A stretch of DNA of 64,000 bases from Natronobiforma cellulositropha (GTDB lineage Archaea; Halobacteriota; Halobacteria; Halobacteriales; Natrialbaceae): NCBI RefSeq assembly GCF_025629245.1, contig NZ_JANZXN010000059.1, positions 1 through 64,000 on the forward strand. Direction: 5' to 3'. Every line of letters begins with the position of its first letter. Positions within the stretch are counted from its first letter, which is position 1. Of this stretch, positions 1 to 64,000 are shown piece by piece. Below the pieces are notes generated by a model, which made no database searches, was not told the origin of the DNA, and saw nothing but the letters and a program-made list of their open reading frames with translations. The position numbers were made by a program, and so were the translations under genes.

Positions 1-70
1 CGCTTCACTTCCTAGTAACCTCGACAAGTAGCAGCTCTTGCTAGAACCCTAGAACTTACTAGCCAGGGGC

Positions 71-448
71 TCAGGAGGCCAATTTCGAACGTCTAAACAA
101 GGCCGATTCGTCAACATCAGCTATGTGGTTACCTCCTTTGGACTCCCAATCATCGGAACCGATGAATTTTCGATCGTCAGTAAAGCAAATGAATAAATAC
201 CTATAACGTTGTTCTGTTCTTGTATTGGCTAAAGCGCTAACATGTTTTAGCAGTTTGAATTGTCTTTCTTTTCCTATGTCGGTATTGTCATTATGGATGA
301 ATATTTGTCTCTTGTCATCATAAAGTCGACTTTCTTCATTAGGGACTTTATCCTCTATGAATTTGATTATTGAGTCTCCGCTGTCCGAACCCGAGTCTAA
401 CATGGTGTGTAGGGTTTCAGTCCAATGAATAGAGTCGCTCTCAGACAT
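71..448 (-). CDS. hypothetical protein, island remnant
   Basis: Encodes 125 residues that I do not recognise with confidence. The central part (about residues 60-95) reads as an amphipathic helix with ALANT, followed by a hydrophobic strand RYLFICF and DDRKFIG. This weakly recalls the AlbA_2/Schlafen-type nucleic-acid-binding fold. The coding sequence is clearly AT-richer than the rest of the window and uses A/T-ending codons freely, which suggests recent acquisition. It lies beside a tRNA-Met gene whose 3' end is repeated nearby, so it is probably a leftover of an integrated element. It may be truncated, because the expected downstream part of an AlbA_2 protein is missing. Confidence 0.5.
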   Translation of the reverse strand: MSESDSIHWTETLHTMLDSGSDSGDSIIKFIEDKVPNEESRLYDDKRQIFIHNDNTDIGKERQFKLLKHVSALANTRTEQRYRYLFICFTDDRKFIGSDDWESKGGNHIADVDESALFRRSKLAS

Positions 449-813
449 ATGACATAGATAGCTGATTCAAGCTAAGTGAATGTTTGGAAGCGAAGTTGTT
501 TCGACTGTTTTGTCCACAGCATATGCATATGGCATCATGAGAGTCCACGCGTAGTACGGCGATTCCCAGCCCCTGTGTGGCGAATGGTGACGGGGTCGAA
601 CCGAAGCAAACCGGTCGCTCGTTCCGTTCGCGTTGTGACTTGCAGGATTCGAACCGTCAGCAATCTACTCCGTAAAGCTCGAGAATTGTTCGGTTTGCTC
701 AATGGGCCCTGACGGATTCGAACTACGCCGTCACCTCGCTCCGCTCGGTGCCGTCTACTTCGAACCGTCAGTGCATCATTCCGCGAGGCTCACGACGTGT
801 TCGCCTCGCTCCA
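449..813. other. gene-poor att-like region beside tRNA-Met
   Basis: No convincing gene is visible. The stretch moves from AT-rich sequence to host-like sequence and carries partial copies of tRNA 3' ends. One is a near-exact copy of the tRNA-Met 3' end at 697-723. Looser T-arm-like pieces lie around 637-661 and 757-772, each containing ttcgaaccgtcag. This is what repeated integration and excision at a tRNA gene would leave. Confidence 0.6.
697..723 (-). repeat. partial copy of tRNA-Met 3' end (att-like)
   Basis: These 27 bases match 808-834 with one mismatch. The 21 bases at 703-723 are identical to the discriminator, acceptor and T-arm part of the tRNA-Met gene at 814-834. No other part of a tRNA is present, so this is a fragment and not a second gene. 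The arrangement fits an attachment site left by a tRNA-targeting integrase element. Confidence 0.75.
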
Positions 814-918
814 TGGGCCCTGACGGATTCGAACCATCGACCACTCGGTATCTCACACCCCCAGACCAGCCTGGAGACGTTATGAGCCGAGCGCTCTAAC
901 CAACTGAGCTAAGGGCCC
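814..918 (-). tRNA. tRNA-Met(CAT), elongator type, with intron
   Basis: The cloverleaf reads from 918 down to 814: acceptor GGGCCCT paired with AGGGCCC, anticodon stem CTCGG/CCGAG, loop CTCATA-A and T-arm GATGG-TTCGAAT-CCGTC. A 31-base intron (850-880) splits the anticodon loop after position 37, the usual archaeal site. An intron in elongator tRNA-Met is known in haloarchaea. A TATA-like gttaac lies at about 949-954, near the expected distance. The 3' CCA is not encoded. Confidence 0.92.
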
Positions 919-980
919 TCACTCGAGCGAACAGACCCGTGCGCGATAGTTAACCCTTACTCTCTCGAGCGAAACCGCCC

Positions 981-1628
981 TCAGTCGCGGCGGGCGTACG
1001 CCAGGGTGTAGTAGTCGCGCTCGAGTAGCGCTGCGGGGTCGTCGGTGACGAGTGTCTCGCCCTGCTCCATGAACAGCCGTCGGCCGAAGGTGACCGTGTA
1101 GCCCGCCGCGGTCAGCTTCCGGTGGGTTTCGGGGGCGTCGGTCACTTTGAAGAGGATCATGCGGTCGGCGAGGGTGGGTGCGGCGCCGTCTGCGGCTTCG
1201 GCGAGTGCGAGGTCGCTCCCGGCTTCGATGTCGACGCCGAGGGCGGTCGCGAAGGCGGTGACCGAACTCACGCCGGGGACGACCTCGAGGTCGACGTCGG
1301 GGTGGTCGCGCTCGAGGGTGCGCCGGAGGTGGCCGAACGTCGAGTAGACGTTGGGGTCGCCGAGGGTGACGAACGCGGCGTCGGCTTCGCGTGCGGTGGG
1401 GGCGACGGTGGCTGCGGCCTCGCGCCAAGCGCGCTCGAGGACCTCGGGGTCGCGCGTCATCGGGAACTCGAGGTCGCTCAGCGTGTCTTCGTCGACGTAC
1501 TCGGCGGCGACCGACCGCGAGAGGCGGCCGGGGGAGTAGACGACGGAGACCGACTCGAGGACCCGTTTGCCGCGGACGGTCAGCAGGTCGGCCTGGCCGG
1601 GTCCGAGACCGACGCCGTAGAGGGTCAT
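981..1628 (-). CDS. cbiL: cobalt-factor II / precorrin-2 C20-methyltransferase
   Basis: This 215-residue protein belongs to the tetrapyrrole (SAM-dependent) methylase family and acts in the corrin pathway of cobalamin synthesis. It starts with the family glycine motif GVGLGPGQADLLT (residues 5-17). VTLGDPNVYSTF (about 87-98) and EVVPGVSSVTAFA (about 115-127) are typical of CobI/CbiL. Its length is normal for the family. The gene lies 36 bases after moaB in the same direction and may be transcribed with it. The other corrin-ring genes are not in this window, so CbiL sits apart from any cob/cbi cluster seen here. Confidence 0.85.
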   Translation of the reverse strand: MTLYGVGLGPGQADLLTVRGKRVLESVSVVYSPGRLSRSVAAEYVDEDTLSDLEFPMTRDPEVLERAWREAAATVAPTAREADAAFVTLGDPNVYSTFGHLRRTLERDHPDVDLEVVPGVSSVTAFATALGVDIEAGSDLALAEAADGAAPTLADRMILFKVTDAPETHRKLTAAGYTVTFGRRLFMEQGETLVTDDPAALLERDYYTLAYARRD

Positions 1629-1664
1629 CGCGGGACCTCCGGTGTGGTCGCCGCGAGCGGGCGG

Positions 1665-2261
1665 TCACTCCTCATTCTGGAACTCGGCGAGGCTCTGGTC
1701 GGCCGCGCCGACGCGGTGGCTGGTGGCGAGTCCGGCGAGGTGTGGGGCTTCGGGGACGATGAGTTGCTCGCAGGCGGTGCGGCAGGCGTTGGTGCTACCG
1801 GGCAGACAGAAGACGGGCGTGTCGGCGGCGATGCCAGCGGTGGCGCGCGAGGCCATCGCGCGCGTGCCGACTTCCTCCCAGGAGAGCGCGCGGAACAGTT
1901 CGCCGAAGCCGGGCAGTTCGCGCTCGAACAGCGCGGAGGTGGCCTCGGGTGAGACGTCGTCGGCGGTGACGCCCGTCCCGCCGGTGGTCACCACCACGTC
2001 GACGTCCCGGCGGGCGACCAGCGCACGGACGGCGGTGCGGATGGCCGCGTAGTCGTCGCGGACGAGTTCGCGCGCGCGGACCTCGTGTCCCGCCTCCTCG
2101 AAACAGGCGGCGATGGTGTCACCGCCCGGGTCCGCAGGCGTCTCGCCGCTCGAGCGGGCGTCGCTCGCGCGCGAACTCGAGACGGTGACGATGGCGACGT
2201 AGAGGGGGTCGATGACGTCGTGGCCGTGCTCGTCGGTGCTCCGTCGGGAGTCGGGAGTCAT
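1665..2261 (-). CDS. moaB: MoaB/Mog-type molybdenum cofactor protein
   Basis: The 198-residue protein has the MoCF-binding fold of MoaB/MogA, which adenylylates molybdopterin before metal insertion. The family motif VVTTGGTGVTADDVSPEA is at about residues 86-103. SSSRASDARSSGETPADPGG near the N-terminus corresponds to the usual nucleotide-side loop. It starts 66 bases after the end of the flavin oxidoreductase gene, on the same strand. The N-terminal 15 residues are charged and probably a short extension. Confidence 0.87.
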   Translation of the reverse strand: MTPDSRRSTDEHGHDVIDPLYVAIVTVSSSRASDARSSGETPADPGGDTIAACFEEAGHEVRARELVRDDYAAIRTAVRALVARRDVDVVVTTGGTGVTADDVSPEATSALFERELPGFGELFRALSWEEVGTRAMASRATAGIAADTPVFCLPGSTNACRTACEQLIVPEAPHLAGLATSHRVGAADQSLAEFQNEE

Positions 2262-2327
2262 GGGCGGGGGTACTCACCCCGGGGGAAATACGTTTTCGAC
2301 GTCGGGCGCTCGGCACCGAGACATCGC

Positions 2328-3062
2328 TCACTCCTCCGGGCGCTCCGCGAAGTAGGTGCGCATCGTCCGGCGCGAGCGCTCGAGGCGGCGCTCGCGTTCC
2401 TCGTGGTCGATCGCTTCGACGCCGTCCGGAACGGCGCGGTCGTAGGCCTCGTAGTAGCCCTCGGGAACGACCCAGTCGTTGTAGTACGACGGGCGGACGT
2501 CGCGGACGAGTGCGAGCGCGACGTGGGCGCCGTGGCCCGCGTTGACGATCGCCTGGTGGTGCTGGTCGGTGAGGCGACCGGCCGCGTAGATGCCCTCGAC
2601 GGAGGTCCGGCCGTCGTCGTCGATCTCGACGATCGGGACGTGTCCGCCCTCCTCGATGCCCGTCTCGACGCCGACCGCCTCGAGGAACGAACAGTCCGAC
2701 CAGGAGGCGACGAGGACGAACGCGGCGTCGATGACGCCGTCGGTGGTGGCGGCGCGAAAGCGACCCGCGTCGCCGTCGGTGCGCTCGACGGACTCGACGG
2801 TGGCGGTCTCGTAGGTACAGCCAGCGGTGCGGGCGTGATCGCGTGCTATCTCGAGGAAGGTCTGCGGGCGGACGCCGTCGGGGAAGCCGAGGTAGTTCTC
2901 GAGGTGGGCCGACTTGCGCAGGAGCGAGCGGCGGTGTTCGACGATGTGGGTCTCGAGTCCGGCGCGGGCGGTGAAGACGCCCGCAGAGCAGCCCGCGGGA
3001 CCGCCGCCGACGACGAGCACGTCACAGCTCGTGGCGTCCTCGTGGCCCGTCTCGGCGGTCAT
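2328..3062 (-). CDS. NAD(P)/FAD-dependent oxidoreductase, TrxB-like without CxxC
   Basis: A 244-residue flavoprotein with an FAD-binding Rossmann start, DVLVVGGGPAGCSAGVFTA (about residues 13-31), and the later GIYAAGRLTD motif that holds the FAD. The overall fold resembles thioredoxin reductase. However, the redox CxxC pair of true thioredoxin reductases is absent and the protein is shorter, so its electron acceptor is unknown. Its ATG overlaps the stop of the upstream substrate-binding protein gene as ATGA, which implies translational coupling. Similar TrxB-like proteins are common in haloarchaea. Confidence 0.75.
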   Translation of the reverse strand: MTAETGHEDATSCDVLVVGGGPAGCSAGVFTARAGLETHIVEHRRSLLRKSAHLENYLGFPDGVRPQTFLEIARDHARTAGCTYETATVESVERTDGDAGRFRAATTDGVIDAAFVLVASWSDCSFLEAVGVETGIEEGGHVPIVEIDDDGRTSVEGIYAAGRLTDQHHQAIVNAGHGAHVALALVRDVRPSYYNDWVVPEGYYEAYDRAVPDGVEAIDHEERERRLERSRRTMRTYFAERPEE

Positions 3063-4645
3063 CGCTCGCCCTCCGAGGGGGTTCCGTCACCGGCGGCCGA
3101 CTCGCGGTAGCCGAACTCGCTCCAGCGGGTCATGTGCGGGACCGAGTGGAGTTCGGGACCGGTGGTGGTCGCTCGCTGGCCGAGGACGTACTCCTTGTAG
3201 TAGACCGGGATCACGGCCCCGGTGTCCATGACGCGGTGTTGGACCTCGCGGTAGGCGTCGTGTTTGACCGTCTCGTCGAGTGCGCGGTCACCGCGCTCGA
3301 TGAGTTCGTCGACCTCGGGTCCGGGGTTCGAGACGCCCGTTCCCTCGGACTCGTAGAGCGCGCGGTTGTCCCCACCCATCGAGTGAAACTGCAGGTGGAC
3401 GAGGTAGTCCGCCGCGCCGTTGATCGAACCCAGTTCGACGAGGATCAGGTTCGCCTCGCGCTTGTTCTCGACCTCGAAGAACGAACTCGAGTCGAGCTGT
3501 CGGATATCCATCTCGACGCCGATTTCGGCGAAGCGCGACTGCATGACCGAGGCGATGTCGTGTTCGTGTGGATTCGCGTTCGAGACGATCAGGTCGAGGT
3601 GGAGGTCGTCGGCGTCGTACGACGAGCGCTCGAGCAGGTCTCGCGCGCGCTCGAGGTCGGGACCGTAGGCCGGCAACTCAGCGTGGGCAGACCAGGGAAT
3701 CGACTCGGCGTAGGGTCCACGCGCGGGGTCGCCGATGCCCTCTAAGACGGTGTCGACGATGGTCTCCTGGTCGATCGCGTAGTTCAACGCCCGGCGAACG
3801 TACTCGTCGTCGGTGGGCGCACGGTACAGGTTCACCATCGCCAGTCCCGTCCGTGGCTCGGTCTCGGTCCTGACGACGACGTCGTCGTCAGCTGCGAGCG
3901 AGTCGTAGTGTGAGCGGGGCAGGTCGAACGCGAGGTCGGTCTCGGCGCTCTCGAGTCCGAGCGAGCGGGTGTTCGGATCGACGACGCCCTCGAAGGTCAG
4001 CTCCTCGAGCTGTGGCGGGACGCCCCAGTAGGACTCGAAGGCGACGGTGTGAACCGGCTCGCCGAACTCGATGGCCGGTGTCTCGTAGGGACCGGTGCCG
4101 ACCGGACGCTCGGGTTCGGCGTCGTCGCGGCGCTGGATGCCGAACAGCGGGTGGCTGAGGGTGCCAGGGAGTGCGCCGAAGCGCTCGAAGGGTTCGACGA
4201 TCAGGTCGCCGTCTTCGGCGCTGAAACTGTCTTCGTCACACTTCGCCCAGTCGTAGCGCTCGTGTTCGAACAGCGTTCCCAGCGAGGTCGCGACGGCGTC
4301 GGCGTCCAGCGGCGAGCCGTCGTGGAAGGTGACGTCCTCGCGGAGCGTAAAGCGCCAGGTCTGGTCGTCGACCGCCTCCCAGTCGGTCGCGAGCCACGGC
4401 TCGATCGACTCGAAGTCGTGGGTCGCTGCGGTGAGCGTCTCGTGGACCGGCGTGTAGTACGGCGTCAGCCCGCCGTAGAGGTCCCAGTTTCCGTCGGCCG
4501 GGTCGCTGATCAGCGAGACGCGAGCGGCCCGTCGATCCCCCTCATCCCCATCGTCTGAGAGCGAACTGAAACAGCCCGCGAGCGCACCTGCCGTGACGGC
4601 CGCCGTCCCGGCGAGCGCGCGCCTCCGAGTGAATGTCGGTGCCAT
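3059..4645 (-). CDS. ABC transporter substrate-binding lipoprotein, peptide/nickel family
   Basis: About 528 residues of the SBP_bac_5 family. The N-terminus has a twin-arginine signal (FTRRRALAG) and a lipobox ending AGC, so it is probably Tat-exported and lipid-anchored outside the cell. The mature part has typical family stretches: PYYTPVHETL, LREDVTFHDGSPLDADAV and VRRALNYAIDQETIVDTV. I chose the ATG at 4645. A TTG three codons upstream is possible, but the TATA box at 4669-4675 places the transcript start at or next to this ATG. No permease or ATPase gene is adjacent. Neighbouring CobW and NikR-like genes make nickel or a metal chelate a plausible ligand, but this is inference. Confidence 0.85.
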   Translation of the reverse strand: MAPTFTRRRALAGTAAVTAGALAGCFSSLSDDGDEGDRRAARVSLISDPADGNWDLYGGLTPYYTPVHETLTAATHDFESIEPWLATDWEAVDDQTWRFTLREDVTFHDGSPLDADAVATSLGTLFEHERYDWAKCDEDSFSAEDGDLIVEPFERFGALPGTLSHPLFGIQRRDDAEPERPVGTGPYETPAIEFGEPVHTVAFESYWGVPPQLEELTFEGVVDPNTRSLGLESAETDLAFDLPRSHYDSLAADDDVVVRTETEPRTGLAMVNLYRAPTDDEYVRRALNYAIDQETIVDTVLEGIGDPARGPYAESIPWSAHAELPAYGPDLERARDLLERSSYDADDLHLDLIVSNANPHEHDIASVMQSRFAEIGVEMDIRQLDSSSFFEVENKREANLILVELGSINGAADYLVHLQFHSMGGDNRALYESEGTGVSNPGPEVDELIERGDRALDETVKHDAYREVQHRVMDTGAVIPVYYKEYVLGQRATTTGPELHSVPHMTRWSEFGYRESAAGDGTPSEGER

Positions 4646-4668
4646 AGTTACCAACTTTAAACCTTTAG

Positions 4669-4675
4669 TTAATAA
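4669..4675 (-). promoter_or_regulatory. TATA box of the substrate-binding protein gene
   Basis: On the minus strand this reads ttattaa, centred 27 bases before the ATG at 4645. That spacing fits a leaderless haloarchaeal transcript and supports the chosen start. Confidence 0.6.
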
Positions 4676-4814
4676 GAATTCGTAAATTTGATTTCTGTAT
4701 TGGTAATATCGGGTGGGCCGCGGGCACGCCGTCGGAACCGGTCGTCTCGCCAGTCGTGGCGAGAGAAGTCACTCGAGTGTACGAACGGCCGAAGCGCCGA
4801 GCGCGTCGAGGAGG

Positions 4815-6269
4815 TTAGATCGTCGGCGGCGCCTCGAGGTCGACCGTCACCGTCGCGCCCATCGCGGTCGGTGCGGGGTTCTCGTAGCCGGTCCACTCGT
4901 CTTCGGCGGCGAGTTCCTCGTCGGTGAGCAGACACTCGTCGAGGCGGGCCGCCAGCGCCTCCACATCGAGGTCCCGGCCGATGAGTGCCAGCCGGCTCTC
5001 GCGGTCGCCCCAGCGTTCGTCCCACGGGAGGTCGGGCTGGCCGCGCCGGTAGGGCTCCTGGCGGCTCTCGGGGAGGCTCGCGATCCAGCGGCCGGTGACC
5101 CCGAGTGTGGTCTGGCTGCCCGCGAAGCTCATGGTGATCGCCTGATCTTCGCGGCCGGCGATCCAGCAGAGACCTTTCGCGCGGACGAGACCGTCGGGGA
5201 GCGAGGCGAGCAGGCGCGCGAAGCGTTCGGGGTGGAACGGCCGTCCGCGCCGGTAGCCGTCGACCTCGATACCGTAGCGTGCGTGTGCGCTCTCGTGGTC
5301 GTGACTCGAGTGATCGTGGTCGTGCTCGCACGCCTCGCCGTGGTCGTGGCCGCAGTCCTCACCGTGACCGTGGTCGTGCGAGTGCTCGTCGTGGCCGTGG
5401 TCGTGCGAGTGTTCGTCGTGGCCGTGGTCGTGCGAGTGCTCGTCGTGGCCGTGGTCGTGCGAGTGCTCGTCGTGGCCGTGGTCGTGCGAGTGCTCGTCGT
5501 GATCACCCTCGGCGGAGTCGTGACCGGTGTGAGTATCCAGGTCGTCCTCGAGTGACTCGACCGCCTGTTTCCAGCCAGCCGCGCGTTTGATCGACTCCAG
5601 ATCGACACCGCCGCGCTCGAGGATCGTGTCGGGGTCGACGACACCGTACTCGGTGGTGACGACGTCCGCGTGTGGCTGGAGCGTCTCGAGCAGGGCGACG
5701 GCAGCGTCGCGCTCGTCGGCGCTGACGAGGTCGCACTTGTTGAGCACGAGGTGGTCGCAGAACTCGATCTGCTCGAGCAGGAGGTCCGAGAGCGGGCGGG
5801 TCGCGTCGGTGTCCGCGAGCGTCGAGCGCGTCGGCACCGTGCCGTCGCGGCCGGCGACGAAGCGGTCGTAGAAGTCGCGGGCGTCGACGACGGTGACGAG
5901 CGCGTCGAGGTCGTAGGGACCGCCGGCGGGACCGCGGACGAACTGCTCTGCGATCGGTTCGGGTTCGCCGACGCCGGAGGCTTCGATGACGAGCGCATCG
6001 AAGTCGTGGTTTCGCCAGAGGTCGATGACGGCCCGGGAGAGTTCGCCGCCGAGGCTACAGCAGATACAGCCGTTCTCGAGGGCGACGAGTTCGCCGCCGT
6101 CGGCGAGGTCGGTCCGGGCCTCGACGAGGTCGGCGTCGACGTTCACCTCGCCGACGTCGTTGACGAGGACGGCGACGTCGCGCTCGTCGCTCGCGAGGAG
6201 GTGTGAGAGCAGCGTCGTCTTCCCCGCGCCGAGTGCGCCACAGAGGACGGTGACTGGAGTCGAAGACAT
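4815..6269 (-). CDS. CobW/G3E-family GTPase with His-rich tandem repeat
   Basis: A 484-residue metal-chaperone GTPase of the COG0523 family. Visible motifs are Walker A GALGAGKTT (11-19), the metal-binding NGCICC (67-71), the guanine-specificity NKCD (177-180) and a CobW C-terminal domain from about 340. Between the GTPase and C-terminal parts lies a long His/Asp segment (about 248-335) with five exact copies of DEHSHDHGH, then further DHDH runs and two Cys. Such loops buffer Zn, Ni or Co. The gene directly follows a second CobW gene (stop and start abut), forming an operon pointing away from a NikR-like regulator. The metal cannot be fixed from sequence alone. Confidence 0.88.
   Translation of the reverse strand: MSSTPVTVLCGALGAGKTTLLSHLLASDERDVAVLVNDVGEVNVDADLVEARTDLADGGELVALENGCICCSLGGELSRAVIDLWRNHDFDALVIEASGVGEPEPIAEQFVRGPAGGPYDLDALVTVVDARDFYDRFVAGRDGTVPTRSTLADTDATRPLSDLLLEQIEFCDHLVLNKCDLVSADERDAAVALLETLQPHADVVTTEYGVVDPDTILERGGVDLESIKRAAGWKQAVESLEDDLDTHTGHDSAEGDHDEHSHDHGHDEHSHDHGHDEHSHDHGHDEHSHDHGHDEHSHDHGHGEDCGHDHGEACEHDHDHSSHDHESAHARYGIEVDGYRRGRPFHPERFARLLASLPDGLVRAKGLCWIAGREDQAITMSFAGSQTTLGVTGRWIASLPESRQEPYRRGQPDLPWDERWGDRESRLALIGRDLDVEALAARLDECLLTDEELAAEDEWTGYENPAPTAMGATVTVDLEAPPTI
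5364..5498 (-). repeat. five tandem 27-base repeats encoding DEHSHDHGH
   Basis: Five in-frame 27-base units encode residues 258-302 of the CobW protein. The units are almost identical at DNA level, so copy number is likely to vary by slippage without breaking the frame. Confidence 0.9.
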
Positions 6270-7475
6270 CTAGTCGTTGGCGAGCGCGAGTTCACGTCGC
6301 TCTTGCGGTTCGAACGGATCGGGGTAGGTCGACCAGTCCTCGTCCATCTCGGCGTCGGTGAGCGCACAGTCGTCGAGGGCGTCGATCAGGCCGTCGGCGT
6401 CGAACTCGCGTCCGATGAAGACGAGGCGGGTCATCCGGTCGCCCCACTGTTCGTCCCAGTCGTCTTTCAGTCCCGGCCGGGCGGCGAAGTACTGCTGGCG
6501 CTGGGCTTCGGGGAGCGTCGCGAGCCACGTCCCCGAGGGACCGGCGCGGACGGAGGTACCGGCCTTGTCCATCCCCATCGCGGCGTCCTCGCGGCCGGCG
6601 CTCCAGAAGAAGCCCTTCGCGCGGATGAGTTCGTCGGGCATGTCGCTGAGGAGTCGCGCGATACGCAGCGGGTGGAACGGCCGTTTCTGCTCGTAGACGA
6701 AGGAGGTGACGCCGTGTTCCTCGAGCGGGTCGTGGTGGTGGTCGTGCTGGAGTTCGTGTTTCCAGCCCGCACCGCCCTGGGCGGCCTCGAAGTCGAACCG
6801 GCCCGTTCCCAGGATCTGTTCGGGCTCGAGGTCGCCGTGGACCGTCCGGACGAGCGTCGCCCGCGGCTGGAGGCGCTCGAGGACGGCTTCGATCTCGTCG
6901 AGGGCGTCGTCGGGGACGAGGTCGCACTTGTTGAGCACGAGGACGTCACAGAACTCGATCTGATCGAGCAACACCTCTTCGGGAACGCGGCCGGCGTCGG
7001 GGGTCAGGCCATCGTCGGTGAGTGCCGCACCGGAATCGAAGGACTCGTAGAAGCTGTGGGCGTTGACGACGGTCACCATCGTGTCGAGTGCGTAGGTGTC
7101 GGTCGGGTCGAAACTGGCGTCTTCGAAGCCGAGTGCGAACGTCTGGGCGACGGGAATCGGTTCGGAGATGCCCGAGGACTCGACGAGCAGGTAGTCGAAC
7201 TCCCGACGCTCGGCGAGGCGGCCGACCTCCTCGAGCATGTCGCCCCGGAGACGACAGCAGATACAGCCGTTCGAGAGTTCGATGATCTCCTCGTCGCCGC
7301 CGAGGTCAGACTGCTGGGCGACGGCTTCGGCGTCGACGTTCACCTCCCCCATGTCGTTGACCACGACGGCCACCTCGAGTCCGTGGTCGGCGCTCAGAAT
7401 GTGGTTCAACACCGTCGTCTTGCCCGCACCGAGACTGCCGCTCAGGACGGTCACTGGAATACGGTCGTCAGGCAT
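6270..7475 (-). CDS. CobW/G3E-family GTPase
   Basis: A 401-residue paralogue of the next gene. It carries Walker A GSLGAGKTT (13-21), NGCICC near residue 70, NKCD in the G4 position and a CobW C-terminal domain from about residue 260. It has only a short His cluster (HDHHHD, near residue 245) where its neighbour has the long His-rich repeat. Two adjacent COG0523 proteins with different His content suggest different metal loads or affinities within one homeostasis system. The gene is first in its operon and is divergent from a NikR-like regulator, with a 104-base AT-rich gap holding an inverted repeat. Confidence 0.87.
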   Translation of the reverse strand: MPDDRIPVTVLSGSLGAGKTTVLNHILSADHGLEVAVVVNDMGEVNVDAEAVAQQSDLGGDEEIIELSNGCICCRLRGDMLEEVGRLAERREFDYLLVESSGISEPIPVAQTFALGFEDASFDPTDTYALDTMVTVVNAHSFYESFDSGAALTDDGLTPDAGRVPEEVLLDQIEFCDVLVLNKCDLVPDDALDEIEAVLERLQPRATLVRTVHGDLEPEQILGTGRFDFEAAQGGAGWKHELQHDHHHDPLEEHGVTSFVYEQKRPFHPLRIARLLSDMPDELIRAKGFFWSAGREDAAMGMDKAGTSVRAGPSGTWLATLPEAQRQQYFAARPGLKDDWDEQWGDRMTRLVFIGREFDADGLIDALDDCALTDAEMDEDWSTYPDPFEPQERRELALAND

Positions 7476-7515
7476 AGTTCGCTCGAGTGTATGATCTACA
7501 GCTACGTCAATGTTA

Positions 7516-7546
7516 GTTATTACGCTGCGAACCCCAAGTGAATAAC
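7516..7546. promoter_or_regulatory. candidate operator, GTTATT-N19-AATAAC
   Basis: An inverted repeat (GTTATTAC at 7516-7523 against GTGAATAAC at 7538-7546) lies in the only gap between the CobW operon and the divergent NikR-like gene. Widely spaced 6-base half-sites are the known style of NikR operators. Autoregulation plus control of the CobW operon is the simplest reading. Confidence 0.45.
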
Positions 7547-7579
7547 AAATACTATTAGATGCATATTGTAGATTAATAC

Positions 7580-8008
7580 ATGCCTGTCGTCAGTGTCTCG
7601 ATGCCAGCGGACTTGATCGACCGTCTCGACGCGTTCGCGGCAGATCACGATTACACCGGCCGAAGCGAAGTCGTCCGCGAGGGAGCGAGAGCCTTACTCA
7701 CCGAGTTCGACAACGAACGTCTCGAGGAGCGTCCGCTCGCCGCCGTCGTGAGCGCCCTCTACGACTTCGGCTCGCGTCCCGCCGAACGCCGGATCACGCG
7801 TCTCAGACACGAGTACGAGGCGGAAATCGCCTCGAACGTCCACAGCCACGTCGACGAGTACTGTATGGAGCTGTTCGTCCTCGAGACCGACCTCGAGACG
7901 GTGTCGACGTTCGTCGGCCAGGTGCGCTCGACCGAGGACGTCCAGTCGGTCGAGTACTCGTTGCTCGCGCTCGATACGGTCGGTCAGCTACCGGAACGCT
8001 ACGGGTGA
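7580..8008 (+). CDS. NikR-like ribbon-helix-helix regulator
   Basis: 142 residues. The N-terminal 45 residues form a CopG/ribbon-helix-helix DNA-binding domain (VVSVSMPADLIDRLDAFAAD, then GRSEVVREGARALL). The C-terminal part (about 80-142) resembles the NikR/ACT metal-sensing domain, with NVHSHVDEYCMELFVLETD. The HxH...C cluster resembles the NikR nickel site, but the His-to-Cys spacing is one residue shorter than in E. coli NikR. Metal specificity may therefore differ or be lost. It is divergent from two CobW GTPases and likely controls them. I leave the symbol blank for this reason. Confidence 0.78.
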   Translation: MPVVSVSMPADLIDRLDAFAADHDYTGRSEVVREGARALLTEFDNERLEERPLAAVVSALYDFGSRPAERRITRLRHEYEAEIASNVHSHVDEYCMELFVLETDLETVSTFVGQVRSTEDVQSVEYSLLALDTVGQLPERYG

Positions 8009-8071
8009 GCACTCGGGTGTGACGGTCGCTCGAGGCTGACGGATCGCGTGAGACATCGGAGAGAATCGGAG

Positions 8072-8176
8072 CGCCGCCACCAGGACTCGAACCTGGGACC
8101 ACCTCGTCTCTGCGGCGACCAGCCGAAACTGTGTCACCGTAACAGCGAGGTGCTCTACCATCTGAGCTATGGCGGC
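8072..8176 (-). tRNA. tRNA-Asn(GTT) with 32-base intron
   Basis: Read from 8176 to 8072: acceptor GCCGCCA/TGGCGGC, anticodon stem CCTCG/CGAGG, loop CTGTTA-A with anticodon GTT, T-arm CCAGG-TTCGAGT-CCTGG and discriminator G. A 32-base intron occupies 8108-8139, after position 37. Removing it gives a 73-base tRNA. A TATA-like tcaaata on the minus strand at about 8199-8205 fits the start. No CCA is encoded. Confidence 0.88.
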
Positions 8177-8314
8177 TCACCTGCAGTTTGTCGGGTGTAT
8201 TTGATAGGGCTTTCGTTTTCTCCGCCCACCGTGTCGCCGGCTAGCAGTCTGCTCGGGAAATCCGGCCCGCCGTCTTCGACACGCTTTCCCGCTCGGCTCG
8301 AGTACTCCCCATCG

Positions 8315-9703
8315 ATGACCGACGAGGATGCCGGGAGCGCCGAGGCGGCCGGGGACGCCTTCGAGGACGTGATTCGCTGGGCGCGCGAGCGCTTCGAACC
8401 GGACGCGGACGAGCGCGAGACGCTCGAGCAGGTCGCAGCCGCCCTCGCCGAGCGCGCAGAGACCGCGGCACTCGAGCTGTGTCCCGACGCCGACGTCCTG
8501 CGCGTCGGCTCGACGGCGCGGGGGACCTGGATCAGCGGCGACCGCGACGTCGACGTCTTCGTGCGTTTCCCACCAGGACTCGAGCGCGAGACCCTCCGGG
8601 AGTACGGGCTGACCGTCGGCCACGCGACGCTGCCCGACGGCCACGAGGAGTTCGCAGAACACCCCTACGTGAAGGGCGTCTTCGACGGCTTCGACGTCGA
8701 CGTCGTCCCCTGTTACCGCGTCGAGCGGGCGACGGAGATCAAGTCGGCGGTCGACCGGACGCCGTTTCACAACCGCTACCTCGCCGACCGGCTCGACGAC
8801 CGCCTCGCCGGCGAGGTCCGGCTCACCAAGGCCTTCCTGAAGGGCATCGGCGTCTACGGCAGCGACCTCCGGACGCAGGGGTTCAGCGGCTACCTGACCG
8901 AACTGCTCGTCTGTGAGTACGGCGGCTTCCGCCCGCTGCTCGAGACCGCCGCCGACTGGCAGCCCCCGGTCACTCTCGACCCCGAGACCCACGGGACGGT
9001 CAGTTTCGACGACCCGCTCGTCGTGATCGATCCGACCGACCCCGAGCGGAACGTCGCTGCCGTCTGCTCGGCCGAGAACGTCGCCCGGTTCCAGCACTAC
9101 GCGCGCGAGGCGCTCGCGAACCCGCGTCGCGACCTCTTCGAGCCGGACGAGCCAGCACCGCTGACGGCGTCGGAACTCCGCGAGTACCTCGAGCGCCGCG
9201 AGACGACGGTGCTCGCGCTACGTTTCGACGCACCCGACGTCGTCGACGACCAGCTCTACCCCCAGCTTCGCAAGTCGCTCGCGGGCGTCACGAGCGGGCT
9301 CGAGCAGCGGGAGTTCCCGGTCTTCCGCTCGGCGGCGTTCGCCGACGACGCAGCAGTGTTGCTGGTCGAACTCGCGGCCGCCGAACGCCCGCGTGTCGAG
9401 CGCCACGAGGGACCGCCCGTCTCGGTCCGCGCCCACGCCGAAGGGTTCTACGAGACGTACGCCGCCGACCCCGACGTCTACGGCCCGTTTCTCGACGGCG
9501 GGCGCTACGTCGTCGAGCGCGAGCGCGAGTTCACCACCGCCCGAGCGTTCCTCGAGAGCGAGCACCTCTTCGACGTCGGTCTCGGCGCACACGTTCAGCG
9601 CGCGCTCGAGGACGGCTACGAGGTGCTCGAGGGCAACGCACTCGCGACGCTCCTCCCAGCGTTCGGGCCGGAACTTCGCCGCTACGTCGAGCCACAGCCC
9701 TGA
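8315..9703 (+). CDS. cca: archaeal (class I) CCA-adding tRNA nucleotidyltransferase
   Basis: 462 residues, normal for the class I archaeal enzyme that adds CCA to tRNA 3' ends. The nucleotidyltransferase motif LRVGSTARGTWISGDRDVDVFVRF (helix, GS, then D-x-D metal ligands) lies near residues 62-86. The third acidic residue sits in FDVDVVPCYRV. RLTKAFLKGIGVYGSDLRTQGFSGYLTELL follows in the central domain. I chose ATG 8315 because the open frame further upstream runs through the tRNA-Asn gene. The gene is divergent from tRNA-Asn, which needs CCA addition because none is encoded. Confidence 0.93.
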   Translation: MTDEDAGSAEAAGDAFEDVIRWARERFEPDADERETLEQVAAALAERAETAALELCPDADVLRVGSTARGTWISGDRDVDVFVRFPPGLERETLREYGLTVGHATLPDGHEEFAEHPYVKGVFDGFDVDVVPCYRVERATEIKSAVDRTPFHNRYLADRLDDRLAGEVRLTKAFLKGIGVYGSDLRTQGFSGYLTELLVCEYGGFRPLLETAADWQPPVTLDPETHGTVSFDDPLVVIDPTDPERNVAAVCSAENVARFQHYAREALANPRRDLFEPDEPAPLTASELREYLERRETTVLALRFDAPDVVDDQLYPQLRKSLAGVTSGLEQREFPVFRSAAFADDAAVLLVELAAAERPRVERHEGPPVSVRAHAEGFYETYAADPDVYGPFLDGGRYVVEREREFTTARAFLESEHLFDVGLGAHVQRALEDGYEVLEGNALATLLPAFGPELRRYVEPQP

Positions 9704-9773
9704 GCGCGTCGGGACGGTCAGGCGCCCCGGTGTTAATACGCAATAATATATTTTAACCCCCATAATAGGAGCG

Positions 9774-9780
9774 CTTAATA
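9774..9780 (+). promoter_or_regulatory. TATA box cttaata
   Basis: Centred 28 bases before the ATG at 9805, the spacing of a leaderless transcript. This is the main reason to take the small ORF seriously. Confidence 0.45.
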
Positions 9781-9804
9781 CGGTCGGCCGTGTGAGTCTG
9801 TATC

Positions 9805-10062
9805 ATGGTGAACGCGAACCCGCAATCGCTTCCCACGCTGGCCACCACCGGTCACAGCCGACACTCGAGTGCGAGTCTCGAGGGTGGTCCTGGACGCCCG
9901 GGCTCGAGCGTCCGTTCTGCCTGTCACGTGTGGTTCACGTCACGAACCCGGCGGTCTGAGAGCGACCCCGACACGACGGAAGAGACAGGTGTGCCCTGCG
10001 CACCAGCACGTCAGATCGAGCCAGTCGAAGGCTACGCAACCCTGTGCCACGGTTTCGTGTAA
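9805..10062 (+). CDS. possible small protein, unknown
   Basis: An 85-residue open frame of mixed Ser/Thr/Arg composition with a few Cys and His and no recognisable domain. In its favour is the well-spaced TATA box at 9774-9780. Against it, the composition is neither acidic nor hydrophobic as expected for a haloarchaeal protein, and third-position bias is weaker than in its neighbours. It may instead mark the start of a non-coding transcript. Confidence 0.25.
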   Translation: MVNANPQSLPTLATTGHSRHSSASLEGGPGRPGSSVRSACHVWFTSRTRRSESDPDTTEETGVPCAPARQIEPVEGYATLCHGFV

Positions 10063-10135
10063 GTGAGTCGCGAACGCGTCTCGTGTGCGCGCCGCGGCTG
10101 TCGCTCACGCGTTTTTCAGCCATGCCCCACGAGTC

Positions 10136-11143
10136 TCAGACGGACTCGTGGGCGTCAGTGACCGTCTCGAGCACCGCGGCGACGTCGTCGCTCACGTCGC
10201 CGTCGGGTTCGATCGGCGGCCGGCCGTCGAAGGTCTCGTGAACCATCGCGATGCTCTCGGCGAGGACGTCCAGTCCGTAGCCACCCTCGAGAACGAACGC
10301 GAGGGCGGCGTCGGTGTCGGCTGCGACCGTCCTGAGCCGGTCGCTCGCGAGCGCGTAGGTCTCCGTCGAGAGGCGAATGCGCGAGATCGGATCGTGTTTG
10401 TGTGCGTCGAAGCCCGCACTGACGAGCACGCAGTCGGGGTCGAACGCGGCCAGCGCCGGGTCGACCACGTCGTCGAACGCCGCGAGGTAGTCGACGTCGT
10501 CGCTTCCCGGCGGCATCGGGACGTTCATCGTCGCCCCCGCACCCGCACCGGTGCCGATCTCGTCGGCCGCGCCGGTGCCCGGGTACAGCCCCTGTTCGTG
10601 GAGCGAGATCACGAACACGTCCTCGCGGTCGGCGAAGATGTCCTGGGTGCCGTTGCCGTGGTGGACGTCCCAGTCGACGATGGCGACCCGGTCACAGCCG
10701 CAGTCGTCGAGGGCGTGCTGGGCGGCGACGGCGACGTTGTTGACGAAACAGAAGCCCATCGCGTCGTCGAACACCGCGTGGTGGCCCGGCGGCCGCCCCA
10801 GCGCGAAGGGCGTCTCGCGCCCGTCGGCCCCCTCGAGCGCCGACTCGGCCGCCCAGCAGGCCAGGCCCGCGCTCTTGGCGATGGCGTCCCAGCTCTCCTC
10901 GACCGCGGTCGTGTCGGGGTCCCAGTCACCGCCACCCGCCGCACAGAACTCGCGCAGTGACTCGAGATAGTCACGGTCGTGGACGGCGGCCATCGTCTCG
11001 AACGAGGCGGGTGGGGCGTCGACGTACTCGACACCGTGTTTGCGCTTCAGTCCCTCGCGGATCGCCCGGAGGCGGTCCGGCGTCTCCGGGTGGCGCGCGC
11101 CGGGGTCGTGTTCGAGGCAGACGTCGCTGTAACCGAATCGCAT
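10136..11143 (-). CDS. histone deacetylase / acetylpolyamine amidohydrolase family protein
   Basis: 335 residues of the arginase-deacetylase superfamily. Visible catalytic features are RPPGHHAV (tandem His), VAIVDWDVHHGNGTQDIF (zinc ligands Asp and His) and the late LVSAGFDAH zinc Asp; the glycine-rich LEGGYGLDVL follows. All key residues are present. I used the MRFGYSD start because the upstream extension overlaps the histone gene. It lies 13 bases after the histone gene in the same direction. In Haloferax volcanii a deacetylase of this family is near the histone gene, so the linkage is conserved. The substrate could be histone, another acetyl-lysine protein or an acetylated small molecule. 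Confidence 0.9.
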   Translation of the reverse strand: MRFGYSDVCLEHDPGARHPETPDRLRAIREGLKRKHGVEYVDAPPASFETMAAVHDRDYLESLREFCAAGGGDWDPDTTAVEESWDAIAKSAGLACWAAESALEGADGRETPFALGRPPGHHAVFDDAMGFCFVNNVAVAAQHALDDCGCDRVAIVDWDVHHGNGTQDIFADREDVFVISLHEQGLYPGTGAADEIGTGAGAGATMNVPMPPGSDDVDYLAAFDDVVDPALAAFDPDCVLVSAGFDAHKHDPISRIRLSTETYALASDRLRTVAADTDAALAFVLEGGYGLDVLAESIAMVHETFDGRPPIEPDGDVSDDVAAVLETVTDAHESV

Positions 11144-11156
11144 CAGAGGCTCACAC

Positions 11157-11588
11157 TCACTCGAACAGCGCGAAGTAGGTCTCGATGTCGTCGGCCGTGA
11201 TGGTCCGACGGTCGGCGTGACGCGCGAGCGTCGCCGCCGCGCGGGCGACGTTGTCCGCGTAGTCCTCGAGGATGTCGGCGAGAGCGACACGGGCGTTCAT
11301 CGAGACCCGGTAGCGCTCGTCGATCTCGATGCGCGCGATGCGGTCGACCGGCGCGACCGGCAGCTCGAGGGTGTCGGTGTCGATCACCGTCTCGACGCCG
11401 AAGTCAGACGCCATGAGCGTCTTCCGGCCGTCGGCGGTCGCCCGCTCGGCGGCGTCCTCGGCGAGCGTCGCGCCGTGACGCTGGATCCGTCTGGCGAGTT
11501 CTTTCGAAGCGTCGGCGCTCACCCGAAGTTCCCCCGCGTTGCGCCGAATAATCGTGTCCACCGGCGCAAACGGTAGCTCGACGTTCAT
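11157..11588 (-). CDS. hstA: doublet archaeal histone
   Basis: 143 residues containing two histone folds fused head to tail, the usual haloarchaeal form. The first covers about 1-65 (LPFAPVDTIIRRNAG...RKTLMASDFGVET). The second covers about 74-143 (LPVAPVDRIARI...DRRTITADDIETYFALFE). Each starts with the L-P-x-APVDRI pattern and ends with the T-x-x-DI/DF helix. The protein is acidic like most haloarchaeal proteins, so its DNA-binding role may be weaker than that of classical archaeal histones. It forms an operon with the downstream deacetylase gene. Confidence 0.92.
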   Translation of the reverse strand: MNVELPFAPVDTIIRRNAGELRVSADASKELARRIQRHGATLAEDAAERATADGRKTLMASDFGVETVIDTDTLELPVAPVDRIARIEIDERYRVSMNARVALADILEDYADNVARAAATLARHADRRTITADDIETYFALFE

Positions 11589-11612
11589 ACCTTGATACCG
11601 GAAGCTGACACC

Positions 11613-11619
11613 CTTAACG
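11613..11619 (-). promoter_or_regulatory. TATA box of the histone operon
   Basis: On the minus strand cgttaag is centred about 28 bases before the histone ATG, so the histone mRNA is probably leaderless. Confidence 0.5.
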
Positions 11620-11654
11620 ATTTTGCAACGCCGCCGAGAGCACCCCTCGAGCGG

Positions 11655-13097
11655 TCAGAACACGTCGTTCGCGACGAGACGGCCGTCACGGACGACCCCG
11701 CGGGCGGTCACCTCCTCGCCGAGTCCGACGTCCGCGCTGGTCTCGACGCTCATCGTCGTCTCGCCGTCGTCGAGGACGACCGGGTCGCCAGCCTGGACGA
11801 CGACACCCGTGAACTCGAGTTCTTCGCCCTCGTCGTCGGCCGGGTCCGCACTCGTACTCGCGCCAGTATCGCCACCGGCAGCGGCCGACCCCTCGTCGCT
11901 CGCACCCTCGTCCCCACTACCGGCAGCGCCGTCAGCGAACGCCGAGAGACCGACCGCGTCGTCGTCCGCCTCCGCACCGCCACTCCCGGTCGGCGAGGCG
12001 TCGAGCACCGTGATCGTCGAGCGCCAGCCAGCGGAGGCCTCGAGGTCGTCCTGCCAGCCGTCCTGAATCTCGACGTCCGCGAGCGCCACTTCGTCGCCCG
12101 GGCCGACGTCGACGTCCGCCTTCTCCCCCCAGAGGGCGACGCGGATGTCGCCGGTCGCGTCCTGGAGCCGGATGTTCCTGACCTGGCCTTCCGAGCCATC
12201 GTCGCGGTCGAACGTCCGGATCGGATCGGCCGAGCGGACCACGCCCGTCAGGTCGACGATCTGATCGATCTCGACGCTCTCGATGGGCGTGCTCTCGGGG
12301 ACGTACTCGACCGACTCGTCGACCTCCTCGACCGCACCGCGCGAGCCGACGTGTAACTCGAGCGCGCCGTCTCGCTCGCGGACGTAGCCGTCGACGACCT
12401 CGACGGTCACCCCGCTCGAGAGTTCCTCCGCTCGGTCTGCCTGTTCGTCCCAGAGCGTCACGCGAATCCGTCCCGTCGAGTCGCCGAGGGTGAGGTTCGC
12501 CACCCGGCCCTCGGAACCGTCGTCGCGATCGAAAGTGCGCACCGTACCGGTGTCGAGCACCAGCCCGACGAGGTTCACGTTCGAGAGCCCGAGCGAGAGG
12601 CTCTCGACGGTGTGCGTATCGGTGATCTGGACGTCGATCTCGGCGTCCTCGTCGATCTCGACGTCGTTGACGCTCACCTCGACGCCGGTGAACCCCTCCT
12701 TGGGCCGGCCCGCGATCCGGAGCACCTGGCCGACCTCGAGTTCCTCGACGGCGGCCGCTGCGTGTTCGTCCCAGAAGGCCGCCCGCAGCGCCCCCGTCTC
12801 GTCGGCGACCTCGACGTTGACCACGCGGCCCTCGGCGTCCTCGCCCTCGCGCTCGAAGGTGCGCACCTCGCCGATGCTCACCACCTTCGCGAGGAACTTC
12901 GCCTCCTCCATCCCCGGCTCGACGTCCGCGACGCCGTTGACCTCCGTCTCGCCGAGTTCGTGGGCGACGAGCATCGCCGCCGTCTCCTCGTCGGCGAGCC
13001 CACCCATCTGTTCGACCTTCTCCGCGACGGCCTCACGAAACGCGTCGAGAGAGACGTCGGCCTCGAGGTCGTCGTAGATGTCCTCGATGTCGCTCAT
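11655..13097 (-). CDS. rpa2: replication protein A-type single-stranded DNA-binding protein
   Basis: 480 residues with several OB folds, the single-stranded DNA-binding protein of replication and repair. At least three OB repeats are visible by the shared pattern V-x-TFDRDDGSEGRVANL...G-x-IRVTLWDEQAD. They begin near residues 65, 165 and 275. A Gly/Ser/Ala/Glu-rich linker at about 370-425 is followed by a short C-terminal beta-rich segment. I chose the MSDIED start over one ten codons upstream. The order RPA, histone and deacetylase is also known in Haloferax, where this RPA is called rpa2; the symbol rests on that resemblance. Confidence 0.85.
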   Translation of the reverse strand: MSDIEDIYDDLEADVSLDAFREAVAEKVEQMGGLADEETAAMLVAHELGETEVNGVADVEPGMEEAKFLAKVVSIGEVRTFEREGEDAEGRVVNVEVADETGALRAAFWDEHAAAAVEELEVGQVLRIAGRPKEGFTGVEVSVNDVEIDEDAEIDVQITDTHTVESLSLGLSNVNLVGLVLDTGTVRTFDRDDGSEGRVANLTLGDSTGRIRVTLWDEQADRAEELSSGVTVEVVDGYVRERDGALELHVGSRGAVEEVDESVEYVPESTPIESVEIDQIVDLTGVVRSADPIRTFDRDDGSEGQVRNIRLQDATGDIRVALWGEKADVDVGPGDEVALADVEIQDGWQDDLEASAGWRSTITVLDASPTGSGGAEADDDAVGLSAFADGAAGSGDEGASDEGSAAAGGDTGASTSADPADDEGEELEFTGVVVQAGDPVVLDDGETTMSVETSADVGLGEEVTARGVVRDGRLVANDVF

Positions 13098-13132
13098 ACT
13101 ATGCTCGTGCAGGCGAACCCCGCGCATAAGCG

Positions 13133-14473
13133 TTATCCTCTGCCCGCGTCGACACGTCGGCGCAACGAGAGACCGAGCGCCGCCGCGACCGACGCGAAGC
13201 CCGCGAGAACGACGAACGCGGCGAGTACCGAGACCGTCAGCGCCACCCCGACGACCGTCGCCCCGAGCGCACCGACGCCGAACAGCGCCAGGTAGACGAC
13301 GCCGAAGGAGAGTCCGCGCGTCTCGGGGTTCGAGTACTTCGCGATGGTCGCCTGCTCGAGCGGCTGCATCCCGAACAGCGCGAAGCCGAGGACGGCGCTG
13401 AGCGCGAGCAGTGGGAGGAGGCCAGCATTGGCGGCCGGGACGAACGCCAGCGAGATGACGACGAGCAGACAGAGCACGCCGACCAGCCCCCGGTCGGGTT
13501 CGATCGCGTCGCTGAGCCGTCCGCCGACGTACTGGCCCGCGATACCGACGGTCAACAGACCCACGTAGAGGTACTGAGCGAGGTCGAACTCATCGGCGAG
13601 CGGGCTCTCGGGGTCGAACAGCTGCGGGTCGCCGACGGCCGCCTCGAGAAAGTCCCCGAGGACGTCCGGCAGGAACGTCAACAGCCCGCGGTAGTAGAGT
13701 CCGACGAACGTCGCGAGCACGATCACGGTGAGAAACGCCGGGGTGAACAGCCGCCGCAGGTCGCCCGCGAGCGCGCCAGCCGACCGACGGAGCCGCTCCG
13801 AAAGCGGCGATGTGCTCGAATCGCCGCGAGCCGAATCGTCGGGCGCGTCAGCACGCGGGTTCCACTCACGCTCGCCCGCCTCGACGGCCGCGAACTCGTC
13901 GAAGCGGAGGAACCAGCCGACGGCGGCGGCGACCAGCGCGGGGACCGCGAGGACGACGGCGACGGTTCGCCAGTCGAACGCCAGCAACAACAGCGCGGTC
14001 GCGAGCGGTCCGGCCGCGATGCCGACGCTGCCCGCCATGCCGTGGTAGGCGAAGCCCAGCCCCCGCTCGTGGACGCCGTTGCTGATCAGGGCGAGTCCCG
14101 CCGGGTGGTAGACGCTCGCGGCGATGCCCCAGCAAGCGAGCACAGCCGTCAGCGAGGCGATGCCGGGGACGAGCGCCAGCGCGGCGAACGAGAGTCCCAT
14201 CCCCGCCAGACAGGCACAGATCAGCGGCCGCGACCCGTAACGGTCGGCGAGCAGCCCACCCGGCAGCGCCCCCGCGCCGAAGAGCGCGTAGCCAACCGTC
14301 ACCGCCCCGCCGAGCACCGCCGTCGTCACCGAGAACTCGAGCAGCCAGATCGTCATCAGGATCGGAATCGAGAGCTCGTAGGTGTGAACCAGCCCGTGGC
14401 CGACCATCGTGAAGCCGACGATCGAGCGGTCGTTACGCTCCACGGGCACGCTCACCTCGTCCGCGAGCGCCAC
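13133..14473 (-). CDS. MFS transporter
   Basis: 446 residues with about twelve membrane helices, a major facilitator carrier of the cytoplasmic membrane. LLADRYGSRPLI (residues near 75-86) is the loop 2-3 motif. A hydrophilic stretch of about 45 residues (near 205-250) marks the central cytoplasmic loop. The start codon is GTG. The substrate cannot be told. The gene ends 35 bases from the RPA start and may share regulation with it, but no functional link is evident. Confidence 0.82.
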   Translation of the reverse strand: MALADEVSVPVERNDRSIVGFTMVGHGLVHTYELSIPILMTIWLLEFSVTTAVLGGAVTVGYALFGAGALPGGLLADRYGSRPLICACLAGMGLSFAALALVPGIASLTAVLACWGIAASVYHPAGLALISNGVHERGLGFAYHGMAGSVGIAAGPLATALLLLAFDWRTVAVVLAVPALVAAAVGWFLRFDEFAAVEAGEREWNPRADAPDDSARGDSSTSPLSERLRRSAGALAGDLRRLFTPAFLTVIVLATFVGLYYRGLLTFLPDVLGDFLEAAVGDPQLFDPESPLADEFDLAQYLYVGLLTVGIAGQYVGGRLSDAIEPDRGLVGVLCLLVVISLAFVPAANAGLLPLLALSAVLGFALFGMQPLEQATIAKYSNPETRGLSFGVVYLALFGVGALGATVVGVALTVSVLAAFVVLAGFASVAAALGLSLRRRVDAGRG

Positions 14474-14653
14474 CTACCCGACCGCCGCCGATGCGATCAC
14501 CGCCGACGCGACCACCACCCCACCCGACGAGCGCCGGGTCGGTCTCGAGCCAGCCATCCATACGAGGAGTGTCGGGGCCGGACCTACGGCTCTATCGGAA
14601 GCGGTCAGGCGTGCAGAAAGGGGAGAACCAATGGCGTGTGTGGCGAGCGGCAG

Positions 14654-15103
14654 TCAGCGACGCGGCCGACCGATCGGCTGAGAGCCGCCCGACCCCTCGT
14701 GTCTGACGACGACGTCGGTGACGCTCGAGTCGTCCGAGAGACCGATCGCCGCCTTATAGCCGACCGTCCCGAGACACATGATACACGGCGTCGAGTGGGC
14801 CTCGAGTCCGATCGTCACGTACAGGGTGCTCCCGCGCTGGGCGATCGAACGGAACACCGCGTCGTGACAGGGGAACGACGCGGCGACCTGGCCCTGGATT
14901 TCGACGACGCCGTCGTCGATACTCGAGCGCGACCAGTCTTCTGACCCGCACTCGCGACTCGTGGTCTCGATGCGTGCGCTCGTCACCGATTCGGGCGTCT
15001 CTTCGCCTGCACCCGGGCGTGCCGCCGCGGCGGCGCTCGCGCCGACGACCGAGGCAGTCAGTGCCGATACGTTCCGGAGGAGGTTCCGACGAGTTCGTTT
15101 CAT
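14654..15103 (-). CDS. Tat-exported Cys-rich protein, one copy of a PCH-C domain
   Basis: 149 residues. The N-terminus KRTRRNLLRNVSA is a twin-arginine signal followed by an Ala-rich hydrophobic stretch. The mature part is one copy of a domain I do not recognise: Cys near 52, then GQVAASFPCH (71-80), a strand LYVTIGL (94-100), Cys 107 and 110, a Tyr at 116 and a final VVVRHEG. The gene at 16729-17550 has two copies of the same domain. Here the second Cys of the usual C-x5-C is replaced by Thr and an extra Cys appears at C-x2-C. The function is unknown; disulfide or metal binding outside the cell is possible. Confidence 0.7.
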   Translation of the reverse strand: MKRTRRNLLRNVSALTASVVGASAAAAARPGAGEETPESVTSARIETTSRECGSEDWSRSSIDDGVVEIQGQVAASFPCHDAVFRSIAQRGSTLYVTIGLEAHSTPCIMCLGTVGYKAAIGLSDDSSVTDVVVRHEGSGGSQPIGRPRR

Positions 15104-15295
15104 GGGTGTGTGTGACCCCGTGCCAACGAGATCGTCGGTACGTTTCCAACGGTAACGCATAATGGTTTTTCTGGGTAGAGAGGATGAGTGAGTGACAGAT
15201 ACGGGGGTCGGTGTAGAGTGCAGTGTGAAACCACGTGACTGCGCTTGCCCACGTTTCGAAAGTGCTTTAAGAGGAAGCGGGTTATGAACAGATGA

Positions 15296-15368
15296 GTCCT
15301 GGTAGGGTAGTGGACTATCCTCTTGGCTTGCGGAGCCAGGGACCGGAGTTCAAATCTCCGTCAGGACG
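15296..15368 (+). tRNA. tRNA-Arg(GCG)
   Basis: A 73-base cloverleaf with acceptor GTCCTGG/TCAGGAC (one G-T pair), anticodon loop TTGCGGA (anticodon GCG), T-arm CGGAG-TTCAAAT-CTCCG and discriminator G. A TATA-like ctttaag lies about 27 bases upstream. CCA is not encoded and there is no intron. Confidence 0.92.
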
Positions 15369-15420
15369 TTTTCGGGAAACAACACGACGAGCGGAGCGAG
15401 GAGTCCGTTTCCCGAAAACG
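15367..15420. terminator. 14-bp perfect hairpin right after tRNA-Arg
   Basis: cgttttcgggaaac (15367-15380) is exactly complementary to 15407-15420, with a 26-base loop. It begins at the tRNA discriminator and could help end transcription or guide 3' processing. It is the first of a chain of tRNA-related repeats. Confidence 0.5.
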
Positions 15421-15706
15421 GCCCCGGAGATTTGAGCAGGGAAGTCGCAGCGGCCGAGCAACGCGAGGCCGACCGTCTTCACGAGTTCAAATCTCCGGAC
15501 GACGGCAGTCGTCCGTGCGTGACGCTCACTCCGTTCGCCTCACACTCCGTCAGGACGCTCACTTTGTTCGCGGCCTGACGTGCGTTACGCTCGCTGACGC
15601 TCGCGTAACACTCCGTCAGGAAAGCCTCGAGCACCACACTCGAGCGTCCCTCCCACTCGCCTCTCGAGCCAGCGCGTCACCAACCAATGTGAAAATCCGG
15701 GGTGGA
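15421..15706. repeat. scattered fragments of the tRNA-Arg 3' end
   Basis: No gene is visible in this stretch. It contains an inverted T-arm fragment cggagatttga (15425-15435), a direct 15-base T-arm copy (15483-15497 equals 15346-15360), a 13-base copy of the 3' terminus (15545-15557 equals 15356-15368) and an 11-base copy at 15611-15621. The inverted and direct T-arm pieces could pair. Together they look like debris of repeated integration at this tRNA gene. Confidence 0.65.
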
Positions 15707-16531
15707 TCACGACTCGATCGAGGAGTCGGTTCGGTCGACGTACTCGGCGAGGGCGACGAAGCCGATGGCCCAGACGATGGTGGCGAGCGCCGGGAGCGTG
15801 GCGAGACTCGAGCCCTGTTCGGCGCCGGGGAAGGCGAGCGAGGTCGCGCCGAGGAGGATGGCGATGGCGGCGGCGGCGTAGACGAGGGCGCGCCAGCCGA
15901 CGGGCCGGAGTGCGCCCAGGAGCGCGAAGAGACCGACGGTCACCGTCGCGACGAGGACGAACTCGTAGTGGCCCATCGCGACGTGGCCGTCGCCGAGTGT
16001 GGTGTGGCTGACGTACTCGCCGACGGCGACGGTGGCGAAGCCGAGCGCGCCGAGCGCGGCGAGGGCGAGCAGGCGGCGGTCGAGACGCTCGAGCGACGGG
16101 ACGAGCTGGCGACGCGCCGGGTGTAACAGTGCGATGAGGACGACCGGGACGACGAACACGAGGAGGTCAGCGCCAGCCGCCGGGCCGGAGGCGACGACCG
16201 TGAGCACGAACGCGGCGATGACGAACGCGAGCGCGGCCTGGAGTGCGCCGACGCGTGCTGTGGGGCGGTAGAGTTGGACCGCGATCGTCGCGGCGAACAC
16301 CGTCAGCGTTCCGCCGATCAGCACGTGGTGGACGCGGTGGTCGGGGAAGCCGTAGCCTGCCCCCCAGGCGGTGACGCTCATCGTCATCGTCTCACGGAGT
16401 GCGAACAGGAGGAAGGCGAGAAACGCCGCGGTCACGAGGTAGAAGGCGGGCGCTCGAGCGCGGTGGGCGCTGGTTCCGACTGACGTCGTGAGTCTGCGGC
16501 CGGCGGTTCTCGTCGAGGAGGCGACGGTCAT
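15707..16531 (-). CDS. multi-pass membrane protein, unknown
   Basis: 274 residues with about eight hydrophobic helices (first near 28-45, last near 240-262) and few conserved-looking polar residues. The loop HRVHHVLIGG, just before the second helix, and VSHTTLGDGHVAMGHYE in the middle carry His that could bind a metal or heme, but I do not recognise the family. The start at MTVASST was chosen because the upstream extension is Arg/Pro-rich and untypical. The gene stands alone between tRNA-Arg repeats and a secreted Cys-rich protein gene. Confidence 0.65.
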   Translation of the reverse strand: MTVASSTRTAGRRLTTSVGTSAHRARAPAFYLVTAAFLAFLLFALRETMTMSVTAWGAGYGFPDHRVHHVLIGGTLTVFAATIAVQLYRPTARVGALQAALAFVIAAFVLTVVASGPAAGADLLVFVVPVVLIALLHPARRQLVPSLERLDRRLLALAALGALGFATVAVGEYVSHTTLGDGHVAMGHYEFVLVATVTVGLFALLGALRPVGWRALVYAAAAIAILLGATSLAFPGAEQGSSLATLPALATIVWAIGFVALAEYVDRTDSSIES

Positions 16532-16728
16532 GGGCGGCCCTCGGCGGTGGACGGGGCGCGTATCGATCCCTCTCGGACGGAGTGTACGGCTGGTGGCATG
16601 ACAATCAGTGATAGTACGCGCACTCAAGGCATAAACAAATTCAGCGATCGATGTGACTCTCTCGGTGCCGAGAGTCAGTCGCGGCCGCTCGAGTCACAGA
16701 TACCCCCTCCCCAGAACCCCCGATGTGT

Positions 16729-17550
16729 CTACTCGGAGTGGCCGATGCCGCCGCCGATCACGGTCACGTCGTCGGGGGACGCCCCCTCGGGGAGGCGAAC
16801 CCGCCCACGGTAGGGGAGACACGCGATGACCTGGATGCAGGCGTGGCCCGGCTCGAGCGTCGAGGCGAGACCGAGTTCGACGGTGAGGTCGTCGCCGTCG
16901 AACTCGACGCGTCGGAAGACGACCTCGTGACAGGGAGTGGGAGCGACGAGGTGGCCGCTGAAGTAAACGACGTTGTCCTCGGTTTCGACGGCGGCCGCGT
17001 CGGCGTCGTCCTCGGCGTCGGCGTCGCTCGCCGCCTCGTCTTCCGTGGACATCGGCTGGTGACAGTTGCTGTACTCCGGCGTACCCGTCGAGACGGTCGC
17101 CTCGAGCGCGGGAATCGCTCCACCGGCGCCGTCGTGGACGACCTCGAGGTCCGTATAGCCGGTGTCGCCGGGGAGGCGGACCGCCTCCTTGTAGCGCGCA
17201 CAGCTGATGACGTCCGCGCAGGCGGTGCCGTCGTCCGGGGCGTCGGCACCGATCGTCACGCCGAGCGTGGAGTCACCGTAGTCGACGTCCTCGAGGACGG
17301 GATCGTGACAGGGTGTCGGGGTGACGAGCTGTCCGGCAACGGTGGCGCGGCGGGTGTCGAGGGCGATGGATGCGCGGTGTTCGTCACCGTCACAGTCACG
17401 CTCGAGTGCGGAGTTGAAGTCCTGGGCGGCCTCGTTTCGCGCGCGGTCGGCAGCGGGAGTCGCTGTCGCGCCGGTAAGCGTCGAGCCAGCGACGGTTGCG
17501 AGGGCGATACCGGAGACGGATCGAAGCAGTGTGCGTCGTGTTGGTGTCAT
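16729..17550 (-). CDS. Tat-exported Cys-rich protein, two copies of a PCH-C domain
   Basis: 273 residues with a twin-arginine start (TPTRRTLLRSVSG). Two copies of the domain also seen at 14654-15103 follow. Copy one has Cys 53, PTPCH (78-82), Cys 111 and Cys 117, then Tyr 120. Copy two has Cys 163, PTPCH (204-208), Cys 238 and Cys 244, then Tyr 247. Both follow the order GxLVxPTPCH, beta strand with LGVTIG or LTVELG, C-x5-C, x2-Y and x3-VRLP. An acidic linker (about 170-195) separates them. The regular Cys spacing suggests paired disulfides or a metal site. I know no name for the domain. Confidence 0.72.
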   Translation of the reverse strand: MTPTRRTLLRSVSGIALATVAGSTLTGATATPAADRARNEAAQDFNSALERDCDGDEHRASIALDTRRATVAGQLVTPTPCHDPVLEDVDYGDSTLGVTIGADAPDDGTACADVISCARYKEAVRLPGDTGYTDLEVVHDGAGGAIPALEATVSTGTPEYSNCHQPMSTEDEAASDADAEDDADAAAVETEDNVVYFSGHLVAPTPCHEVVFRRVEFDGDDLTVELGLASTLEPGHACIQVIACLPYRGRVRLPEGASPDDVTVIGGGIGHSE

Positions 17551-17722
17551 GGTTTCGGGGGTCAGTCGCCGGCGGCGCGAGCGGTGACCGGCTGGAATTG
17601 TTCGCGCTGCCGACGGTCAGAGACTATTGACAGTCACCCCTAATAATTATTCGCGATAGTAGTTACCCGAACGGAGGTGCGGTGGTGATCGAGGAGACGG
17701 CGACGTCACTCGAGCGTATTGG

Positions 17723-18264
17723 TAGGTGAGAGGAGTAAGCCCCCTTCTGTTCGACCCGGCATTCGGCTGAGCAGTCGCGCCGCCCGCAGGCGTGAACGCC
17801 CGCGGTGTGTTCGGGCTACCAGCGACGCGACCTTGCACCGGTGAGGGTTCGCCGTTCCATCGATCCTCGGCCGTCTGTACGTCGGTGATCGCGGTGGACG
17901 CGACCTGCAGTATTGAACTACGACTGACGTACGAGGTTCGCGGCTTGCGCCGGTCACCAGTTCGGCGGTTACACCGCCTCACAGTCGCGATTCTCGCGCC
18001 AGAAGCGCTCCGAATCGCGTCTCCCTCAACAGGTCAACTCCCCTCCCTCGCGGTCGGGTTCGCGTGTATCATCGGTCGGGCCGAGACGTGTCGTTTCTGT
18101 TCCAGAGCCAGCGGTCTCCCGCTCCGGACGTTGCGTCCGGTCACCCGCCCAAACGGTGGGGGGACTTTCCTCGCAGGCGTGGCGCGACCGCGGGGGTCGG
18201 ACGCCACGTTGGACGAGCGGACCGTCGCCGGTCCGGACGCCGCGGCAGCCAGGCTCTCTCTCCC
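17723..18264 (-). ncRNA. rnpB: RNase P RNA
   Basis: The catalytic RNA of RNase P, which matures tRNA 5' ends. On the minus strand the conserved 5' core GAGGAAAGTCC is at 18162-18172, the internal GGCGAACCC...CCGGTGCAAGG block at about 17830-17853, and the 3' core ACAGAAGGGGGCTTACTCC at about 17732-17750. The 3' end can pair with the 5' end to form P1. A TATA-like cttaac (18288-18293) predicts the 5' end near 18264. Both ends are approximate. At about 540 bases it is longer than the archaeal RNase P RNAs I know of, so one or more helices may be extended. Confidence 0.85.
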
Positions 18265-18287
18265 AGTGAGTCTGGGGCGTCTCGGCG

Positions 18288-18293
18288 GTTAAG
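18288..18293 (-). promoter_or_regulatory. TATA-like element of RNase P RNA
   Basis: Minus-strand cttaac, about 26 bases before the predicted RNA 5' end. Confidence 0.45.
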
Positions 18294-18362
18294 TCTCTCG
18301 GTGGTCAACACGGCAACAGTGAATGGAAGCGTTTTAGGTGCGGTAGAATCATGTACGTCTGT

Positions 18363-18971
18363 ATGTCCCAGCGACAGGGCGTCGATCTCTCTTACGAGGA
18401 CGGCGCGCGTGCGGTCGAACTCGCGCGTGAGTCCGTCGAATCCTACGTACGACACGGCCAGCGAGAACACCCAGGAAGCATGCGTGACGCGTTCTACGAG
18501 CGAACCGGGGCGTTCGTCCGCCTCGAGTCCACCCGCGGCCGGGGGAGCCTCCGAGGCTGTGCCGGCGGCTATCGCTCCGGCGATCAACTCGGCCACGTCA
18601 TCGTCGACGCGGCGATCCAGGCGGCGAGCGACGACTCCTGTGGCTCCGAGGTGACCCCCTCCGAGCTACCGAACCTGACCGTCTCGGTCTGTACCGTCAA
18701 GAACGTTATTCTCACCGACGATCCGCTCGCCGACCTCGAACTCGGCATCCACGGTGTCTCCGTCGACGGCGGTGGCAAGAGCGGCTGGCTCTACCCGACG
18801 CTGCCCGTCGAGCACAACTGGACCGCCGAAGAGTACCTCGAGCGAACCTGCCGGAAGGCCAAACTCGCACCGGACGCCTGGGAGGACGACGACGTGATCG
18901 TCACCCTCTTCGAGGGACAGGTCTTCCGCGAGCGCGAGGCCGACGGCAGCATCGAACAGCTGTCGCGATAG
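18363..18971 (+). CDS. AMMECR1 family protein
   Basis: 202 residues of the AMMECR1 (COG2078) family, conserved from archaea to humans and still without a settled function. The hallmark LRGCAGG (about 61-67) lies in the first third. NLTVSVCTVKNVI and GIHGVSVDGGGKSGWLYPTLPVEHNWTAEEYLERTCRKAKLAPDAWED follow in the family order. I chose the ATG at 18363, because a TATA-like tttta at 18332-18336 puts the transcript start next to it. An ATG four codons upstream is possible. It is divergent from the RNase P RNA gene. Confidence 0.88.
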   Translation: MSQRQGVDLSYEDGARAVELARESVESYVRHGQREHPGSMRDAFYERTGAFVRLESTRGRGSLRGCAGGYRSGDQLGHVIVDAAIQAASDDSCGSEVTPSELPNLTVSVCTVKNVILTDDPLADLELGIHGVSVDGGGKSGWLYPTLPVEHNWTAEEYLERTCRKAKLAPDAWEDDDVIVTLFEGQVFREREADGSIEQLSR

Positions 18972-19025
18972 CTCCGGAGTCAGTATTCGAAGAAGTGCCG
19001 GCCGCAGAGCGCCCGCTTTTGTAGC

Positions 19026-20186
19026 TCACACCGTTTCGCCGAAGCCGACCGCTCGAGCGTCGGCCAGACAGCGCTCGGTCGCCGCCTCGAGGTCGTCGAC
19101 GTCGTCTCTGACCACCTCGCCGTCGCGGACGAGTGGCTCGAGTAGTGGCTCACCGCCGGCCGGTGGCGCACGGTCGGCGAGGGCGACGTGGTGGCCGCCG
19201 TCGGGCGTCCGGTAGACCTGCTTGACGCCGGAGAGCTTCCCGCGTTTCGAGACCGGTTCGCCGTCGAGTTCGACGATGTCGAGGCTGAAGTCGACCGCGG
19301 GGGCGCTCGTGATGGCGCTCCCGACGCCGAAGCCGTCGGCGAGGTCGCGCAGGTCGCGCAGGTCGGCGGGACCGAGACCGCCGCTACAGAAGATGTCGAC
19401 CTCCTCGAAGCCGTGGGTGTCGAGTTCCCAGCGCACCTCGCGGACGATGTGACGGAAGTCCCCGCGGCGTGAGCCGGTGGTGTCGAGGCGGATGCCGTCG
19501 AGTGAGTCGAGCGTCTCGGCGGCGAGCAGACTCTCGCTCACCTCGTCCCAGAAAGTGTCACAGAGGGCGATCCGGGGCGTATCGGCGTCGACCGCCTCGT
19601 CGAACGCGCGCCAGGCGTCGGCCTGGTTGCCCTCGCCGAAGCAGAACATGAGTGCGTGAGGCATCGTGCCCGTCGCCTCGCGGCCGAGGAGATCGCCAGC
19701 GGCGACGTGTGAGAAGCCGTCGAGTCCGGCGAGCAGCGAGGCGCGCTCGACGACCGCCGCGATGGCGGGGTGGACGTGGCGCGCGCCGAAGGAGAAGAGC
19801 GTCGACTCGGGTGCAGCCTGGCGAACCTCGAGTGCGGCCGTCGCGAAGCCACTCGGCTGGGAGAGAAAGCCGAGTAAGGCGGTCTCGAGTGCGGCGAACT
19901 CGAGGTAGGGACCTTCGATGCGTGCGACCGGCCCGCCGTCGAAGAGGCGGCCGTCGCGGAGGGCGTCGACGTCGACGGCTCGTCCCTCGAACAGCGTCGC
20001 GAGGTCGGCGATGCCGGTACAGACTTCGAACGCGCCGGTGGGGAACTGGTCGGCGGTCACCTCGGTGACGACGTGCGGGTTCGTGCCCGCGTGCTCGAGC
20101 GTCTCGCGGGTGCGTTCGAAGTAGGCGTCGGTCGCCCCGCCAGCGAGGATCGTCTCCGAAGGGACCGTACCGAACGGGTTCGTCAT
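19026..20186 (-). CDS. pncB: nicotinate phosphoribosyltransferase
   Basis: 386 residues, an enzyme of NAD salvage that joins nicotinate to PRPP. Typical segments are GGATDAYFERT at the N-terminus, PYLEFAALETALLGFLSQPSGFAT (about 90-115), FSFGARHVHPA and IRLDTTGSRRGDFRHIVREVRWELD, with the catalytic His in the ARHVHP region. The gene overlaps the end of the upstream surface-protein gene as ATGA, so its translation may be coupled. Functionally the two look unrelated. Confidence 0.9.
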   Translation of the reverse strand: MTNPFGTVPSETILAGGATDAYFERTRETLEHAGTNPHVVTEVTADQFPTGAFEVCTGIADLATLFEGRAVDVDALRDGRLFDGGPVARIEGPYLEFAALETALLGFLSQPSGFATAALEVRQAAPESTLFSFGARHVHPAIAAVVERASLLAGLDGFSHVAAGDLLGREATGTMPHALMFCFGEGNQADAWRAFDEAVDADTPRIALCDTFWDEVSESLLAAETLDSLDGIRLDTTGSRRGDFRHIVREVRWELDTHGFEEVDIFCSGGLGPADLRDLRDLADGFGVGSAITSAPAVDFSLDIVELDGEPVSKRGKLSGVKQVYRTPDGGHHVALADRAPPAGGEPLLEPLVRDGEVVRDDVDDLEAATERCLADARAVGFGETV

Positions 20187-21748
20187 GGAGGCAGGTTTCC
20201 CGAGGAGTGCGAAAAAGGTAGGCGATACGGGCAGAGCGGACGCTCTCGAGACGAAATCGGGTGCTCGAGTGGGTCCGCCTCAGCCCGCTCGGGGAGCGGG
20301 ACCGCCGCGGAGGGACCGGAGAGTCCCGACGGGACAGGCGGCGTCACGGCCGACGAGGAGGTGGCGGCCGCCGGTTCGGGGGTCGCCACCCGGTCGGAGA
20401 GGTGCGCGAGCGACTCGCGGTCGGGCCCGCCGACGACCGTGAGTTCGTCGCCCTCGAGCGAGAGGTGGTAGGCACCGGCGAAGCCGTTCTCGTCGGGAAT
20501 AACGTAGGTATCGGGGGCGACTTCCTCGGCGTCGTGGGTCTCGAGTAGGTCCCGGTAGGCGTCGGCGAAACGCGCCGCGTCGGTCTCGCTCTCCCAGGCG
20601 AGTCGCCAGACGTGGCCGGTTCGCGTCTCGTCGTCGCGGTCGTGGTAGACGGCGAGTGTGTCACCCGCCCAGCCGTCGGTGATCGGGTGGGAGTAGTTGT
20701 ACGGCGCCGGTGGGTCGGCACCGTCGGTGATCGGCCGGTCGATGACCCCGTTGGCGTACAGCGCGGCGAACAGCGTCGCCTCGCCGACCGTCTCGGTGCG
20801 GATCGGGTCGTTCTCGTCCTCGCCGAGTCTGTCGGGTTCCCAGGACGCACTCGAGCGGTCCTCGAGGTCGACCTCGACGGGCGTGGCGTCGGGATAGCGC
20901 TCGGGGTGGATCACCTGTGACGTACTCGCCGGGCGCTCGTCGAACGCCTCGGTGACGGCGTCCCAGCCCTCGGTCTCGTGGAGGTGGGCGACGAAGCCGG
21001 GACCTTCGGCGTAGGGGACGAACACCGACGCGAAGAGACCGACGTTGAACGGCTGGCCCCCGAGTTCGGGCGCGGGTGCCGCCCGGCCATCGAGACACTC
21101 CCACTCCGTCTCACAGCGGTCGGCGTAGCGGTGGGGGACGTAGTTGGCCTCGCCCTCGATCAGTCCCTCCTCGGCGCGGCGTTCGTCGATGGTGCCGCCC
21201 TCGCGCGTGAGACCGACGTGCTGGTCCTGGAGCGCGTGGACGAGTTCGTGGACCAGCACGTCGCGGTCGACCTGCGGGTTCTCCGCGTCGTCGACGACGA
21301 GGACGACCTGGCCGTCGGCGTAGTAGCCCTGGACCGACCCGCCGTAGAGTTCCGAGAGCGCCTCGCCGTAGTCGGTCTCGCCGTCGACGACGAACGCCGC
21401 CCGCCAGACCTCGTTTTCGAACGGGTCGGACTCGCCACCGGTCCAGGGTGACGACTCCTGGTGGTCCTCGCGGCCGACCACCTCGAGGTCGACCGTCTCC
21501 TCGAACGGCAGTTCTCGCAACAGTTCGATCCGGGCCATCGCCCGGTAGGTGACCGCCTCGAGTTCGGTCTCCGAGAGCGCCCGGTCGCCGTCGAAGCCGA
21601 ACTCGTCGTCGGCCGCGTAGCCGTTGACCTCGCCGAGGTCGCCCTCGAGTGAGGCGTTCCCGGAGTCCGACGGCGGCACCGAGCCGACGTCGGCACAGCC
21701 AGCCAGGACGAGGAGGACGACGAGAACGAACAGCGGGACGCGACGCAT
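20183..21748 (-). CDS. Hvo_1808-type surface lipoprotein with HExxH motif
   Basis: 521 residues with a signal peptide and lipobox (LLVLAGC), so it is probably membrane-anchored and outside the cell. DRDVLVHELVHALQDQH carries a zincin-like HELVH motif near residue 165, followed by EGEANYV, which may give the third ligand. Haloarchaeal proteins of this type are called Hvo_1808 family; protease activity is not proven. It is followed in parallel by pncB and preceded by a paralogue. The last 60 residues are Pro/Ser/Arg-rich, do not match the paralogue, and run into the pncB start, so the original stop may have been lost. Confidence 0.75.
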   Translation of the reverse strand: MRRVPLFVLVVLLVLAGCADVGSVPPSDSGNASLEGDLGEVNGYAADDEFGFDGDRALSETELEAVTYRAMARIELLRELPFEETVDLEVVGREDHQESSPWTGGESDPFENEVWRAAFVVDGETDYGEALSELYGGSVQGYYADGQVVLVVDDAENPQVDRDVLVHELVHALQDQHVGLTREGGTIDERRAEEGLIEGEANYVPHRYADRCETEWECLDGRAAPAPELGGQPFNVGLFASVFVPYAEGPGFVAHLHETEGWDAVTEAFDERPASTSQVIHPERYPDATPVEVDLEDRSSASWEPDRLGEDENDPIRTETVGEATLFAALYANGVIDRPITDGADPPAPYNYSHPITDGWAGDTLAVYHDRDDETRTGHVWRLAWESETDAARFADAYRDLLETHDAEEVAPDTYVIPDENGFAGAYHLSLEGDELTVVGGPDRESLAHLSDRVATPEPAAATSSSAVTPPVPSGLSGPSAAVPLPERAEADPLEHPISSRERPLCPYRLPFSHSSGNLPP

Positions 21749-21793
21749 GGCTCGAACGGACGGGACGGACGGGAATAGTGCTTGTCCCACCGC

Positions 21794-23512
21794 TCAGTCG
21801 CGTCTCGAGAGCGCCAGCGCCGAGACGAGCAGCGCTGCCGCCGCCAGCGCGAGCGTGAAACCGGGCGAGCCGTCACTGTCGCCGGGTGCCTCGCCGTTCG
21901 TGCCGACCGTGTCGTCGGTCTCGCTCCCATCGTCTGCCTCACCCTCGTCGTCCGTCTCCGCCGCCTCGAGCAGCGTCACGTCGTGAACGTCGGTCAGGTC
22001 GTCGACCGTGGGTGCGGCGACGATCCAGAGGCGGTCGTCGTCGGGGACGGCGGTCATCGCCATCTCGAAGTCGCTCCCGTCGCCGAAGGTGTAGGTGTGG
22101 GCGTAGCCGTCGACGCGCTCGCCGCCGCGGTGGGCGACCAGGTGTTCGTAGGTCTCGAGGAAGCGAGTCGTCTCGGCTGCGTCGCGCCAGGCGAGTTTCC
22201 AGACGGTCGCCGTCTCGCCTGCGCCGTCGTGGTAGACGTGTAGCTGGTCGCCGCGCCAGCCGTCCGTCTCGGGGAGGGCGTAGTTGTACGGGTTCGTCGG
22301 GTCGACCTCGCCGAGACCGACGTAGTTGAGGAAGGCATCGGGCTGGACGATCGGGTTGCCGTCGAACGCCGGGTCGATCAGGATCGCCGAGAGTCCGGCC
22401 TGCCCGATCACGTCGTAGTTCGGACTCGCCGGTTCGTCGTCGTCCGCTGGATCGAGGTCGGCCTCGAGTCGCTCCCAGTCACCGGTGCTCGTGTCTTCGA
22501 CGGCCAGCGCGTGGGGGTCGACCTCGAGTTCGCCGTACTTCTCGGGGTAGATGACGAAGAGCGACGACTGGGGCATCTCCTCGTAGACGGCGTCGACGGC
22601 GTCCCAGCCACCCTGCTCGTAGCGGTGGTCCGCGAACGACGGGCCGTCGCTGTAGGGCTGGAACTCGAGGAAGTGAAGCCCCCAGCTCGGCGGGTCGCCG
22701 AGGTCCGCAGCCGCCTCCTCGGCCGAACCGGTGCCGGTGACACACGGCTCGCTCCAGCGCTCGTCGGTACAGCGCTCGAGGTAGGCCTGTTCGACGCGGT
22801 GGACGTCGCCCTCGATCATCCCGAGTTTGCCCTTGTCGCGGTCGGTGGTGTCGCGGACGTAGCGCTCGAGGTCGAAGTGCTGATCCTGGAGCGCGTGGCC
22901 GAGTTCGTGTGCCAGAATCGCCTCGTCGATCAGCAGCGTCTCGGGATCGTCCGAGATCACGACGATCCGCTCGTCGATGAAGTCGTAGTAGCCGCCGACG
23001 GAGACGGTCCGGTCCTCTTCGCGGACGTCGATCGCGTCCTCGTCGCTGCCGACGAGCAACAGCGTCTCGAGGCGAGCGTTGTCGAAGAGGCGGGTCTCTT
23101 CGTCCACCTCGGCGTACGCCTCGCGTGTCTCCTCGGCGAACTCCTCGCGCGTCCGGATCTCGACCGGCGGCAGTTCCTCGAAGGGGAGACAGCGCATCGC
23201 CTCGAAGCGGGCGGCGGTGCGTGCGCTGAGTTTCTCGAGTTCTTCGGGCGTGATGCCGTCGCTGGCGTCGATCTCGAGCGGTTCGTCGTACCAGTAACCG
23301 TCGAACCAGCCGATGGTCGCGTTGCCGTCTGCCGGGTCGGCGAAGTCGTCGGGCGGCGTCGCCGCACACGGCTCGACGAGGTCGTCGTCGGGTGCGGCGA
23401 GGGTACCGGTGGGCGTCGGCTCCGTCTCTGCGACGGCGAGTCCGGTCGCACCGGCAGTCACGAGACCGACGAGTGCCACCGAAAAGACGAGGAGGGCGAG
23501 GCGGCGTGTCAT
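21794..23512 (-). CDS. Hvo_1808-type surface protein with PGF-CTERM anchor
   Basis: 572 residues: a signal peptide (RRLALLVFSVALVGLVTAG), a zincin-like AILAHELGHALQDQHFD motif (near 195-211) and a long beta-rich part. An acidic spacer and a C-terminal PGF motif with a hydrophobic helix and RRD end follow. PGF-CTERM is the haloarchaeal signal for cleavage and lipid attachment by archaeosortase A. The gene lies 45 bases upstream of its paralogue, which uses an N-terminal lipobox instead. The start at MTRRLALL was chosen because it begins a normal signal peptide. Confidence 0.8.
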   Translation of the reverse strand: MTRRLALLVFSVALVGLVTAGATGLAVAETEPTPTGTLAAPDDDLVEPCAATPPDDFADPADGNATIGWFDGYWYDEPLEIDASDGITPEELEKLSARTAARFEAMRCLPFEELPPVEIRTREEFAEETREAYAEVDEETRLFDNARLETLLLVGSDEDAIDVREEDRTVSVGGYYDFIDERIVVISDDPETLLIDEAILAHELGHALQDQHFDLERYVRDTTDRDKGKLGMIEGDVHRVEQAYLERCTDERWSEPCVTGTGSAEEAAADLGDPPSWGLHFLEFQPYSDGPSFADHRYEQGGWDAVDAVYEEMPQSSLFVIYPEKYGELEVDPHALAVEDTSTGDWERLEADLDPADDDEPASPNYDVIGQAGLSAILIDPAFDGNPIVQPDAFLNYVGLGEVDPTNPYNYALPETDGWRGDQLHVYHDGAGETATVWKLAWRDAAETTRFLETYEHLVAHRGGERVDGYAHTYTFGDGSDFEMAMTAVPDDDRLWIVAAPTVDDLTDVHDVTLLEAAETDDEGEADDGSETDDTVGTNGEAPGDSDGSPGFTLALAAAALLVSALALSRRD

Positions 23513-23653
23513 CGGTCGATATCGTGACGCACAGTTGATAAATGTGTCCCTTCCGCTCGAGCGTACACACCGGACGATCAGGCCGCCTGACGGCGGTTCG
23601 GTGAGAGAAACACCTACGCTCTCGGCGTCCATCCGTCGCGTACGAGTCTCGAG

Positions 23654-24112
23654 TCACTCCTCGCGGAAGATCCGGTACGCCCCCTGACCGGTGGCGACGG
23701 TTTTCGGGCCGTCGTCGGGGGTCGTACTCTCGACGGAGACCTCGGCGACGCCGATGCTCGAGCCAGCGCGGACGACCTCGGCGCTCGCACGCAGGTCGCC
23801 CGTCGCCGGGCGCAGGTAGTTGACGGTGAGGTTGATCGTCGCGATCGAACCCGAGAGCGGGTCCTCGAGCGCCGTCCGCAGGACGAGACCGCCAGCGGTG
23901 TCGATCAGCGTCGCGGCCACCCCGCCGTGGATGTCCGGGGTGCCGTTCGCGTGCGGGTGGCGGTTGGTCAGTTTCTCGTCGTAGGGAACCGAGAGCACCA
24001 TCCGTTCGGATTCGACCGTCTCGACGGTCGTGCCGAGCCAGGAGAGGAACTCGTGGTACTCGTCGATCGCTTCCTGGAGGAACGTCTCGAGCGGCTCGAA
24101 GTCGTCGGTCAT
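23654..24112 (-). CDS. PaaI-type hotdog-fold thioesterase
   Basis: 152 residues with a hotdog fold. The family motif HGGVAATLIDTAGGLVLRTAL (about 62-82) is clear, with the catalytic Asp in LIDTAG and the preceding Asn-rich loop NRHPHANGTPDIHGG. TINLTVNYLRPATGD is the usual second strand. Such enzymes release free CoA from acyl- or phenylacetyl-type thioesters. No operon partner is adjacent. Confidence 0.87.
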   Translation of the reverse strand: MTDDFEPLETFLQEAIDEYHEFLSWLGTTVETVESERMVLSVPYDEKLTNRHPHANGTPDIHGGVAATLIDTAGGLVLRTALEDPLSGSIATINLTVNYLRPATGDLRASAEVVRAGSSIGVAEVSVESTTPDDGPKTVATGQGAYRIFREE

Positions 24113-24283
24113 ATCCCACCCTGTGCGCGCCAGCGGTTTGGCTCCAGCGCTCTTCCGGGTGGTTCCGTTGAACCGAGTTCATCGGAGCGTGCGATTCGAG
24201 ACCGACGATACGCGAGCGGCGATAGCTGAAACGGGCGTTTCACCCTCCAGAAAGGGTTTATCCGGACTCGAGGTAGGTCGGGT

Positions 24284-25714
24284 ATGACTGATCGTTCTTC
24301 CATCCTGGCTCCCACCTCGAGCCGCCGCGCCGTGCTCGCACTGACCGGCGCGTTGCTCGCCGGTGCTGCGGGCTGTCTGAGCGACGACCCCTCGAGCGAC
24401 GACGGGACGGACGACGACTCGAACGGCGGCCGGGGTTCGGGTGGCACCGCGAGCGGCGGTGAGGACGGCTTCGACGGCTACGACGTTCCCGACTTCCCCG
24501 AGTTGGCGCTGGCGACGAGTCCGGAGATCGACGGCGACGCACTCGCCCGACAGGTCCGCGGAAACGTCGCCTTCTCGCTCGAGTTGCTCGCCGAACTGCG
24601 CGAGGAAGCGCCGGGTGAGAACCTGTTCTGTTCGCCCTACAGCGTCTCGGTCGCGCTGGCGATGACCTACGCGGGCGCTCGCGGCGAGACGGCGAGCGAG
24701 ATGGCCGAGGCGCTCTCGTTCGAACTCGAGGGCGACGACCTCCACGCGGCCTTCGGCGCGCTCGAGACGGAGTTCGAGCGCCGGAACGACGACGGCGAGG
24801 AGGTCGACGACCCGACCGGGACCGGCGGCGACGGTCCCGCCTTCCAGTTCACCACGACGAACGCGCTCTGGGGCCAGGAGGGCTACGGCTTCGAGGAGGA
24901 CTTCCTCGAGTTGCTCGAGGCGTACTACGGCGCGGGGCTGCGACTGGTCGACTTCCAGGGCGACGCCGACGCCGCCCGCGAGGAGATCAACGCCTGGGTC
25001 GAAGCGCAGACGAACGACCGAATCGAGGATCTGCTGGGCGAGGGCGACGTCTCCGAACTCACGCGGCTGGTGCTGACCAACGCCATCTACTTCCTCGCAC
25101 CGTGGTACCACCAGTTCGATCCCGCAGACACCGAGACGGCGACGTTCACGGGTCTCGACGGCAGCGAGAGCGAGGTTGCGATGATGCACCAGTCGGTCGA
25201 ACTTCCCTACACCGAGATCGAGGGCCACCAGCTGGTCGAACTCCCCTACGCGAACCGCGACTCGAGCATGGTCGTGATCTTGCCCGCCGAGGGCGAGTTC
25301 GAGGCGTTCGAGGAGGCGTTCAGCGTCGACCGCCTCGCGACGCTGCTCGCCGAAACCTCGCGGCCGATGGTCGACCTCGCGCTCCCGAAGTTCGACATCG
25401 AGTCACGGTTCAGCCTCGTCGAGGTCATGCGCCGTCTCGGGATGGAACTGGCGTTCAGCGGCGGGGACTTCAGCGGCATGGACGGGACGGGCGGGCTCGA
25501 GATCAGCGAAATCGTCCACCAGAGTTTCGTCTCGGTCGACGAGGAGGGCACCGAGGCGGCGGCCGCGACCGCCGTCGTGATGGACGAGAGCGCGCCCGCC
25601 GACCACGTCGAACTGGTCGTCGACCGGCCGTTTCTCTTCTACATCCGGGACCGGCCCACCGAAACGCCGCTGTTCGTCGGGCGCGTCGTCGACGGCGAGA
25701 CGCTCGCCGAGTGA
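24284..25714 (+). CDS. serpin, secreted lipoprotein
   Basis: 476 residues: a signal peptide with lipobox (LAGAAGC at about 26-32), a low-complexity spacer, then a complete serpin domain. SPYSVSVALAMTYAGARGETASEM and TNALWGQEGYGFEEDFLE are family stretches. The reactive-loop hinge EEGTEAAAATAV is of the inhibitory kind, followed by VMDESA and the terminal VVDRPFLFYIRD signature. By counting from the hinge, the cleavage site falls around Glu-Ser-Ala, so the target could be a subtilisin- or chymotrypsin-like protease. A TATA-like gtttatc about 25 bases before the ATG supports this start. Serpins are patchy in archaea. Confidence 0.9.
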   Translation: MTDRSSILAPTSSRRAVLALTGALLAGAAGCLSDDPSSDDGTDDDSNGGRGSGGTASGGEDGFDGYDVPDFPELALATSPEIDGDALARQVRGNVAFSLELLAELREEAPGENLFCSPYSVSVALAMTYAGARGETASEMAEALSFELEGDDLHAAFGALETEFERRNDDGEEVDDPTGTGGDGPAFQFTTTNALWGQEGYGFEEDFLELLEAYYGAGLRLVDFQGDADAAREEINAWVEAQTNDRIEDLLGEGDVSELTRLVLTNAIYFLAPWYHQFDPADTETATFTGLDGSESEVAMMHQSVELPYTEIEGHQLVELPYANRDSSMVVILPAEGEFEAFEEAFSVDRLATLLAETSRPMVDLALPKFDIESRFSLVEVMRRLGMELAFSGGDFSGMDGTGGLEISEIVHQSFVSVDEEGTEAAAATAVVMDESAPADHVELVVDRPFLFYIRDRPTETPLFVGRVVDGETLAE

Positions 25715-25716
25715 CG

Positions 25717-26640
25717 TCAGTCGGTCGTGGTCGCGTCGATGCCGACCTCGACGGTGTCGCCGACCGCGAGGCCGTGGTCCGAGGCAACGAGTTTCACGCC
25801 GGTGGCCGCTCGAGCGAGCGAGAGCGAAAGACCGGTGATGGGGTCGCCGTCGACGGTGACAGTCGTATCAGCCCAGGAGACGATTCGCCCGTGCGCCGTG
25901 CCGACGCGCTCGCCACAGAGGTGGACGGGTCCGTCGGGACCGCAGAACAGGCCACCGCGGTCGTAGTGGGGGAGACCGCCGTCGAGCGCCCCGCCGCCGT
26001 CGGCGGCGACACCTGCGACGCCAGCGCCGGGGTCCGGGTGCGCTGGCGCGTCGAGGACGGCGTAGGTCTCGCCCGTCTCGCACACCGTTCCGGTGCCGTC
26101 CCACTCGAGCGCCAGCACCGGTGACTCGAGTGCGATGGGGAGCGATCCCCGTGCGCGATAGGGGTTCTGGTCGGGACGGCGAAAGCCGACGTGGAGGTGG
26201 CGAGCGACCCAGGGGGCGAAGAAGCCCGCGCGGACGAGCCGTCCGAGGTCTTCGCCGACGGCCACCGTCTGGCCGGGGCCGACGGCCGGGTCGACGTGGA
26301 GGATGCGTGCGAGCAGGCCGGAGACCGCCGCCGGGGCGTGGCACTCGAGGACGAGCAGGTGGTCGTGTGTCGGCGCGTACGGCCGCGGCGGGGCGCGGAC
26401 GGTCTTCACCTCGCGGACGACACCCGCGACGGGCGAGGGGGCGCGCTCGCCGCCCGGATAGAGGTCGATCGCACACCCCCGGTCGTGGGCCGGATACGGC
26501 GAGTTGTAGAGCGAGAGGCGGTCGTACCGCGCGAGAACCAACTCGGGAAGCGTGACTGGCGGCCGGTGGGTCTCGCGCGCTCGAGGAGTCGCCGCGTCGG
26601 TCCGCACGCGAGCGGGCCGCCCCGCCTCGTCTCCCGTCAT
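25717..26640 (-). CDS. M23-like beta-barrel protein, haloarchaeal
   Basis: 307 residues without signal peptide. The segment RGCAIDLYPG..APSPVAGVVREVKTV (about 60-85) followed by HDHLLVLE and VGPGQTVAVGEDLGRLV resembles the beta core of M23/lysostaphin-like or biotinyl-lipoyl folds. ARHLHVGFRRPDQNPYRARG may supply a His of the active site. Since archaea lack peptidoglycan, a true endopeptidase role is doubtful. The start MTGDEA was chosen because the upstream extension is Arg/Pro-rich and antisense to another gene. It is divergent from a lipoate-ligase-like gene. Confidence 0.55.
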   Translation of the reverse strand: MTGDEAGRPARVRTDAATPRARETHRPPVTLPELVLARYDRLSLYNSPYPAHDRGCAIDLYPGGERAPSPVAGVVREVKTVRAPPRPYAPTHDHLLVLECHAPAAVSGLLARILHVDPAVGPGQTVAVGEDLGRLVRAGFFAPWVARHLHVGFRRPDQNPYRARGSLPIALESPVLALEWDGTGTVCETGETYAVLDAPAHPDPGAGVAGVAADGGGALDGGLPHYDRGGLFCGPDGPVHLCGERVGTAHGRIVSWADTTVTVDGDPITGLSLSLARAATGVKLVASDHGLAVGDTVEVGIDATTTD

Positions 26641-26693
26641 GGCCGTCACTCGGCGGGGCGAGCGTTTAGGCGCGTCGGCGTGAACGGAGTGGT

Positions 26694-27386
26694 ATGCAGG
26701 TGGTGCGCGGACGCGCGTCGACGCTCGAGGGCGACCGGGCGGTGACCGGGGAACTGTGTCGGGCCGCGGCCGACGGCGAGCGCGCCGTGCGGGTCTGGCT
26801 CCCGCACCGCCAAGTCGCATTCGGCAGGCGGGACACCGGGCTCGCGGGCTACGAACGCGCGCGGGCGCTGGCCCACGAGTCGGCGTTCGCCGCGGTCGAG
26901 CGGCGCGTCGGCGGGCGGGCGGTCGCCTACGACGGCGAGACGACCGTCGCGTTCGCCCGGGCCGAACCGGTGGACGACGTCCGCGAGGGCATCGGCGAGC
27001 GCTACGACCGACTGACGGCAGATCTCGAGTCGGCGCTCGCGACCCTTGGCGTCGAGACGAGTCGCGAAGAGCCGGCGAACTCGTTCTGTCCGGGCTCACA
27101 CTCGCTGTCGGTCCGCGTCGAGGGACGGCCACGGAAGGTGGCGGGCATCGCCCAGCGCGTCCGGGCGGACGCCGCGCTCGTCGCGGGAATCCTGCTCGTC
27201 GACGCCTCGAGAGTCGTCGCCGTTCTCGAGCGGGTCTACGAGGCGCTCGAGGTTCCGTTCGACCCCGCGACGGTTGGGAGTCTCGCCGACGCGGGCGGGC
27301 CGGGCGAGCCAGCGCCGGTGCTCGAGACGCTCGAGGCGGCGCTCGGCGGCGAAGAGACGCCCACGGTGCGCGTCGTCGACACCTGA
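26694..27386 (+). CDS. lipoate/biotin-protein ligase family protein
   Basis: 230 residues with the BPL/LplA/LipB fold. VRVWLPHRQVAFGRRD (about 33-48) is the substrate loop, RRVGGRAVAYDGETTVAFA (64-82) is the typical RRxxGG lipoyl-binding motif, and SVRVEGRPRKVAGIAQRVRADAALVAGILLV carries the Lys used for lipoyl-AMP. No large C-terminal accessory domain is present. It probably attaches lipoate or octanoate to a protein. No lipoylated partner gene is in the window. Confidence 0.8.
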   Translation: MQVVRGRASTLEGDRAVTGELCRAAADGERAVRVWLPHRQVAFGRRDTGLAGYERARALAHESAFAAVERRVGGRAVAYDGETTVAFARAEPVDDVREGIGERYDRLTADLESALATLGVETSREEPANSFCPGSHSLSVRVEGRPRKVAGIAQRVRADAALVAGILLVDASRVVAVLERVYEALEVPFDPATVGSLADAGGPGEPAPVLETLEAALGGEETPTVRVVDT

Positions 27387-27465
27387 GCGGGGGAAGGCTT
27401 TTCCTCACGTCCCTCGGACACTCAGACATGACTATCGATCAGCGGCGGCCGCTCGAGGGGGAGCG

Positions 27466-27993
27466 ATGAGCGGGGCCGACGACCCGACGGCAGGTGAGGC
27501 GTGGGACGACCTGCTGACGGACGCGACGGCGATGGGCGAGGAGTACCGCGAACACGACTGGGACGTGACGGTGCTCTCGCCGCTGGCCGTGAGTCCGGCC
27601 CACCGCGAGGGGCACGCCGGGTTCGACGTCCGCGTCCCCGACGAGACCTACGAGACGCTCGAGTCACTGCTCGAAGACGATGGGATGAGCGTCGACGGCG
27701 CGGAGGTCTTCAGCCGCATCGAGGACGGGGCGGTGTACGCCCTCGCGGTCGAACTCGACGACACCGAGGGCCGCGCCGTCGTCGTCCCCGTCGCCTACCA
27801 CCCGGAAGAGTCGTCGGCGGTACTCGAGCGAGCGCTCGAGGAGGACGAACTCTCGCTGTACGTCCGACCGGCGGCCATCGACCGCTGGGTGACGTTCTTC
27901 CACGACGACCCCGGGCCGTTCCTCGTCACCGAAGACGACGCCGTCGGTGGAGACGACGAGACGGCAGGCGAGGAGACGGCAGACGAGGAGTGA
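27466..27993 (+). CDS. conserved haloarchaeal protein, unknown
   Basis: 175 acidic residues with no signal peptide. The body is alpha/beta (WDVTVLSPLAVSPA...GFDVRVPDETYETLESLL, VPVAYHPEESSAVLERAL, WVTFFHDDPGPFL). Such proteins occur widely in haloarchaea as DUF-type families (I believe DUF7529, not checked). A 13-codon open frame at 27428-27469 precedes it and overlaps its start as ATGA. The gene converges with the DUF5806-like gene, with only four bases between their stops. Confidence 0.7.
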   Translation: MSGADDPTAGEAWDDLLTDATAMGEEYREHDWDVTVLSPLAVSPAHREGHAGFDVRVPDETYETLESLLEDDGMSVDGAEVFSRIEDGAVYALAVELDDTEGRAVVVPVAYHPEESSAVLERALEEDELSLYVRPAAIDRWVTFFHDDPGPFLVTEDDAVGGDDETAGEETADEE

Positions 27994-27997
27994 GGAC

Positions 27998-28708
27998 TCA
28001 CTCGAGTTCGTCTTCCCGAAGCTCCCGGCTGGCTTCCCGGACCTCTCGCATCACCGTCGAGATGCGCTCTTCGGCCTCGAGTTCGTCCTCGACCGAGAGG
28101 TCGACACCCTCGACCTCGAGGAGGAATTTGGCGACCTCGGTGGTCTCGTACATCACGTCGTCGAGTTCTTCGGCGGTGAAGAAGTCACACATCGCGCCGT
28201 AGAGGAAGGTCGCCCCGGCCTTCCGAACCTTCTCCTCGAACGACGAGCGCGCCTGGTTGACCGCCTGCGGGGTGTAGGTGTCGGTCATGAAGGGGACGAG
28301 TTCCGGGAGGTTCTCGCCGATTTTGGTCATCTCGACGCCCGTCTCGGTGCGAAAGTCAGCGCAGAGGCGGGCGATGGCCCACTCGCGGGCGGTGACGTAG
28401 GTCCGATCACGCAGGAACTGGTTGACCCGGTCGTACTGCGCGCCGTCCATCTTCTGGAAGCGGGCGTACTTCTGGACGTCTTCGGGAACGTCGGGTTCGG
28501 CCGGAACGCCCGGCATCGGGGCGCTCGAGTCTTCAGAGTCCGGGTCGCTCGAGTCGGTGTCCGTGGCTTCGGTGCTCGAGTCGGTGTCTGAAAACTCGCT
28601 CGATCCCTCGGCGTCCGGACCGGTCTCGGCGGACGACGACCCGGGCGTCTCGGCGTCCCGTTCGTCCGCCTCGAGTGGTCCGTCCTCGGGGTGTGGCTGC
28701 TCGTCCAT
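27998..28708 (-). CDS. DUF5806-like conserved haloarchaeal protein
   Basis: 236 residues. The first 85 are Ser/Asp/Glu-rich and disordered. The conserved part begins at KYARFQKMDGAQYDRVNQFL and continues with TAREWAIARLCADFRTETGVEMTKIGENLPELVPFMTDTYTPQAVNQARSSFE. It is mostly helical, cytosolic and without catalytic motifs that I can name. I associate it with DUF5806 from memory. The ATG at 28708 was preferred over an upstream start that would begin inside the hairpin element. Confidence 0.7.
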   Translation of the reverse strand: MDEQPHPEDGPLEADERDAETPGSSSAETGPDAEGSSEFSDTDSSTEATDTDSSDPDSEDSSAPMPGVPAEPDVPEDVQKYARFQKMDGAQYDRVNQFLRDRTYVTAREWAIARLCADFRTETGVEMTKIGENLPELVPFMTDTYTPQAVNQARSSFEEKVRKAGATFLYGAMCDFFTAEELDDVMYETTEVAKFLLEVEGVDLSVEDELEAEERISTVMREVREASRELREDELE

Positions 28709-28799
28709 GCCGTGGCCTACCCACAGGGGTGGCAAAAGGGTTGTCCTCGTACAGCGGGTCGTGTGTAGTTTAGTAATGGGTTCCGATTCGTCGGTGAGG

Positions 28800-28920
28800 A
28801 GTACCCCAGAAAGCCCCGCCGCCATCGAGGGCTGCGACTCGCTGCGATCCTCGGACTTCGTCCTGCGGTTCTTGCGTCGTCTCGCTCCTCGATGGCGGCG
28901 CCCCTTTCAATCCCACCCAG
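28800..28920 (-). repeat. hairpin element, copy A (ends GGGTGGGATTGAAAGGGGC / GGGGCTTTC)
   Basis: The minus strand reads GGGTGGGATTGAAAGGGGC, then a perfect 14-bp stem (28887-28900 against 28817-28830), then GGGGCTTTC. GAAAG (28904-28908 on minus) can also pair with CTTTC (28809-28813 on minus). The same arrangement with another stem sequence occurs at 55483-55600. The gap 28709-29057 holds nothing else besides the thiolase promoter and a short gtttagt/actaaac inverted repeat around the element. Confidence 0.75.
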
Positions 28921-29026
28921 TGGCGGTTGTCTGGTCAGTTTTCGCCTAACTAAACACCACCGCACAGCGCCCGGTGACAGACGCGAGTGGAGAAACTCGA
29001 GTTCGGTCACCGTCAGTTCCGTCCCG

Positions 29027-29033
29027 ATTTAAG
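29027..29033 (+). promoter_or_regulatory. TATA box of the thiolase gene
   Basis: atttaag centred 28 bases before the thiolase ATG, so the mRNA is probably leaderless. Confidence 0.55.
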
Positions 29034-29057
29034 GGGCTGAGGCGTGTGTGTGGGTGT

Positions 29058-30200
29058 ATGACGGAGCTTCAGACGCCAGTGATCGTACAGGCCGTGCGAA
29101 CCCCGCAGGGGAGAGACGGCGGCGTCTTCGCCGACGTGCGCAGCGAGGACCTCTCGATTCCGCTCGTAGACCAGATCCTCGCGGAGACGGGGCTAAAAGG
29201 CGAGCACGTCGACGACCTGCTGTGGGGCTGTGCCCAGCAGCGCGACGAACAGGACAACAACCTCGCGCGGGTGATCTGTCTGCTCTCGGAGCTAGGTGAG
29301 GGCGTGCCGGGGGCGACGATCAACCGCTGGTGTGCCTCCTCGATGCAGGCGATCATCTCCGCGTCGGACGCGATCCGGGCGGGCCAGCGCGAGTGTCTCG
29401 TCGCGGGCGGCGTCGAGAACATGTCCCGGGTGCCGATGGGCGAGGGCGCTGCCCACCTCCACCCGCGGCTGGCAGCCGAGTACAACGTCGGCGAACTCCA
29501 GATGGGGATGACCGCCGAGAAGGTCGCCGCCGAGTTCGACGTCTCGCGCCAGGTCCAGGACGAGTACGCCCTCCGGAGCCACCGCCGGGCGGCCGCCGCG
29601 ACCGACGAGGGCCGCTTCGACGACCAGCTCGTCCCCATCGAGACCGACGACGGCGTCGTCGAGGAAGACGAGGGCATCCGCCGAGACACCTCACTCGAGA
29701 AGCTCGCGGGTCTCCCCACCGTCTTCAAATCCGAGGGGACGGTGACGCCCGGAAACGCCTCCCAGATCTCCGACGGGGCGGCCGCCGTCCTCGTCACGAG
29801 CGAGGCGTTCGCCGAGGAACACGGTCTCGAGGTGCTCGCGAAAGTCGGCTCGAACGAGGTCCGCGGCGTCGATCCGACGATGATGGGCGTCGGTCCCGTC
29901 CCGGCGACGAGGGGCTTACTCGAGCGCGTCGGCCGCGAGATCGACGACTACGACCTCGTGGAGTTGAACGAGGCGTTCGCGAGCCAGGCGGTCTACACGC
30001 GCGAGGAACTCGGCATCGAGATGGAGCGATTCAACGTCAACGGCGGGGCGATCGCGCTGGGCCATCCCCTCGGGACGTCCGGAGCGCGCCTGCCGGTGAC
30101 GCTGATCCACGAACTGCGCCAGCGCGGCGGCGGGCGCGGACTGGCGACGCTGTGTGTGGGCTTCGGTCAGGGGGCGGCGATCGAGTTCGTCGTCGACTGA
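29058..30200 (+). CDS. thiolase (acetyl-CoA C-acyltransferase)
   Basis: 380 residues of the thiolase family. The nucleophilic Cys is in NRWCASSMQAI (near residue 93), the second motif is NVNGGAIALGHPLGTSGAR (about 326-344) with the catalytic His, and the late LCVGFGQGAAIEFV supplies the base Cys. All three are present, so it should be active in beta-oxidation or acetoacetyl-CoA formation. Its stop is immediately next to the stop of the convergent ATP-grasp gene. An acyl-CoA ligase and an SDR gene lie a few kilobases away but not in an operon with it. Confidence 0.9.
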   Translation: MTELQTPVIVQAVRTPQGRDGGVFADVRSEDLSIPLVDQILAETGLKGEHVDDLLWGCAQQRDEQDNNLARVICLLSELGEGVPGATINRWCASSMQAIISASDAIRAGQRECLVAGGVENMSRVPMGEGAAHLHPRLAAEYNVGELQMGMTAEKVAAEFDVSRQVQDEYALRSHRRAAAATDEGRFDDQLVPIETDDGVVEEDEGIRRDTSLEKLAGLPTVFKSEGTVTPGNASQISDGAAAVLVTSEAFAEEHGLEVLAKVGSNEVRGVDPTMMGVGPVPATRGLLERVGREIDDYDLVELNEAFASQAVYTREELGIEMERFNVNGGAIALGHPLGTSGARLPVTLIHELRQRGGGRGLATLCVGFGQGAAIEFVVD

Positions 30201-31460
30201 TCACGTCCGGTCGCGCCGGAACGCCGCGTAGGTGTCGAGGGCGTCGCGGACGAACGGCCGGACGTCGTCCAGCTGGAAGTAGTCGAAGCGGGGGTGGGCG
30301 TAGAGCGACTGAGTGACCTCGAGGAGCGCGCTCGAGAGGGCGGGCCGGTCGACGAGGTCGACCTCGTCGGCGAGGATCGAGTGGAGGTAGAGCAGTTCCC
30401 CGCGTAAGAGGTGGCCGCCGACGCCGACCTCGTAGTCGCAGTCGATGCGCTCTCTGCGGCCGGTCGCGAGCTGCCAGTAGTAGGCGGGGAAGTCGGCTCC
30501 GGCCTGGACCGAGAAGGGCAGCGACGACCAGAAGCGGGGGTTGATCTCCATCAGCTGGTAGGTGCCGGTGTGTTCGTCTCGGAGGAACTCGACCATCGCG
30601 AGGCCGTGCCACTCGAGGTGGTCGAGGAGGTCGCGGCCCGCGCGCTCGAGTGCAGGGTCCGAAATCGACTCGCGGAACGCGCTCGGGCCGCCGGCGTAGC
30701 TCCAGCCGCGACGCTGGCGGTGCTGGAAGGTCGCGACCGCCTCGCCCTCGTCGTAGAGGGCGAAGAAGCCGTACTCGCCGTCGGAGTCGACGTACTCCTG
30801 GCAGATGGGGACGTGGCCCATCGAGTCGACGAGGGCGTCGACGTCGGGTTCCTCGCCGGGGTGGAGGTAGGTCGTCGACGGCGGGGCGATACACACGTCG
30901 GCGGAGACGTCCTCGCAGTAGGTGTCGGTGAGAATCGAGTAGCGCGGTTTGACGATCCACTCGCGTCCCCAGTCGTCACACTCGTCGAGGGCGTGTGTCT
31001 CGGGCGCGGAGACGCCCGCCTCCTCGGCGGCGGCGAACAGCCGGCGTCGGTCCTGGACGGCCGCGAGCGTCTCGAGCGACGGCCAGGGCGTGCCGACGTG
31101 GGGTTCGAACTCGTCGCGGTGGGCGGCGAGCGCGTAGACGTCGGCCTCGCGAACCGGGATGATCGTCTCGACGGCGGGGCGCTCGGCGAGCGAGCGCAGC
31201 GTCTCGGTGTACACCGAGAAGTCCTCGTCGGGAGCGGCGGTGACGACCGCCTCGTCACAGTAGGCCGACTGAAAGGCGGGTGTCGTCTCGAGTTCGGAGA
31301 CGGCGATGGTGCGGACGCCGGCGGGCGCGAGCGAGCGCAAGCAGGCGACGGAACTCGGTGCCGAGATCGCGGGGACGACGACGGCAGGGCGAGTATCCTG
31401 GGATCTGGGCCACGTGTGTGAACGGGAGTGACGGGATGACTTGGGGGTGACGGTCGTCAT
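30201..31460 (-). CDS. ATP-grasp superfamily protein (carboxylate-amine ligase type)
   Basis: 419 residues. An N-terminal Rossmann-like part (PAVVVPAISAPSSVACLRSL) is followed by an ATP-grasp fold: EWIVKPRYS for the ATP lysine, VPICQEYVDSDGEYG and a metal-binding end GTYQLMEINPRFWSS. The family joins a carboxylate to an amine or thiol at the cost of ATP. The closest relatives I know are uncharacterised carbamoyl-phosphate-synthase-like proteins of haloarchaea and bacteria. The substrate is unknown. Confidence 0.8.
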   Translation of the reverse strand: MTTVTPKSSRHSRSHTWPRSQDTRPAVVVPAISAPSSVACLRSLAPAGVRTIAVSELETTPAFQSAYCDEAVVTAAPDEDFSVYTETLRSLAERPAVETIIPVREADVYALAAHRDEFEPHVGTPWPSLETLAAVQDRRRLFAAAEEAGVSAPETHALDECDDWGREWIVKPRYSILTDTYCEDVSADVCIAPPSTTYLHPGEEPDVDALVDSMGHVPICQEYVDSDGEYGFFALYDEGEAVATFQHRQRRGWSYAGGPSAFRESISDPALERAGRDLLDHLEWHGLAMVEFLRDEHTGTYQLMEINPRFWSSLPFSVQAGADFPAYYWQLATGRRERIDCDYEVGVGGHLLRGELLYLHSILADEVDLVDRPALSSALLEVTQSLYAHPRFDYFQLDDVRPFVRDALDTYAAFRRDRT

Positions 31461-31619
31461 GGGTCGTGAGAGTTCGGTCTGTGTCGCGAGCGGCGGGTTC
31501 GAGTGGGATCCTCGAGTGAGCGAGACGGCCGGACCACCGTCGCTGGCGGACTGGCACGGGTCCGTCGTGTGCGCGGTGTCCGGAAGATCATCGAGGGGGA
31601 TACTCGGGCGTACATCACA

Positions 31620-31870
31620 CGGGGTCTAATAGTATTCCTCGTAGCACATCCCTACTCGGCGTGGAGACGGTGGTTGGAGCCGGTTAGGGTGGCGTAACCG
31701 GTTCCTGCACAAGCCGACGTGAGCGGACGCACGCCGGGGTGAACACCGCCAGCGAGGGCTCGAGCCGAGCGTTCGTCCCCTCGAGTGCGGGTAGCCAGCG
31801 ACTACCGCCGAGTGATGGAGGGCGTCGGCGGTGGTCTCGGCCACATCTCCCGAAAAGTAATCTTTGGTAA
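31620..31870. ncRNA. candidate structured RNA, orientation unknown
   Basis: Several stems lie in a row: ccggtta/taaccgg (31680-31686, 31695-31701, 8-base loop), gaggg/ccctc (31754-31758, 31778-31782), gtag/ctac (31791-31794, 31802-31805) and ccgccga/tcggcgg (31805-31811, 31825-31831). I cannot match the block to tRNA, SRP RNA or another known RNA. It could also be a decayed mobile element. Confidence 0.3.
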
Positions 31871-31879
31871 TAGTTAGTG

Positions 31880-31914
31880 GTGACATCGATGTCACGTAGT
31901 ATCGGTTATGTCAC
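31880..31914. promoter_or_regulatory. operator-like 16-bp palindrome plus extra half-site
   Basis: GTGACATCGATGTCAC (31880-31895) is a perfect palindrome. Its half ATGTCAC recurs at 31908-31914, 19 bases on, just upstream of the TATA box at 31922-31928. A dimeric repressor or activator binding here would control the small ORF and NmrA gene. No regulator gene lies next to it. Confidence 0.5.
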
Positions 31915-31921
31915 CGAGAAA

Positions 31922-31928
31922 CTAAATA
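31922..31928 (+). promoter_or_regulatory. TATA box ctaaata
   Basis: Centred about 29 bases before the ATG at 31955 and so placed for a leaderless transcript beginning with the short ORF. Confidence 0.5.
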
Positions 31929-31954
31929 GGTTCGGTATTGAATCAGGTAACGTA

Positions 31955-32032
31955 ATGCAACCAGCAACCTGCGGCGCGGTCGAACGGCACGCACGGAGAA
32001 CCGACGGCAGGATCGAGTGGAGGGCGAACTGA
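31955..32032 (+). CDS. possible 25-residue leader peptide
   Basis: A 25-codon frame (starting MQPATCGAV, ending WRAN) begins about 29 bases after a TATA box and stops one base before the NmrA ATG. The position suggests a leaderless first ORF whose translation delivers ribosomes to the next gene. The peptide is Arg-rich with one Cys and has no known relative that I recall. Confidence 0.35.
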   Translation: MQPATCGAVERHARRTDGRIEWRAN

Positions 32033-32033
32033 T

Positions 32034-32948
32034 ATGTCAGCCGATTCGACGCGCGTTCTCGTCACGGGTGCGACCGGAAACCAGGGTGGAGCCGTCGTCG
32101 ACCACCTGCTCGAGTCGGACGCCGCGTTCGACGTGCGAGGGCTGACTCGAGACGCGAGCAGCGAGGCGGCAGCGGCGCTCGAGACCCGCGGTGTCACGAT
32201 GGTCGAGGGTGACCTCGACGAGCCGGAGACGCTTTCCGAGCCGTTCGAGGGTGTCGACGCCGTCTTCGCGGTGACGGACTTCTGGGCGAACGGCTACGAG
32301 GCGCAGGTCGCACAGGGCAGACACCTGGCCGAGACCGCGAGCGAGGCGGACGTCGAGCAGTTCGTCCTCAGCGGCGTCGGCAGCCACGAGCGCGAGACGG
32401 GCATCCCACACTTCGACTCCGCCTGGGAGATCGAACGCTACGCAGCGGACCTCGACCTCCCGATGACCGTCCTCCAGCCGGTGTTCTTCTTCCAGAACTT
32501 CGAGGCGTTCGTCGACGACGTCCTCGACGGGACGCTGGCGCTCCCGCTCGCCGAAGGGGTCTCGCTCCAGCTGGTCGACGTCGACGACCTGGGACGGGCC
32601 GCCGCGGTCGCCCTCGAGCGGCCCGAGTCGTTCGTCGGCGAGCGCGTCGAACTCGCGGGCGACGCGGCGACGCTCGAGGAGATCGCGGCGGAGCTATCTG
32701 CGGTGACAGGTGTCGACGTCGACGCCGTCCACGTCCCGATCGAGGAGGCCTACGACTCCTTCGGCGAGGAGTTTACGGTCATGTGTGAGTGGTTGAACGA
32801 GGTCGGCTACCGGGCAGACGTCGACGCACTCACCGAGCGCTTTGGCTTCGAGTTCACCGACCTCGAGACCTACCTGCGCGAGCACGGCTGGGAGGAGAAG
32901 ACCGGGATGGCGTCGGTGCCCGCCTGGGTCAAGGCGTTCGCCGAGTGA
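32034..32948 (+). CDS. NmrA/HSCARG-type NAD(P)-binding protein
   Basis: 304 residues, an atypical short-chain dehydrogenase fold. The N-terminus VLVTGATGNQGGAVVDHLLES is the dinucleotide-binding GxxGxxG motif (10-16). FVLSGVGSHERETGIPHFDSAWEIERY and MTVLQPVFFFQNF are typical of NmrA proteins that sense NAD(P) redox state or act as quinone reductases. The catalytic Tyr-Lys pair of true SDRs is not evident. A palindrome upstream suggests regulated expression, possibly in redox or electrophile stress, but this is inference. Confidence 0.82.
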   Translation: MSADSTRVLVTGATGNQGGAVVDHLLESDAAFDVRGLTRDASSEAAAALETRGVTMVEGDLDEPETLSEPFEGVDAVFAVTDFWANGYEAQVAQGRHLAETASEADVEQFVLSGVGSHERETGIPHFDSAWEIERYAADLDLPMTVLQPVFFFQNFEAFVDDVLDGTLALPLAEGVSLQLVDVDDLGRAAAVALERPESFVGERVELAGDAATLEEIAAELSAVTGVDVDAVHVPIEEAYDSFGEEFTVMCEWLNEVGYRADVDALTERFGFEFTDLETYLREHGWEEKTGMASVPAWVKAFAE

Positions 32949-32997
32949 CGGGCGCGGGAAGATACGGTTATGGTGAGCCGTCGACAACTCCCGGCAA

Positions 32998-33744
32998 ATG
33001 CGCGACCTCGCCATCGAGACCGTCGGACTCACGAAGCGCTACGGGAACGAGACTGCCGTCTCCGAGGTAGCGCTGGCGGTCGAGCCCGGGACGGTGTACG
33101 GCTTTCTGGGACCGAACGGCGCGGGGAAGACGACGACGATGCGGATGCTGACGACGCTCACCCGGCCGACGGCGGGTGAGGCCCGGATCGCCGGCCGGTC
33201 GGTCACAGACCGGGAGGCGGTCATCCCCCACGTGGGCTACTTACCGGAGGAGCCGCCGGTCTACGACGAACTCACGGGCCGCGAACAACTCGAGTTCGCC
33301 GCCGACCTCCGGGACATTCCACGCGAGCGAGCACGAGCGCGCATCGACGGGTTACTCGAGCGCTTCGACCTGGTAGACGATGCGGACAAACGGATCGACG
33401 CCTACTCGAAGGGGATGCGCCAGAAAGTCGGCGTGATTCAGGCGGTGCTCCACGAACCGGCCGTGGCGTTTCTCGACGAGCCGACGAGCGGACTCGACCC
33501 GCGTGCAGCGCGGACGATGCGCGAGATCATCGCCGACCTCGCCGACCGGGAGATGACGATCTTCCTCTCGACGCACATCCTCCCGGTGGTCGACGAACTG
33601 GCGGACACGATCGGCGTCCTCGCCGACGGGCGACTCGTCGCCGAGGGACCACCGGACGCACTGAAACGCCGCGTCGAGACCGGCGAGGAGGGCACGCTCG
33701 AGGACGTGTTCCTCGCGGCGACTGCTGGCCGCCGAGGTCGGTGA
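32998..33744 (+). CDS. ABC transporter ATP-binding protein
   Basis: 248 residues with Walker A GPNGAGKTT (38-46), the signature YSKGMRQKV, Walker B VAFLDEPTSGLDPRA and a switch His in LSTHIL. The closest type is the ABC-2 class of exporters. No membrane subunit is next to it; the downstream gene is a DUF2391 membrane protein and is not a typical permease. A cggttat TATA box at about 32966-32972 supports a leaderless start. The partner permease must be encoded elsewhere or the protein has a soluble role. Confidence 0.85.
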   Translation: MRDLAIETVGLTKRYGNETAVSEVALAVEPGTVYGFLGPNGAGKTTTMRMLTTLTRPTAGEARIAGRSVTDREAVIPHVGYLPEEPPVYDELTGREQLEFAADLRDIPRERARARIDGLLERFDLVDDADKRIDAYSKGMRQKVGVIQAVLHEPAVAFLDEPTSGLDPRAARTMREIIADLADREMTIFLSTHILPVVDELADTIGVLADGRLVAEGPPDALKRRVETGEEGTLEDVFLAATAGRRGR

Positions 33745-33798
33745 CGACGAGCGAACGAACACGACGGCTTTTATTCGCTCGAGTGAGAGGGAACCGCT

Positions 33799-34362
33799 AT
33801 GTCACGGGAACGCCCCGAGGAGACGACCGTCGAAGACGTCCTCGAGCAACTCGAGACGCTCGAGCGGGCGGTCGACGACCCCGAGGAGCGAGCGGAGGTG
33901 GTCGAGGCGAGGCGGCTGGTCACCCGCCTGTCGCGGGGTGGCCTGTTCGGCTCGGTCATCACCTCGTTCACCAGGAAGGACAAGGCGGAGGCGTTCGTCG
34001 GGAGCGTCCTCATCGGCCTGCCGCTGTTAGTCGAAGACGGCGTCATCGAGATCGGCGAGTTCCTGGCGGCCCACCCGCCCTTTTTCGTCGCGAATCTGGT
34101 GTTCGCGACGGCGGTCGTGATCGGGATCCTCTACGTGTCGAAGTTCCAGGAGGTGAGAATTACCGACCCCTACTTCGGGGTCGTTCCCCGGCGGCTGGTC
34201 TGGGTGCTCGCCATCGCGTTCGTGACCGCGACGCTGCTGATGACGATGTGGGGACGGGTGACGTGGGACGAGCCGTGGGTCGATCTCTGTCGGGTCTCGG
34301 TGATCTTCACCGCGATGGCGATCGGTGGCTCGCTCGCCGACATCCTCCCCGGCGAGGACTGA
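33799..34362 (+). CDS. DUF2391-type membrane protein
   Basis: 187 residues. A charged coiled-coil-like N-terminus (1-50) is followed by four membrane helices (about 64-83, 91-110, 130-150, 160-180). EAFVGSVLIGLPLLVEDGV and the later VIFTAMAIGGSLADILPGED are typical of the DUF2391 (TIGR02587-like) family, whose function is unknown. A TATA-like cttttat (33770-33776) lies 26 bases before the ATG, so it has its own promoter. Confidence 0.7.
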   Translation: MSRERPEETTVEDVLEQLETLERAVDDPEERAEVVEARRLVTRLSRGGLFGSVITSFTRKDKAEAFVGSVLIGLPLLVEDGVIEIGEFLAAHPPFFVANLVFATAVVIGILYVSKFQEVRITDPYFGVVPRRLVWVLAIAFVTATLLMTMWGRVTWDEPWVDLCRVSVIFTAMAIGGSLADILPGED

Positions 34363-34431
34363 AACGGAGGGACCGATGCGAGCGGACGGACACCGTTCAC
34401 GTCGAGCGCGACGTACTCGAATCGAACAGAG

Positions 34432-34437
34432 TATATA
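34432..34437 (+). promoter_or_regulatory. TATA box in a 10-bp palindrome
   Basis: tatata lies inside AGTATATACT (34430-34439), about 31 bases before the ATG at 34466. The small ORF and the large membrane-protein gene would start from it. Confidence 0.45.
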
Positions 34438-34465
34438 CTGTTGACACAACTCTGTGGTGAGTACA

Positions 34466-34606
34466 ATGACGCAACCGACGGTAGGGAACGCGGTGAGAGG
34501 AGGGGAGGACGTCCGTCGACACGTCGAGCGTGAGGTCCCGAGTGGGCGGGGCGACGAGAACGGGTCGGCCAACGGGACACTCGTCGAGCGGGAGCGATGG
34601 CGATGA
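34466..34606 (+). CDS. possible 46-residue small protein
   Basis: An open frame (begins MTQPTVGNAVRGG, ends VERERWR) of charged, unstructured composition. Its stop overlaps an ATG of the following gene as ATGA at 34603-34606, and a strong TATA box is placed before it. This is the layout of a translated first cistron. I recognise no domain. It could be a small soluble partner of the downstream membrane protein. Confidence 0.4.
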   Translation: MTQPTVGNAVRGGEDVRRHVEREVPSGRGDENGSANGTLVERERWR

Positions 34607-36198
34607 GAGGCGACCTCGGGGCGCTCGAGTTCCGCTGGAGCGCGCGCGGGTTCGCCCTCAAACTCGCGCTCTTGCTGGCGGCCGTCGGGGTGCTCTACCT
34701 CGTCCGGCCGCTCGTTCACGGCATCGTCTACCGGGCGGTCTACAGCCCCGGTGGCCTGGTCGTCGTCGGGCTGACGACGGTCACGGCGGTCGTTCTCTGG
34801 CTGGGACCGGCAATCGACCGGCCGTACAACACCTCGCTCGAGACGAAGCTGACGATCCTCGGCGGGGTCTTCGCGTTCGCGCTCCTCGCCGGTGCCGTCG
34901 TCGGCGTCCCGGCGGGGATGGTCGAAGAACGGACGCTCGCCGAGGAGACGATGGACGGCGCACTCGAGGTCGAGGAGTTCCCCGGCGTCAACGCGGAGAA
35001 CCCGCGGATCGTGCCGCGGTCGGTCGCCGATACGCAGACGCGGGGGTCGGTCTCCTACCGGCAGTACCGGCTCGGGACGAGTGACATCGCGCGGATGGAA
35101 GACGGACGGCTGGCCTGGTCGTATCCGGTCGAGCCCGACGGCTTCCGGAACACGCTGTTCGAACACCAGCAGGGCGTGGTGATGAGCGACATGACGCGGA
35201 TGGAGAACCGGGAACTGCTGACGGTCGACGACCAGCCGTTCGCCGTCGGCGAGGGGATGGCGCTGACCCGGAGTGCCGACTGGCACCTGAAGAAGGGCGA
35301 CTTCTGGGCGCAGTACAACGACGATCCGGTCGAGTTCGTCCACGACGGGACGGCCTACATGTACTACCCGAAGACGGGCCACGAGTGGCACCTGACGCCG
35401 ATTCCGCACACGACGCCAACCTGGGAGGGTGGGGCGCTCGTCGCCCCCGACGGGACGATTACGCACCTCACGCCGGACGAAGCCCAGGAGAGTGAGATCC
35501 TCGACGGCCAGCGTCTCTACCCGCTGTACAACACCGAGCGCGCGATGGGGTCGCTCGGCTACCGGAACGGGATCGTCAACCAGATGAACGTCGTCGGCGC
35601 ACACGAGGGCCACGTCGAGGTCGCGGCGTTGCCTTCGGGCGCGGGCAACAGCCAGCCGTTCGTCATCGACCTCGAGGGCGAGCGGCTCTCGTACGTGACG
35701 GTGATGGAGCCCTACGGTGAGGATACCCGCGGGCTCGACGAGGTGTGGTTCGCCGACGCGGCGACCGGCGAGTACCGCTACTACGCGACCGGCAGCGAGA
35801 CGCTGACCGGTCCCGAGCGGGCGATGGGCATCGTTCGCAGCGCCGACTCGCGCACCAGCTGGGGTGACAACTTCGTGGTGATCGAACCGGTTCCGGTGAC
35901 CATCGACGGACAGCTGTGGTGGCACAGCAAGGTCGTACCGACCGACTACACAGCCATTACGCGGAACGTCTTCGTCAACGCCCACACCGGCGAGGCCGTC
36001 GAAATCTACGACACCGAGACCGTCCGCGAGTTCCTCGCCGGTGAAGATCCCGACGAGGTCGAAACGATCGGTACCGAACCTGCACCGGACGACCCCGAGG
36101 TCGCCTACTACGTCGTCGTCACCGACGAAGACGGGGCGGAGCTCGAGCGAATTGCGGTCTCACCGGGACAGGAGATCTCGATCGTCCAGGGCGAGTAG
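34603..36198 (+). CDS. membrane protein with large soluble domain, unknown
   Basis: About 531 residues. Three hydrophobic helices (near 14-34, 47-67 and 82-103) are followed by some 420 residues of soluble sequence rich in beta structure, without Cys. Stretches such as VDDQPFAVGEGMALTRSADWHLKKGDFWAQYND and VIDGQ-like PVTIDGQLWWHSKVVPTDY look conserved but I cannot name the family. I chose the ATG at 34603 because it overlaps the stop of the small upstream ORF; an ATG two codons earlier is possible. The large domain probably faces outward. Confidence 0.65.
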   Translation: MRGDLGALEFRWSARGFALKLALLLAAVGVLYLVRPLVHGIVYRAVYSPGGLVVVGLTTVTAVVLWLGPAIDRPYNTSLETKLTILGGVFAFALLAGAVVGVPAGMVEERTLAEETMDGALEVEEFPGVNAENPRIVPRSVADTQTRGSVSYRQYRLGTSDIARMEDGRLAWSYPVEPDGFRNTLFEHQQGVVMSDMTRMENRELLTVDDQPFAVGEGMALTRSADWHLKKGDFWAQYNDDPVEFVHDGTAYMYYPKTGHEWHLTPIPHTTPTWEGGALVAPDGTITHLTPDEAQESEILDGQRLYPLYNTERAMGSLGYRNGIVNQMNVVGAHEGHVEVAALPSGAGNSQPFVIDLEGERLSYVTVMEPYGEDTRGLDEVWFADAATGEYRYYATGSETLTGPERAMGIVRSADSRTSWGDNFVVIEPVPVTIDGQLWWHSKVVPTDYTAITRNVFVNAHTGEAVEIYDTETVREFLAGEDPDEVETIGTEPAPDDPEVAYYVVVTDEDGAELERIAVSPGQEISIVQGE

Positions 36199-36241
36199 CA
36201 GGGGTCGACAGCCTTTTCCCCCAGCCGTCGAAGCGCTAGGT

Positions 36242-36484
36242 ATGCGGAGACGATGGGACCGATTCCGGGCGGCTGGGTCGATCGTCGCAATCTCGGTACT
36301 GCTCGGTCTCGGCTTGCTCGTACTCGCCGACGCCTTCTCCGAGCCACTGCTCGAGTACGCGGCCGTCGCGACGGTCCTCGTCGGCTGTCTGGTGTTCGTG
36401 CCGCTGTACTACTTGGTCGCAACCTGGAGTGACGAGACCGCCGCACTCGGTGTCGACCCCCAGGAGCGCGACTGGTCGCGCTGA
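36242..36484 (+). CDS. small membrane protein
   Basis: 80 residues with two hydrophobic helices (about 10-30 and 39-61), an Arg-rich start (MRRRWDRFR) that should stay inside, and an acidic tail. No family is recognised. It follows the large membrane-protein gene by 43 bases and could be transcribed with it. Confidence 0.6.
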   Translation: MRRRWDRFRAAGSIVAISVLLGLGLLVLADAFSEPLLEYAAVATVLVGCLVFVPLYYLVATWSDETAALGVDPQERDWSR

Positions 36485-36597
36485 GAGGCGCCGGCCGTGA
36501 GAGCCGGCGCTCGAGAGATAGTGGGTTCGTATCGCTCGGCGTGTCACTCACCCCCGATGTGGAAAATCGTTACAGACTCGTGTCGCGAACGTAGTGC

Positions 36598-36882
36598 ATG
36601 GCGAATCTGAACGACGAGATGGGTGCTGTCAAAGACGAGTTAGACGACGTCCGAGAGCTACTCCGCGAAGAGCTGCCCGCCCAGTTCGACTTCGACGTCA
36701 CCGTCGGCAACATCGCGTACAACGCGAACACGAACAGCATCTCGGCGACGGCCGAGCCGAGTTCGGAGGCCAGAGACCAGCTTTCGGAACGCTTTGGCGG
36801 CGTCAGCGTCAGCGCAGAGGGCGCACTCGAGTTCGAGTTCCGGTTCACCTCGGATCCCGAGGCGGACGACTACTCGGCGTAA
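36598..36882 (+). CDS. small acidic protein with N-terminal coiled coil
   Basis: 94 residues. The first 28 (NDEMGAVKDELDDVRELLREEL) form a heptad-like helix; the rest is beta-rich with ISATAEPSSEARDQLSERFGGVSVSAEGALEFEFRF. The function is unknown. Its last 13 bases overlap the end of the convergent acyl-CoA ligase gene. Composition and codon use are typical of the host, which supports it as a real gene. Confidence 0.6.
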   Translation: MANLNDEMGAVKDELDDVRELLREELPAQFDFDVTVGNIAYNANTNSISATAEPSSEARDQLSERFGGVSVSAEGALEFEFRFTSDPEADDYSA

Positions 36883-38897
36883 ATGTCGTCGACGAGACCC
36901 GAGAAGTGCTGGAGGATGACGCGGCGTTTCTTCTTCATCGTCGGCGTGAGCATCTCGTTCTCCTCGGTGAACTCCTGTGGGATCAGGCGGAACTGTTTGA
37001 TCCGCTCGTGGGGTTCGAACGCCTCGTTGACCTGGTCGACGGTCGAGGCGACGTAGGCGTGGACGCGCTCGTCTTCGACCATCGCTCCGGGGTCGTCGGG
37101 GAGGTCGATCCCTTCCGCGCTGGCCCACTCGCGGACGTGGTCCGTGTTGGGGACGATCAACGCGGCGACGAACTTCTCCTCGTCACCGATCACCATACAC
37201 TGTTCGACGACCGGCGTGGTCGCGAAGGCGTCTTCGATGGGGCCGGGCGCGACGTTCTTGCCGGTCGAGAGGACGAGCAACTGTTTCGAGCGCTCGCGGA
37301 ACTCGACGTAGCCGTCGGGCCGGAGGTGGACGACGTCGCCGGTTCGGAACCAGCGGCCGTCCGCACCGCTCGCTGCGGTGCCACCGTCGGCCTCGCGGGC
37401 GGGCACCTCGTCGGTGAACGCCCGCGCCGTCGGCCCGGGTTTGTTCCAGTAGCCGCGGGCGACGTTCGGCCCGCGAACGAGCAGTTCGCCGACGCGTCCC
37501 GGATCGTCGAACGCCTCCCGGTCGACGACCGACTCGTCGATCTCGATCTCGAGGTCGGGAAGCGGCGGCCCGATCGTCCCGACTTTCGGTTCCTCGATCG
37601 GGTTGACCGTCACGACGGGCGCCGTCTCGGTCAGCCCGTAGCCCTCGTAGATCGGCAGCCCCATCGCGTGATAGAGCGTGCACAGCTCGGCCGAGAGGCT
37701 GCCGCCGCCGCTGATGAGCAGTTCGACGTTGCCGCCGAGGGCTTCGCGGACCTGCGAGAAGACGAGTCGGTCGGCGACGCGGTGTTTCGCGCGCAGGGCA
37801 GCCCCCGGGTCGTCGCTCTCGTAGTGCTCGCGGCCGACCGCGGTCGCCCACTCGAAGATCCGTTGCTTGACACTCGACTCGCTCGCCTGCTCGCGAACCG
37901 CGTCGTAGATCTTCTCGTAGACCCGGGGAACGCTCGTCGCAGCCGTCGGCGAGACGGCCGAAAAGTCCTCCTGGAGCGTGTCCGGACTCTCGGCGTAGGC
38001 GACGCAGGCCCCGCTCGCGAACATGATGAAGTGGCCTGCCAGCCGTTCGAAGACGTGAGCCAGCGGCAGGTACGACACCGTCTGCATCGTCTCGTCGATC
38101 GACGGCAGGGCGGGGTCGCGGTCGGGACGGGGACCGAAGCGCTTGCGGATCTGATTGACGTTCGACCGGAAGTTCCGGTGGGTGAGTTCGACGCCCTTCG
38201 GCGTGCCGGTCGTCCCGCTCGTGTAGATCAGACTCGCGAGGTCGTCCACGGCGGGGGCGTCGACCCACGACTCGTAGGCGTCGGCGTCGAACGCCGACGC
38301 GCCGCGGACGTAGACGTCACCCAGCGTGAGCACGTCCTCGCGGTCGAACGCCGGTTCCTCGGGCAGGCGATCGATCGACGCGACGAACGAGAGGTCCGTC
38401 TCGAGGTCGTCCTCGAGCGAGAGCACCGTCTCCGTGAGGGCGGCGTCCTCCGTGACGACGGCTGTCGCACCCGGATCGTCGAGGAGGTAGCGGATTCCAT
38501 CCGGCGACGAACCCGGGTAGACCGTCGTGACGACACAGCCGGCAGCGAGCAGGGCGAAGTCCGTCTGCGCCCACTCCATGCGGGTGTTCGAGACGATGGC
38601 GACCCGGTCGCCGCCCTCGAGACCGAGGTCGCGAAAGCCGGCGGCCAGTCCGCGGACGACCTCGCGCATCTCGGCGTACGAGAGCGCGCGGAACCCACCG
38701 GGTTCGGCGGCGACCACCGGCGACTGTCCGTCGGTTTCGTCACTCCAGAGCGAGCGGTCGTAGACGCCACCCTTGTAGCGCTGGGCAGGGCGGTTCCGGT
38801 AGCGCTCGGCTGCGTCCTCGAACAGCCGTCCGAGCGTGGTCATCCCGATGACCTCGTCGTCGTAGTCGCGTTCAGCCTCGAGCCAGTCCATACCCAT
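36870..38897 (-). CDS. long-chain acyl-CoA ligase (AMP-dependent synthetase)
   Basis: 675 residues of the FadD/ACSL type that activates fatty acids with ATP and CoA. The AMP-binding P-loop LIYTSGTTGTPKGVELTH is near 217-234, YEGYGLTETAPVV near 420, and the hinge and lid GRWFRTGDVVHLRPDGYVEF near 535-560, with SKQLLVLSTGKNVAP ending in the adenylation Lys region. The full length matches the eukaryotic-like ACSL group. An SDR gene and an MBL hydrolase gene follow upstream on the same strand; shared lipid metabolism is plausible. Confidence 0.9.
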   Translation of the reverse strand: MGMDWLEAERDYDDEVIGMTTLGRLFEDAAERYRNRPAQRYKGGVYDRSLWSDETDGQSPVVAAEPGGFRALSYAEMREVVRGLAAGFRDLGLEGGDRVAIVSNTRMEWAQTDFALLAAGCVVTTVYPGSSPDGIRYLLDDPGATAVVTEDAALTETVLSLEDDLETDLSFVASIDRLPEEPAFDREDVLTLGDVYVRGASAFDADAYESWVDAPAVDDLASLIYTSGTTGTPKGVELTHRNFRSNVNQIRKRFGPRPDRDPALPSIDETMQTVSYLPLAHVFERLAGHFIMFASGACVAYAESPDTLQEDFSAVSPTAATSVPRVYEKIYDAVREQASESSVKQRIFEWATAVGREHYESDDPGAALRAKHRVADRLVFSQVREALGGNVELLISGGGSLSAELCTLYHAMGLPIYEGYGLTETAPVVTVNPIEEPKVGTIGPPLPDLEIEIDESVVDREAFDDPGRVGELLVRGPNVARGYWNKPGPTARAFTDEVPAREADGGTAASGADGRWFRTGDVVHLRPDGYVEFRERSKQLLVLSTGKNVAPGPIEDAFATTPVVEQCMVIGDEEKFVAALIVPNTDHVREWASAEGIDLPDDPGAMVEDERVHAYVASTVDQVNEAFEPHERIKQFRLIPQEFTEENEMLTPTMKKKRRVILQHFSGLVDDIYAE

Positions 38898-38973
38898 GTG
38901 TCAGCACCCCATACACGATAAAACGTGAGGAAACCGCGGGCGCGACGACACCGGTTTACCGAGGAATCGCCGT

Positions 38974-39750
38974 CTAGGCCGTCCGAAGCTGTCCGCCATC
39001 GACCACGATCGACTCGGCGGTGACGTAGCCCGCGAGGTCGCTCGAGAGGAAGGTCGCGACGTTGGCGACGTCTTCGGGCGTGCCGAGGCGGCGTAGTGGG
39101 ACCGCCTCCGCGGTGGCTTCCTCCTCCTCGGTGCCGACGATGGGGAAGTCGTCGGTCGTCATCGCCGTCTCGATCACGCCCGGATGGATGACGTTGACGC
39201 GGATACCGTGTGGGCCGAGTTCGGCCGCCAGCGAGTAGGTGAGCAGGCGGACGCCGCCTTTCACCATCGAGTACGGCGAGATGTCCGCGTAGCCGACCAT
39301 CCCCGCGACGCTCGACATGTTGAGGATGCTGCCACCGCCGCGCTCGATCAGTCGCTCCGCGGCGACCTGACAGCCGGTGTAGACCCCGTCGAGGTTGATC
39401 GACCGGAGCCGTTCGTACTCCTCTCGGCTCACCTCCTGGATGGGCGAGATGGGACCGACGATACCCGCGTTGTTCACCATCACGTCCAGGCCACCGAACT
39501 CGTCTGCGGCGTCGACCGCCGCCTCGAGGTCGCCGCGTACGGTGACGTCACACTCGACGAACGTCGCCCCGGCGTTGGTCTCCGCACGGATCCACTCGTG
39601 AGTCGGTGGTCCCTCCTCTCGGGGTTCCTCCTGGACGTCGGCGACGACGACATCCGCGCCGTGGGTCGCGAAGGTGTGACAGATCTCGCGGCCGATACCA
39701 CTCGCACCGCCGGTGACGACGGCAGTTCGGTCTGACAGAAGTGCTGTCAT
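38974..39750 (-). CDS. SDR-family oxidoreductase
   Basis: 258 residues of the classical short-chain dehydrogenase family. TGGASGIGREI (about 12-22) binds the cofactor, NNAGIVG (about 90-96) is the structural motif, and the catalytic Ser, Tyr and Lys lie in MSSVAGMVGYADISPYSMVKGG. An Asp after the second strand suggests NAD preference. PGVIETAM is the usual substrate loop. The start at MTALLSD was taken because the extension upstream repeats the initial residues and reads poorly. Confidence 0.88.
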   Translation of the reverse strand: MTALLSDRTAVVTGGASGIGREICHTFATHGADVVVADVQEEPREEGPPTHEWIRAETNAGATFVECDVTVRGDLEAAVDAADEFGGLDVMVNNAGIVGPISPIQEVSREEYERLRSINLDGVYTGCQVAAERLIERGGGSILNMSSVAGMVGYADISPYSMVKGGVRLLTYSLAAELGPHGIRVNVIHPGVIETAMTTDDFPIVGTEEEEATAEAVPLRRLGTPEDVANVATFLSSDLAGYVTAESIVVDGGQLRTA

Positions 39751-39810
39751 AGGGGCGAGTTCCACGAGCGCCGTCAAGAGCTTTTTACAGGGAGAGTGAT
39801 ATCTCTCGTG

Positions 39811-40719
39811 TCACTCGAGGCGGTCCAGATACGCACACACGCCACGAACGTTCATCGCGGTCTCGGCGGTCGCCTTGCGCTCGCCCCAGACGTCGGCCAT
39901 CTCGGTCTCGCTCGCGAAGTGCTCGACTACCGCCACGTCGTCGCCCAGTTCCTCGCGTTTCGCGGTGACCGCTTCGACCCAGTCGGTGAGGACGGTCTCG
40001 TACGCAGCGAGGGCCTCTCCGGTCTCGCGGGGACCGAAGTGGGTGTAGAGCAAGGTGCTGCGCTCGAGGGCGCGCAGGGCCGCCACGTCCTCGAGACAGC
40101 GCTCGAGGTCGAACTGCGGGGGCGGACTCGTCTCTTTCAGTACCTCGACGGACGGCACCCAGATACCGGCGGCGTCGGCCGTGAAGATCGCGTCGTTCGC
40201 GGGGTCCTCGAAGACGACCTGGTGGGGGGCGTGGCCCGGCGCCTCGTGGACCCGGAGTTCGTGGGTCCCGAGATCGATGGTGTCGCCCTCGGAGAGTGCG
40301 GTGAGGCGGTCTTCGGGGACCGGTTTCGGCTCGGTGTAGAACGCCCACTGGTCGCCGACGGCGGCTTTCGTTCCGGCGACGAGTCTCGAGGGGTCGGCCA
40401 GGTGTGGGAGACCGAGTTCGTGGACGTACACCTCGGCGTTCGGGCAGGCTTCGGCGAGAACGCCGGCCCCGCCCGCGTGGTCGAGGTGGACGTGCGAGAC
40501 GGCGATCACGGCGAGGTCCTCGCGGGCGATGCCGACCGTCTCGAGCGCCTCGAGGACGAGGTCGTGGTTCGTCCCGATGCCGGTCTCGACCAGCGCCGGG
40601 CGCTCGTCCGAGAGGAGGTAGACCGCGCCGTACTCGGCGGTGCCGTACATCCCGGTGTCGACGTAGTGGAGGTCGGTACAGTCGCCGCGGGTGACCGCGC
40701 GAACGTCTCCGATTGCCAT
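39811..40719 (-). CDS. MBL-fold metallo-hydrolase
   Basis: 302 residues of the metallo-beta-lactamase superfamily. The metal motif SHVHLDHAGG (75-84) gives two His, Asp and a third His. HEAPGHAPHQVVFED supplies the next His, and a terminal HFGPRETGEA adds the last ligand. The layout is close to glyoxalase II/lactonase-like hydrolases. The substrate is unknown. It is divergent from a DoxX-like membrane protein gene with an AT-rich promoter region between them. Confidence 0.85.
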   Translation of the reverse strand: MAIGDVRAVTRGDCTDLHYVDTGMYGTAEYGAVYLLSDERPALVETGIGTNHDLVLEALETVGIAREDLAVIAVSHVHLDHAGGAGVLAEACPNAEVYVHELGLPHLADPSRLVAGTKAAVGDQWAFYTEPKPVPEDRLTALSEGDTIDLGTHELRVHEAPGHAPHQVVFEDPANDAIFTADAAGIWVPSVEVLKETSPPPQFDLERCLEDVAALRALERSTLLYTHFGPRETGEALAAYETVLTDWVEAVTAKREELGDDVAVVEHFASETEMADVWGERKATAETAMNVRGVCAYLDRLE

Positions 40720-40831
40720 AGCGAAGAGGCGTGCGCCGGTCGGATAACCGTTGTCGTCGCCGGTACTCGGCTCGGCGTGTTGCTAACTTAATCACAAGTC
40801 TTAATAATATATGCTAAGGTTGTTCGGTTAG

Positions 40832-42226
40832 ATGATAACGATGGAGTCGACGGGCGAGGAATCGGCGCTCGAGGAGCGCGCGAGTCCGTGGATCGCGTTC
40901 ACGCGCGTCTTCGCGGGGCTGCTCGTACTGTACGAGGTCGTCGCGGGCGGCTGGTGGAAAGTCGGCACCCCCAGTACGGGGACGAACCCGGAGTGGTTCG
41001 GCGCGGAGGCCGGGAGTGCGATCACGCGCGTCGCCGAGCGGGCGATCGACGAGGGCGTCTACGGCTGGTACGCCGCGGTGCTCGAGTCGGTCGTCTTACC
41101 CTACGCGACGGAGTGGGCCACCCTCGCGGCGGTCGGCCAACTCCTCATCGCGCTGGGGCTGATCGTCGGTCTCTGGACCCGCCCGGCGGCGATCTTCGGC
41201 CTGCTCTACTTCCTGCCGGTGTTTCACTTCGGGACGATACGCACCTCGCCGCTGTTCGCCGTCCCCATCGCGTTCGCGCTCGTGGCGAACGCGGGCTACC
41301 ACTACGGGCTCGACGGCTGGCTCCGCGAGCGTGGGAGCCGCGGTGCGCGCCTCTCCGACCGGGTCGCCTCACTCGGCGGACTCACGATCCCACGACGGGC
41401 CTACCCCGGACTCGCGGCCGCCTCGGCGGTCGTCGCCGTCTACTACCTGCTCTCGATCAGCCAGTTCGAGAGCGGGCGGCTCGCGCTCGTCGGTCTCGAG
41501 CTAACCGTCTTCTTCGCGATTCTCGCCGGCTGGTTCGCCCTCGCCGCGCGCGGGAAGGAGACGGTCGCCCTCGCCGCCGACGGTCTCCGGATCTTCGTCG
41601 GCTACCGCTTCCTCCAGGAGATCTTCGTCCGGAGCGATCCCGGGCTGAACGCGCTCCCCGGCTGGGCGAGCGCCGGAGACCAGGCGGCGGTGTTCGAAGC
41701 GGTCGCCGCGACACACCTCGGACCGGTGAGCCTGCTGCTCGAGTCGGTGGTCCTCCCCGCCATCGGCGCCTGGGTGGTGGCGTTCGCGCTGGTCCAGACC
41801 GCCTGCGGCGTGGCGCTGCTCGTCGGCTACCGGACCCGCCTGTTCGGGACGGTCGCCGTCTCCTACCTGCTCGTCCTCGTCGCACTCGGCTTCGTCAGAC
41901 TCGCCCCGCTCGTCCTCGCGAGCGCGGTCGCGGCGGCGGCCCTCGGCGGGCGCTACGCCAGCCTCGACGCGGTCGCCGGGCGGAGAGAGGGCCCACCAGC
42001 GGTCCCCGCTCGCCTCGCCCCCGCGTTCGTCGGCGTCACCGTCGGCTTCGGCACGCTCGGCATCGCCCTCGGCGTCGAACCGGGCGGCTACGGCGAGACG
42101 ACCGGCGCGATCACGCTCGTCATGCTGGCTATGCTGGCCGCGGCGGCGGCCGTCGCGGCGCGAGCCGGGGACTCGAGCGAGCCAGCGCGAGGACGGCCGA
42201 GCGGGAACGAGGCGGTGAGTGACTGA
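40832..42226 (+). CDS. DoxX/DoxD-like membrane protein, internally duplicated
   Basis: 464 residues with about twelve helices. Two similar halves are evident. The first has WIAFTRVFAGLLVLYEVVAGGWWK...VVLPYATEWATLAAVGQLLIALGLIVGLWTRPAA. The second has GLRIFVGYRFLQEIFVR...VVLPAIGAWVVAFALVQTACGVALLVGYRTRL. Both match the four-helix DoxX pattern, so this is a fused duplicate. DoxX/DoxD proteins take part in quinone-linked oxidation or thiosulfate metabolism in some organisms; here the role is open. A ttaataatatat TATA region centred about 27 bases before the ATG supports the chosen start. Confidence 0.75.
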   Translation: MITMESTGEESALEERASPWIAFTRVFAGLLVLYEVVAGGWWKVGTPSTGTNPEWFGAEAGSAITRVAERAIDEGVYGWYAAVLESVVLPYATEWATLAAVGQLLIALGLIVGLWTRPAAIFGLLYFLPVFHFGTIRTSPLFAVPIAFALVANAGYHYGLDGWLRERGSRGARLSDRVASLGGLTIPRRAYPGLAAASAVVAVYYLLSISQFESGRLALVGLELTVFFAILAGWFALAARGKETVALAADGLRIFVGYRFLQEIFVRSDPGLNALPGWASAGDQAAVFEAVAATHLGPVSLLLESVVLPAIGAWVVAFALVQTACGVALLVGYRTRLFGTVAVSYLLVLVALGFVRLAPLVLASAVAAAALGGRYASLDAVAGRREGPPAVPARLAPAFVGVTVGFGTLGIALGVEPGGYGETTGAITLVMLAMLAAAAAVAARAGDSSEPARGRPSGNEAVSD

Positions 42227-42243
42227 GACCGCACGACAGGGTC

Positions 42244-43095
42244 TCAGAGGTCGGCCGCAGCGAAGCGGGTGTAGCCGACGGCGAGCACGACGGCGAGCCA
42301 GCAGGTGAGCACGAGGACACCGACCTCGGGAGCCGCGTACGTTGCTCCGTCGGTCCCGGCGCCGCCACCGGCGGCCGCCCCGGCGTCGCTCGCGAGGTCG
42401 GGCAAGAACGCGACGGCCGTCGAGAAGTACGCCGACGAGGGCGGCACCTGCGCGAGGAGGGCGAGCCAGTCGGGACTCTCGGCCGGGAGCGAGAAGCCCG
42501 AGACGACGTAGAGCACGCCCAGCGGGACGACGTCCCAGACCAGTTCGAAGACGACGAAGAAGCCGAGTGCGAGCGCCGTCGCCCGCGTCGTCGAGCCGGT
42601 CGTCGCCGAGAGACTCGTCACGATGGCCGCGTAGACGGCGGCGAACGCCAGCGTGACGAGGACGAAGACGGCCATCGGGACCGGCTCGAGGCGGCCGAGC
42701 AACAGCGCACCCACGCCGAGGCCGACGAGGAGACCGACGCCGAGACCGAACGCGAGGACGCTCGCCCGGCCGAGGACCGTCCCGAAGAAGACGTGGCGGC
42801 GGTTCGTCGGCAGCGAGAGCAGCAGTTTGATGCTCCCCAGCTCGCGCTCACCGGCGAGTGACTTCTGGCAGACGACGATGGCGGCGAGCGGGACGAACAG
42901 CCCGGTGAGTCCGACCGTGAAGAAGAGCAAGCCCCCGAGTGTCGGTGCGGCGGGACCGCCGAACAGCTCGGGAACCTCGACGTAGGCGTAGGTCGAGCCG
43001 ACCGAGAGGAGGACGAACACCGCCACGAGCGCCCACAGCGCCCGCGACTGGACGGCGTCCCGGAAGTCCTTCTTCGCGACGGCGAGCCAGGTCAT
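42244..43095 (-). CDS. ABC-2 type transporter permease
   Basis: 283 residues with six hydrophobic helices and the common start WLAVAKKDFRDAVQSRALWAL. VVCQKSLAGERELGSIKLLLSLPTNRRHVFFGTVLGR is characteristic of the NosY-like ABC-2 permeases that export or insert substrates in the membrane. Its start overlaps the stop of the ATP-binding subunit gene as ATGA, so the two form one transporter. The substrate is unknown. Confidence 0.87.
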   Translation of the reverse strand: MTWLAVAKKDFRDAVQSRALWALVAVFVLLSVGSTYAYVEVPELFGGPAAPTLGGLLFFTVGLTGLFVPLAAIVVCQKSLAGERELGSIKLLLSLPTNRRHVFFGTVLGRASVLAFGLGVGLLVGLGVGALLLGRLEPVPMAVFVLVTLAFAAVYAAIVTSLSATTGSTTRATALALGFFVVFELVWDVVPLGVLYVVSGFSLPAESPDWLALLAQVPPSSAYFSTAVAFLPDLASDAGAAAGGGAGTDGATYAAPEVGVLVLTCWLAVVLAVGYTRFAAADL

Positions 43096-44009
43096 CGCGA
43101 GCCCTCCCCACCCGCCGTGTAGCGGACGAACAGGTCCTCGAGCGAGGACTCGACGACCGAGAAGTCCCGGATCGGGGCGACCTCCGCGTCGATGGCGTGT
43201 AAGACGGCGAACTTCGAGACGCCGTCGACGCGGACGCGGAGGTGGCCGTCCTCGAGTGCGGCCTCGGCGACACCCTCGAGCGCCGCGACCGGGCCGACCA
43301 TCGCCTCCGAGAGGTCGTCGACGGCGACGTAGAGGGTCTCACCGGTCTCGCTCGCGTCGCGCAGGCCGTCGATCGAGTCGACGGCGACGAGGCGGCCACG
43401 GTCGACGATGGCGACCCGGTCACAGACCGCCTCGACCTGCTCCATGACGTGACTCGAGAAGAAGACGGTCGTCCCGCGGGCGTTCTCCTCGCGGATGATC
43501 TCGCGCATCTCGCGCGCGCCGTTCGGGTCGAGACCGGTCGACGGCTCGTCGAGGACGAGTAGGTCGGGATCACCGACGAGCGCCATCGCGAGGACGAGGC
43601 GCTGGGTCATCCCCTTCGAGTAGCCACCGGCCTTGCGGTCGGCGGCGTGGGCGATACCAACCCGCTCGAAGAGGGCGTCGAGGTCCGCCGTGGCCGCTTT
43701 GAGTTCGCAGACGAACTCGAGGTGCTGGCGGCCGGTGAGGCGGTCGTAGACGTGGTAGCCGTCGGGGAGGACACCCGTCCGGCGACGAACCGCCTCACCC
43801 TCGCGCTGGGCGTCGTAGCCGAGGACGGTCGCCGTCCCCGCCGTCGGCCGGATGAAGTCGAGCAGCACGTCGATCGTCGTCGACTTGCCCGCGCCGTTCG
43901 GCCCGAGAAAGCCGAATATCTCCCCCTCCTCGACGGTGAGGTCGAGACCGTCGACTGCGAGCACGTCGTCGTACCGTTTCGTCAGCCCCTCGAGTTCAAT
44001 CGCCGCCAT
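43092..44009 (-). CDS. ABC transporter ATP-binding protein
   Basis: 305 residues. Walker A GPNGAGKSTT (about 36-45), signature YSKGMTQRL, Walker B LLVLDEPSTGLDPNGA and switch FFSSHVMEQ are intact. A C-terminal extension of about 80 residues beyond the nucleotide-binding domain is typical of NosF/CcmA-type subunits. I prefer the ATG at 44009 over the GTG at 44015. It is the first gene of a two-gene exporter operon. A divergent TATA signal is not obvious. Confidence 0.88.
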   Translation of the reverse strand: MAAIELEGLTKRYDDVLAVDGLDLTVEEGEIFGFLGPNGAGKSTTIDVLLDFIRPTAGTATVLGYDAQREGEAVRRRTGVLPDGYHVYDRLTGRQHLEFVCELKAATADLDALFERVGIAHAADRKAGGYSKGMTQRLVLAMALVGDPDLLVLDEPSTGLDPNGAREMREIIREENARGTTVFFSSHVMEQVEAVCDRVAIVDRGRLVAVDSIDGLRDASETGETLYVAVDDLSEAMVGPVAALEGVAEAALEDGHLRVRVDGVSKFAVLHAIDAEVAPIRDFSVVESSLEDLFVRYTAGGEGSR

Positions 44010-44157
44010 CGTCACCCCCCGCGTTCACCGGCTCGGCCGTGGTCGCTCCGTCTGGTCGCATACCCAGTGGAGACCGTCGCGTCGGGATAAGTCTTGTTGT
44101 TATTCCAACATTTTGACAGGGCGGCAACTCAAACGGATTTGAGGAGCGAGGTTCGCC

Positions 44158-45042
44158 TCACTCCTCGAGCGGCGTGGCCGCGCCGGATCCGTCGACGAGA
44201 ACCGAGAGCGTCTCGCCCGCGAACGAGAGGTCGACGCGAACCTCGAGCGGCTCACTCGAGTGGGGCGTCGTCGAGAGCGCACCCGTCGAGAGCAGGCCGA
44301 GCAGTTCCCAGAGCGGGAGGTCGAAGAGCGAGACGCCGTGGTCCCAGAGAAAGCCGACGGCCCGCGGGTGGGAGACGGCGGCGACCTCGACGGGCAGGTG
44401 GACCTGGAGGTCGCACGTGCGACAGGTGTTGCGGTGGGTGTAGCGCGTCTGCCCCGCGTGGTCGTGGCGGTCCGCGGTGGTGTCGACTCGGCCGTAACAC
44501 GCCGGGCAGACGCCGCCCCGGAGCAGGACGGACGAACTCCAGATGCGGGTGGCGGCGCTCTCGACGACCGCCTCGGGGGACCGCTCGCGGGTCTGACTCC
44601 GCGGGAAGTAATCGCTCAGAACCGGCGTCTCACACGCCTCACACCGGACGACGAACCGCTCGTCGGCGAGCGTCGCGACGAGCGACGCCGACCCACAGCC
44701 GAGACACACCCCCTTGAGCGCCCGCCCCTCGAACGCGGGCGCGCTCTCGTAGACGCCCGAACGAAGCACGCGGACGATCCGGTCACCCGCGTAGGTGAGC
44801 CGGTAGCCCGCCTCCGTCTCGGCGACGAACTGCCCGACGAGACGCTCGAGGTGGTAGGCGAACTGCGAGGAACTGTCGATATCGACCGCCTCGTACAGTT
44901 CGGTGAACGTCATCGCGTGGCCGTCGACCTCGAGTTCGCGCCCGCGCTCGGCGAGCGCGAGCAACACCTCGAGTCGGTAGGCGTTTCCGAGCGCGCCGAT
45001 GGCGTCGACGACCGCGTCGTCGATCTCGTCCGTCGGGGTCAT
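44158..45042 (-). CDS. winged-helix regulator with zinc-ribbon sensor part
   Basis: 294 residues. An ArsR-like winged helix (about 1-90: DAIGALGNAYRLEVLLALAERG...MTFTELYEAVDIDSSSQFAYHLERLV) is followed by a region with CLGCGSA, CEACETPVL, CPACYGRVD and CRTCDLQVHLP, which suggests two zinc ribbons. Haloarchaeal proteins of this form are common (DUF7347/7351 from memory). It lies just upstream of the divergent ABC exporter's promoter side on the same strand and may regulate it. The start at MTPTDE avoids an Arg-rich extension. Confidence 0.78.
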   Translation of the reverse strand: MTPTDEIDDAVVDAIGALGNAYRLEVLLALAERGRELEVDGHAMTFTELYEAVDIDSSSQFAYHLERLVGQFVAETEAGYRLTYAGDRIVRVLRSGVYESAPAFEGRALKGVCLGCGSASLVATLADERFVVRCEACETPVLSDYFPRSQTRERSPEAVVESAATRIWSSSVLLRGGVCPACYGRVDTTADRHDHAGQTRYTHRNTCRTCDLQVHLPVEVAAVSHPRAVGFLWDHGVSLFDLPLWELLGLLSTGALSTTPHSSEPLEVRVDLSFAGETLSVLVDGSGAATPLEE

Positions 45043-45135
45043 CGTCGCGGGTTCGTCCCGGTCCGGCTTAAGCCGTGTGTCAGCGCGAGCACCCCGTCCG
45101 CCCCGTTCGGACACCGAGAGTGCGTTTCGTAACTC

Positions 45136-45141
45136 CTTTAC
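45136..45141 (+). promoter_or_regulatory. TATA box of the fluoride-riboswitch transcript
   Basis: ctttac centred about 26 bases before 45165, where the riboswitch RNA is expected to begin. Confidence 0.5.
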
Positions 45142-45167
45142 TGGCGCTCTGAGTAGCCTCGCGCATC

Positions 45168-45240
45168 CGGGCGATGGGGCCCGCCTGATCCAACCGCCGG
45201 TGGCAGACCCTCTCGAGTCACCGGCTGACGGTCCCTGGAC
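45168..45240 (+). promoter_or_regulatory. fluoride riboswitch (crcB motif)
   Basis: The sequence has the conserved fluoride-aptamer parts in order: GGGCGATGGGGCCCGCC (45169-45185), AACCGCC (45192-45198) and GGCTGACGGTCCCTGG (45223-45238). GGGGCC pairs with GGTCCC to form P1. GCCGGTG/CACCGGC forms the next stem with a variable loop. The layout matches the crystallised Thermotoga petrophila aptamer. Two CrcB fluoride channels follow directly, so fluoride should turn them on. How the switch works in a haloarchaeal mRNA (termination or translation) is not visible. Confidence 0.9.
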
Positions 45241-45249
45241 TCACCAGCC

Positions 45250-45645
45250 ATGTCCAGTGACCGACCCCACCCACTCGCCCGCCTCGAGACGCTCGCCCTG
45301 ATCGCCATCGGCGGCTTCGCCGGGGCGAATCTGCGCTTTTTCACCCTCGGCGTCGTCCCCGACGTCGTCGCGATTACGGCCGTGAACGCCGTCGGCAGCC
45401 TCCTGCTCGGCCTGCTGGTCTACGAGGCGCGGATCACCGGCATCGTCGGCCGCCGCGCCCGACTGGTCTTTACGACGGGCTTTCTCTCCTCGCTGACGAC
45501 CTACAGCGGGTTCGCCTTCCAGACCGCCATCGCGGGCGACCCGCGGGCGCTGCTCGCCATCGTCGCCGCCAACTACGCCCTCGGCTTCGCGGGCGTCCTC
45601 GCCGGACGCGCCCTCGCCCGCCGCCTCGGAGGTGAGCGCGCGTGA
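45250..45645 (+). CDS. crcB: CrcB/Fluc fluoride exporter subunit 1
   Basis: 131 residues with four membrane helices. GGFAGANLRFF (19-29) and NAVGSLLLGLLVYE are the first motifs; TTGFLSSLTTYSGFAFQ (about 75-91) is the family signature with the polar track. Fluoride channels act as antiparallel dimers, and many organisms encode two subunits in tandem, as here. The gene is directly under a fluoride riboswitch and its stop overlaps the GTG start of the second subunit. Confidence 0.93.
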   Translation: MSSDRPHPLARLETLALIAIGGFAGANLRFFTLGVVPDVVAITAVNAVGSLLLGLLVYEARITGIVGRRARLVFTTGFLSSLTTYSGFAFQTAIAGDPRALLAIVAANYALGFAGVLAGRALARRLGGERA

Positions 45646-46028
45646 GCCTCTCGACACTCGCCCTCCTCGCGTTCGACCCCGAACCCGCCCACCTCGTCGG
45701 TACCGGCGGCGCACTCGGCGCGCTGGCTCGCCACTGGGTGTACAGTCACCTCTCGAGCGAGCGCTTCCCGGTGGCGACGCTCCTCGTCAACGTCGTCGGG
45801 AGTTTCGTCTTCGCGCTGGTGGCCTTCGGTGGGGCGAGCGAGTCGGCGCTCCAGTTCGTCGGCGTCGGTGCCTGCGGGGCGTTCACGACCTTCTCGACGT
45901 TCTCGGTCGACACCGTACAGCTGTGGGAACGCGGCGACAGACGGCTGGCAGTCGTGAACGCGGTCGGCAATCTGGTCGCCGCGCTCGCCGGGGTCGGACT
46001 GGCGTGGGCACTCGTCGGGACCGTCTGA
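45642..46028 (+). CDS. crcB: CrcB/Fluc fluoride exporter subunit 2
   Basis: 128 residues with four helices. GALGALARHWVY (about 25-36), LLVNVVGSFVFALVAF (with the conserved Asn) and VGACGAFTTFSTFSVDTVQL are the family motifs. The start codon is GTG, overlapping the stop of the first gene by four bases (GTGA), so the two are translated together, probably as a heterodimer. It ends just before the defence-like island. Confidence 0.93.
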   Translation: MSLSTLALLAFDPEPAHLVGTGGALGALARHWVYSHLSSERFPVATLLVNVVGSFVFALVAFGGASESALQFVGVGACGAFTTFSTFSVDTVQLWERGDRRLAVVNAVGNLVAALAGVGLAWALVGTV

Positions 46029-46239
46029 TAATATGACTGATAAGTGAAAGAGATATCGTTGAGATGTGAGGAGGTTCGCTGTTTCGCTGATCACTCTGCT
46101 AGCGGGAAAGAATCGGCACAACCCTAGCTTTTTCGGTGGGTAGGGGCCAGTTGGGGCAGAAGCTGTCCGAATGGATGGAATTCTCAGACGTTATTTCCCG
46201 ATACGTTCTACAACAGGATCACGAAAGCTGAACGCGGCT

Positions 46240-46246
46240 CTTTACT
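46240..46246 (+). promoter_or_regulatory. TATA-like ctttact of the defence operon
   Basis: Predicts transcription from about 46270. A GGAG at 46279-46282, eight bases before the ATG at 46291, would act as a ribosome-binding site. This supports the shorter start for the ATPase. Confidence 0.45.
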
Positions 46247-46290
46247 TTCTGGTGGAAAGTATGAAGTGTAACAGTTGCGGAGAGACTACC

Positions 46291-48789
46291 ATGGCGATAT
46301 CTGAGTTCCTCACGCCCCGGGACGAAGTGAAGGAGGGGCAATTTCAGGGAGTTCTCCAGGCTCACAAGGTAGGTGAGTCCAGTCAGCGATTAGAGAACGA
46401 CCCCCAGCAGTTGCTCTCAATGACGTACCCCTCGAATGCCCTCCGAAGTGCGTTTGAACACGTTGGGGACAAACTAAATGGGCGTGATAACCAGGGCGCA
46501 ATCACCCTCTCTGGTCCGTACGGGGCCGGTAAATCGCACGGCCTGCTCGTTCTCTACCATCTGTTCAACGACCCCATCGTAGCCCAGGATTGGCTTGACC
46601 AATGGGACATTCCGATCAATCTCCCAGACTCCGCGAAGGCCTCAATCCTCTCGACGAGCAAGACCGACGCGGACCTGATTTGGGAGCCAATCTTCGACGA
46701 CTTGGGTGGCCAGAATATACTCGACGATATTGAACGCTATCCTACGACGGATCACATCGAGGAGCTGATTTCAGGGGAGAATGCAGCGATTTTCTTCGAC
46801 GAGATCGAGACTTGGTGGGAATCATTCGACAAACAAGAGGATGAGGAACTGCTGAACCGGAACGAGTTCTTCCTCCAGAACCTGCTCGAGGTGGCGAACG
46901 ATCCTAAGGAGGGGCTGTTCGTCTTCACGACGCTGCTTGACAAAAGCCAGGACCTGAAGCGGATTCTCAACCGGACCAACCCCTACGCGGTCGACCTAAA
47001 CGCGACCGGTGACCGGGAACGCATCATCCTTCACCGGCTCTTCGAGACACGGCGAAACGAAATCGACGAGCGTGCGGTCCGGGACGTTGTTCAGGAGTAC
47101 ATCGAGGGGTACGGTTACCCAATCGAACTCGAGGAGGAGAAACGCTACGAGAACCGGATGGTCGAGACGTATCCGTTCCATCCGGAGCTGCTCGACCTGC
47201 TCGACAGCCTCTACGAAGGTGGCCGTGAGCGACAGAACGTCCGGGGAGCAATGAACGTACTAGCGGAGACGGTTCGGAAGCGGTACGACGAGACCAGTCT
47301 CATCATCACGTCGGATATCGAGGCCGCGGCGTTCCGCGGCATCAACCAGACGTTGTTCAACCGCTACGTCTCCGACCAAGAGGCGATCGAGGATATTGAC
47401 TTCGGCGACGAACTGCTGAAGACCATCCTCCTGTATACACTCGACGAACGTTCGCAGATGGCGTCAGTGACCGAGTGTCTGCTCGGGACGTACAAGCCCG
47501 GGAAGACGTCCATCTCGAAGTTGGATATGTCCTTGGGGAGCCTCTACGGGACCGCGCACTACCTGGACAGGGACGAGCAGCAGGAGCACTACTATATCAC
47601 GGAGGACCCGAAGTTGACCGCGCTCGTCACACGCGAGCAAGAGCGGGTTCTGAGCCGGAACCGCGACTCCATCGAGGCGAAGCTCGCGGAGGTAGTCAAG
47701 GACGACGTCTGGAACGGTGAGATCTACATCTACCCCGATGACGTCCCAGACACGAACGAGATTTCCGTCGTGGTGACGCTCGACTATCTCTCGAACGGGG
47801 CACTCCAGGCGGAACTCGAGGAATTCTTCGAAAAACGGACCTACGCGAACACCGCGCTGTTCGTCACGCCGAACCAGAAGATCCGGGACGACAACGAGAT
47901 TATCAACAAGGCCGCACGGGTGCTCGGTGCGGAGAATCTTCGCGGGAAGGTCGACGACGACAACGGCGAACTCGGGAGAATCATCCGCGACGAACGTCGC
48001 GAACTCCGGAACGAACTCCAGGACCGGTACGGGAGCTGGGTTAAGTGGAGCGAGGACCCCAAAGGTGGGCTCAGGATGCGGAAGAAGAGTATCACGGCCG
48101 ACGTCCAGGACGTGAAGAGCAAGGTCGGGCGGGACAAGGCGTATGTCGGCGAGAAAATCATCGAGGAGGTTCGAGAGACAGACGGTGGTATCGCAATCGA
48201 GTCGATGCTGAACGACTTCCACCAATTCCGCCGGATGCCAGTGCTGCTCGACCGGAGCGTGTTCACCTCAGCGCTCGGTCAGCTCTACCGGGACGAGAAG
48301 ATCGTGCTCGAGGGTGACCGTGGAAAGTTCTCCGCGAAGCAGAAGAATGATCGGCTCCCCGACCTCGGCGACCAGCTCACCATCCACCATCCGGACAATC
48401 TCGACGAGTCCGTCTACACGGAGCAGACGTCGGGAATCGAGAGTAGTGGCGGTGCGTCCACGACGACGAGCGAAGGGCAAACCACGATTACGGAGGGGCA
48501 GGAGAGCACGATGAGCACGACGACGACAGTCGTCGATGATGACGACGACACGGAGTCGACCGTCGCCACAGAGACGGAGACGAAGCACGTCACGCTCCAG
48601 GGGCCGAACGCACGGGTGCTCCGGAGTCACGCCGAAGCGCGGGTCAACGGAGATTCGGATACCGTGACGAGTATCGACCTGTCCTACGACGTGGACGAGC
48701 TTTCAAAGGAGGAGCTAATCGAGTTCGTCGAGAGCCTTCCATCTGGGAACCACATCGACGCAACGGTGGTGATAGAGCGTGAAGTTTAG
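46291..48789 (+). CDS. DUF499/BrxC-like P-loop ATPase of a defence system
   Basis: 832 residues from the ATG at 46291; earlier ATGs (46171, 46261) exist but lack a ribosome site. The N-terminus LTPRDEVKEGQFQ...DPQQLLSMTYPSNALRSAFEHV matches the DUF499 opening. Walker A is GPYGAGKS (75-82) and Walker B AAIFFDE (165-171). C-terminal parts include a winged-helix-like region near 640-700, a Ser/Thr/Asp-rich linker (about 715-775) and a last 55-residue domain. BrxC/PglY and DUF499 proteins are ATPases of BREX and related phage-defence systems. It is shorter than the roughly 1,200-residue BrxC. GC content is lower than in flanking genes. The next gene overlaps its end by 11 bases. Confidence 0.82.
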   Translation: MAISEFLTPRDEVKEGQFQGVLQAHKVGESSQRLENDPQQLLSMTYPSNALRSAFEHVGDKLNGRDNQGAITLSGPYGAGKSHGLLVLYHLFNDPIVAQDWLDQWDIPINLPDSAKASILSTSKTDADLIWEPIFDDLGGQNILDDIERYPTTDHIEELISGENAAIFFDEIETWWESFDKQEDEELLNRNEFFLQNLLEVANDPKEGLFVFTTLLDKSQDLKRILNRTNPYAVDLNATGDRERIILHRLFETRRNEIDERAVRDVVQEYIEGYGYPIELEEEKRYENRMVETYPFHPELLDLLDSLYEGGRERQNVRGAMNVLAETVRKRYDETSLIITSDIEAAAFRGINQTLFNRYVSDQEAIEDIDFGDELLKTILLYTLDERSQMASVTECLLGTYKPGKTSISKLDMSLGSLYGTAHYLDRDEQQEHYYITEDPKLTALVTREQERVLSRNRDSIEAKLAEVVKDDVWNGEIYIYPDDVPDTNEISVVVTLDYLSNGALQAELEEFFEKRTYANTALFVTPNQKIRDDNEIINKAARVLGAENLRGKVDDDNGELGRIIRDERRELRNELQDRYGSWVKWSEDPKGGLRMRKKSITADVQDVKSKVGRDKAYVGEKIIEEVRETDGGIAIESMLNDFHQFRRMPVLLDRSVFTSALGQLYRDEKIVLEGDRGKFSAKQKNDRLPDLGDQLTIHHPDNLDESVYTEQTSGIESSGGASTTTSEGQTTITEGQESTMSTTTTVVDDDDDTESTVATETETKHVTLQGPNARVLRSHAEARVNGDSDTVTSIDLSYDVDELSKEELIEFVESLPSGNHIDATVVIEREV

Positions 48790-49669
48790 GACTGAGGCGC
48801 TGACCGGGCTGGTCGAGGCGGACGACCCTGTTGAGAGCGTCTGGGAATCGATGTGGGGGATCTGGAGTCCACCTGCCGAGTCTGTGAGCGACCACTACGA
48901 CCGCGAGACGCAGATGAAGACCTACGAGCGGTTGCTCGTTGACATCTATCAGGAGTTCTACGGCGACGTGCTTGCGGACCGGTGTGTCAACGAGGCGTCC
49001 ATGACCGTGCCCGAGGATGGAACCTTCGTCGTGATGGACGCGATGAGCGTCCGCGAGGGAAGCTTGCTTGTCGGGTACCTCCAAGACGAGGGCTACGAGC
49101 CGTCGGTCGGGTACTCGTTCTCGACGGTTCCCTCGGAGACGACGCCGTACCGGGAGCGCATCGGTTATACAGACCTGAAGCGGGAGTACAAGCAGCGGGA
49201 CGTAAAGGACGACGACCCGTCGCTGGACGGCGACGAGGACATCGTCTGGTGCCGGTTCCCCGACGCGCTGCTGGAAAACATCCAGGAGGGGAAGACGAAG
49301 CTCTCGACCATCGAGGAGATGTACGAGAAGACCGAGCGGACGTTCGGGCGCATCGTTGAGCAGCTCGACGCCGAGCGCATCGTCGTCGGGTCCGACCACG
49401 GCTACATCCGACTCGACTCCGGAAACACCTTCCCGGTCGGAGAGCAGAACAAGAAGCGGCTTCAGGAGACATTCAGCGGGCGCTTCGAGAGCGTCGCCGA
49501 CGTGAACGCCGACGCTCTCGTTGAGGAGGGCCTCGTAGTCGAAGCCGACGGATACTACATGCCCATCGGAAGGTACACCTGGCCAGCACGGGGCAAGTAC
49601 TCTACGTTCACTCATGGCGGCCTCAGCCTCACCGAATGCATCACACCGCGAATCGAATTCGAACTCTAA
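48779..49669 (+). CDS. short PglZ-domain protein
   Basis: 296 residues, GTG start overlapping the ATPase gene. Motifs of the PglZ/alkaline-phosphatase superfamily are present: VVMDAMSVREG with the metal Asp 87, IVVGSDHGYI with Asp 206 and His 207, and FTHGGLSLTECITP with His 279 and Glu 286. PglZ is the hallmark of BREX systems, where it is usually 700-900 residues; this one has only the core domain, without the N-terminal region. It sits between the ATPase and the methyltransferase and is probably made in stoichiometric amounts with them. Confidence 0.82.
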   Translation: MKFRTEALTGLVEADDPVESVWESMWGIWSPPAESVSDHYDRETQMKTYERLLVDIYQEFYGDVLADRCVNEASMTVPEDGTFVVMDAMSVREGSLLVGYLQDEGYEPSVGYSFSTVPSETTPYRERIGYTDLKREYKQRDVKDDDPSLDGDEDIVWCRFPDALLENIQEGKTKLSTIEEMYEKTERTFGRIVEQLDAERIVVGSDHGYIRLDSGNTFPVGEQNKKRLQETFSGRFESVADVNADALVEEGLVVEADGYYMPIGRYTWPARGKYSTFTHGGLSLTECITPRIEFEL

Positions 49670-49672
49670 TCC

Positions 49673-52336
49673 ATGACCGAAGACGACATCGACAGACGGC
49701 CTATCGAGATTACGTTCCCTATCGAGCAAGTCAACGAGATTGCGGACAAGGAGGCTCACGCGAAGCGGTACTATCGCCCTGTCTACACCATGCACAAGTG
49801 GTGGGCACGACGACTCGGCTCGGTATTCCGGAGTATGCTAATCTACGCACTCGCTGATGAGGAGATAACAGTCGATGGAGACCGTCAGTCAAAGCTCCAA
49901 GACGACGAAGGACTCCCAGTTGTTGACTGGGAGAACCCAGATGCACTTTGGGAATACTATCTCGAAGATGTGGATTTAGGAGGGAAGACAATTCTCGATC
50001 CCTTCATGGGTGGCGGTACCAGCATCGTTGAATCGATTCGCCTCGGGTGCAACGCGATTGGTAGCGAACTCAATCCCGTTGCTTGGTTCGTGGTCAAGAA
50101 AGAGGTTGAACCCGTTGATTTGGACGAGATGGATACTGCTCTAAAATCCATTGAAGAGAATGTCGGGCAAGAGATTCAGGACTATTATCGGACTGACTGC
50201 CCACACTGTGGAGGGGATGACCACTGTGCGGACTCAATGTACTATTTTTGGGTCAATGAACTCCCCTGTCGAAACTGTGGTGAAAACGTTGCCTTATTCA
50301 AAGACTACAGAATTGCAAACGCACGATCCTCGAAGGACGATTACTATAATGTAGCTTGTCCCGAGTGCTTGCATGTCTTCCAAACCGACGATTACCGTAC
50401 TGATACCACCTGCCCTGAGTGCTCGTGTGAGTACGTGCCGAATGAAGGGAACGTCCACAGAGGAACCTACACCTGCCCCCATTGTGACGAGCACCCCGAG
50501 ATGTCCATTGTGGAAAGCGTGGACCGGTTTGGAAAACCAGAGCAAAGACTCTATGCTGTCGAATATTATTGTTGGGAAACAGACGAGAAAGGATATAAGT
50601 CCGCTACAGAATTCGATCGGGAACTGGTTAAAATGGCGAAAGAGGAACTTTCAGAGAAATCTGAGGACCTCCTAATACCAACCACTCAGAGATACCGAGG
50701 AAGTTCTGACCGGGCACGGAGGCACGGGTTTGAAACATACGACCAGATGTTCAACGACCGGCAACTACTCTGTCTCTCCAAACTTTTGGCTGAAATCGAT
50801 AATCTTGATAATCAGAACATCAAGGAGTTCCTCCTTCTAGCATTTTCAAGTTCTCTCGCATACAACAATATGTTCTGTGAATATGATAAGCCATATAACA
50901 AATTAACAGGTATCTACAAACGGCACACAATTACTGCGAGACACACTCCCGTCGAAAACAACGTATGGGGTACAAAGTACGGTCGTGGTAGTTTCACAGG
51001 CGAATACAACAAGATGCGCGCTGGCAAGGAGTTCTGCCAGAACCCGTACGAGAAGTACGTCGAAGATGGGGAGACGAAGCAGCGAGACGGTGTCGGGAAA
51101 ATCGAGGGTCACCTCGTCAACGACCCATCGGAGTTGGGGAAGGAAGGGAACGTGTTCCTCCGCTGTGGAACCTCCGAGTACCTCCCGATAGAGGATGATA
51201 GCGTGGATGCAGTCATCACAGATCCCCCGTACTTCGACAACGTGATGTACTCCGAGACGGCGGACTTCTACTACGTCTGGCTCAAGCAAATTCTCGAGGA
51301 CGAGTACGAGCACTTCACCGCCGAACTCACGCCGAAGGCCAGCGAGGTGGTGAGTGACCCCGCCGGTGAGGATAGCGTCGATACGTACCGGGACGAAGAC
51401 CACTTCGTCACGGGGCTGACGAACGTCTTCGACCAGGCGAACCAGAAGTTGAAGGACGACGGCATCATGGCCTTCACCTTCCACCACAAGGAGACCGAGG
51501 GATGGAGTACGGTCCTGAAGTCCGTTCTCGAGGCGGGGTTCTACGTCACTGCGCTCTACCCTATTCGCGGAGAGATGCGGGGCAGTACCCACATCTACGA
51601 GAAAGCCAACATCGAGTACGACATGATCGTCGTCTGCCGGAACCGGGAGGTGGACCCCGAGCCGGTGAGCTGGCGCTCCCTTGAAGACGACATCTACTTC
51701 CGGGCGAGCGACGAAATCAACCGCCTCGAGGAGAGCGGCTCCCGGCTCACCCAGGGCGACATCTTCGCAGTAACGATGGGCAAGTGTCTCGAAGTATTCT
51801 CGAAGCACTACCCGAACGTCACCCACGAGGGCAACCCGATGTCCGTCGACGACGCGCTGGAGACCATTCGCGACATCGTCGACGACCAATTGATGGCCGA
51901 GCGGGTTCAGATCATGAGCGACGAGATGGACGCCCTGAGCGCCGTCTATCTCACCTACGTGCTTGGTCGCGGGAGCACCGTCTCCTACAACGCGCTGAAC
52001 AAGGACCTTCGACAGCGCGGCGTCGACGTCTCCGAACTCGTCCACGAGGGGCTGCTCAAACAGGATGGCGACTCGCTCCAAGTGCTGTCACCCAAGCAGC
52101 GCGCCGAGCGGATCGAGAGCAAGAAGAACCCGTTGGCCGTTGACAAGGCGCACTACCTCTACTACCTCCTCGAGACCGACGAACTCTCCCGAAAATTCGG
52201 GAAGTGGACCGACAAGGAGGCGATTGCCGCTCTCGGCCGACTGGCCGAGATCCACAACGACGACGATTACGCGGAGATTGCGGAGTACGTACACAAGAAT
52301 TCCGATACCCAGGCCGAGATTGGTCGGTTCTTCTGA
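49673..52336 (+). CDS. DUF1156-type DNA methyltransferase (PglXI-like)
   Basis: 887 residues, three bases after the PglZ gene. The DUF1156 start is visible in AHAKRYYRPVYTMHKWWARRLGSVFR (29-53). The SAM motif is ILDPFMGGGTS (107-117) and the catalytic motif DPPYFDN (517-523), typical of N6-adenine or N4-cytosine methylation. Between them lie Cys pairs at about 176-203, 229-232, 247-252 and 268-271, suggesting zinc ribbons. The stretch coding for about residues 125-450 is much AT-richer than the 3' part, which hints at a swapped recognition segment. In BREX type 3 a DUF1156 enzyme is called PglXI. It should mark self DNA. Confidence 0.87.
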   Translation: MTEDDIDRRPIEITFPIEQVNEIADKEAHAKRYYRPVYTMHKWWARRLGSVFRSMLIYALADEEITVDGDRQSKLQDDEGLPVVDWENPDALWEYYLEDVDLGGKTILDPFMGGGTSIVESIRLGCNAIGSELNPVAWFVVKKEVEPVDLDEMDTALKSIEENVGQEIQDYYRTDCPHCGGDDHCADSMYYFWVNELPCRNCGENVALFKDYRIANARSSKDDYYNVACPECLHVFQTDDYRTDTTCPECSCEYVPNEGNVHRGTYTCPHCDEHPEMSIVESVDRFGKPEQRLYAVEYYCWETDEKGYKSATEFDRELVKMAKEELSEKSEDLLIPTTQRYRGSSDRARRHGFETYDQMFNDRQLLCLSKLLAEIDNLDNQNIKEFLLLAFSSSLAYNNMFCEYDKPYNKLTGIYKRHTITARHTPVENNVWGTKYGRGSFTGEYNKMRAGKEFCQNPYEKYVEDGETKQRDGVGKIEGHLVNDPSELGKEGNVFLRCGTSEYLPIEDDSVDAVITDPPYFDNVMYSETADFYYVWLKQILEDEYEHFTAELTPKASEVVSDPAGEDSVDTYRDEDHFVTGLTNVFDQANQKLKDDGIMAFTFHHKETEGWSTVLKSVLEAGFYVTALYPIRGEMRGSTHIYEKANIEYDMIVVCRNREVDPEPVSWRSLEDDIYFRASDEINRLEESGSRLTQGDIFAVTMGKCLEVFSKHYPNVTHEGNPMSVDDALETIRDIVDDQLMAERVQIMSDEMDALSAVYLTYVLGRGSTVSYNALNKDLRQRGVDVSELVHEGLLKQDGDSLQVLSPKQRAERIESKKNPLAVDKAHYLYYLLETDELSRKFGKWTDKEAIAALGRLAEIHNDDDYAEIAEYVHKNSDTQAEIGRFF

Positions 52337-52357
52337 CTGGGCCGTTGTAATACTGAG

Positions 52358-52364
52358 ATTTAAG
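52358..52364 (+). promoter_or_regulatory. TATA-like atttaag before the fourth island gene
   Basis: Lies 34 bases before the ATG at 52395. It allows separate transcription of the small gene from the three upstream genes. Confidence 0.35.
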
Positions 52365-52394
52365 GCAGATAACGCATCACTTAATACCAGTTCA

Positions 52395-52793
52395 ATGAAC
52401 TTCGATATCGGATATCACGTTGTTGCTCGCGACGCACTCAACCAAGAGAACATGTTCGATGCCGAAATGAGTGTGGTCGAGTTCCTCCGTCAGGTAGAAC
52501 AGATGGGTGAGATTCCCTATAACGTCACTGTGCATGGTCTCGACACCTATCTCCAAGGTGCTGAGAGCCCCGAAGAACTCTGTTCGTTCATCAACCGTAT
52601 CTTCTCTGAAAGAGTGAATTTTCTGTTGAATAAGAACCCCATTGTTCAGTTCGTGGTTGACGATGTCGAGTTCTGGGACGAACCGGTCATTCCGAACGAC
52701 GACGGGGACATCAACCTCAATATGATTTTCCAAGGTTCTCTGGAACCTGAGGGTCCAAGCTGGCACTACAGTCGACTCAATATCACGTCTTGA
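52395..52793 (+). CDS. hypothetical protein at the end of the defence island
   Basis: 132 acidic residues, no signal peptide or membrane helix. Segments FDIGYHVVARDALNQENMFDAEMSVVEFLRQVEQMGEIPYNVTVHGLDTYL and NPIVQFVVDDVEFWDEPV look like an alpha/beta fold, but I recognise no family and it is neither BrxA nor BrxB by length or motif. It shares the lower GC of the island and begins 58 bases after the methyltransferase gene, so it may be an accessory or a control protein of the system. Confidence 0.6.
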   Translation: MNFDIGYHVVARDALNQENMFDAEMSVVEFLRQVEQMGEIPYNVTVHGLDTYLQGAESPEELCSFINRIFSERVNFLLNKNPIVQFVVDDVEFWDEPVIPNDDGDINLNMIFQGSLEPEGPSWHYSRLNITS

Positions 52794-53258
52794 GAAGACA
52801 TCCACAGAATTCGGGGAATTAATGCCAATCTGAACTTGCTACGGAGGTGACGCCAGGCGCTTTGCTGTTTCGGATTCATAGATATTTCTTGATGCTGAGA
52901 TAGGTTCACGGTCTACTCTGCGGGCTCGAGAGCAACAGGCGACATTGAACGACTGCCAGTGATACTAACCTAGGAAACGGTAAAGGTCTCTGCTTCCAAC
53001 GCCTCGGTCTACTCGGTTACCCCTCTCGATTTGTTCGGTATGTCGTACCTATCGAGGTAGGCCTTTTCCCTTCGTTGCTGCTCAAGCCCCTTGCCTACCC
53101 CCTTTTAACAGGACATCGCTGCTCGTTTTTTGAGCTGAACGACCACCTTTGGAGCAGGGGTAGTGACCACGGCAGAGATGAGTTAGCAGGGACAACACCC
53201 AGCCGTTCACACACATCCGACACGGTTTTGCCGGGGCGTGCGGAATCGAGAGACGAGA
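52794..53258. other. 465-base gap between defence island and serS
   Basis: No gene or known RNA is visible. The sequence changes from AT-richer to host-like composition here. It has a ctcgat/atcgag inverted repeat near 53026-53061 and a run of T near 53130. This is probably the right border of the island. Confidence 0.5.
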
Positions 53259-54632
53259 ATGCTCGACCGGAACACCCTGCGCGACGACACCGACGAGGTG
53301 CGGGCGGCCCTCGAGAACCGGGGGACCGACGTCGACCTCGAGGCGGTGCTCGCGCTCGACGAGCAGTGGCGGGAGTTGAAGGCCGAAGGCGACGACCTCA
53401 GACGCCAGCGCAACGAGGTCAGCTCGCAGATCGGCCAGCTCAAAGCCGAGGGCGACGAGCAGGCCGCCCAGGAGGCCATCGAGGCCTCCGGCGCGCTCAA
53501 AGCCGACATCGAGCGCGTCGAGGCGGAGGCCGCCGCGCTCGAAGCGGACCTCGAGACGGCGCTGCTCGAGTTCCCGCAGGTGCCCCAGGAGAGCGTCCCC
53601 GTCGGCGCGGACGAGGGGGACAACGTCGAACACCGCCGCTGGGGCTTCGACGACCTCCGGGAGCTACCCGAGACGGTGGTCCCCCACTACGACCTCGGCG
53701 AGGACCTCGACATCATCGACGAGGCGCGGGCGGCGAAGACCACCGGCTCCGGCTTTTACTTCCTCAAGGGTGACGGCGCGCGACTCGAGCACGCGCTGAT
53801 CCAGTTCATGCTCGACGTCCACCGCGAGCAGGGCTACGTCGACGTCTGTCCCCCGGTCCCGGTCAAGAGCGCGTCGATGCGCGGCACCGGCCAGTTGCCG
53901 AAGTTCGCCGACGACGCCTACCGGCTGGGCGGGAGCAACGAGGAAGCCTACACGGACGAGGACCTCTGGCTGTGTCCGACCGCCGAAGTGCCGGTGACCA
54001 ACATGTACGCCGAGGAGATTCTGCTGCGCGAGGACCTCCCGCTGAAACACCAGGCCTACACCCCGAACTTCCGTCGCGAGGCGGGCGAACACGGCACCGA
54101 AACCAGGGGCATCGTCCGCGTCCACCAGTTCAACAAGGTCGAACTCGTCAACTTCGTCGAACCCGAGGAGAGCGACGACCGACTCGAGGGCTTACTCGAG
54201 GAGGCCGAAGCGGTCTTACGACGGCTCGGACTGCCCTACCGCATCCTCGAACTCTGTACCGGCGACCTGACGTTCGCGAGCGCGAAGACCTACGACATCG
54301 AGGTCTGGGCACCCGCCGACGACTTCGAGGACGGTCCCGAGGAGGGTGGGCGCTGGCTCGAGGTCTCGAGTGCGTCGAACTTCGAGGACTTTCAGGCCCG
54401 CCGGGCGGGCATCCGCTACCGCCGGGAACACCACGAGTCGGCCGAGTACCTCCACACGCTCAACGCCTCCGGTCTCGCCCTCCCGCGGGTGATGGTGGCG
54501 GTGCTCGAGTACTACCAGAACGAGGACGGGACCGTGACGGTTCCGGAGGCGCTCCGGCCGTACATGGGCGGCCAGGAGGTCATCGAGGGCCACGAGAAAG
54601 TCGGCGAGAGCGCACTCGGCGCGGGCGAGTAA
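53259..54632 (+). CDS. serS: seryl-tRNA synthetase
   Basis: 457 residues, the bacterial/haloarchaeal-type class II enzyme. The N-terminal coiled-coil arm that holds tRNA-Ser is clear (about 30-105, many Lys/Glu/Gln heptads). Class II motif 2 is YTPNFRREAGEHGTETRGIVRVHQFNKVE and motif 3 GLALPRVMVAVLEYYQNEDG. LCPTAEVPVTNMY is the Ser-binding part. The start MLDRNTLRDD is preferred over one seven codons upstream because this is the normal SerS beginning. Confidence 0.95.
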   Translation: MLDRNTLRDDTDEVRAALENRGTDVDLEAVLALDEQWRELKAEGDDLRRQRNEVSSQIGQLKAEGDEQAAQEAIEASGALKADIERVEAEAAALEADLETALLEFPQVPQESVPVGADEGDNVEHRRWGFDDLRELPETVVPHYDLGEDLDIIDEARAAKTTGSGFYFLKGDGARLEHALIQFMLDVHREQGYVDVCPPVPVKSASMRGTGQLPKFADDAYRLGGSNEEAYTDEDLWLCPTAEVPVTNMYAEEILLREDLPLKHQAYTPNFRREAGEHGTETRGIVRVHQFNKVELVNFVEPEESDDRLEGLLEEAEAVLRRLGLPYRILELCTGDLTFASAKTYDIEVWAPADDFEDGPEEGGRWLEVSSASNFEDFQARRAGIRYRREHHESAEYLHTLNASGLALPRVMVAVLEYYQNEDGTVTVPEALRPYMGGQEVIEGHEKVGESALGAGE

Positions 54633-54697
54633 GCCACTCGCGCGTCGGGTGAGCCAGCAGGCAGGGATTCTTCTCTCGAGCGGCCGTAGACCCCCCA

Positions 54698-55315
54698 ATG
54701 GTCGAGGAGGACACAGACCGGAACGAGCGTGAGGCGGGCGAGGACGCCGATGGCGAGCGAGGCGGTCCGCTCGAGATTCGCTACGAGCGCCACGAACGCG
54801 TCCGGCGGCTGCTCGATACGATCCGGTTCTGTCTCGAGGAGTTCTCGCTCGCGAGCGACGAGTCGGCGGGGAAGCCGCCGGGAATGTACGTCGCAGTGGT
54901 CTCGGGGCACTCGATCGCGGCGTTCGCCGATCCGATCCGTAACGAGCGCTGGCCGGTCGAGCAGTGTTCGGAGGTGCTCGGCGACCTCGACGCGTTCTGT
55001 GCGGCGGCCTCGGAAGTGGCGCGGTCTCGAGACGGCGCGGTCGTCGTCAGCGTCGACGGCGTGATCCAGGCGCAGATGGTCCGGTTCAGAGACTTCCCTC
55101 GAGCGCAAGCGGGTGAGGCGTCGCCGTACGCCGACTGGATGGGGACGCGCCACATGAGCGCGCTCGACACCTCGAGACGCGAGTCGGTCGTCGCGACGGT
55201 GACGCTGAGCCAGGAGACGGGCCGGGTGACGGTGTTCGAAGACGGGAGCTACGACTCGGTCGAACCCGAGACGTTCGCGACGCGGTGGATCGATACGACG
55301 GGCGGCGACCAGTAA
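54698..55315 (+). CDS. diadenylate cyclase-domain protein (DisA_N), DacZ-like
   Basis: 205 residues. The C-terminal two thirds match the DAC domain that makes c-di-AMP: the DGA motif at 112-114 and GTRHMSAL at 149-156, followed by VVATVTLSQETGRVTVFEDG. The usual RHR of the active site reads RHM here. The N-terminus is an acidic, charged segment and then a helical part. Haloarchaeal DacZ (shown in Haloferax to make c-di-AMP, essential for osmotic balance) is somewhat longer by memory. It may be the functional DacZ or a divergent copy. Confidence 0.72.
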   Translation: MVEEDTDRNEREAGEDADGERGGPLEIRYERHERVRRLLDTIRFCLEEFSLASDESAGKPPGMYVAVVSGHSIAAFADPIRNERWPVEQCSEVLGDLDAFCAAASEVARSRDGAVVVSVDGVIQAQMVRFRDFPRAQAGEASPYADWMGTRHMSALDTSRRESVVATVTLSQETGRVTVFEDGSYDSVEPETFATRWIDTTGGDQ

Positions 55316-55680
55316 ACGGTCGTGACACGTGGACCGACACGGCGGTCTCGTTCGACGATCACGCGGGTCGGATCGGGCGGTGTCTACGCACCGCAGACGC
55401 TCCGGTGCGCTCCGCCTGGACTCGGCCAAAGCGCTAGCCTCCGCTCTCCTCTCTCTCTCAGCAGACCGGCCAGCCACCGCGGGGGTGGGACTGAAAGGGG
55501 CCGGTTCCGTCGGGGACGGCGGGCGACGCAAGCACGTGCGAGCGGAGCGAGCACGCGCGCAGCGAGCCCCCCGACTCGACGGGACCGGGGGCTTTCGTCG
55601 TCGTTGTGGTCGGCGACGAGGGCTCAGTGTCGTCTCCCACCGGCGGCGACCTTTAGGCGTTCGCGCCAGTATCGAGAGCC
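55316..55680. other. 365-base gap carrying the second hairpin element
   Basis: Besides the hairpin element at 55483-55600 nothing is recognised. The last 60 bases should hold the promoter of the rhodanese-MBL gene. Confidence 0.5.
55483..55600 (+). repeat. hairpin element, copy B (ends GGGTGGGACTGAAAGGGGC / GGGGGCTTTC)
   Basis: The 5' end GGGTGGGACTGAAAGGGGC differs from copy A in one of 19 bases. A 12-bp stem (55501-55512 against 55577-55588, one G-T pair) follows, then an inner hairpin cgtgc/gcacg (55535-55539, 55551-55555) and the closing GGGGGCTTTC. GAAAG at 55493-55497 can pair with CTTTC at 55592-55596. The stem sequence is unrelated to that of copy A, while structure and ends are kept. 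Confidence 0.75.
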
Positions 55681-56817
55681 ATGGTCACGACACTCACTGC
55701 CGAGCGGCTCGCGGAGATGCTCGACACCGGCGAGGCGTTCGCCCTCCTCGACACCCGCACCGAAGAGAGCTTCGAGGCCTGGCACATCTCGGGGGCGAGA
55801 AACGTCCCCTTCGGTCCCGAGGCAGACCTCGACGGGGACCTCGAGCGCGTCCGGGAGGCGATCGGTGACGCGGAGCGGGTGGTCACCATCTGCGCGAAGG
55901 GCATCTCGTCTGCGAACCTCGCGACGCAACTCGAGTCGGCGACCGACGAGTACGAGGTCTACGCCGTCGAGGGCGGGATGAAAGACTGGAGCGGCGTCTA
56001 CGACCACGTCGACGCCGACGTCGACCACGTCAGGGTGGTGCAGGTCCAGCGGCGCGCGAAGGGCTGTCTCGGCTACGTCGTCGGCGACGAGACGGGCGAG
56101 GCGGTCGTGATCGATCCGACCGACGACACCGACGAGTTCGAACTGGCGGCCATCGAGCGCGGCCTGCGCATCGTCGGCGTGATCGACACGCACGTCCACG
56201 CCGACCACATCTCGGGCGGGAGACGCCTCGCCGACCGTCTCGAGGTGCCCTACTATCTCGGCGAGCGCGCGGCCGAGCGCGGTGTGGAGGTCGCGTTCAC
56301 CCCACTCGCGCGAAACGAGGTGCTCGAGGTCGGCGACCTCGCGGTGAAGGCGCTGTTCACCCCCGGCCACACGAGCGAGATGCTCACCCTGCTCGTCGAC
56401 GACCGGGCGCTGTTCACGGCGGACACCCTCCACGCGAACTCGGTCGGCCGGACGGAACTCGAGTTCGGCGAGGACGCGGGCGAGCGCGGGGCGCGACTGC
56501 TCTACGAGTCGCTCCACGGAACGGTGCTCAGCCAGCCGGAGCGTCTCGTGGTCTTCCCCGGCCACGTCGGCGTCTCGGCCGACGGCGAGTTCGCCGACGG
56601 CGCACCGGGCGAGGAGATTTCGACCCGGGTTCGCGACGCCAGAACCGGTCTCGAGGTGCTCGGACTCGAGGAAGAGGCGTTCGTCGAGCGTCTGGCCGAC
56701 GCGGGGGAGAAGCCCGCGAACTACGAGGCGATCATCGAGGTGAACCTCGGGGCCGAACGGCGGCCACCGGAAGAGCGCGTCGAACTCGAGCTGGGACCGA
56801 ACAACTGCTCGGCCTGA
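55681..56817 (+). CDS. rhodanese-MBL fusion, persulfide dioxygenase-like
   Basis: 378 residues. The N-terminal rhodanese domain (1-115) has the active-site Cys 71 in ICAKGISS. The MBL domain follows with THVHADHISGG (170-180; His 171, His 173, Asp 175, His 176), LFTPGHTSEM and VVFPGH. The order and motifs fit ETHE1-type persulfide dioxygenase fusions that oxidise sulfane sulfur in sulfide detoxification. The protein ends with a Cys-containing tail. It stands alone, convergent with a sugar dehydrogenase gene. Confidence 0.87.
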   Translation: MVTTLTAERLAEMLDTGEAFALLDTRTEESFEAWHISGARNVPFGPEADLDGDLERVREAIGDAERVVTICAKGISSANLATQLESATDEYEVYAVEGGMKDWSGVYDHVDADVDHVRVVQVQRRAKGCLGYVVGDETGEAVVIDPTDDTDEFELAAIERGLRIVGVIDTHVHADHISGGRRLADRLEVPYYLGERAAERGVEVAFTPLARNEVLEVGDLAVKALFTPGHTSEMLTLLVDDRALFTADTLHANSVGRTELEFGEDAGERGARLLYESLHGTVLSQPERLVVFPGHVGVSADGEFADGAPGEEISTRVRDARTGLEVLGLEEEAFVERLADAGEKPANYEAIIEVNLGAERRPPEERVELELGPNNCSA

Positions 56818-56866
56818 GACGGTGTGGAGGAGACGGGCGACTCGCGAGGACGGGAGAGCGGAGAGT

Positions 56867-58207
56867 TCAGACGGGGTCGAGGCGGATAATCTGGTTCTCG
56901 CCTTCCGGCGGTGCGGTCGGGTCGCCCCAGATTTCGCGGATCTCGACGAGGAGGAACAGTTCGCCGTTTGGTCCCTCCTCGGCGTGGCGGATGCGGGTCC
57001 ACTCCTCTTCGAACAGGCGGTGGGTGGTCGCCTGGTAGCGGCTGTCGAGCCAGTCGTCGTCGTAGTTGGTGCCGTTGGGGTAGTGCGGACGGTTCGCACC
57101 CGCAGGATAGAGCGAGAGGGCGAACAGCGTCTGTGAGCGGAGACCGCCGATGAACGCGCGGTTCTGGAACTCGGGGATGGCGTCGCTCGTGTAGAACGTC
57201 GCACCCGAGGGTGCCCAGGTGTCCTCGCCGTCGTTAGTGCCGGTGTTGACGACGGGGGCGGCGTACTCGTCGTGGGCCGCGTAGGAATCCCAGTCGGGGT
57301 CGGCCGGGCCGCCGCGGGCCTCGCTCCAGCCGTAGTTCGACCCGGCACAGAGGACGTGAATCTCGTCGCGGGCGGTCGGACCGTGTTCGATCAGGACCGC
57401 CTCGCCGTCGGGCGTGAACGCGAGCCCCTGCGGGTTGCGGTGGCCGTAGGTGTAGACGCGTGGGTCGGCGTCGGGTCCGATGTCGGGGTTGTCAGACGGC
57501 ACCTCGCCGTCGAGCGTGATCCGGATCACCGTCCCCGCGAGCGAGCCGGGGTCCTGTGCGGCCGGGATGTCGGTCGCCTCGTAGTCGGCGGCGCCGTCGC
57601 CGGCGAGGATCCAGAGGTGGCCGTCGGGACCGATCTCGATGCGCCCGCCGTTGTGGATCTCCTCGCCCGGAATGCCGTCGATGACCGTCGTCTGCGTCCC
57701 GGTGTCGAGGTTGATGCGGTCGACGCGGTTCTCGATGTCGGCTCCGTCGACGGTGTAGTAGACGAAGATCTCGCGCGGTGAGGGGTAGGACGGATGGGCG
57801 GCGATACCCAGCGTGCCGCCCTCGCCGGCGGTGTTCAGCGGTGGGAAGTTGCCCTGGTCGAGGACGACCTCCGCCTGGTGTGGCGGAATTCCCGCGCCGT
57901 TGACGAGGTCGTCGGTGTCGATGCGCCGAATGCGGCCGGGGCGTTCGGTGAAGAAGGCGTCGTCGCCCGCGAAGGTGAGGTCCCACGGGTAGTCGAGACC
58001 GGTCATCACCTGGGTGGCGCTCACCGAGGCGTCGAGTGGCGAGCCGTCGGCTGGCCGCCAGCCGGAATCGCGCGGGTTGGCGAATCGGTCGGCGTTCGTT
58101 GTGGTCTGTCCATCGGTGTGTGTGTTCGCTCCCACGAGACCGACCGAGCCAGCGAGCGCCGCGCCGGCGGCCGTCGCGAGGAGTTTGCGTCTACTGAGTG
58201 GTGTCAT
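56867..58207 (-). CDS. PQQ-dependent aldose sugar dehydrogenase-like protein, Tat-exported
   Basis: 446 residues. The Tat signal is SRRKLLATAAGAALAGSVG. The rest is a six-bladed propeller of the soluble glucose dehydrogenase type: LDYPWDLTFAGDDAFFTERPGRIRRI, TLGIAAHPSYPSPREIFVYY, WILAGDGAADY and YGHRNPQGLAFTPDGEAVLIEHGPTARDE with the catalytic His-Arg region. It likely oxidises sugars outside the cell if PQQ is available. No PQQ-synthesis gene is in the window. It is upstream of a GLUG-repeat protein on the same strand, 72 bases apart. Confidence 0.85.
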   Translation of the reverse strand: MTPLSRRKLLATAAGAALAGSVGLVGANTHTDGQTTTNADRFANPRDSGWRPADGSPLDASVSATQVMTGLDYPWDLTFAGDDAFFTERPGRIRRIDTDDLVNGAGIPPHQAEVVLDQGNFPPLNTAGEGGTLGIAAHPSYPSPREIFVYYTVDGADIENRVDRINLDTGTQTTVIDGIPGEEIHNGGRIEIGPDGHLWILAGDGAADYEATDIPAAQDPGSLAGTVIRITLDGEVPSDNPDIGPDADPRVYTYGHRNPQGLAFTPDGEAVLIEHGPTARDEIHVLCAGSNYGWSEARGGPADPDWDSYAAHDEYAAPVVNTGTNDGEDTWAPSGATFYTSDAIPEFQNRAFIGGLRSQTLFALSLYPAGANRPHYPNGTNYDDDWLDSRYQATTHRLFEEEWTRIRHAEEGPNGELFLLVEIREIWGDPTAPPEGENQIIRLDPV

Positions 58208-58279
58208 GGCGTCCCTCCGTGTGTCGTCTGATCGTCCGTCCGTGCGGTCGGTGTGCGTCGGTTCGACTGCGCCGTCATC

Positions 58280-59506
58280 TCAGAGTCCCTCGAACAGTGC
58301 GATCACGTCCGCGAAGCCAACGGATCCGTTACCGCTGAAGTCGAACGCGTCGACGTTGTCGGTCACCGCTGGTTCACCGAGATGCTCGAAGAAGACCACG
58401 ACGTCGTTGAAGCCGACGTTTCCGTCACCGGTGATGTCCTCGTGGAGACCGTCACCGGTCAGGTCCTGAGCCGTGTAGCCGTTCAGGTCGATGCCGTCGC
58501 TCGGACCGGTGTCCGTATCCGCACCGGGGTCGGCCTCGCCGTCCTGCCAGACGAGCAGCGGGTACTCGTCGGTGGTCTCCCAGGTGTCGCCGAAGACGAA
58601 GCCAGAGAGCGCCGCGTCGGCGTTCGAGCCAGTCATCCCGCTGCTCTCGAGACCGGTGCCGGCGTCGGAACTGTGCTGACCGGTCGCCGAGCGGTCCCAG
58701 TAGACGTCGGTGACGCTACCCGCGACGTGGTCGCCGATGGCACCGCCGGTGTCGACGCCGCCGTCGACGGATCCGGTCGCGTACGAGCGCGAGACGGTGC
58801 AGTGGTTCTCGCCGACCAGACCGCCGACTCGTTCGTCACCGCTGACCTCGCCGCCCGCCCAGGTGTCGGTGACCGGGCCACAGCTGTTGAAGCCGACGAG
58901 ACCACCGACAGCACTCGAGCCCTCGACGTCGGTGAGCGCGGCCGATTCGGTGACCGGGCCGTCGGCGACGCCGACGAGACCGCCGACGTCGTCTGTGCCG
59001 GAGACGGTGCCGCTGGCCGAGGCTGCGTGGACCTCACCGGCGTTGAAGCCGACGAGCGCGCCGACCATCGCACCGCCGCGAACGTCGGCGTCTGCGAGGT
59101 GGACAGCCTCGACGACGCCGCCGTCGACGACGCCGAAGAGACCGACGTGGTCGTCGTTCTCGGCGTGAATCGTCAGCCCGGCGATGGTGTGGCCGTTGCC
59201 GTCGAAGCTCCCGGTGAAGGGGGCGGTCGCGTCACCGATCGGTTCGAAGCCGGCGACGCCCGACGCGTCGATGTCGCCAGCGAGTTCGTAGTGTGCCGAG
59301 CGGTCCTGTTCGATCTGCTGTACGTCTGCTGCGCTGGTGAGTACGTACGGATCGTCTGCGGTCCCCGCGCCCTCGAGACCGTCGACGGTCTCTGCTGGCA
59401 CGACCTCGTCTGCGACACCGAGTCCCCAGGCGGACCCGGCGACGACGAGGAGTGCGGCGGCCGCGACCAGTACGCGAACGTATCGTGTCATCGGTTCGTT
59501 CCACAT
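58280..59506 (-). CDS. secreted GLUG-repeat protein with dockerin-like C-terminus
   Basis: 408 residues with a signal peptide (TRYVRVLVAAAALLVVAGSAWG). Repeats such as VGLFGVVDGGVVEAVHL, VGALVGFNAGEVHAA, VGGLVGVADGPVTES and VGGLVGENHCTVSRSY are GLUG motifs, found in adhesins and IgA-protease-like proteins. The last 65 residues hold two DxTGDGxVxFxD-type calcium loops, as in dockerin type I (ITGDGNVGFNDVV, FSGNGSVGFADVI). I list the ATG at 59506 because an AT-rich TATA region lies about 25 bases before it; the ATG at 59491 is the alternative. Attachment to a cohesin-like partner is possible but none is seen here. Confidence 0.8.
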   Translation of the reverse strand: MWNEPMTRYVRVLVAAAALLVVAGSAWGLGVADEVVPAETVDGLEGAGTADDPYVLTSAADVQQIEQDRSAHYELAGDIDASGVAGFEPIGDATAPFTGSFDGNGHTIAGLTIHAENDDHVGLFGVVDGGVVEAVHLADADVRGGAMVGALVGFNAGEVHAASASGTVSGTDDVGGLVGVADGPVTESAALTDVEGSSAVGGLVGFNSCGPVTDTWAGGEVSGDERVGGLVGENHCTVSRSYATGSVDGGVDTGGAIGDHVAGSVTDVYWDRSATGQHSSDAGTGLESSGMTGSNADAALSGFVFGDTWETTDEYPLLVWQDGEADPGADTDTGPSDGIDLNGYTAQDLTGDGLHEDITGDGNVGFNDVVVFFEHLGEPAVTDNVDAFDFSGNGSVGFADVIALFEGL

Positions 59507-59644
59507 TGCACGTCTGCAAAGAGATAAATAAAAACTTTGTCAGCAGTAATATACAATCGGCCGCCAGTATCGGAGAACTCGAATCTGTCTCGAGGGACGA
59601 GCGGCCAGTTACACGATAGCTGGAAGCGCCACCGGCGGTCCGTC

Positions 59645-60016
59645 TCACCGGGTGTAGGTCTCGAGCGCCGCGAGGGCGTCTCCCTCGAGCGTGAACACGT
59701 CGGCGAACCCGAAGAGACGCTCGCCGTCGCCGTCGAGGAGTCGCCCGCGGGCGAGCGCGCGCTCGCCGCCCGCGTCCGCGAAGACTTCCCGAACCTCGTG
59801 GCTCGTGTCCGTCAGCGGGCGCTCCTCGCGCATGAACCGGACGAAGGCGTCCCGGCCCTCGAAGGTCCGGTCGGGGCGGCGCTGGGTGAACTCGGGTGCG
59901 AGTATCGAGGCGAGTGACTCGTAGTCGTGGCCGTCGAGCGCCCGGTAGTAGTCGGCGACGAGCGCCGCCGGGTCCGTCCCATCGGGGCCGTCAGGTCGAT
60001 CTCGTGCGTCTGCCAT
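59645..60016 (-). CDS. SnoaL/NTF2-like protein
   Basis: 123 residues with the cone-shaped NTF2-like fold: ALVADYYRALDGHDYESLASILAPEFTQRRPDRTFEGRDAFVRFMREERPLTDTSHEV, then ERALARGRLLDGDGERLFGFADVFTLEGDALAALETYTR. Such domains act as polyketide cyclases, isomerases or ligand carriers; the catalytic residues cannot be assigned. The start MADARD was chosen over an upstream one that reads poorly. It is divergent from the Rieske fusion gene. Confidence 0.8.
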   Translation of the reverse strand: MADARDRPDGPDGTDPAALVADYYRALDGHDYESLASILAPEFTQRRPDRTFEGRDAFVRFMREERPLTDTSHEVREVFADAGGERALARGRLLDGDGERLFGFADVFTLEGDALAALETYTR

Positions 60017-60104
60017 GTGCCCCCGTTCGGACGCCCCGTACAGATAGCCTGTGGTCACTCGAGCGTGTGGACAGGGCCACTCTATCAGTTGTCTAACAGA
60101 AACG

Positions 60105-60123
60105 CGCTTCAGCGAAGCGTTTT
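60105..60123. promoter_or_regulatory. CGCTTC-AGC-GAAGCG palindrome with T run
   Basis: A 6-bp inverted repeat with a 3-base centre, followed by TTTT, in the gap between two divergent genes. Since no gene ends here, an operator is more likely than a terminator. Confidence 0.35.
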
Positions 60124-60147
60124 GTCTGCTGTCGTCGAGCGATCACT

Positions 60148-61923
60148 ATGACGACACGCGAACCGTCGGTCGCCGCAACCGACCTCGAGACGCTGACAGC
60201 GGCGGGACGAGAACTGGTCACCGTCGACGGGAGAGCCATCGCGCTCTTCTACCACGACGGCGAGATCCGTGCGGTCGACAACCGGTGTCCACACATGGGC
60301 TTTCCGCTCCACGAGGGGAGCGTCGACGACGGCATCCTGACCTGCCACTGGCACCACGCCCGGTTCGAACTCTCCTGTGGGAACACCTTCGACCCGTGGG
60401 CCGACGACGTCGAGACCTACCCGGTCGCCGTCCGCGACGGCACCGTCTACGTCGACCCCCACCCCGTACGTGAGGCGTCCCCCGCCGAACGCTGGGCGGC
60501 ACGCCTCGAGACCGGACTCGAGGAGAACCTCCGACTGGTGCTCGCGAAGGCGTCGATCGGTCTGTTAGACGCCGGCGTCGACTACCGCGACCCCGTGGCG
60601 ACGGCCCTCGAGTTCGGAACCCGCTACCGGGACGCAGGCTGGGGACCCGGTCTGACGATCCTCGGCTGTCTGGCGAACGTCCTCGAGGCGCTCGAGGCAG
60701 AGGATCGAAAGCGGGCGCTCTACACCGGCGTTCGCCACGTCGCGAGCGACTGTGCGGACGAGCCACCACGCTTCGAGCAGCCTTCGTTCGCCACCGAAGC
60801 AGTCCCGTTCGAGCGCCTGAAAGGCTGGTTCCGCGACTGCATCGAGGTGCGCGACCGCGACGGCGCAGAGCGGTGTCTGCGGACGGCCGTGGCCGCGGGC
60901 TACACCGAAGCCGAGGTCGCCGAACTCGTCGTCGCGGGCGCGACCGACCACCCCTACCTCAGCGACGGCCACGTCCTCGACTTCGCGAACAAGGCGTTCG
61001 AGACGGTGGGCCACGTCGGCTGGGAGACCGCCGAGGACGCGCTGGCGAGTACGGTCGAGCCGATGCGAACCGCCGCCCGCAGCGACGAGCGCTCGGCCTG
61101 GCGGCAGCCGACCGACCTCGTGGCCCTGCTCGAGGAGGTCTACGGCGGCGATGTCTCGGAAACGAGCGGACTCGAGGCGCTCGCCGAAGCGGGGGCAGGT
61201 CGGGAGTGGACCGAACCCACGGCCCTCCAGGAGACGCTCCTCGGCGACGACCCCGAGCGGATCGTCGAGGCGCTCACGGACGCGATCCGCGCCGGGGCGA
61301 CGAGCGACCAGCTCGCGGGAGCGGTCACGCGCGCGGCGACCGCCCGCGTCGCCCACTTCGGCACCGCCAACGAGTTCGGCGACTGGAACACCGTCCACCA
61401 CACGCTCAGCTACGCCACCGCCGTGCGCGCCTTCGCCCGCCGGACGGACGCACTCGAGGTCTATCGGGGCGTCTTCGACGCCGCGATGAGCGTCTACCTC
61501 GACCGCTTTCTCAACACCCCACCCGCGCCCGTCCCGGCCCCCGGCGAGGTCGGCCTCGAGACCGACCCCGACGCCGCACTCGAGTCGCTGCTCGAGGTGT
61601 TCGACGAGGAAGGCGGCGTCAGCCGGGCCGGTGAACTCGTCTGTGCCTTCCTCGACGGCGGCGGCGACCTCGCGGCGCTGAAACGTACGCTCGGCCACGC
61701 CTTGCTCCGCGAAGATGCGGGCTTTCACACCCTCCAGAACGTCGAGGCCGCGTTCCGGACGGCCGACCTCGAGCGCGAACGCGGCGACGACGCCGCGGCT
61801 CGCCTCGCGATGGTCGCGACCGCCCGCTACATGGCCGCACACTTCCCGACGCGCCGCGAGAGCGAGCAGACGTTCGCCATCGCCGCGCGGCTCAACCGGG
61901 GGGAAGCGATCCACGAGGAGTGA
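60148..61923 (+). CDS. Rieske ferredoxin domain fused to a large helical domain
   Basis: 591 residues. The first 105 form a Rieske [2Fe-2S] domain with both ligand boxes: CPHMGFPL (about 48-55) and CHWHHARF (about 69-76). The remaining 480 residues are helical with two similar parts, RCLRTAVAAGYTEAEVAELVVAGATDH and ALTDAIRAGATSDQLAGAVTRAATARV, which resemble carboxymuconolactone decarboxylase/AhpD-like helices. I know no characterised protein with this fusion. It probably moves electrons to a substrate held by the helical part. It is host-like in codon use. Confidence 0.75.
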   Translation: MTTREPSVAATDLETLTAAGRELVTVDGRAIALFYHDGEIRAVDNRCPHMGFPLHEGSVDDGILTCHWHHARFELSCGNTFDPWADDVETYPVAVRDGTVYVDPHPVREASPAERWAARLETGLEENLRLVLAKASIGLLDAGVDYRDPVATALEFGTRYRDAGWGPGLTILGCLANVLEALEAEDRKRALYTGVRHVASDCADEPPRFEQPSFATEAVPFERLKGWFRDCIEVRDRDGAERCLRTAVAAGYTEAEVAELVVAGATDHPYLSDGHVLDFANKAFETVGHVGWETAEDALASTVEPMRTAARSDERSAWRQPTDLVALLEEVYGGDVSETSGLEALAEAGAGREWTEPTALQETLLGDDPERIVEALTDAIRAGATSDQLAGAVTRAATARVAHFGTANEFGDWNTVHHTLSYATAVRAFARRTDALEVYRGVFDAAMSVYLDRFLNTPPAPVPAPGEVGLETDPDAALESLLEVFDEEGGVSRAGELVCAFLDGGGDLAALKRTLGHALLREDAGFHTLQNVEAAFRTADLERERGDDAAARLAMVATARYMAAHFPTRRESEQTFAIAARLNRGEAIHEE

Positions 61924-61949
61924 GCGCCCCTCTCGAGAGTGCGCCCCTG

Positions 61950-62804
61950 TCAGTGCCCAGCGTCGTCCAGCCGCGCCACCTCCTCGTCGGTCAGCGAGAG
62001 GTGGGTCGCGGCGACGTTCGACTCGAGGTGTTCGAGACTCGAGGTGCCCGGAATCGGCAGGGTGACCTCGGAGTGGGCGAGCAGCCAGGCGAGGGCGACC
62101 TGTCGGGTGGTGGCGTCGTGAGCCTCGGCGACCGCCTCGAGTTCGGGGACGGTGGCGAGGTCGTCGGCGTCGATGGGGGCCCAGGGGATGAAGCCGATGT
62201 CGTACGCCTCGCAGGCGGCGAGGACGTCGGCACTCGAGCGGTCGGCCACGTTGTAGCGGTTCTGGACGGTGGCGACGTCGACGATCTCGCGGGCGGTCTC
62301 GAGCTGGTCGACGCTGACGTTGCTGAGACCGACCTCGCGGACCAGGCCGTCGTCTACGAGGGTGGCGAACACCTCGAGTGAGTCTTCGAGCGGGGTGTCG
62401 GGGTCGGGGCGGTGGAGCTGGTAGAGGTCGATGGTGTCGACCCGGAGGCGGTCGAGCGAGCAGCGCACCTGGTTCTCGATGTACTCGGGTGCGCCGTGAG
62501 CCAGCCAGTCGCCCTCGAGATTCCTGAGCAGACCCACTTTCGTCGCGACGAGGACGTCCTCGCGGTCGCCGAGCGCCTCGCCGACGAGGCGTTCGTCGAC
62601 GCCGGGACCGTAGGAGTCGGCGGTGTCGACGAAGTCGACACCCAGTTCGACCGCCCGCCGGAGGACCTCGCGGGCGTGTTCCTCGTCGTCGGGCGCGCCG
62701 ATGATCCCCTCCCCGCAGAGGCGCATCGCGCCGAAGCCGAGCCGGTGAACAGTGTGCTCGCCGATGTCGAACGTGTCGCTCCGGTTCGCTGGCTGGTCGC
62801 TCAT
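61950..62804 (-). CDS. aldo/keto reductase
   Basis: 284 residues of the AKR barrel family. The catalytic tetrad can be followed: Asp in FVDTADSYGPG (with Tyr 4 later), Lys in VATKVGL and His in DLYQLHRPDPD. GLSNVSVDQLE and the late PIPGTSSLEHLESNVAA are standard for the NADP-binding side. The ATG at 62804 gives the natural beginning. It is divergent from the DsbA-like gene with a gap of about 140 bases. Confidence 0.9.
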   Translation of the reverse strand: MSDQPANRSDTFDIGEHTVHRLGFGAMRLCGEGIIGAPDDEEHAREVLRRAVELGVDFVDTADSYGPGVDERLVGEALGDREDVLVATKVGLLRNLEGDWLAHGAPEYIENQVRCSLDRLRVDTIDLYQLHRPDPDTPLEDSLEVFATLVDDGLVREVGLSNVSVDQLETAREIVDVATVQNRYNVADRSSADVLAACEAYDIGFIPWAPIDADDLATVPELEAVAEAHDATTRQVALAWLLAHSEVTLPIPGTSSLEHLESNVAATHLSLTDEEVARLDDAGH

Positions 62805-62947
62805 ACCCAGATTCACCACCGAGCGTGTGAAAACGGTTGGTCACCCGGCAACCGAGCGGCGAGAGACCGACAGTTGGGACGGATTCTAGAGAGAGTCTCG
62901 CCGGATGTTGGAAAACACTCACCCCGGCAGCCGTCAGTCGACGAACC

Positions 62948-63769
62948 ATGAAACAGACGAGCCGATCGGATCGGGAGCGAACGGCAGGTGTCGACGACGG
63001 CCGACCCGCCCGGAGGGGCGGTCGGGAACCGGAGGGAGGATCACGGAGCCGGCGACGGCTCTTGCTCGCCCTCGGCGGGGTCTCGACGATCGCCGTGGCT
63101 GGCTGTCTCGGCAACGGTGGGGGCGAAGCGGACGGAGACGAAGATGCGGGCAGCGAGGGAGGGAACGAGGATGGGGGCGGTGAGGGAGCCGACGGCGAGA
63201 CGCTCGAGAGCCACCCGGTCGGCGTCGACCTCGCCGAGAAACCACGGCTCGGACCCGATCCGTTCGACGCACCGGCGACGCTGGTGGTCCTCGACGATCC
63301 CTCCTGTCCGCGCTGTGCGGCCTACCACCAGGGGACGGTCGCCGAGTTGCGCGAGAGCCACGTCGCGGCGGGCGAGTTGAGTATCGTCTACCGGCCGTAC
63401 CCGGTCGTCTACGACTGGGGCGAACGCGCCGCCCACGCGCTCGAGGCGACCGTCGAGCGCGACCCGGAAGCGTTCTGGCCACTGCTCGGCTACTACTTCG
63501 ACGAGCAAAGCTCGTTCACGAGCGACACCGTCCTCGAGCGGACGGCGTCCTGGCTGACGGCCGAGACCGACCTCGATGCGGCGGGAATCGTCGCGGACGC
63601 CCGCGAGGAGACCTTCGCCGACCGCATCGAGACGACGCTCGAGGCGGGCAGTGCGGCCGGGGCGGGTGGGGTGACGCCGGTGTCGTACACCTTCGTCGAC
63701 GGGGTCTTCCAGTCGCCGATCAACGGCAGCGCGAGCACGACTGCGATCGAGACGGCACTCCAGCTCTGA
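62948..63769 (+). CDS. DsbA-like thioredoxin-fold lipoprotein
   Basis: 273 residues. The N-terminus has an Arg-rich Tat-like stretch (SRSRRRLLLALGG) and a lipobox (VAGC at about 57-60), then a Gly/Glu/Asp-rich spacer. The thioredoxin-fold domain has the redox pair in DPSCPRCAAYH and the cis-Pro region in GVTPVSYTFVDG. It probably forms or reduces disulfides in exported proteins. Its stop overlaps the start of the next membrane-protein gene by one base (TGATG), so the two may work together in thiol redox outside the cell. Confidence 0.87.
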   Translation: MKQTSRSDRERTAGVDDGRPARRGGREPEGGSRSRRRLLLALGGVSTIAVAGCLGNGGGEADGDEDAGSEGGNEDGGGEGADGETLESHPVGVDLAEKPRLGPDPFDAPATLVVLDDPSCPRCAAYHQGTVAELRESHVAAGELSIVYRPYPVVYDWGERAAHALEATVERDPEAFWPLLGYYFDEQSSFTSDTVLERTASWLTAETDLDAAGIVADAREETFADRIETTLEAGSAAGAGGVTPVSYTFVDGVFQSPINGSASTTAIETALQL

Positions 63770-64000
63770 TGGGGAGTCGTCTACCGACTGGCTGGCGGGA
63801 CGTGCAGGTCGCAGCGCGAGCGGTTCGGCTGGTGCTCACCCGGCCCGCCTACGCGACCGCTGCCGTCGTCGCCGCCTGGGCGTCGCTGACCGTGTTCGTC
63901 CTCTCCGGGAACATCGCGATGGTTCGCAACCTGGTGGTGAGCGGGCCGCTGTCGCCGGGGGACCGGCTGGTGCTCGTCCGCGAGCAGTACCCGTTTCTGG
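63769..64000 (+). CDS. membrane protein, partial at window end
   Basis: The first 77 codons are present. The frame starts at ATG 63769, sharing one base with the stop of the DsbA-like gene. One hydrophobic helix is visible at about 29-47 (AAVVAAWASLTVFVLSG), and the sequence continues past the window. Its position suggests a membrane partner of the redox lipoprotein. Confidence 0.7.
   Translation, partial: MGSRLPTGWRDVQVAARAVRLVLTRPAYATAAVVAAWASLTVFVLSGNIAMVRNLVVSGPLSPGDRLVLVREQYPFL

What the first reader, a model, noticed from the sequence alone, without database searches (positions are those of the whole stretch)
46291..52793. Compact BREX-like island: DUF499 ATPase, short PglZ and DUF1156 methyltransferase, no helicase
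The sequence shows three tightly packed genes with intact Walker A/B, PglZ metal residues and DPPY methylase motifs, plus a fourth unknown gene. Known BREX types and the DUF499/DUF1156 anti-phage loci I recall include a helicase, BrxA/BrxB/BrxL-type or DUF3780 partners. None is present here between crcB and serS. The cluster could be a minimal defence system in which the ATPase and PglZ core act with a methyltransferase alone.
Basis: partly seen in the sequence, partly recalled or inferred. Interest (0 to 1): 0.87.

Follow-up and report, generated by a model that had tools for sequence, protein, structure and literature searches.

The report
Helicase-free four-gene BREX-like archaeal system
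A four-gene DNA-modification and DNA-cutting cassette, probably an antivirus defence, is carried unchanged in layout by many salt-loving archaea and lacks the helicase that its known bacterial relatives carry, so it may show the smallest set of parts such a defence needs.

Summary
Window 46291-52793 encodes a DUF499 AAA+ ATPase, a stand-alone PglZ, a DUF1156 adenine-type methyltransferase (MTase) and a small unnamed protein D, all intact. It is not a one-off. In 394 Halobacteriales genomes, 25 further loci carry the same four genes in the same order, two divergent clades, under purifying selection, with different neighbours and no conserved helicase; other archaea of the phylum carry it too. 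Closest known kind: Type-3 BREX-Related (BR) system (Rakesh & Krishnan 2026). All eight bacterial examples I examined read ATPase-PglZ-MTase-small protein-SNF2 helicase. The archaeal cassette keeps that order and lacks the helicase; D sits where the inactive-STAND subunit sits (homology plausible, not proven). No HmaA/BrxHII-type helicase was found anywhere in 8 of 26 carrier genomes, the window's among them, and there are no remnants, so decay or help in trans do not explain it generally. The island is an insertion between crcB and serS (relatives have short crcB-serS gaps; lower GC). Loci with 97-98% identical ATPases differ sharply in the MTase target-recognition region, as expected if the MTase sets specificity. 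Verdict: a new helicase-less variant of a known kind; defence function inferred, not shown.

The parts
46291..48789 (+). DUF499 AAA+ ATPase (832 aa); Walker A 75-83, Walker B D170-E171
   Evidence: Pfam DUF499 35.5 bits and PADLOC HmaC 67.3 bits; motifs invariant in 26 homologues; start at 46291 supported by homologues, an upstream in-frame ATG at 46171 is less likely
48779..49669 (+). stand-alone PglZ (296 aa), predicted metal-dependent nuclease/phosphodiesterase
   Evidence: profile hits PglZ 9nv3 E=8.9e-7 and PorX; catalytic/metal residues invariant in 25
49673..52336 (+). DUF1156-type adenine DNA methyltransferase (887 aa): motif I DPFMGGGT at 109-116, DPPY at 517-520, cysteine-rich target-recognition region between them
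   Evidence: Pfam N6_N4_Mtase 51.5 bits, DUF1156 26.6 bits; PADLOC HmaB 163.7 bits; NCBIfam DUF1156_antiphage 106 bits (below its equivalog cut-off); TRD-region divergence
52395..52793 (+). protein D (132 aa), fourth core subunit, candidate short inactive-STAND (BrxB/BrxF-like) adaptor
   Evidence: conserved at the same place in 26/26 loci; no Pfam/PADLOC/NCBIfam family; AF2 model pLDDT 80; same position and similar predicted topology as the Type-3 BR small protein
46029..53237 (.). inserted island (7.2 kb) between crcB and serS
   Evidence: relatives hold crcB-crcB-serS with about 0.6-1.8 kb between crcB and serS; gene GC 0.48-0.62 against 0.69 in flanks
46253..46268 (+). conserved element GGAAAGTATGAAGTGT about 25-40 bases upstream of the ATPase start, candidate promoter/operator
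   Evidence: alignment of 12 clade-1 upstream regions, consensus TGGAAAACATCAAGTAGG, weak in L044

Best explanation
It is a complete, mobile, four-gene restriction-modification-like antivirus system: a helicase-less archaeal variant of the Type-3 BREX-Related (BR) kind. Proposed mechanism: the MTase, through its cysteine-rich target-recognition region, marks host DNA at a specific site by adenine methylation and also recognises unmarked sites. The DUF499 ATPase, protein D and PglZ form a complex equivalent to BrxC:BrxB:PglZ of BREX, with D bridging ATPase and PglZ; when unmethylated sites are met on incoming DNA, the ATP-dependent switch of the ATPase loads PglZ, which cuts the DNA with its metal site. 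No dedicated SNF2 motor takes part. Shown here: gene content, intact motifs, conservation, purifying selection, absence of the helicase, insertion, and recombination-like diversity of the MTase. Inferred: methylation, complex formation, DNA cutting, defence, and D as an inactive-STAND adaptor.
For: Identical order ATPase-PglZ-MTase-D in 25/25 further Halobacteriales loci with different flanks, on chromosomes and plasmids, and in non-haloarchaeal archaea L101 (and L098 with a HerA-type ATPase added). No BR-type helicase conserved beside the module: 22 of 25 loci have none in the fetched flanks and 3 have only scattered partial or weak SF2 hits. No HmaA-type helicase at E <= 1e-10 anywhere in 8 of 26 carrier genomes, two positive controls ring; none in the window's genome. 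No helicase remnants in the island. dN/dS below 0.2 in all four genes in all comparisons that could be computed, except D in one near-identical pair. Bacterial Type-3 BR, 8/8 loci: same order plus small protein and helicase. BREX PglZ is a metal-dependent nuclease using T538/H741 (PMC12205998), which correspond to invariant T121/H279 here; BrxC, BrxB and PglZ form a core complex (PMC13326643). MTase recognition region diverges while the ATPase stays 97-98% identical.
Against: No experiment shows methylation, cutting or defence. Most carrier genomes (18 of 26) do hold some HmaA-type SNF2 helicase elsewhere. Homology of D with the inactive-STAND protein is not statistically firm: one of three final profile comparisons beats all 60 shuffles, the others do not; Foldseek finds only weak P-loop matches for D, E > 0.1, and the model of the bacterial counterpart is poor. 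Trees do not resolve whether the helicase was lost or never present.
Confidence: 0.7

Rival explanations
1. It is an ordinary Type-3 BR or Hma-like system whose helicase is supplied in trans, or a system that has recently lost its helicase and is decaying.
For: The published core of BR systems includes a helicase (PMC12839542); 18 of 26 carrier genomes hold some HmaA-type SNF2 helicase, in several cases as part of another BR system.
Against: 8 of 26 carrier genomes, the window's included, have none; no remnant in the island; all four genes intact and constrained in 26 loci of two divergent clades.
Confidence: 0.12
2. It is not a restriction system: the MTase with ATPase and PglZ is an epigenetic regulator or a stability (addiction) module of plasmids and islands.
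For: The module sits on several plasmids and in an inserted island; no defence phenotype is known.
Against: All protein relatives with known or predicted roles are defence proteins; PglZ keeps its full catalytic set; MTase specificity region is diversified, typical of restriction systems.
Confidence: 0.13
3. PglZ acts not on DNA but on a signalling nucleotide, so that the system works by signalling or abortive infection.
For: PorX and BREX PglZ cleave cyclic and linear oligonucleotides (PMC12205998).
Against: No cyclase or nucleotide-sensing effector gene in the conserved core; BREX PglZ also cuts plasmid and phage DNA (PMC12205998).
Confidence: 0.08
4. Protein D is not an inactive-STAND adaptor but an unrelated new subunit (for example an inhibitor or a protector).
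For: No family assignment; profile comparison with the bacterial small protein mostly not significant; D is shorter and lacks a clear beta-sheet insert.
Against: Same position after the MTase, collinear F-L...P...V-x-G-L pattern, similar order of predicted secondary-structure elements, and weak structural matches dominated by RecA/KaiC/AAA P-loops.
Confidence: 0.3

Closest known systems
Type-3 BREX-Related (BR) system (Rakesh & Krishnan, NAR 2026, PMC12839542)
   Same: DUF499 ATPase, DUF1156 MTase with recognition insert and zinc-finger cysteines, stand-alone active PglZ, small gene after the MTase; same gene order as bacterial examples L103-L105 and L159-L163
   Different: No BrxHII-like SNF2 helicase; D is shorter (127-132 against 165-173 aa) and not securely homologous to the inactive-STAND gene; PglZ only 24-25% identical to the plasmid-borne bacterial ones
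Hma / Type-1 and Type-2 BR systems (PADLOC HmaABC)
   Same: ATPase and MTase are homologous (HmaC 67 bits, HmaB 164 bits)
   Different: PglZ in place of the helicase-nuclease; no HmaA, no DUF3780
BREX type 1 BrxC:BrxB:PglZ core (PMC12205998, PMC13326643)
   Same: AAA+ ATPase with PglZ nuclease, candidate inactive-STAND bridge, site-specific adenine MTase
   Different: DUF499 rather than DUF6079 ATPase, PglZ without N- and C-terminal extensions, no BrxA or BrxL in the cassette, different MTase type
Group-3 haloarchaeal DUF499 loci found here (L139-L150)
   Same: Homologous ATPase, MTase and D (D profiles align at E = 1.5e-13)
   Different: Carry an SNF2 helicase in several loci and often a McrB/McrC pair, and no PglZ

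Membership tests
Type-3 BR system | DUF499 AAA+ ATPase | tested here: met
   Pfam DUF499 35.5 bits over cut-off 23; Walker motifs invariant
Type-3 BR system | N6-type MTase with DUF1156, target-recognition insert between motif I and DPPY, zinc-finger cysteines | tested here: met
Type-3 BR system | stand-alone PglZ with intact active site, no fusions | tested here: met
   296 aa; D87, T121, D162, D206, H207, H279 invariant; PDB profile hit
Type-3 BR system | BrxHII-like SNF2 helicase as a core component | tested here: not met
   none in the island, none conserved beside the module in 25 other loci, none in 8 of 26 carrier genomes
Type-3 BR system | inactive-STAND gene in the locus (82% of taxa) | tested here: inconclusive
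   D holds the position and a similar topology; sequence statistics weak
Type-3 BR system | C-terminal RRM-like domain of the ATPase | not tested
   no structure of the ATPase predicted
Hma / Type-1 BR system | HmaA helicase-nuclease | tested here: not met
   absent from the locus and from the window's genome
BREX (canonical) | BrxC-type (DUF6079) ATPase | tested here: not met
   Pfam scan finds DUF499 only; BrxC profiles at best 13 bits
BREX (canonical) | BrxA, BrxL and long PglZ | tested here: not met
   no such genes in the cassette and PglZ is 296 aa; BrxA and BrxL were not searched genome-wide; no other PglZ over the family threshold in the genome
any of these | protects against viruses; methylates a motif | not testable with these tools
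   needs experiment

The most novel reading that the evidence does not exclude
The four proteins alone are a complete BREX-type defence: PglZ is the only nuclease, the ATPase-D-PglZ complex needs no helicase or translocase partner, and the MTase is the only specificity subunit for both marking and cutting. That would make it the smallest BREX-like system known and fix the minimal machinery.
Probability: 0.5. Interest if true: 0.76.

Novelty: new variant of a known kind. Interest (0 to 1): 0.62.

Why it matters
How BREX stops viruses is still unsettled, partly because its systems have many parts, including helicases or BrxL. A natural, conserved four-part version with PglZ as the only apparent effector would let the field test whether the ATPase, adaptor and PglZ suffice and whether the methyltransferase alone sets specificity. 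It occurs on pHLAC01 of Halorubrum lacusprofundi, whose plasmid-free laboratory strain is virus-sensitive and which is genetically tractable (PMC10544981), so the test is practical. It also qualifies the published definition of Type-3 BR systems, in which a helicase is a core component.

Tried and rejected
Viral contigs hold no relative of the archaeal PglZ. D against Pfam, PADLOC and NCBIfam gave only chance-level hits; D against PDB sequences gave only weak LYR-motif hits, rejected. Profile comparison D against the bacterial small protein with three sequences was not significant; with eight, only the widest D set exceeded its shuffles. Foldseek of the low-confidence bacterial model was uninformative. 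A decayed full locus was rejected: no remnants, strong constraint. The only SNF2-family match in the genome (C24, 682 aa) looks by reading like an archaeal XPB-type helicase, not BrxHII. Loss versus ancestral absence of the helicase was left open: the ATPase and MTase trees disagree at the base and warn of long branches. I first expected the third MTase group to be the same system without PglZ; it proved to be a separate helicase/McrBC-associated arrangement.
Full report
WHAT IS THERE. The window is a stretch of a haloarchaeal genome (G000, contig C55, 60 contigs, 96.5% complete). Between crcB (45642-46028) and serS (53238-54632) lie four co-directional genes: a DUF499 AAA+ ATPase (46291-48789), a 296-aa PglZ (48779-49669), a DUF1156 methyltransferase (49673-52336) and a 132-aa protein D (52395-52793). 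Pfam, PADLOC and NCBIfam place the ATPase and the MTase near the HmaC/HmaB (DUF499/DUF1156) anti-phage proteins, though far below the NCBIfam equivalog cut-offs. PglZ scores 21.3 bits against Pfam PglZ (cut-off 25), but a profile of its relatives hits the solved PglZ proteins 9nv3 and 9zn5 and PorX, with the DHG and HGG motifs aligned. D matches no family.

IT IS A CONSERVED MODULE. A search of 394 Halobacteriales genomes with the PglZ protein found the window and 25 other full-length short-PglZ loci; 20-kb regions were fetched. All 25 carry ATPase, PglZ, MTase and D in the same order and orientation. They fall in two clades: clade 1 (window and L034-L044; PglZ about 59-79% identical to the window's) and clade 2 (L045-L059; PglZ 27-32%, larger ATPase of about 930 aa). 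Each clade is supported at 100 in both trees. Flanking genes differ from genome to genome, and the module is also on plasmids of Haloplanus, Halorubrum lacusprofundi, Natrarchaeobaculum, Halobacterium salinarum and Haladaptatus. A scan of named genomes gave 17 loci, all haloarchaeal. In the rest of the phylum, L101 has the same four genes, and L098 has them followed by a HerA-type ATPase. dN/dS was below 0.2 for every gene in every pair that could be computed, except D in one near-identical pair (dS 0.02), so all four genes are kept by selection.

NO HELICASE. Profiles of three kinds of BR-type SNF2 helicase (bacterial Type-3, haloarchaeal group 3, and PLD/REase-type Type-1) find nothing beside the window's module and none that is conserved beside the others: 22 of 25 loci have no hit in the fetched flanks, the other three have scattered partial or weak SF2 matches 1.5-4 kb away. 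In the window's genome the Type-3 helicase protein and the HmaA profile find nothing; the one SNF2-domain match is a 682-aa ORF that reads like archaeal XPB. Across all 26 carrier genomes, 8 (G000, G242, G078, G153, G244, G267, G301, G310) have no HmaA-type match at E <= 1e-10, while two positive controls ring. The island holds no helicase remnant. Limits: several of these genomes are drafts, and a helicase of a quite different family could still serve.

INSERTION. Three relatives have crcB-crcB-serS with about 0.6 to 1.8 kb between crcB and serS, against 7.2 kb in the window. GC is 0.54-0.62 in the three large genes and 0.48 in D, against 0.69 in the flanks. The island was most likely acquired.

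WHAT IT RESEMBLES. Type-3 BREX-Related systems (PMC12839542, read) are defined by DUF499 ATPase, DUF1156-type MTase, a BrxHII-like helicase, an active stand-alone PglZ in all 569 taxa and an inactive-STAND gene in 82%. Eight bacterial loci examined here (plasmids L103-L105; IMG/VR contigs L159-L163) all read ATPase-PglZ-(extra genes in one)-MTase-small protein of 165-173 aa-SNF2 helicase. The archaeal cassette keeps this order up to the small protein and lacks the helicase. By the published definition a tested core feature is not met, so it should not be filed as a plain Type-3 BR member; it works like one and is best called a helicase-less variant. The main text of that paper names no haloarchaea and no helicase-less form; its supplementary tables could not be read here, so some of these loci may have been counted there.

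PROTEIN D. D occupies the position of the inactive-STAND gene. AlphaFold2 with 26 sequences gives pLDDT 80 and a beta-alpha-beta-alpha-alpha-alpha-beta...beta-beta order. Foldseek finds no significant match, but the weak list is dominated by RecA, KaiC, Rad51 and AAA P-loop folds. The model of the bacterial small protein is poor (pLDDT 62), but its elements come in a similar order. Profile comparison is weak: the widest D set against eight bacterial sequences exceeds all 60 column shuffles at the collinear F-L...P...V-x-G-L stretch, narrower sets do not. I rate D as a short inactive-STAND adaptor at about 0.65. D is clearly homologous to a small protein of a second haloarchaeal arrangement, group 3 (E = 1.5e-13).

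HOW IT PROBABLY WORKS. Shown by sequence: catalytic residues of ATPase, PglZ and MTase are invariant. In BREX, PglZ T538 and H741 are needed for metal-dependent DNA cutting, and PglZ binds BrxB (PMC12205998); they correspond to the invariant T121 and H279 here, going by the alignment with solved PglZ and PorX. BrxC, BrxB and PglZ form an ATP-dependent core complex (PMC13326643). Shown by comparison: L046 and L048 have ATPases 98.4% identical, yet their MTases, 93-100% identical near the N terminus and 96-100% in the C-terminal part, fall to 46-89% between motif I and DPPY; L046 and L047 have ATPases 96.9% identical while the MTase is 37-72% identical up to about residue 650 and 95-100% beyond it. 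The recognition region thus changes under an almost constant ATPase, D and PglZ. Inferred: the MTase sets the site for both marking and cutting; ATPase, D and PglZ form the restriction complex; PglZ cuts unmarked DNA; no SNF2 motor is needed.

PRACTICAL TEST SYSTEM. The module is HLAC_RS16270-16285 on pHLAC01 of Halorubrum lacusprofundi. The laboratory strain ACAM34_UNSW has lost pHLAC01 and is sensitive to HRTV-DL1, whereas the type strain blocks the virus (PMC10544981). That resistance is not evidence for this module: pHLAC01 also carries a CRISPR array matching the virus. The sensitive strain is, however, a ready host for adding the four genes back.

SCORING. The feature is real, conserved and under selection, and the absence of the helicase is tested in several ways. 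It lies close to a kind described in 2026, so it is a new variant, not a new category. Interest is raised by the prospect of a minimal BREX-like core in a tractable archaeon.

Noticed in passing
L139-L150 (12 haloarchaeal regions): A second haloarchaeal DUF499 arrangement without PglZ: 1079-aa ATPase, related MTase, D homologue, in many loci a 585-aa SNF2 helicase with a 388-397-aa unknown protein, and in most a McrB-like AAA/McrC pair; McrBC may replace PglZ as the nuclease.
   Followed up: partly
L098:6494-14666: A non-haloarchaeal archaeon (G416) has ATPase-PglZ-MTase-D followed 7 bases later by a HerA-type ATPase (DUF87), as if a different motor had been added.
   Followed up: partly
L046, L047, L048 MTase genes: Near-identical modules with sharply divergent MTase recognition regions, indicating specificity exchange by recombination.
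   Followed up: yes
window 46253-46268 and upstream of the ATPase in clade-1 loci: Conserved element with consensus TGGAAAACATCAAGTAGG shortly upstream of the ATPase start; could be a promoter element or an operator.
   Followed up: partly
L038, L040, L041, L042 downstream of D; also L106 and L193: A Dam-like adenine methylase gene follows D in several clade-1 loci of one sub-branch and may be an accessory part.
   Followed up: no
L103:6110-8987: In a Klebsiella Type-3 BR locus a SIR2-family gene and an ATP-binding protein gene are inserted between PglZ and the MTase; the same PglZ (69.7% identical to the Ensifer query) recurs on many enterobacterial plasmids.
   Followed up: no
L047, L045, L049, L106 upstream of the ATPase: An Orc1/Cdc6-type gene, divergently oriented, lies just upstream of the module in several loci.
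   Followed up: no
window 52392-52805, - strand: A 137-aa ORF antisense to D scores as coding-like but is an artefact of the opposite strand; the + strand frame is the conserved one.
   Followed up: yes
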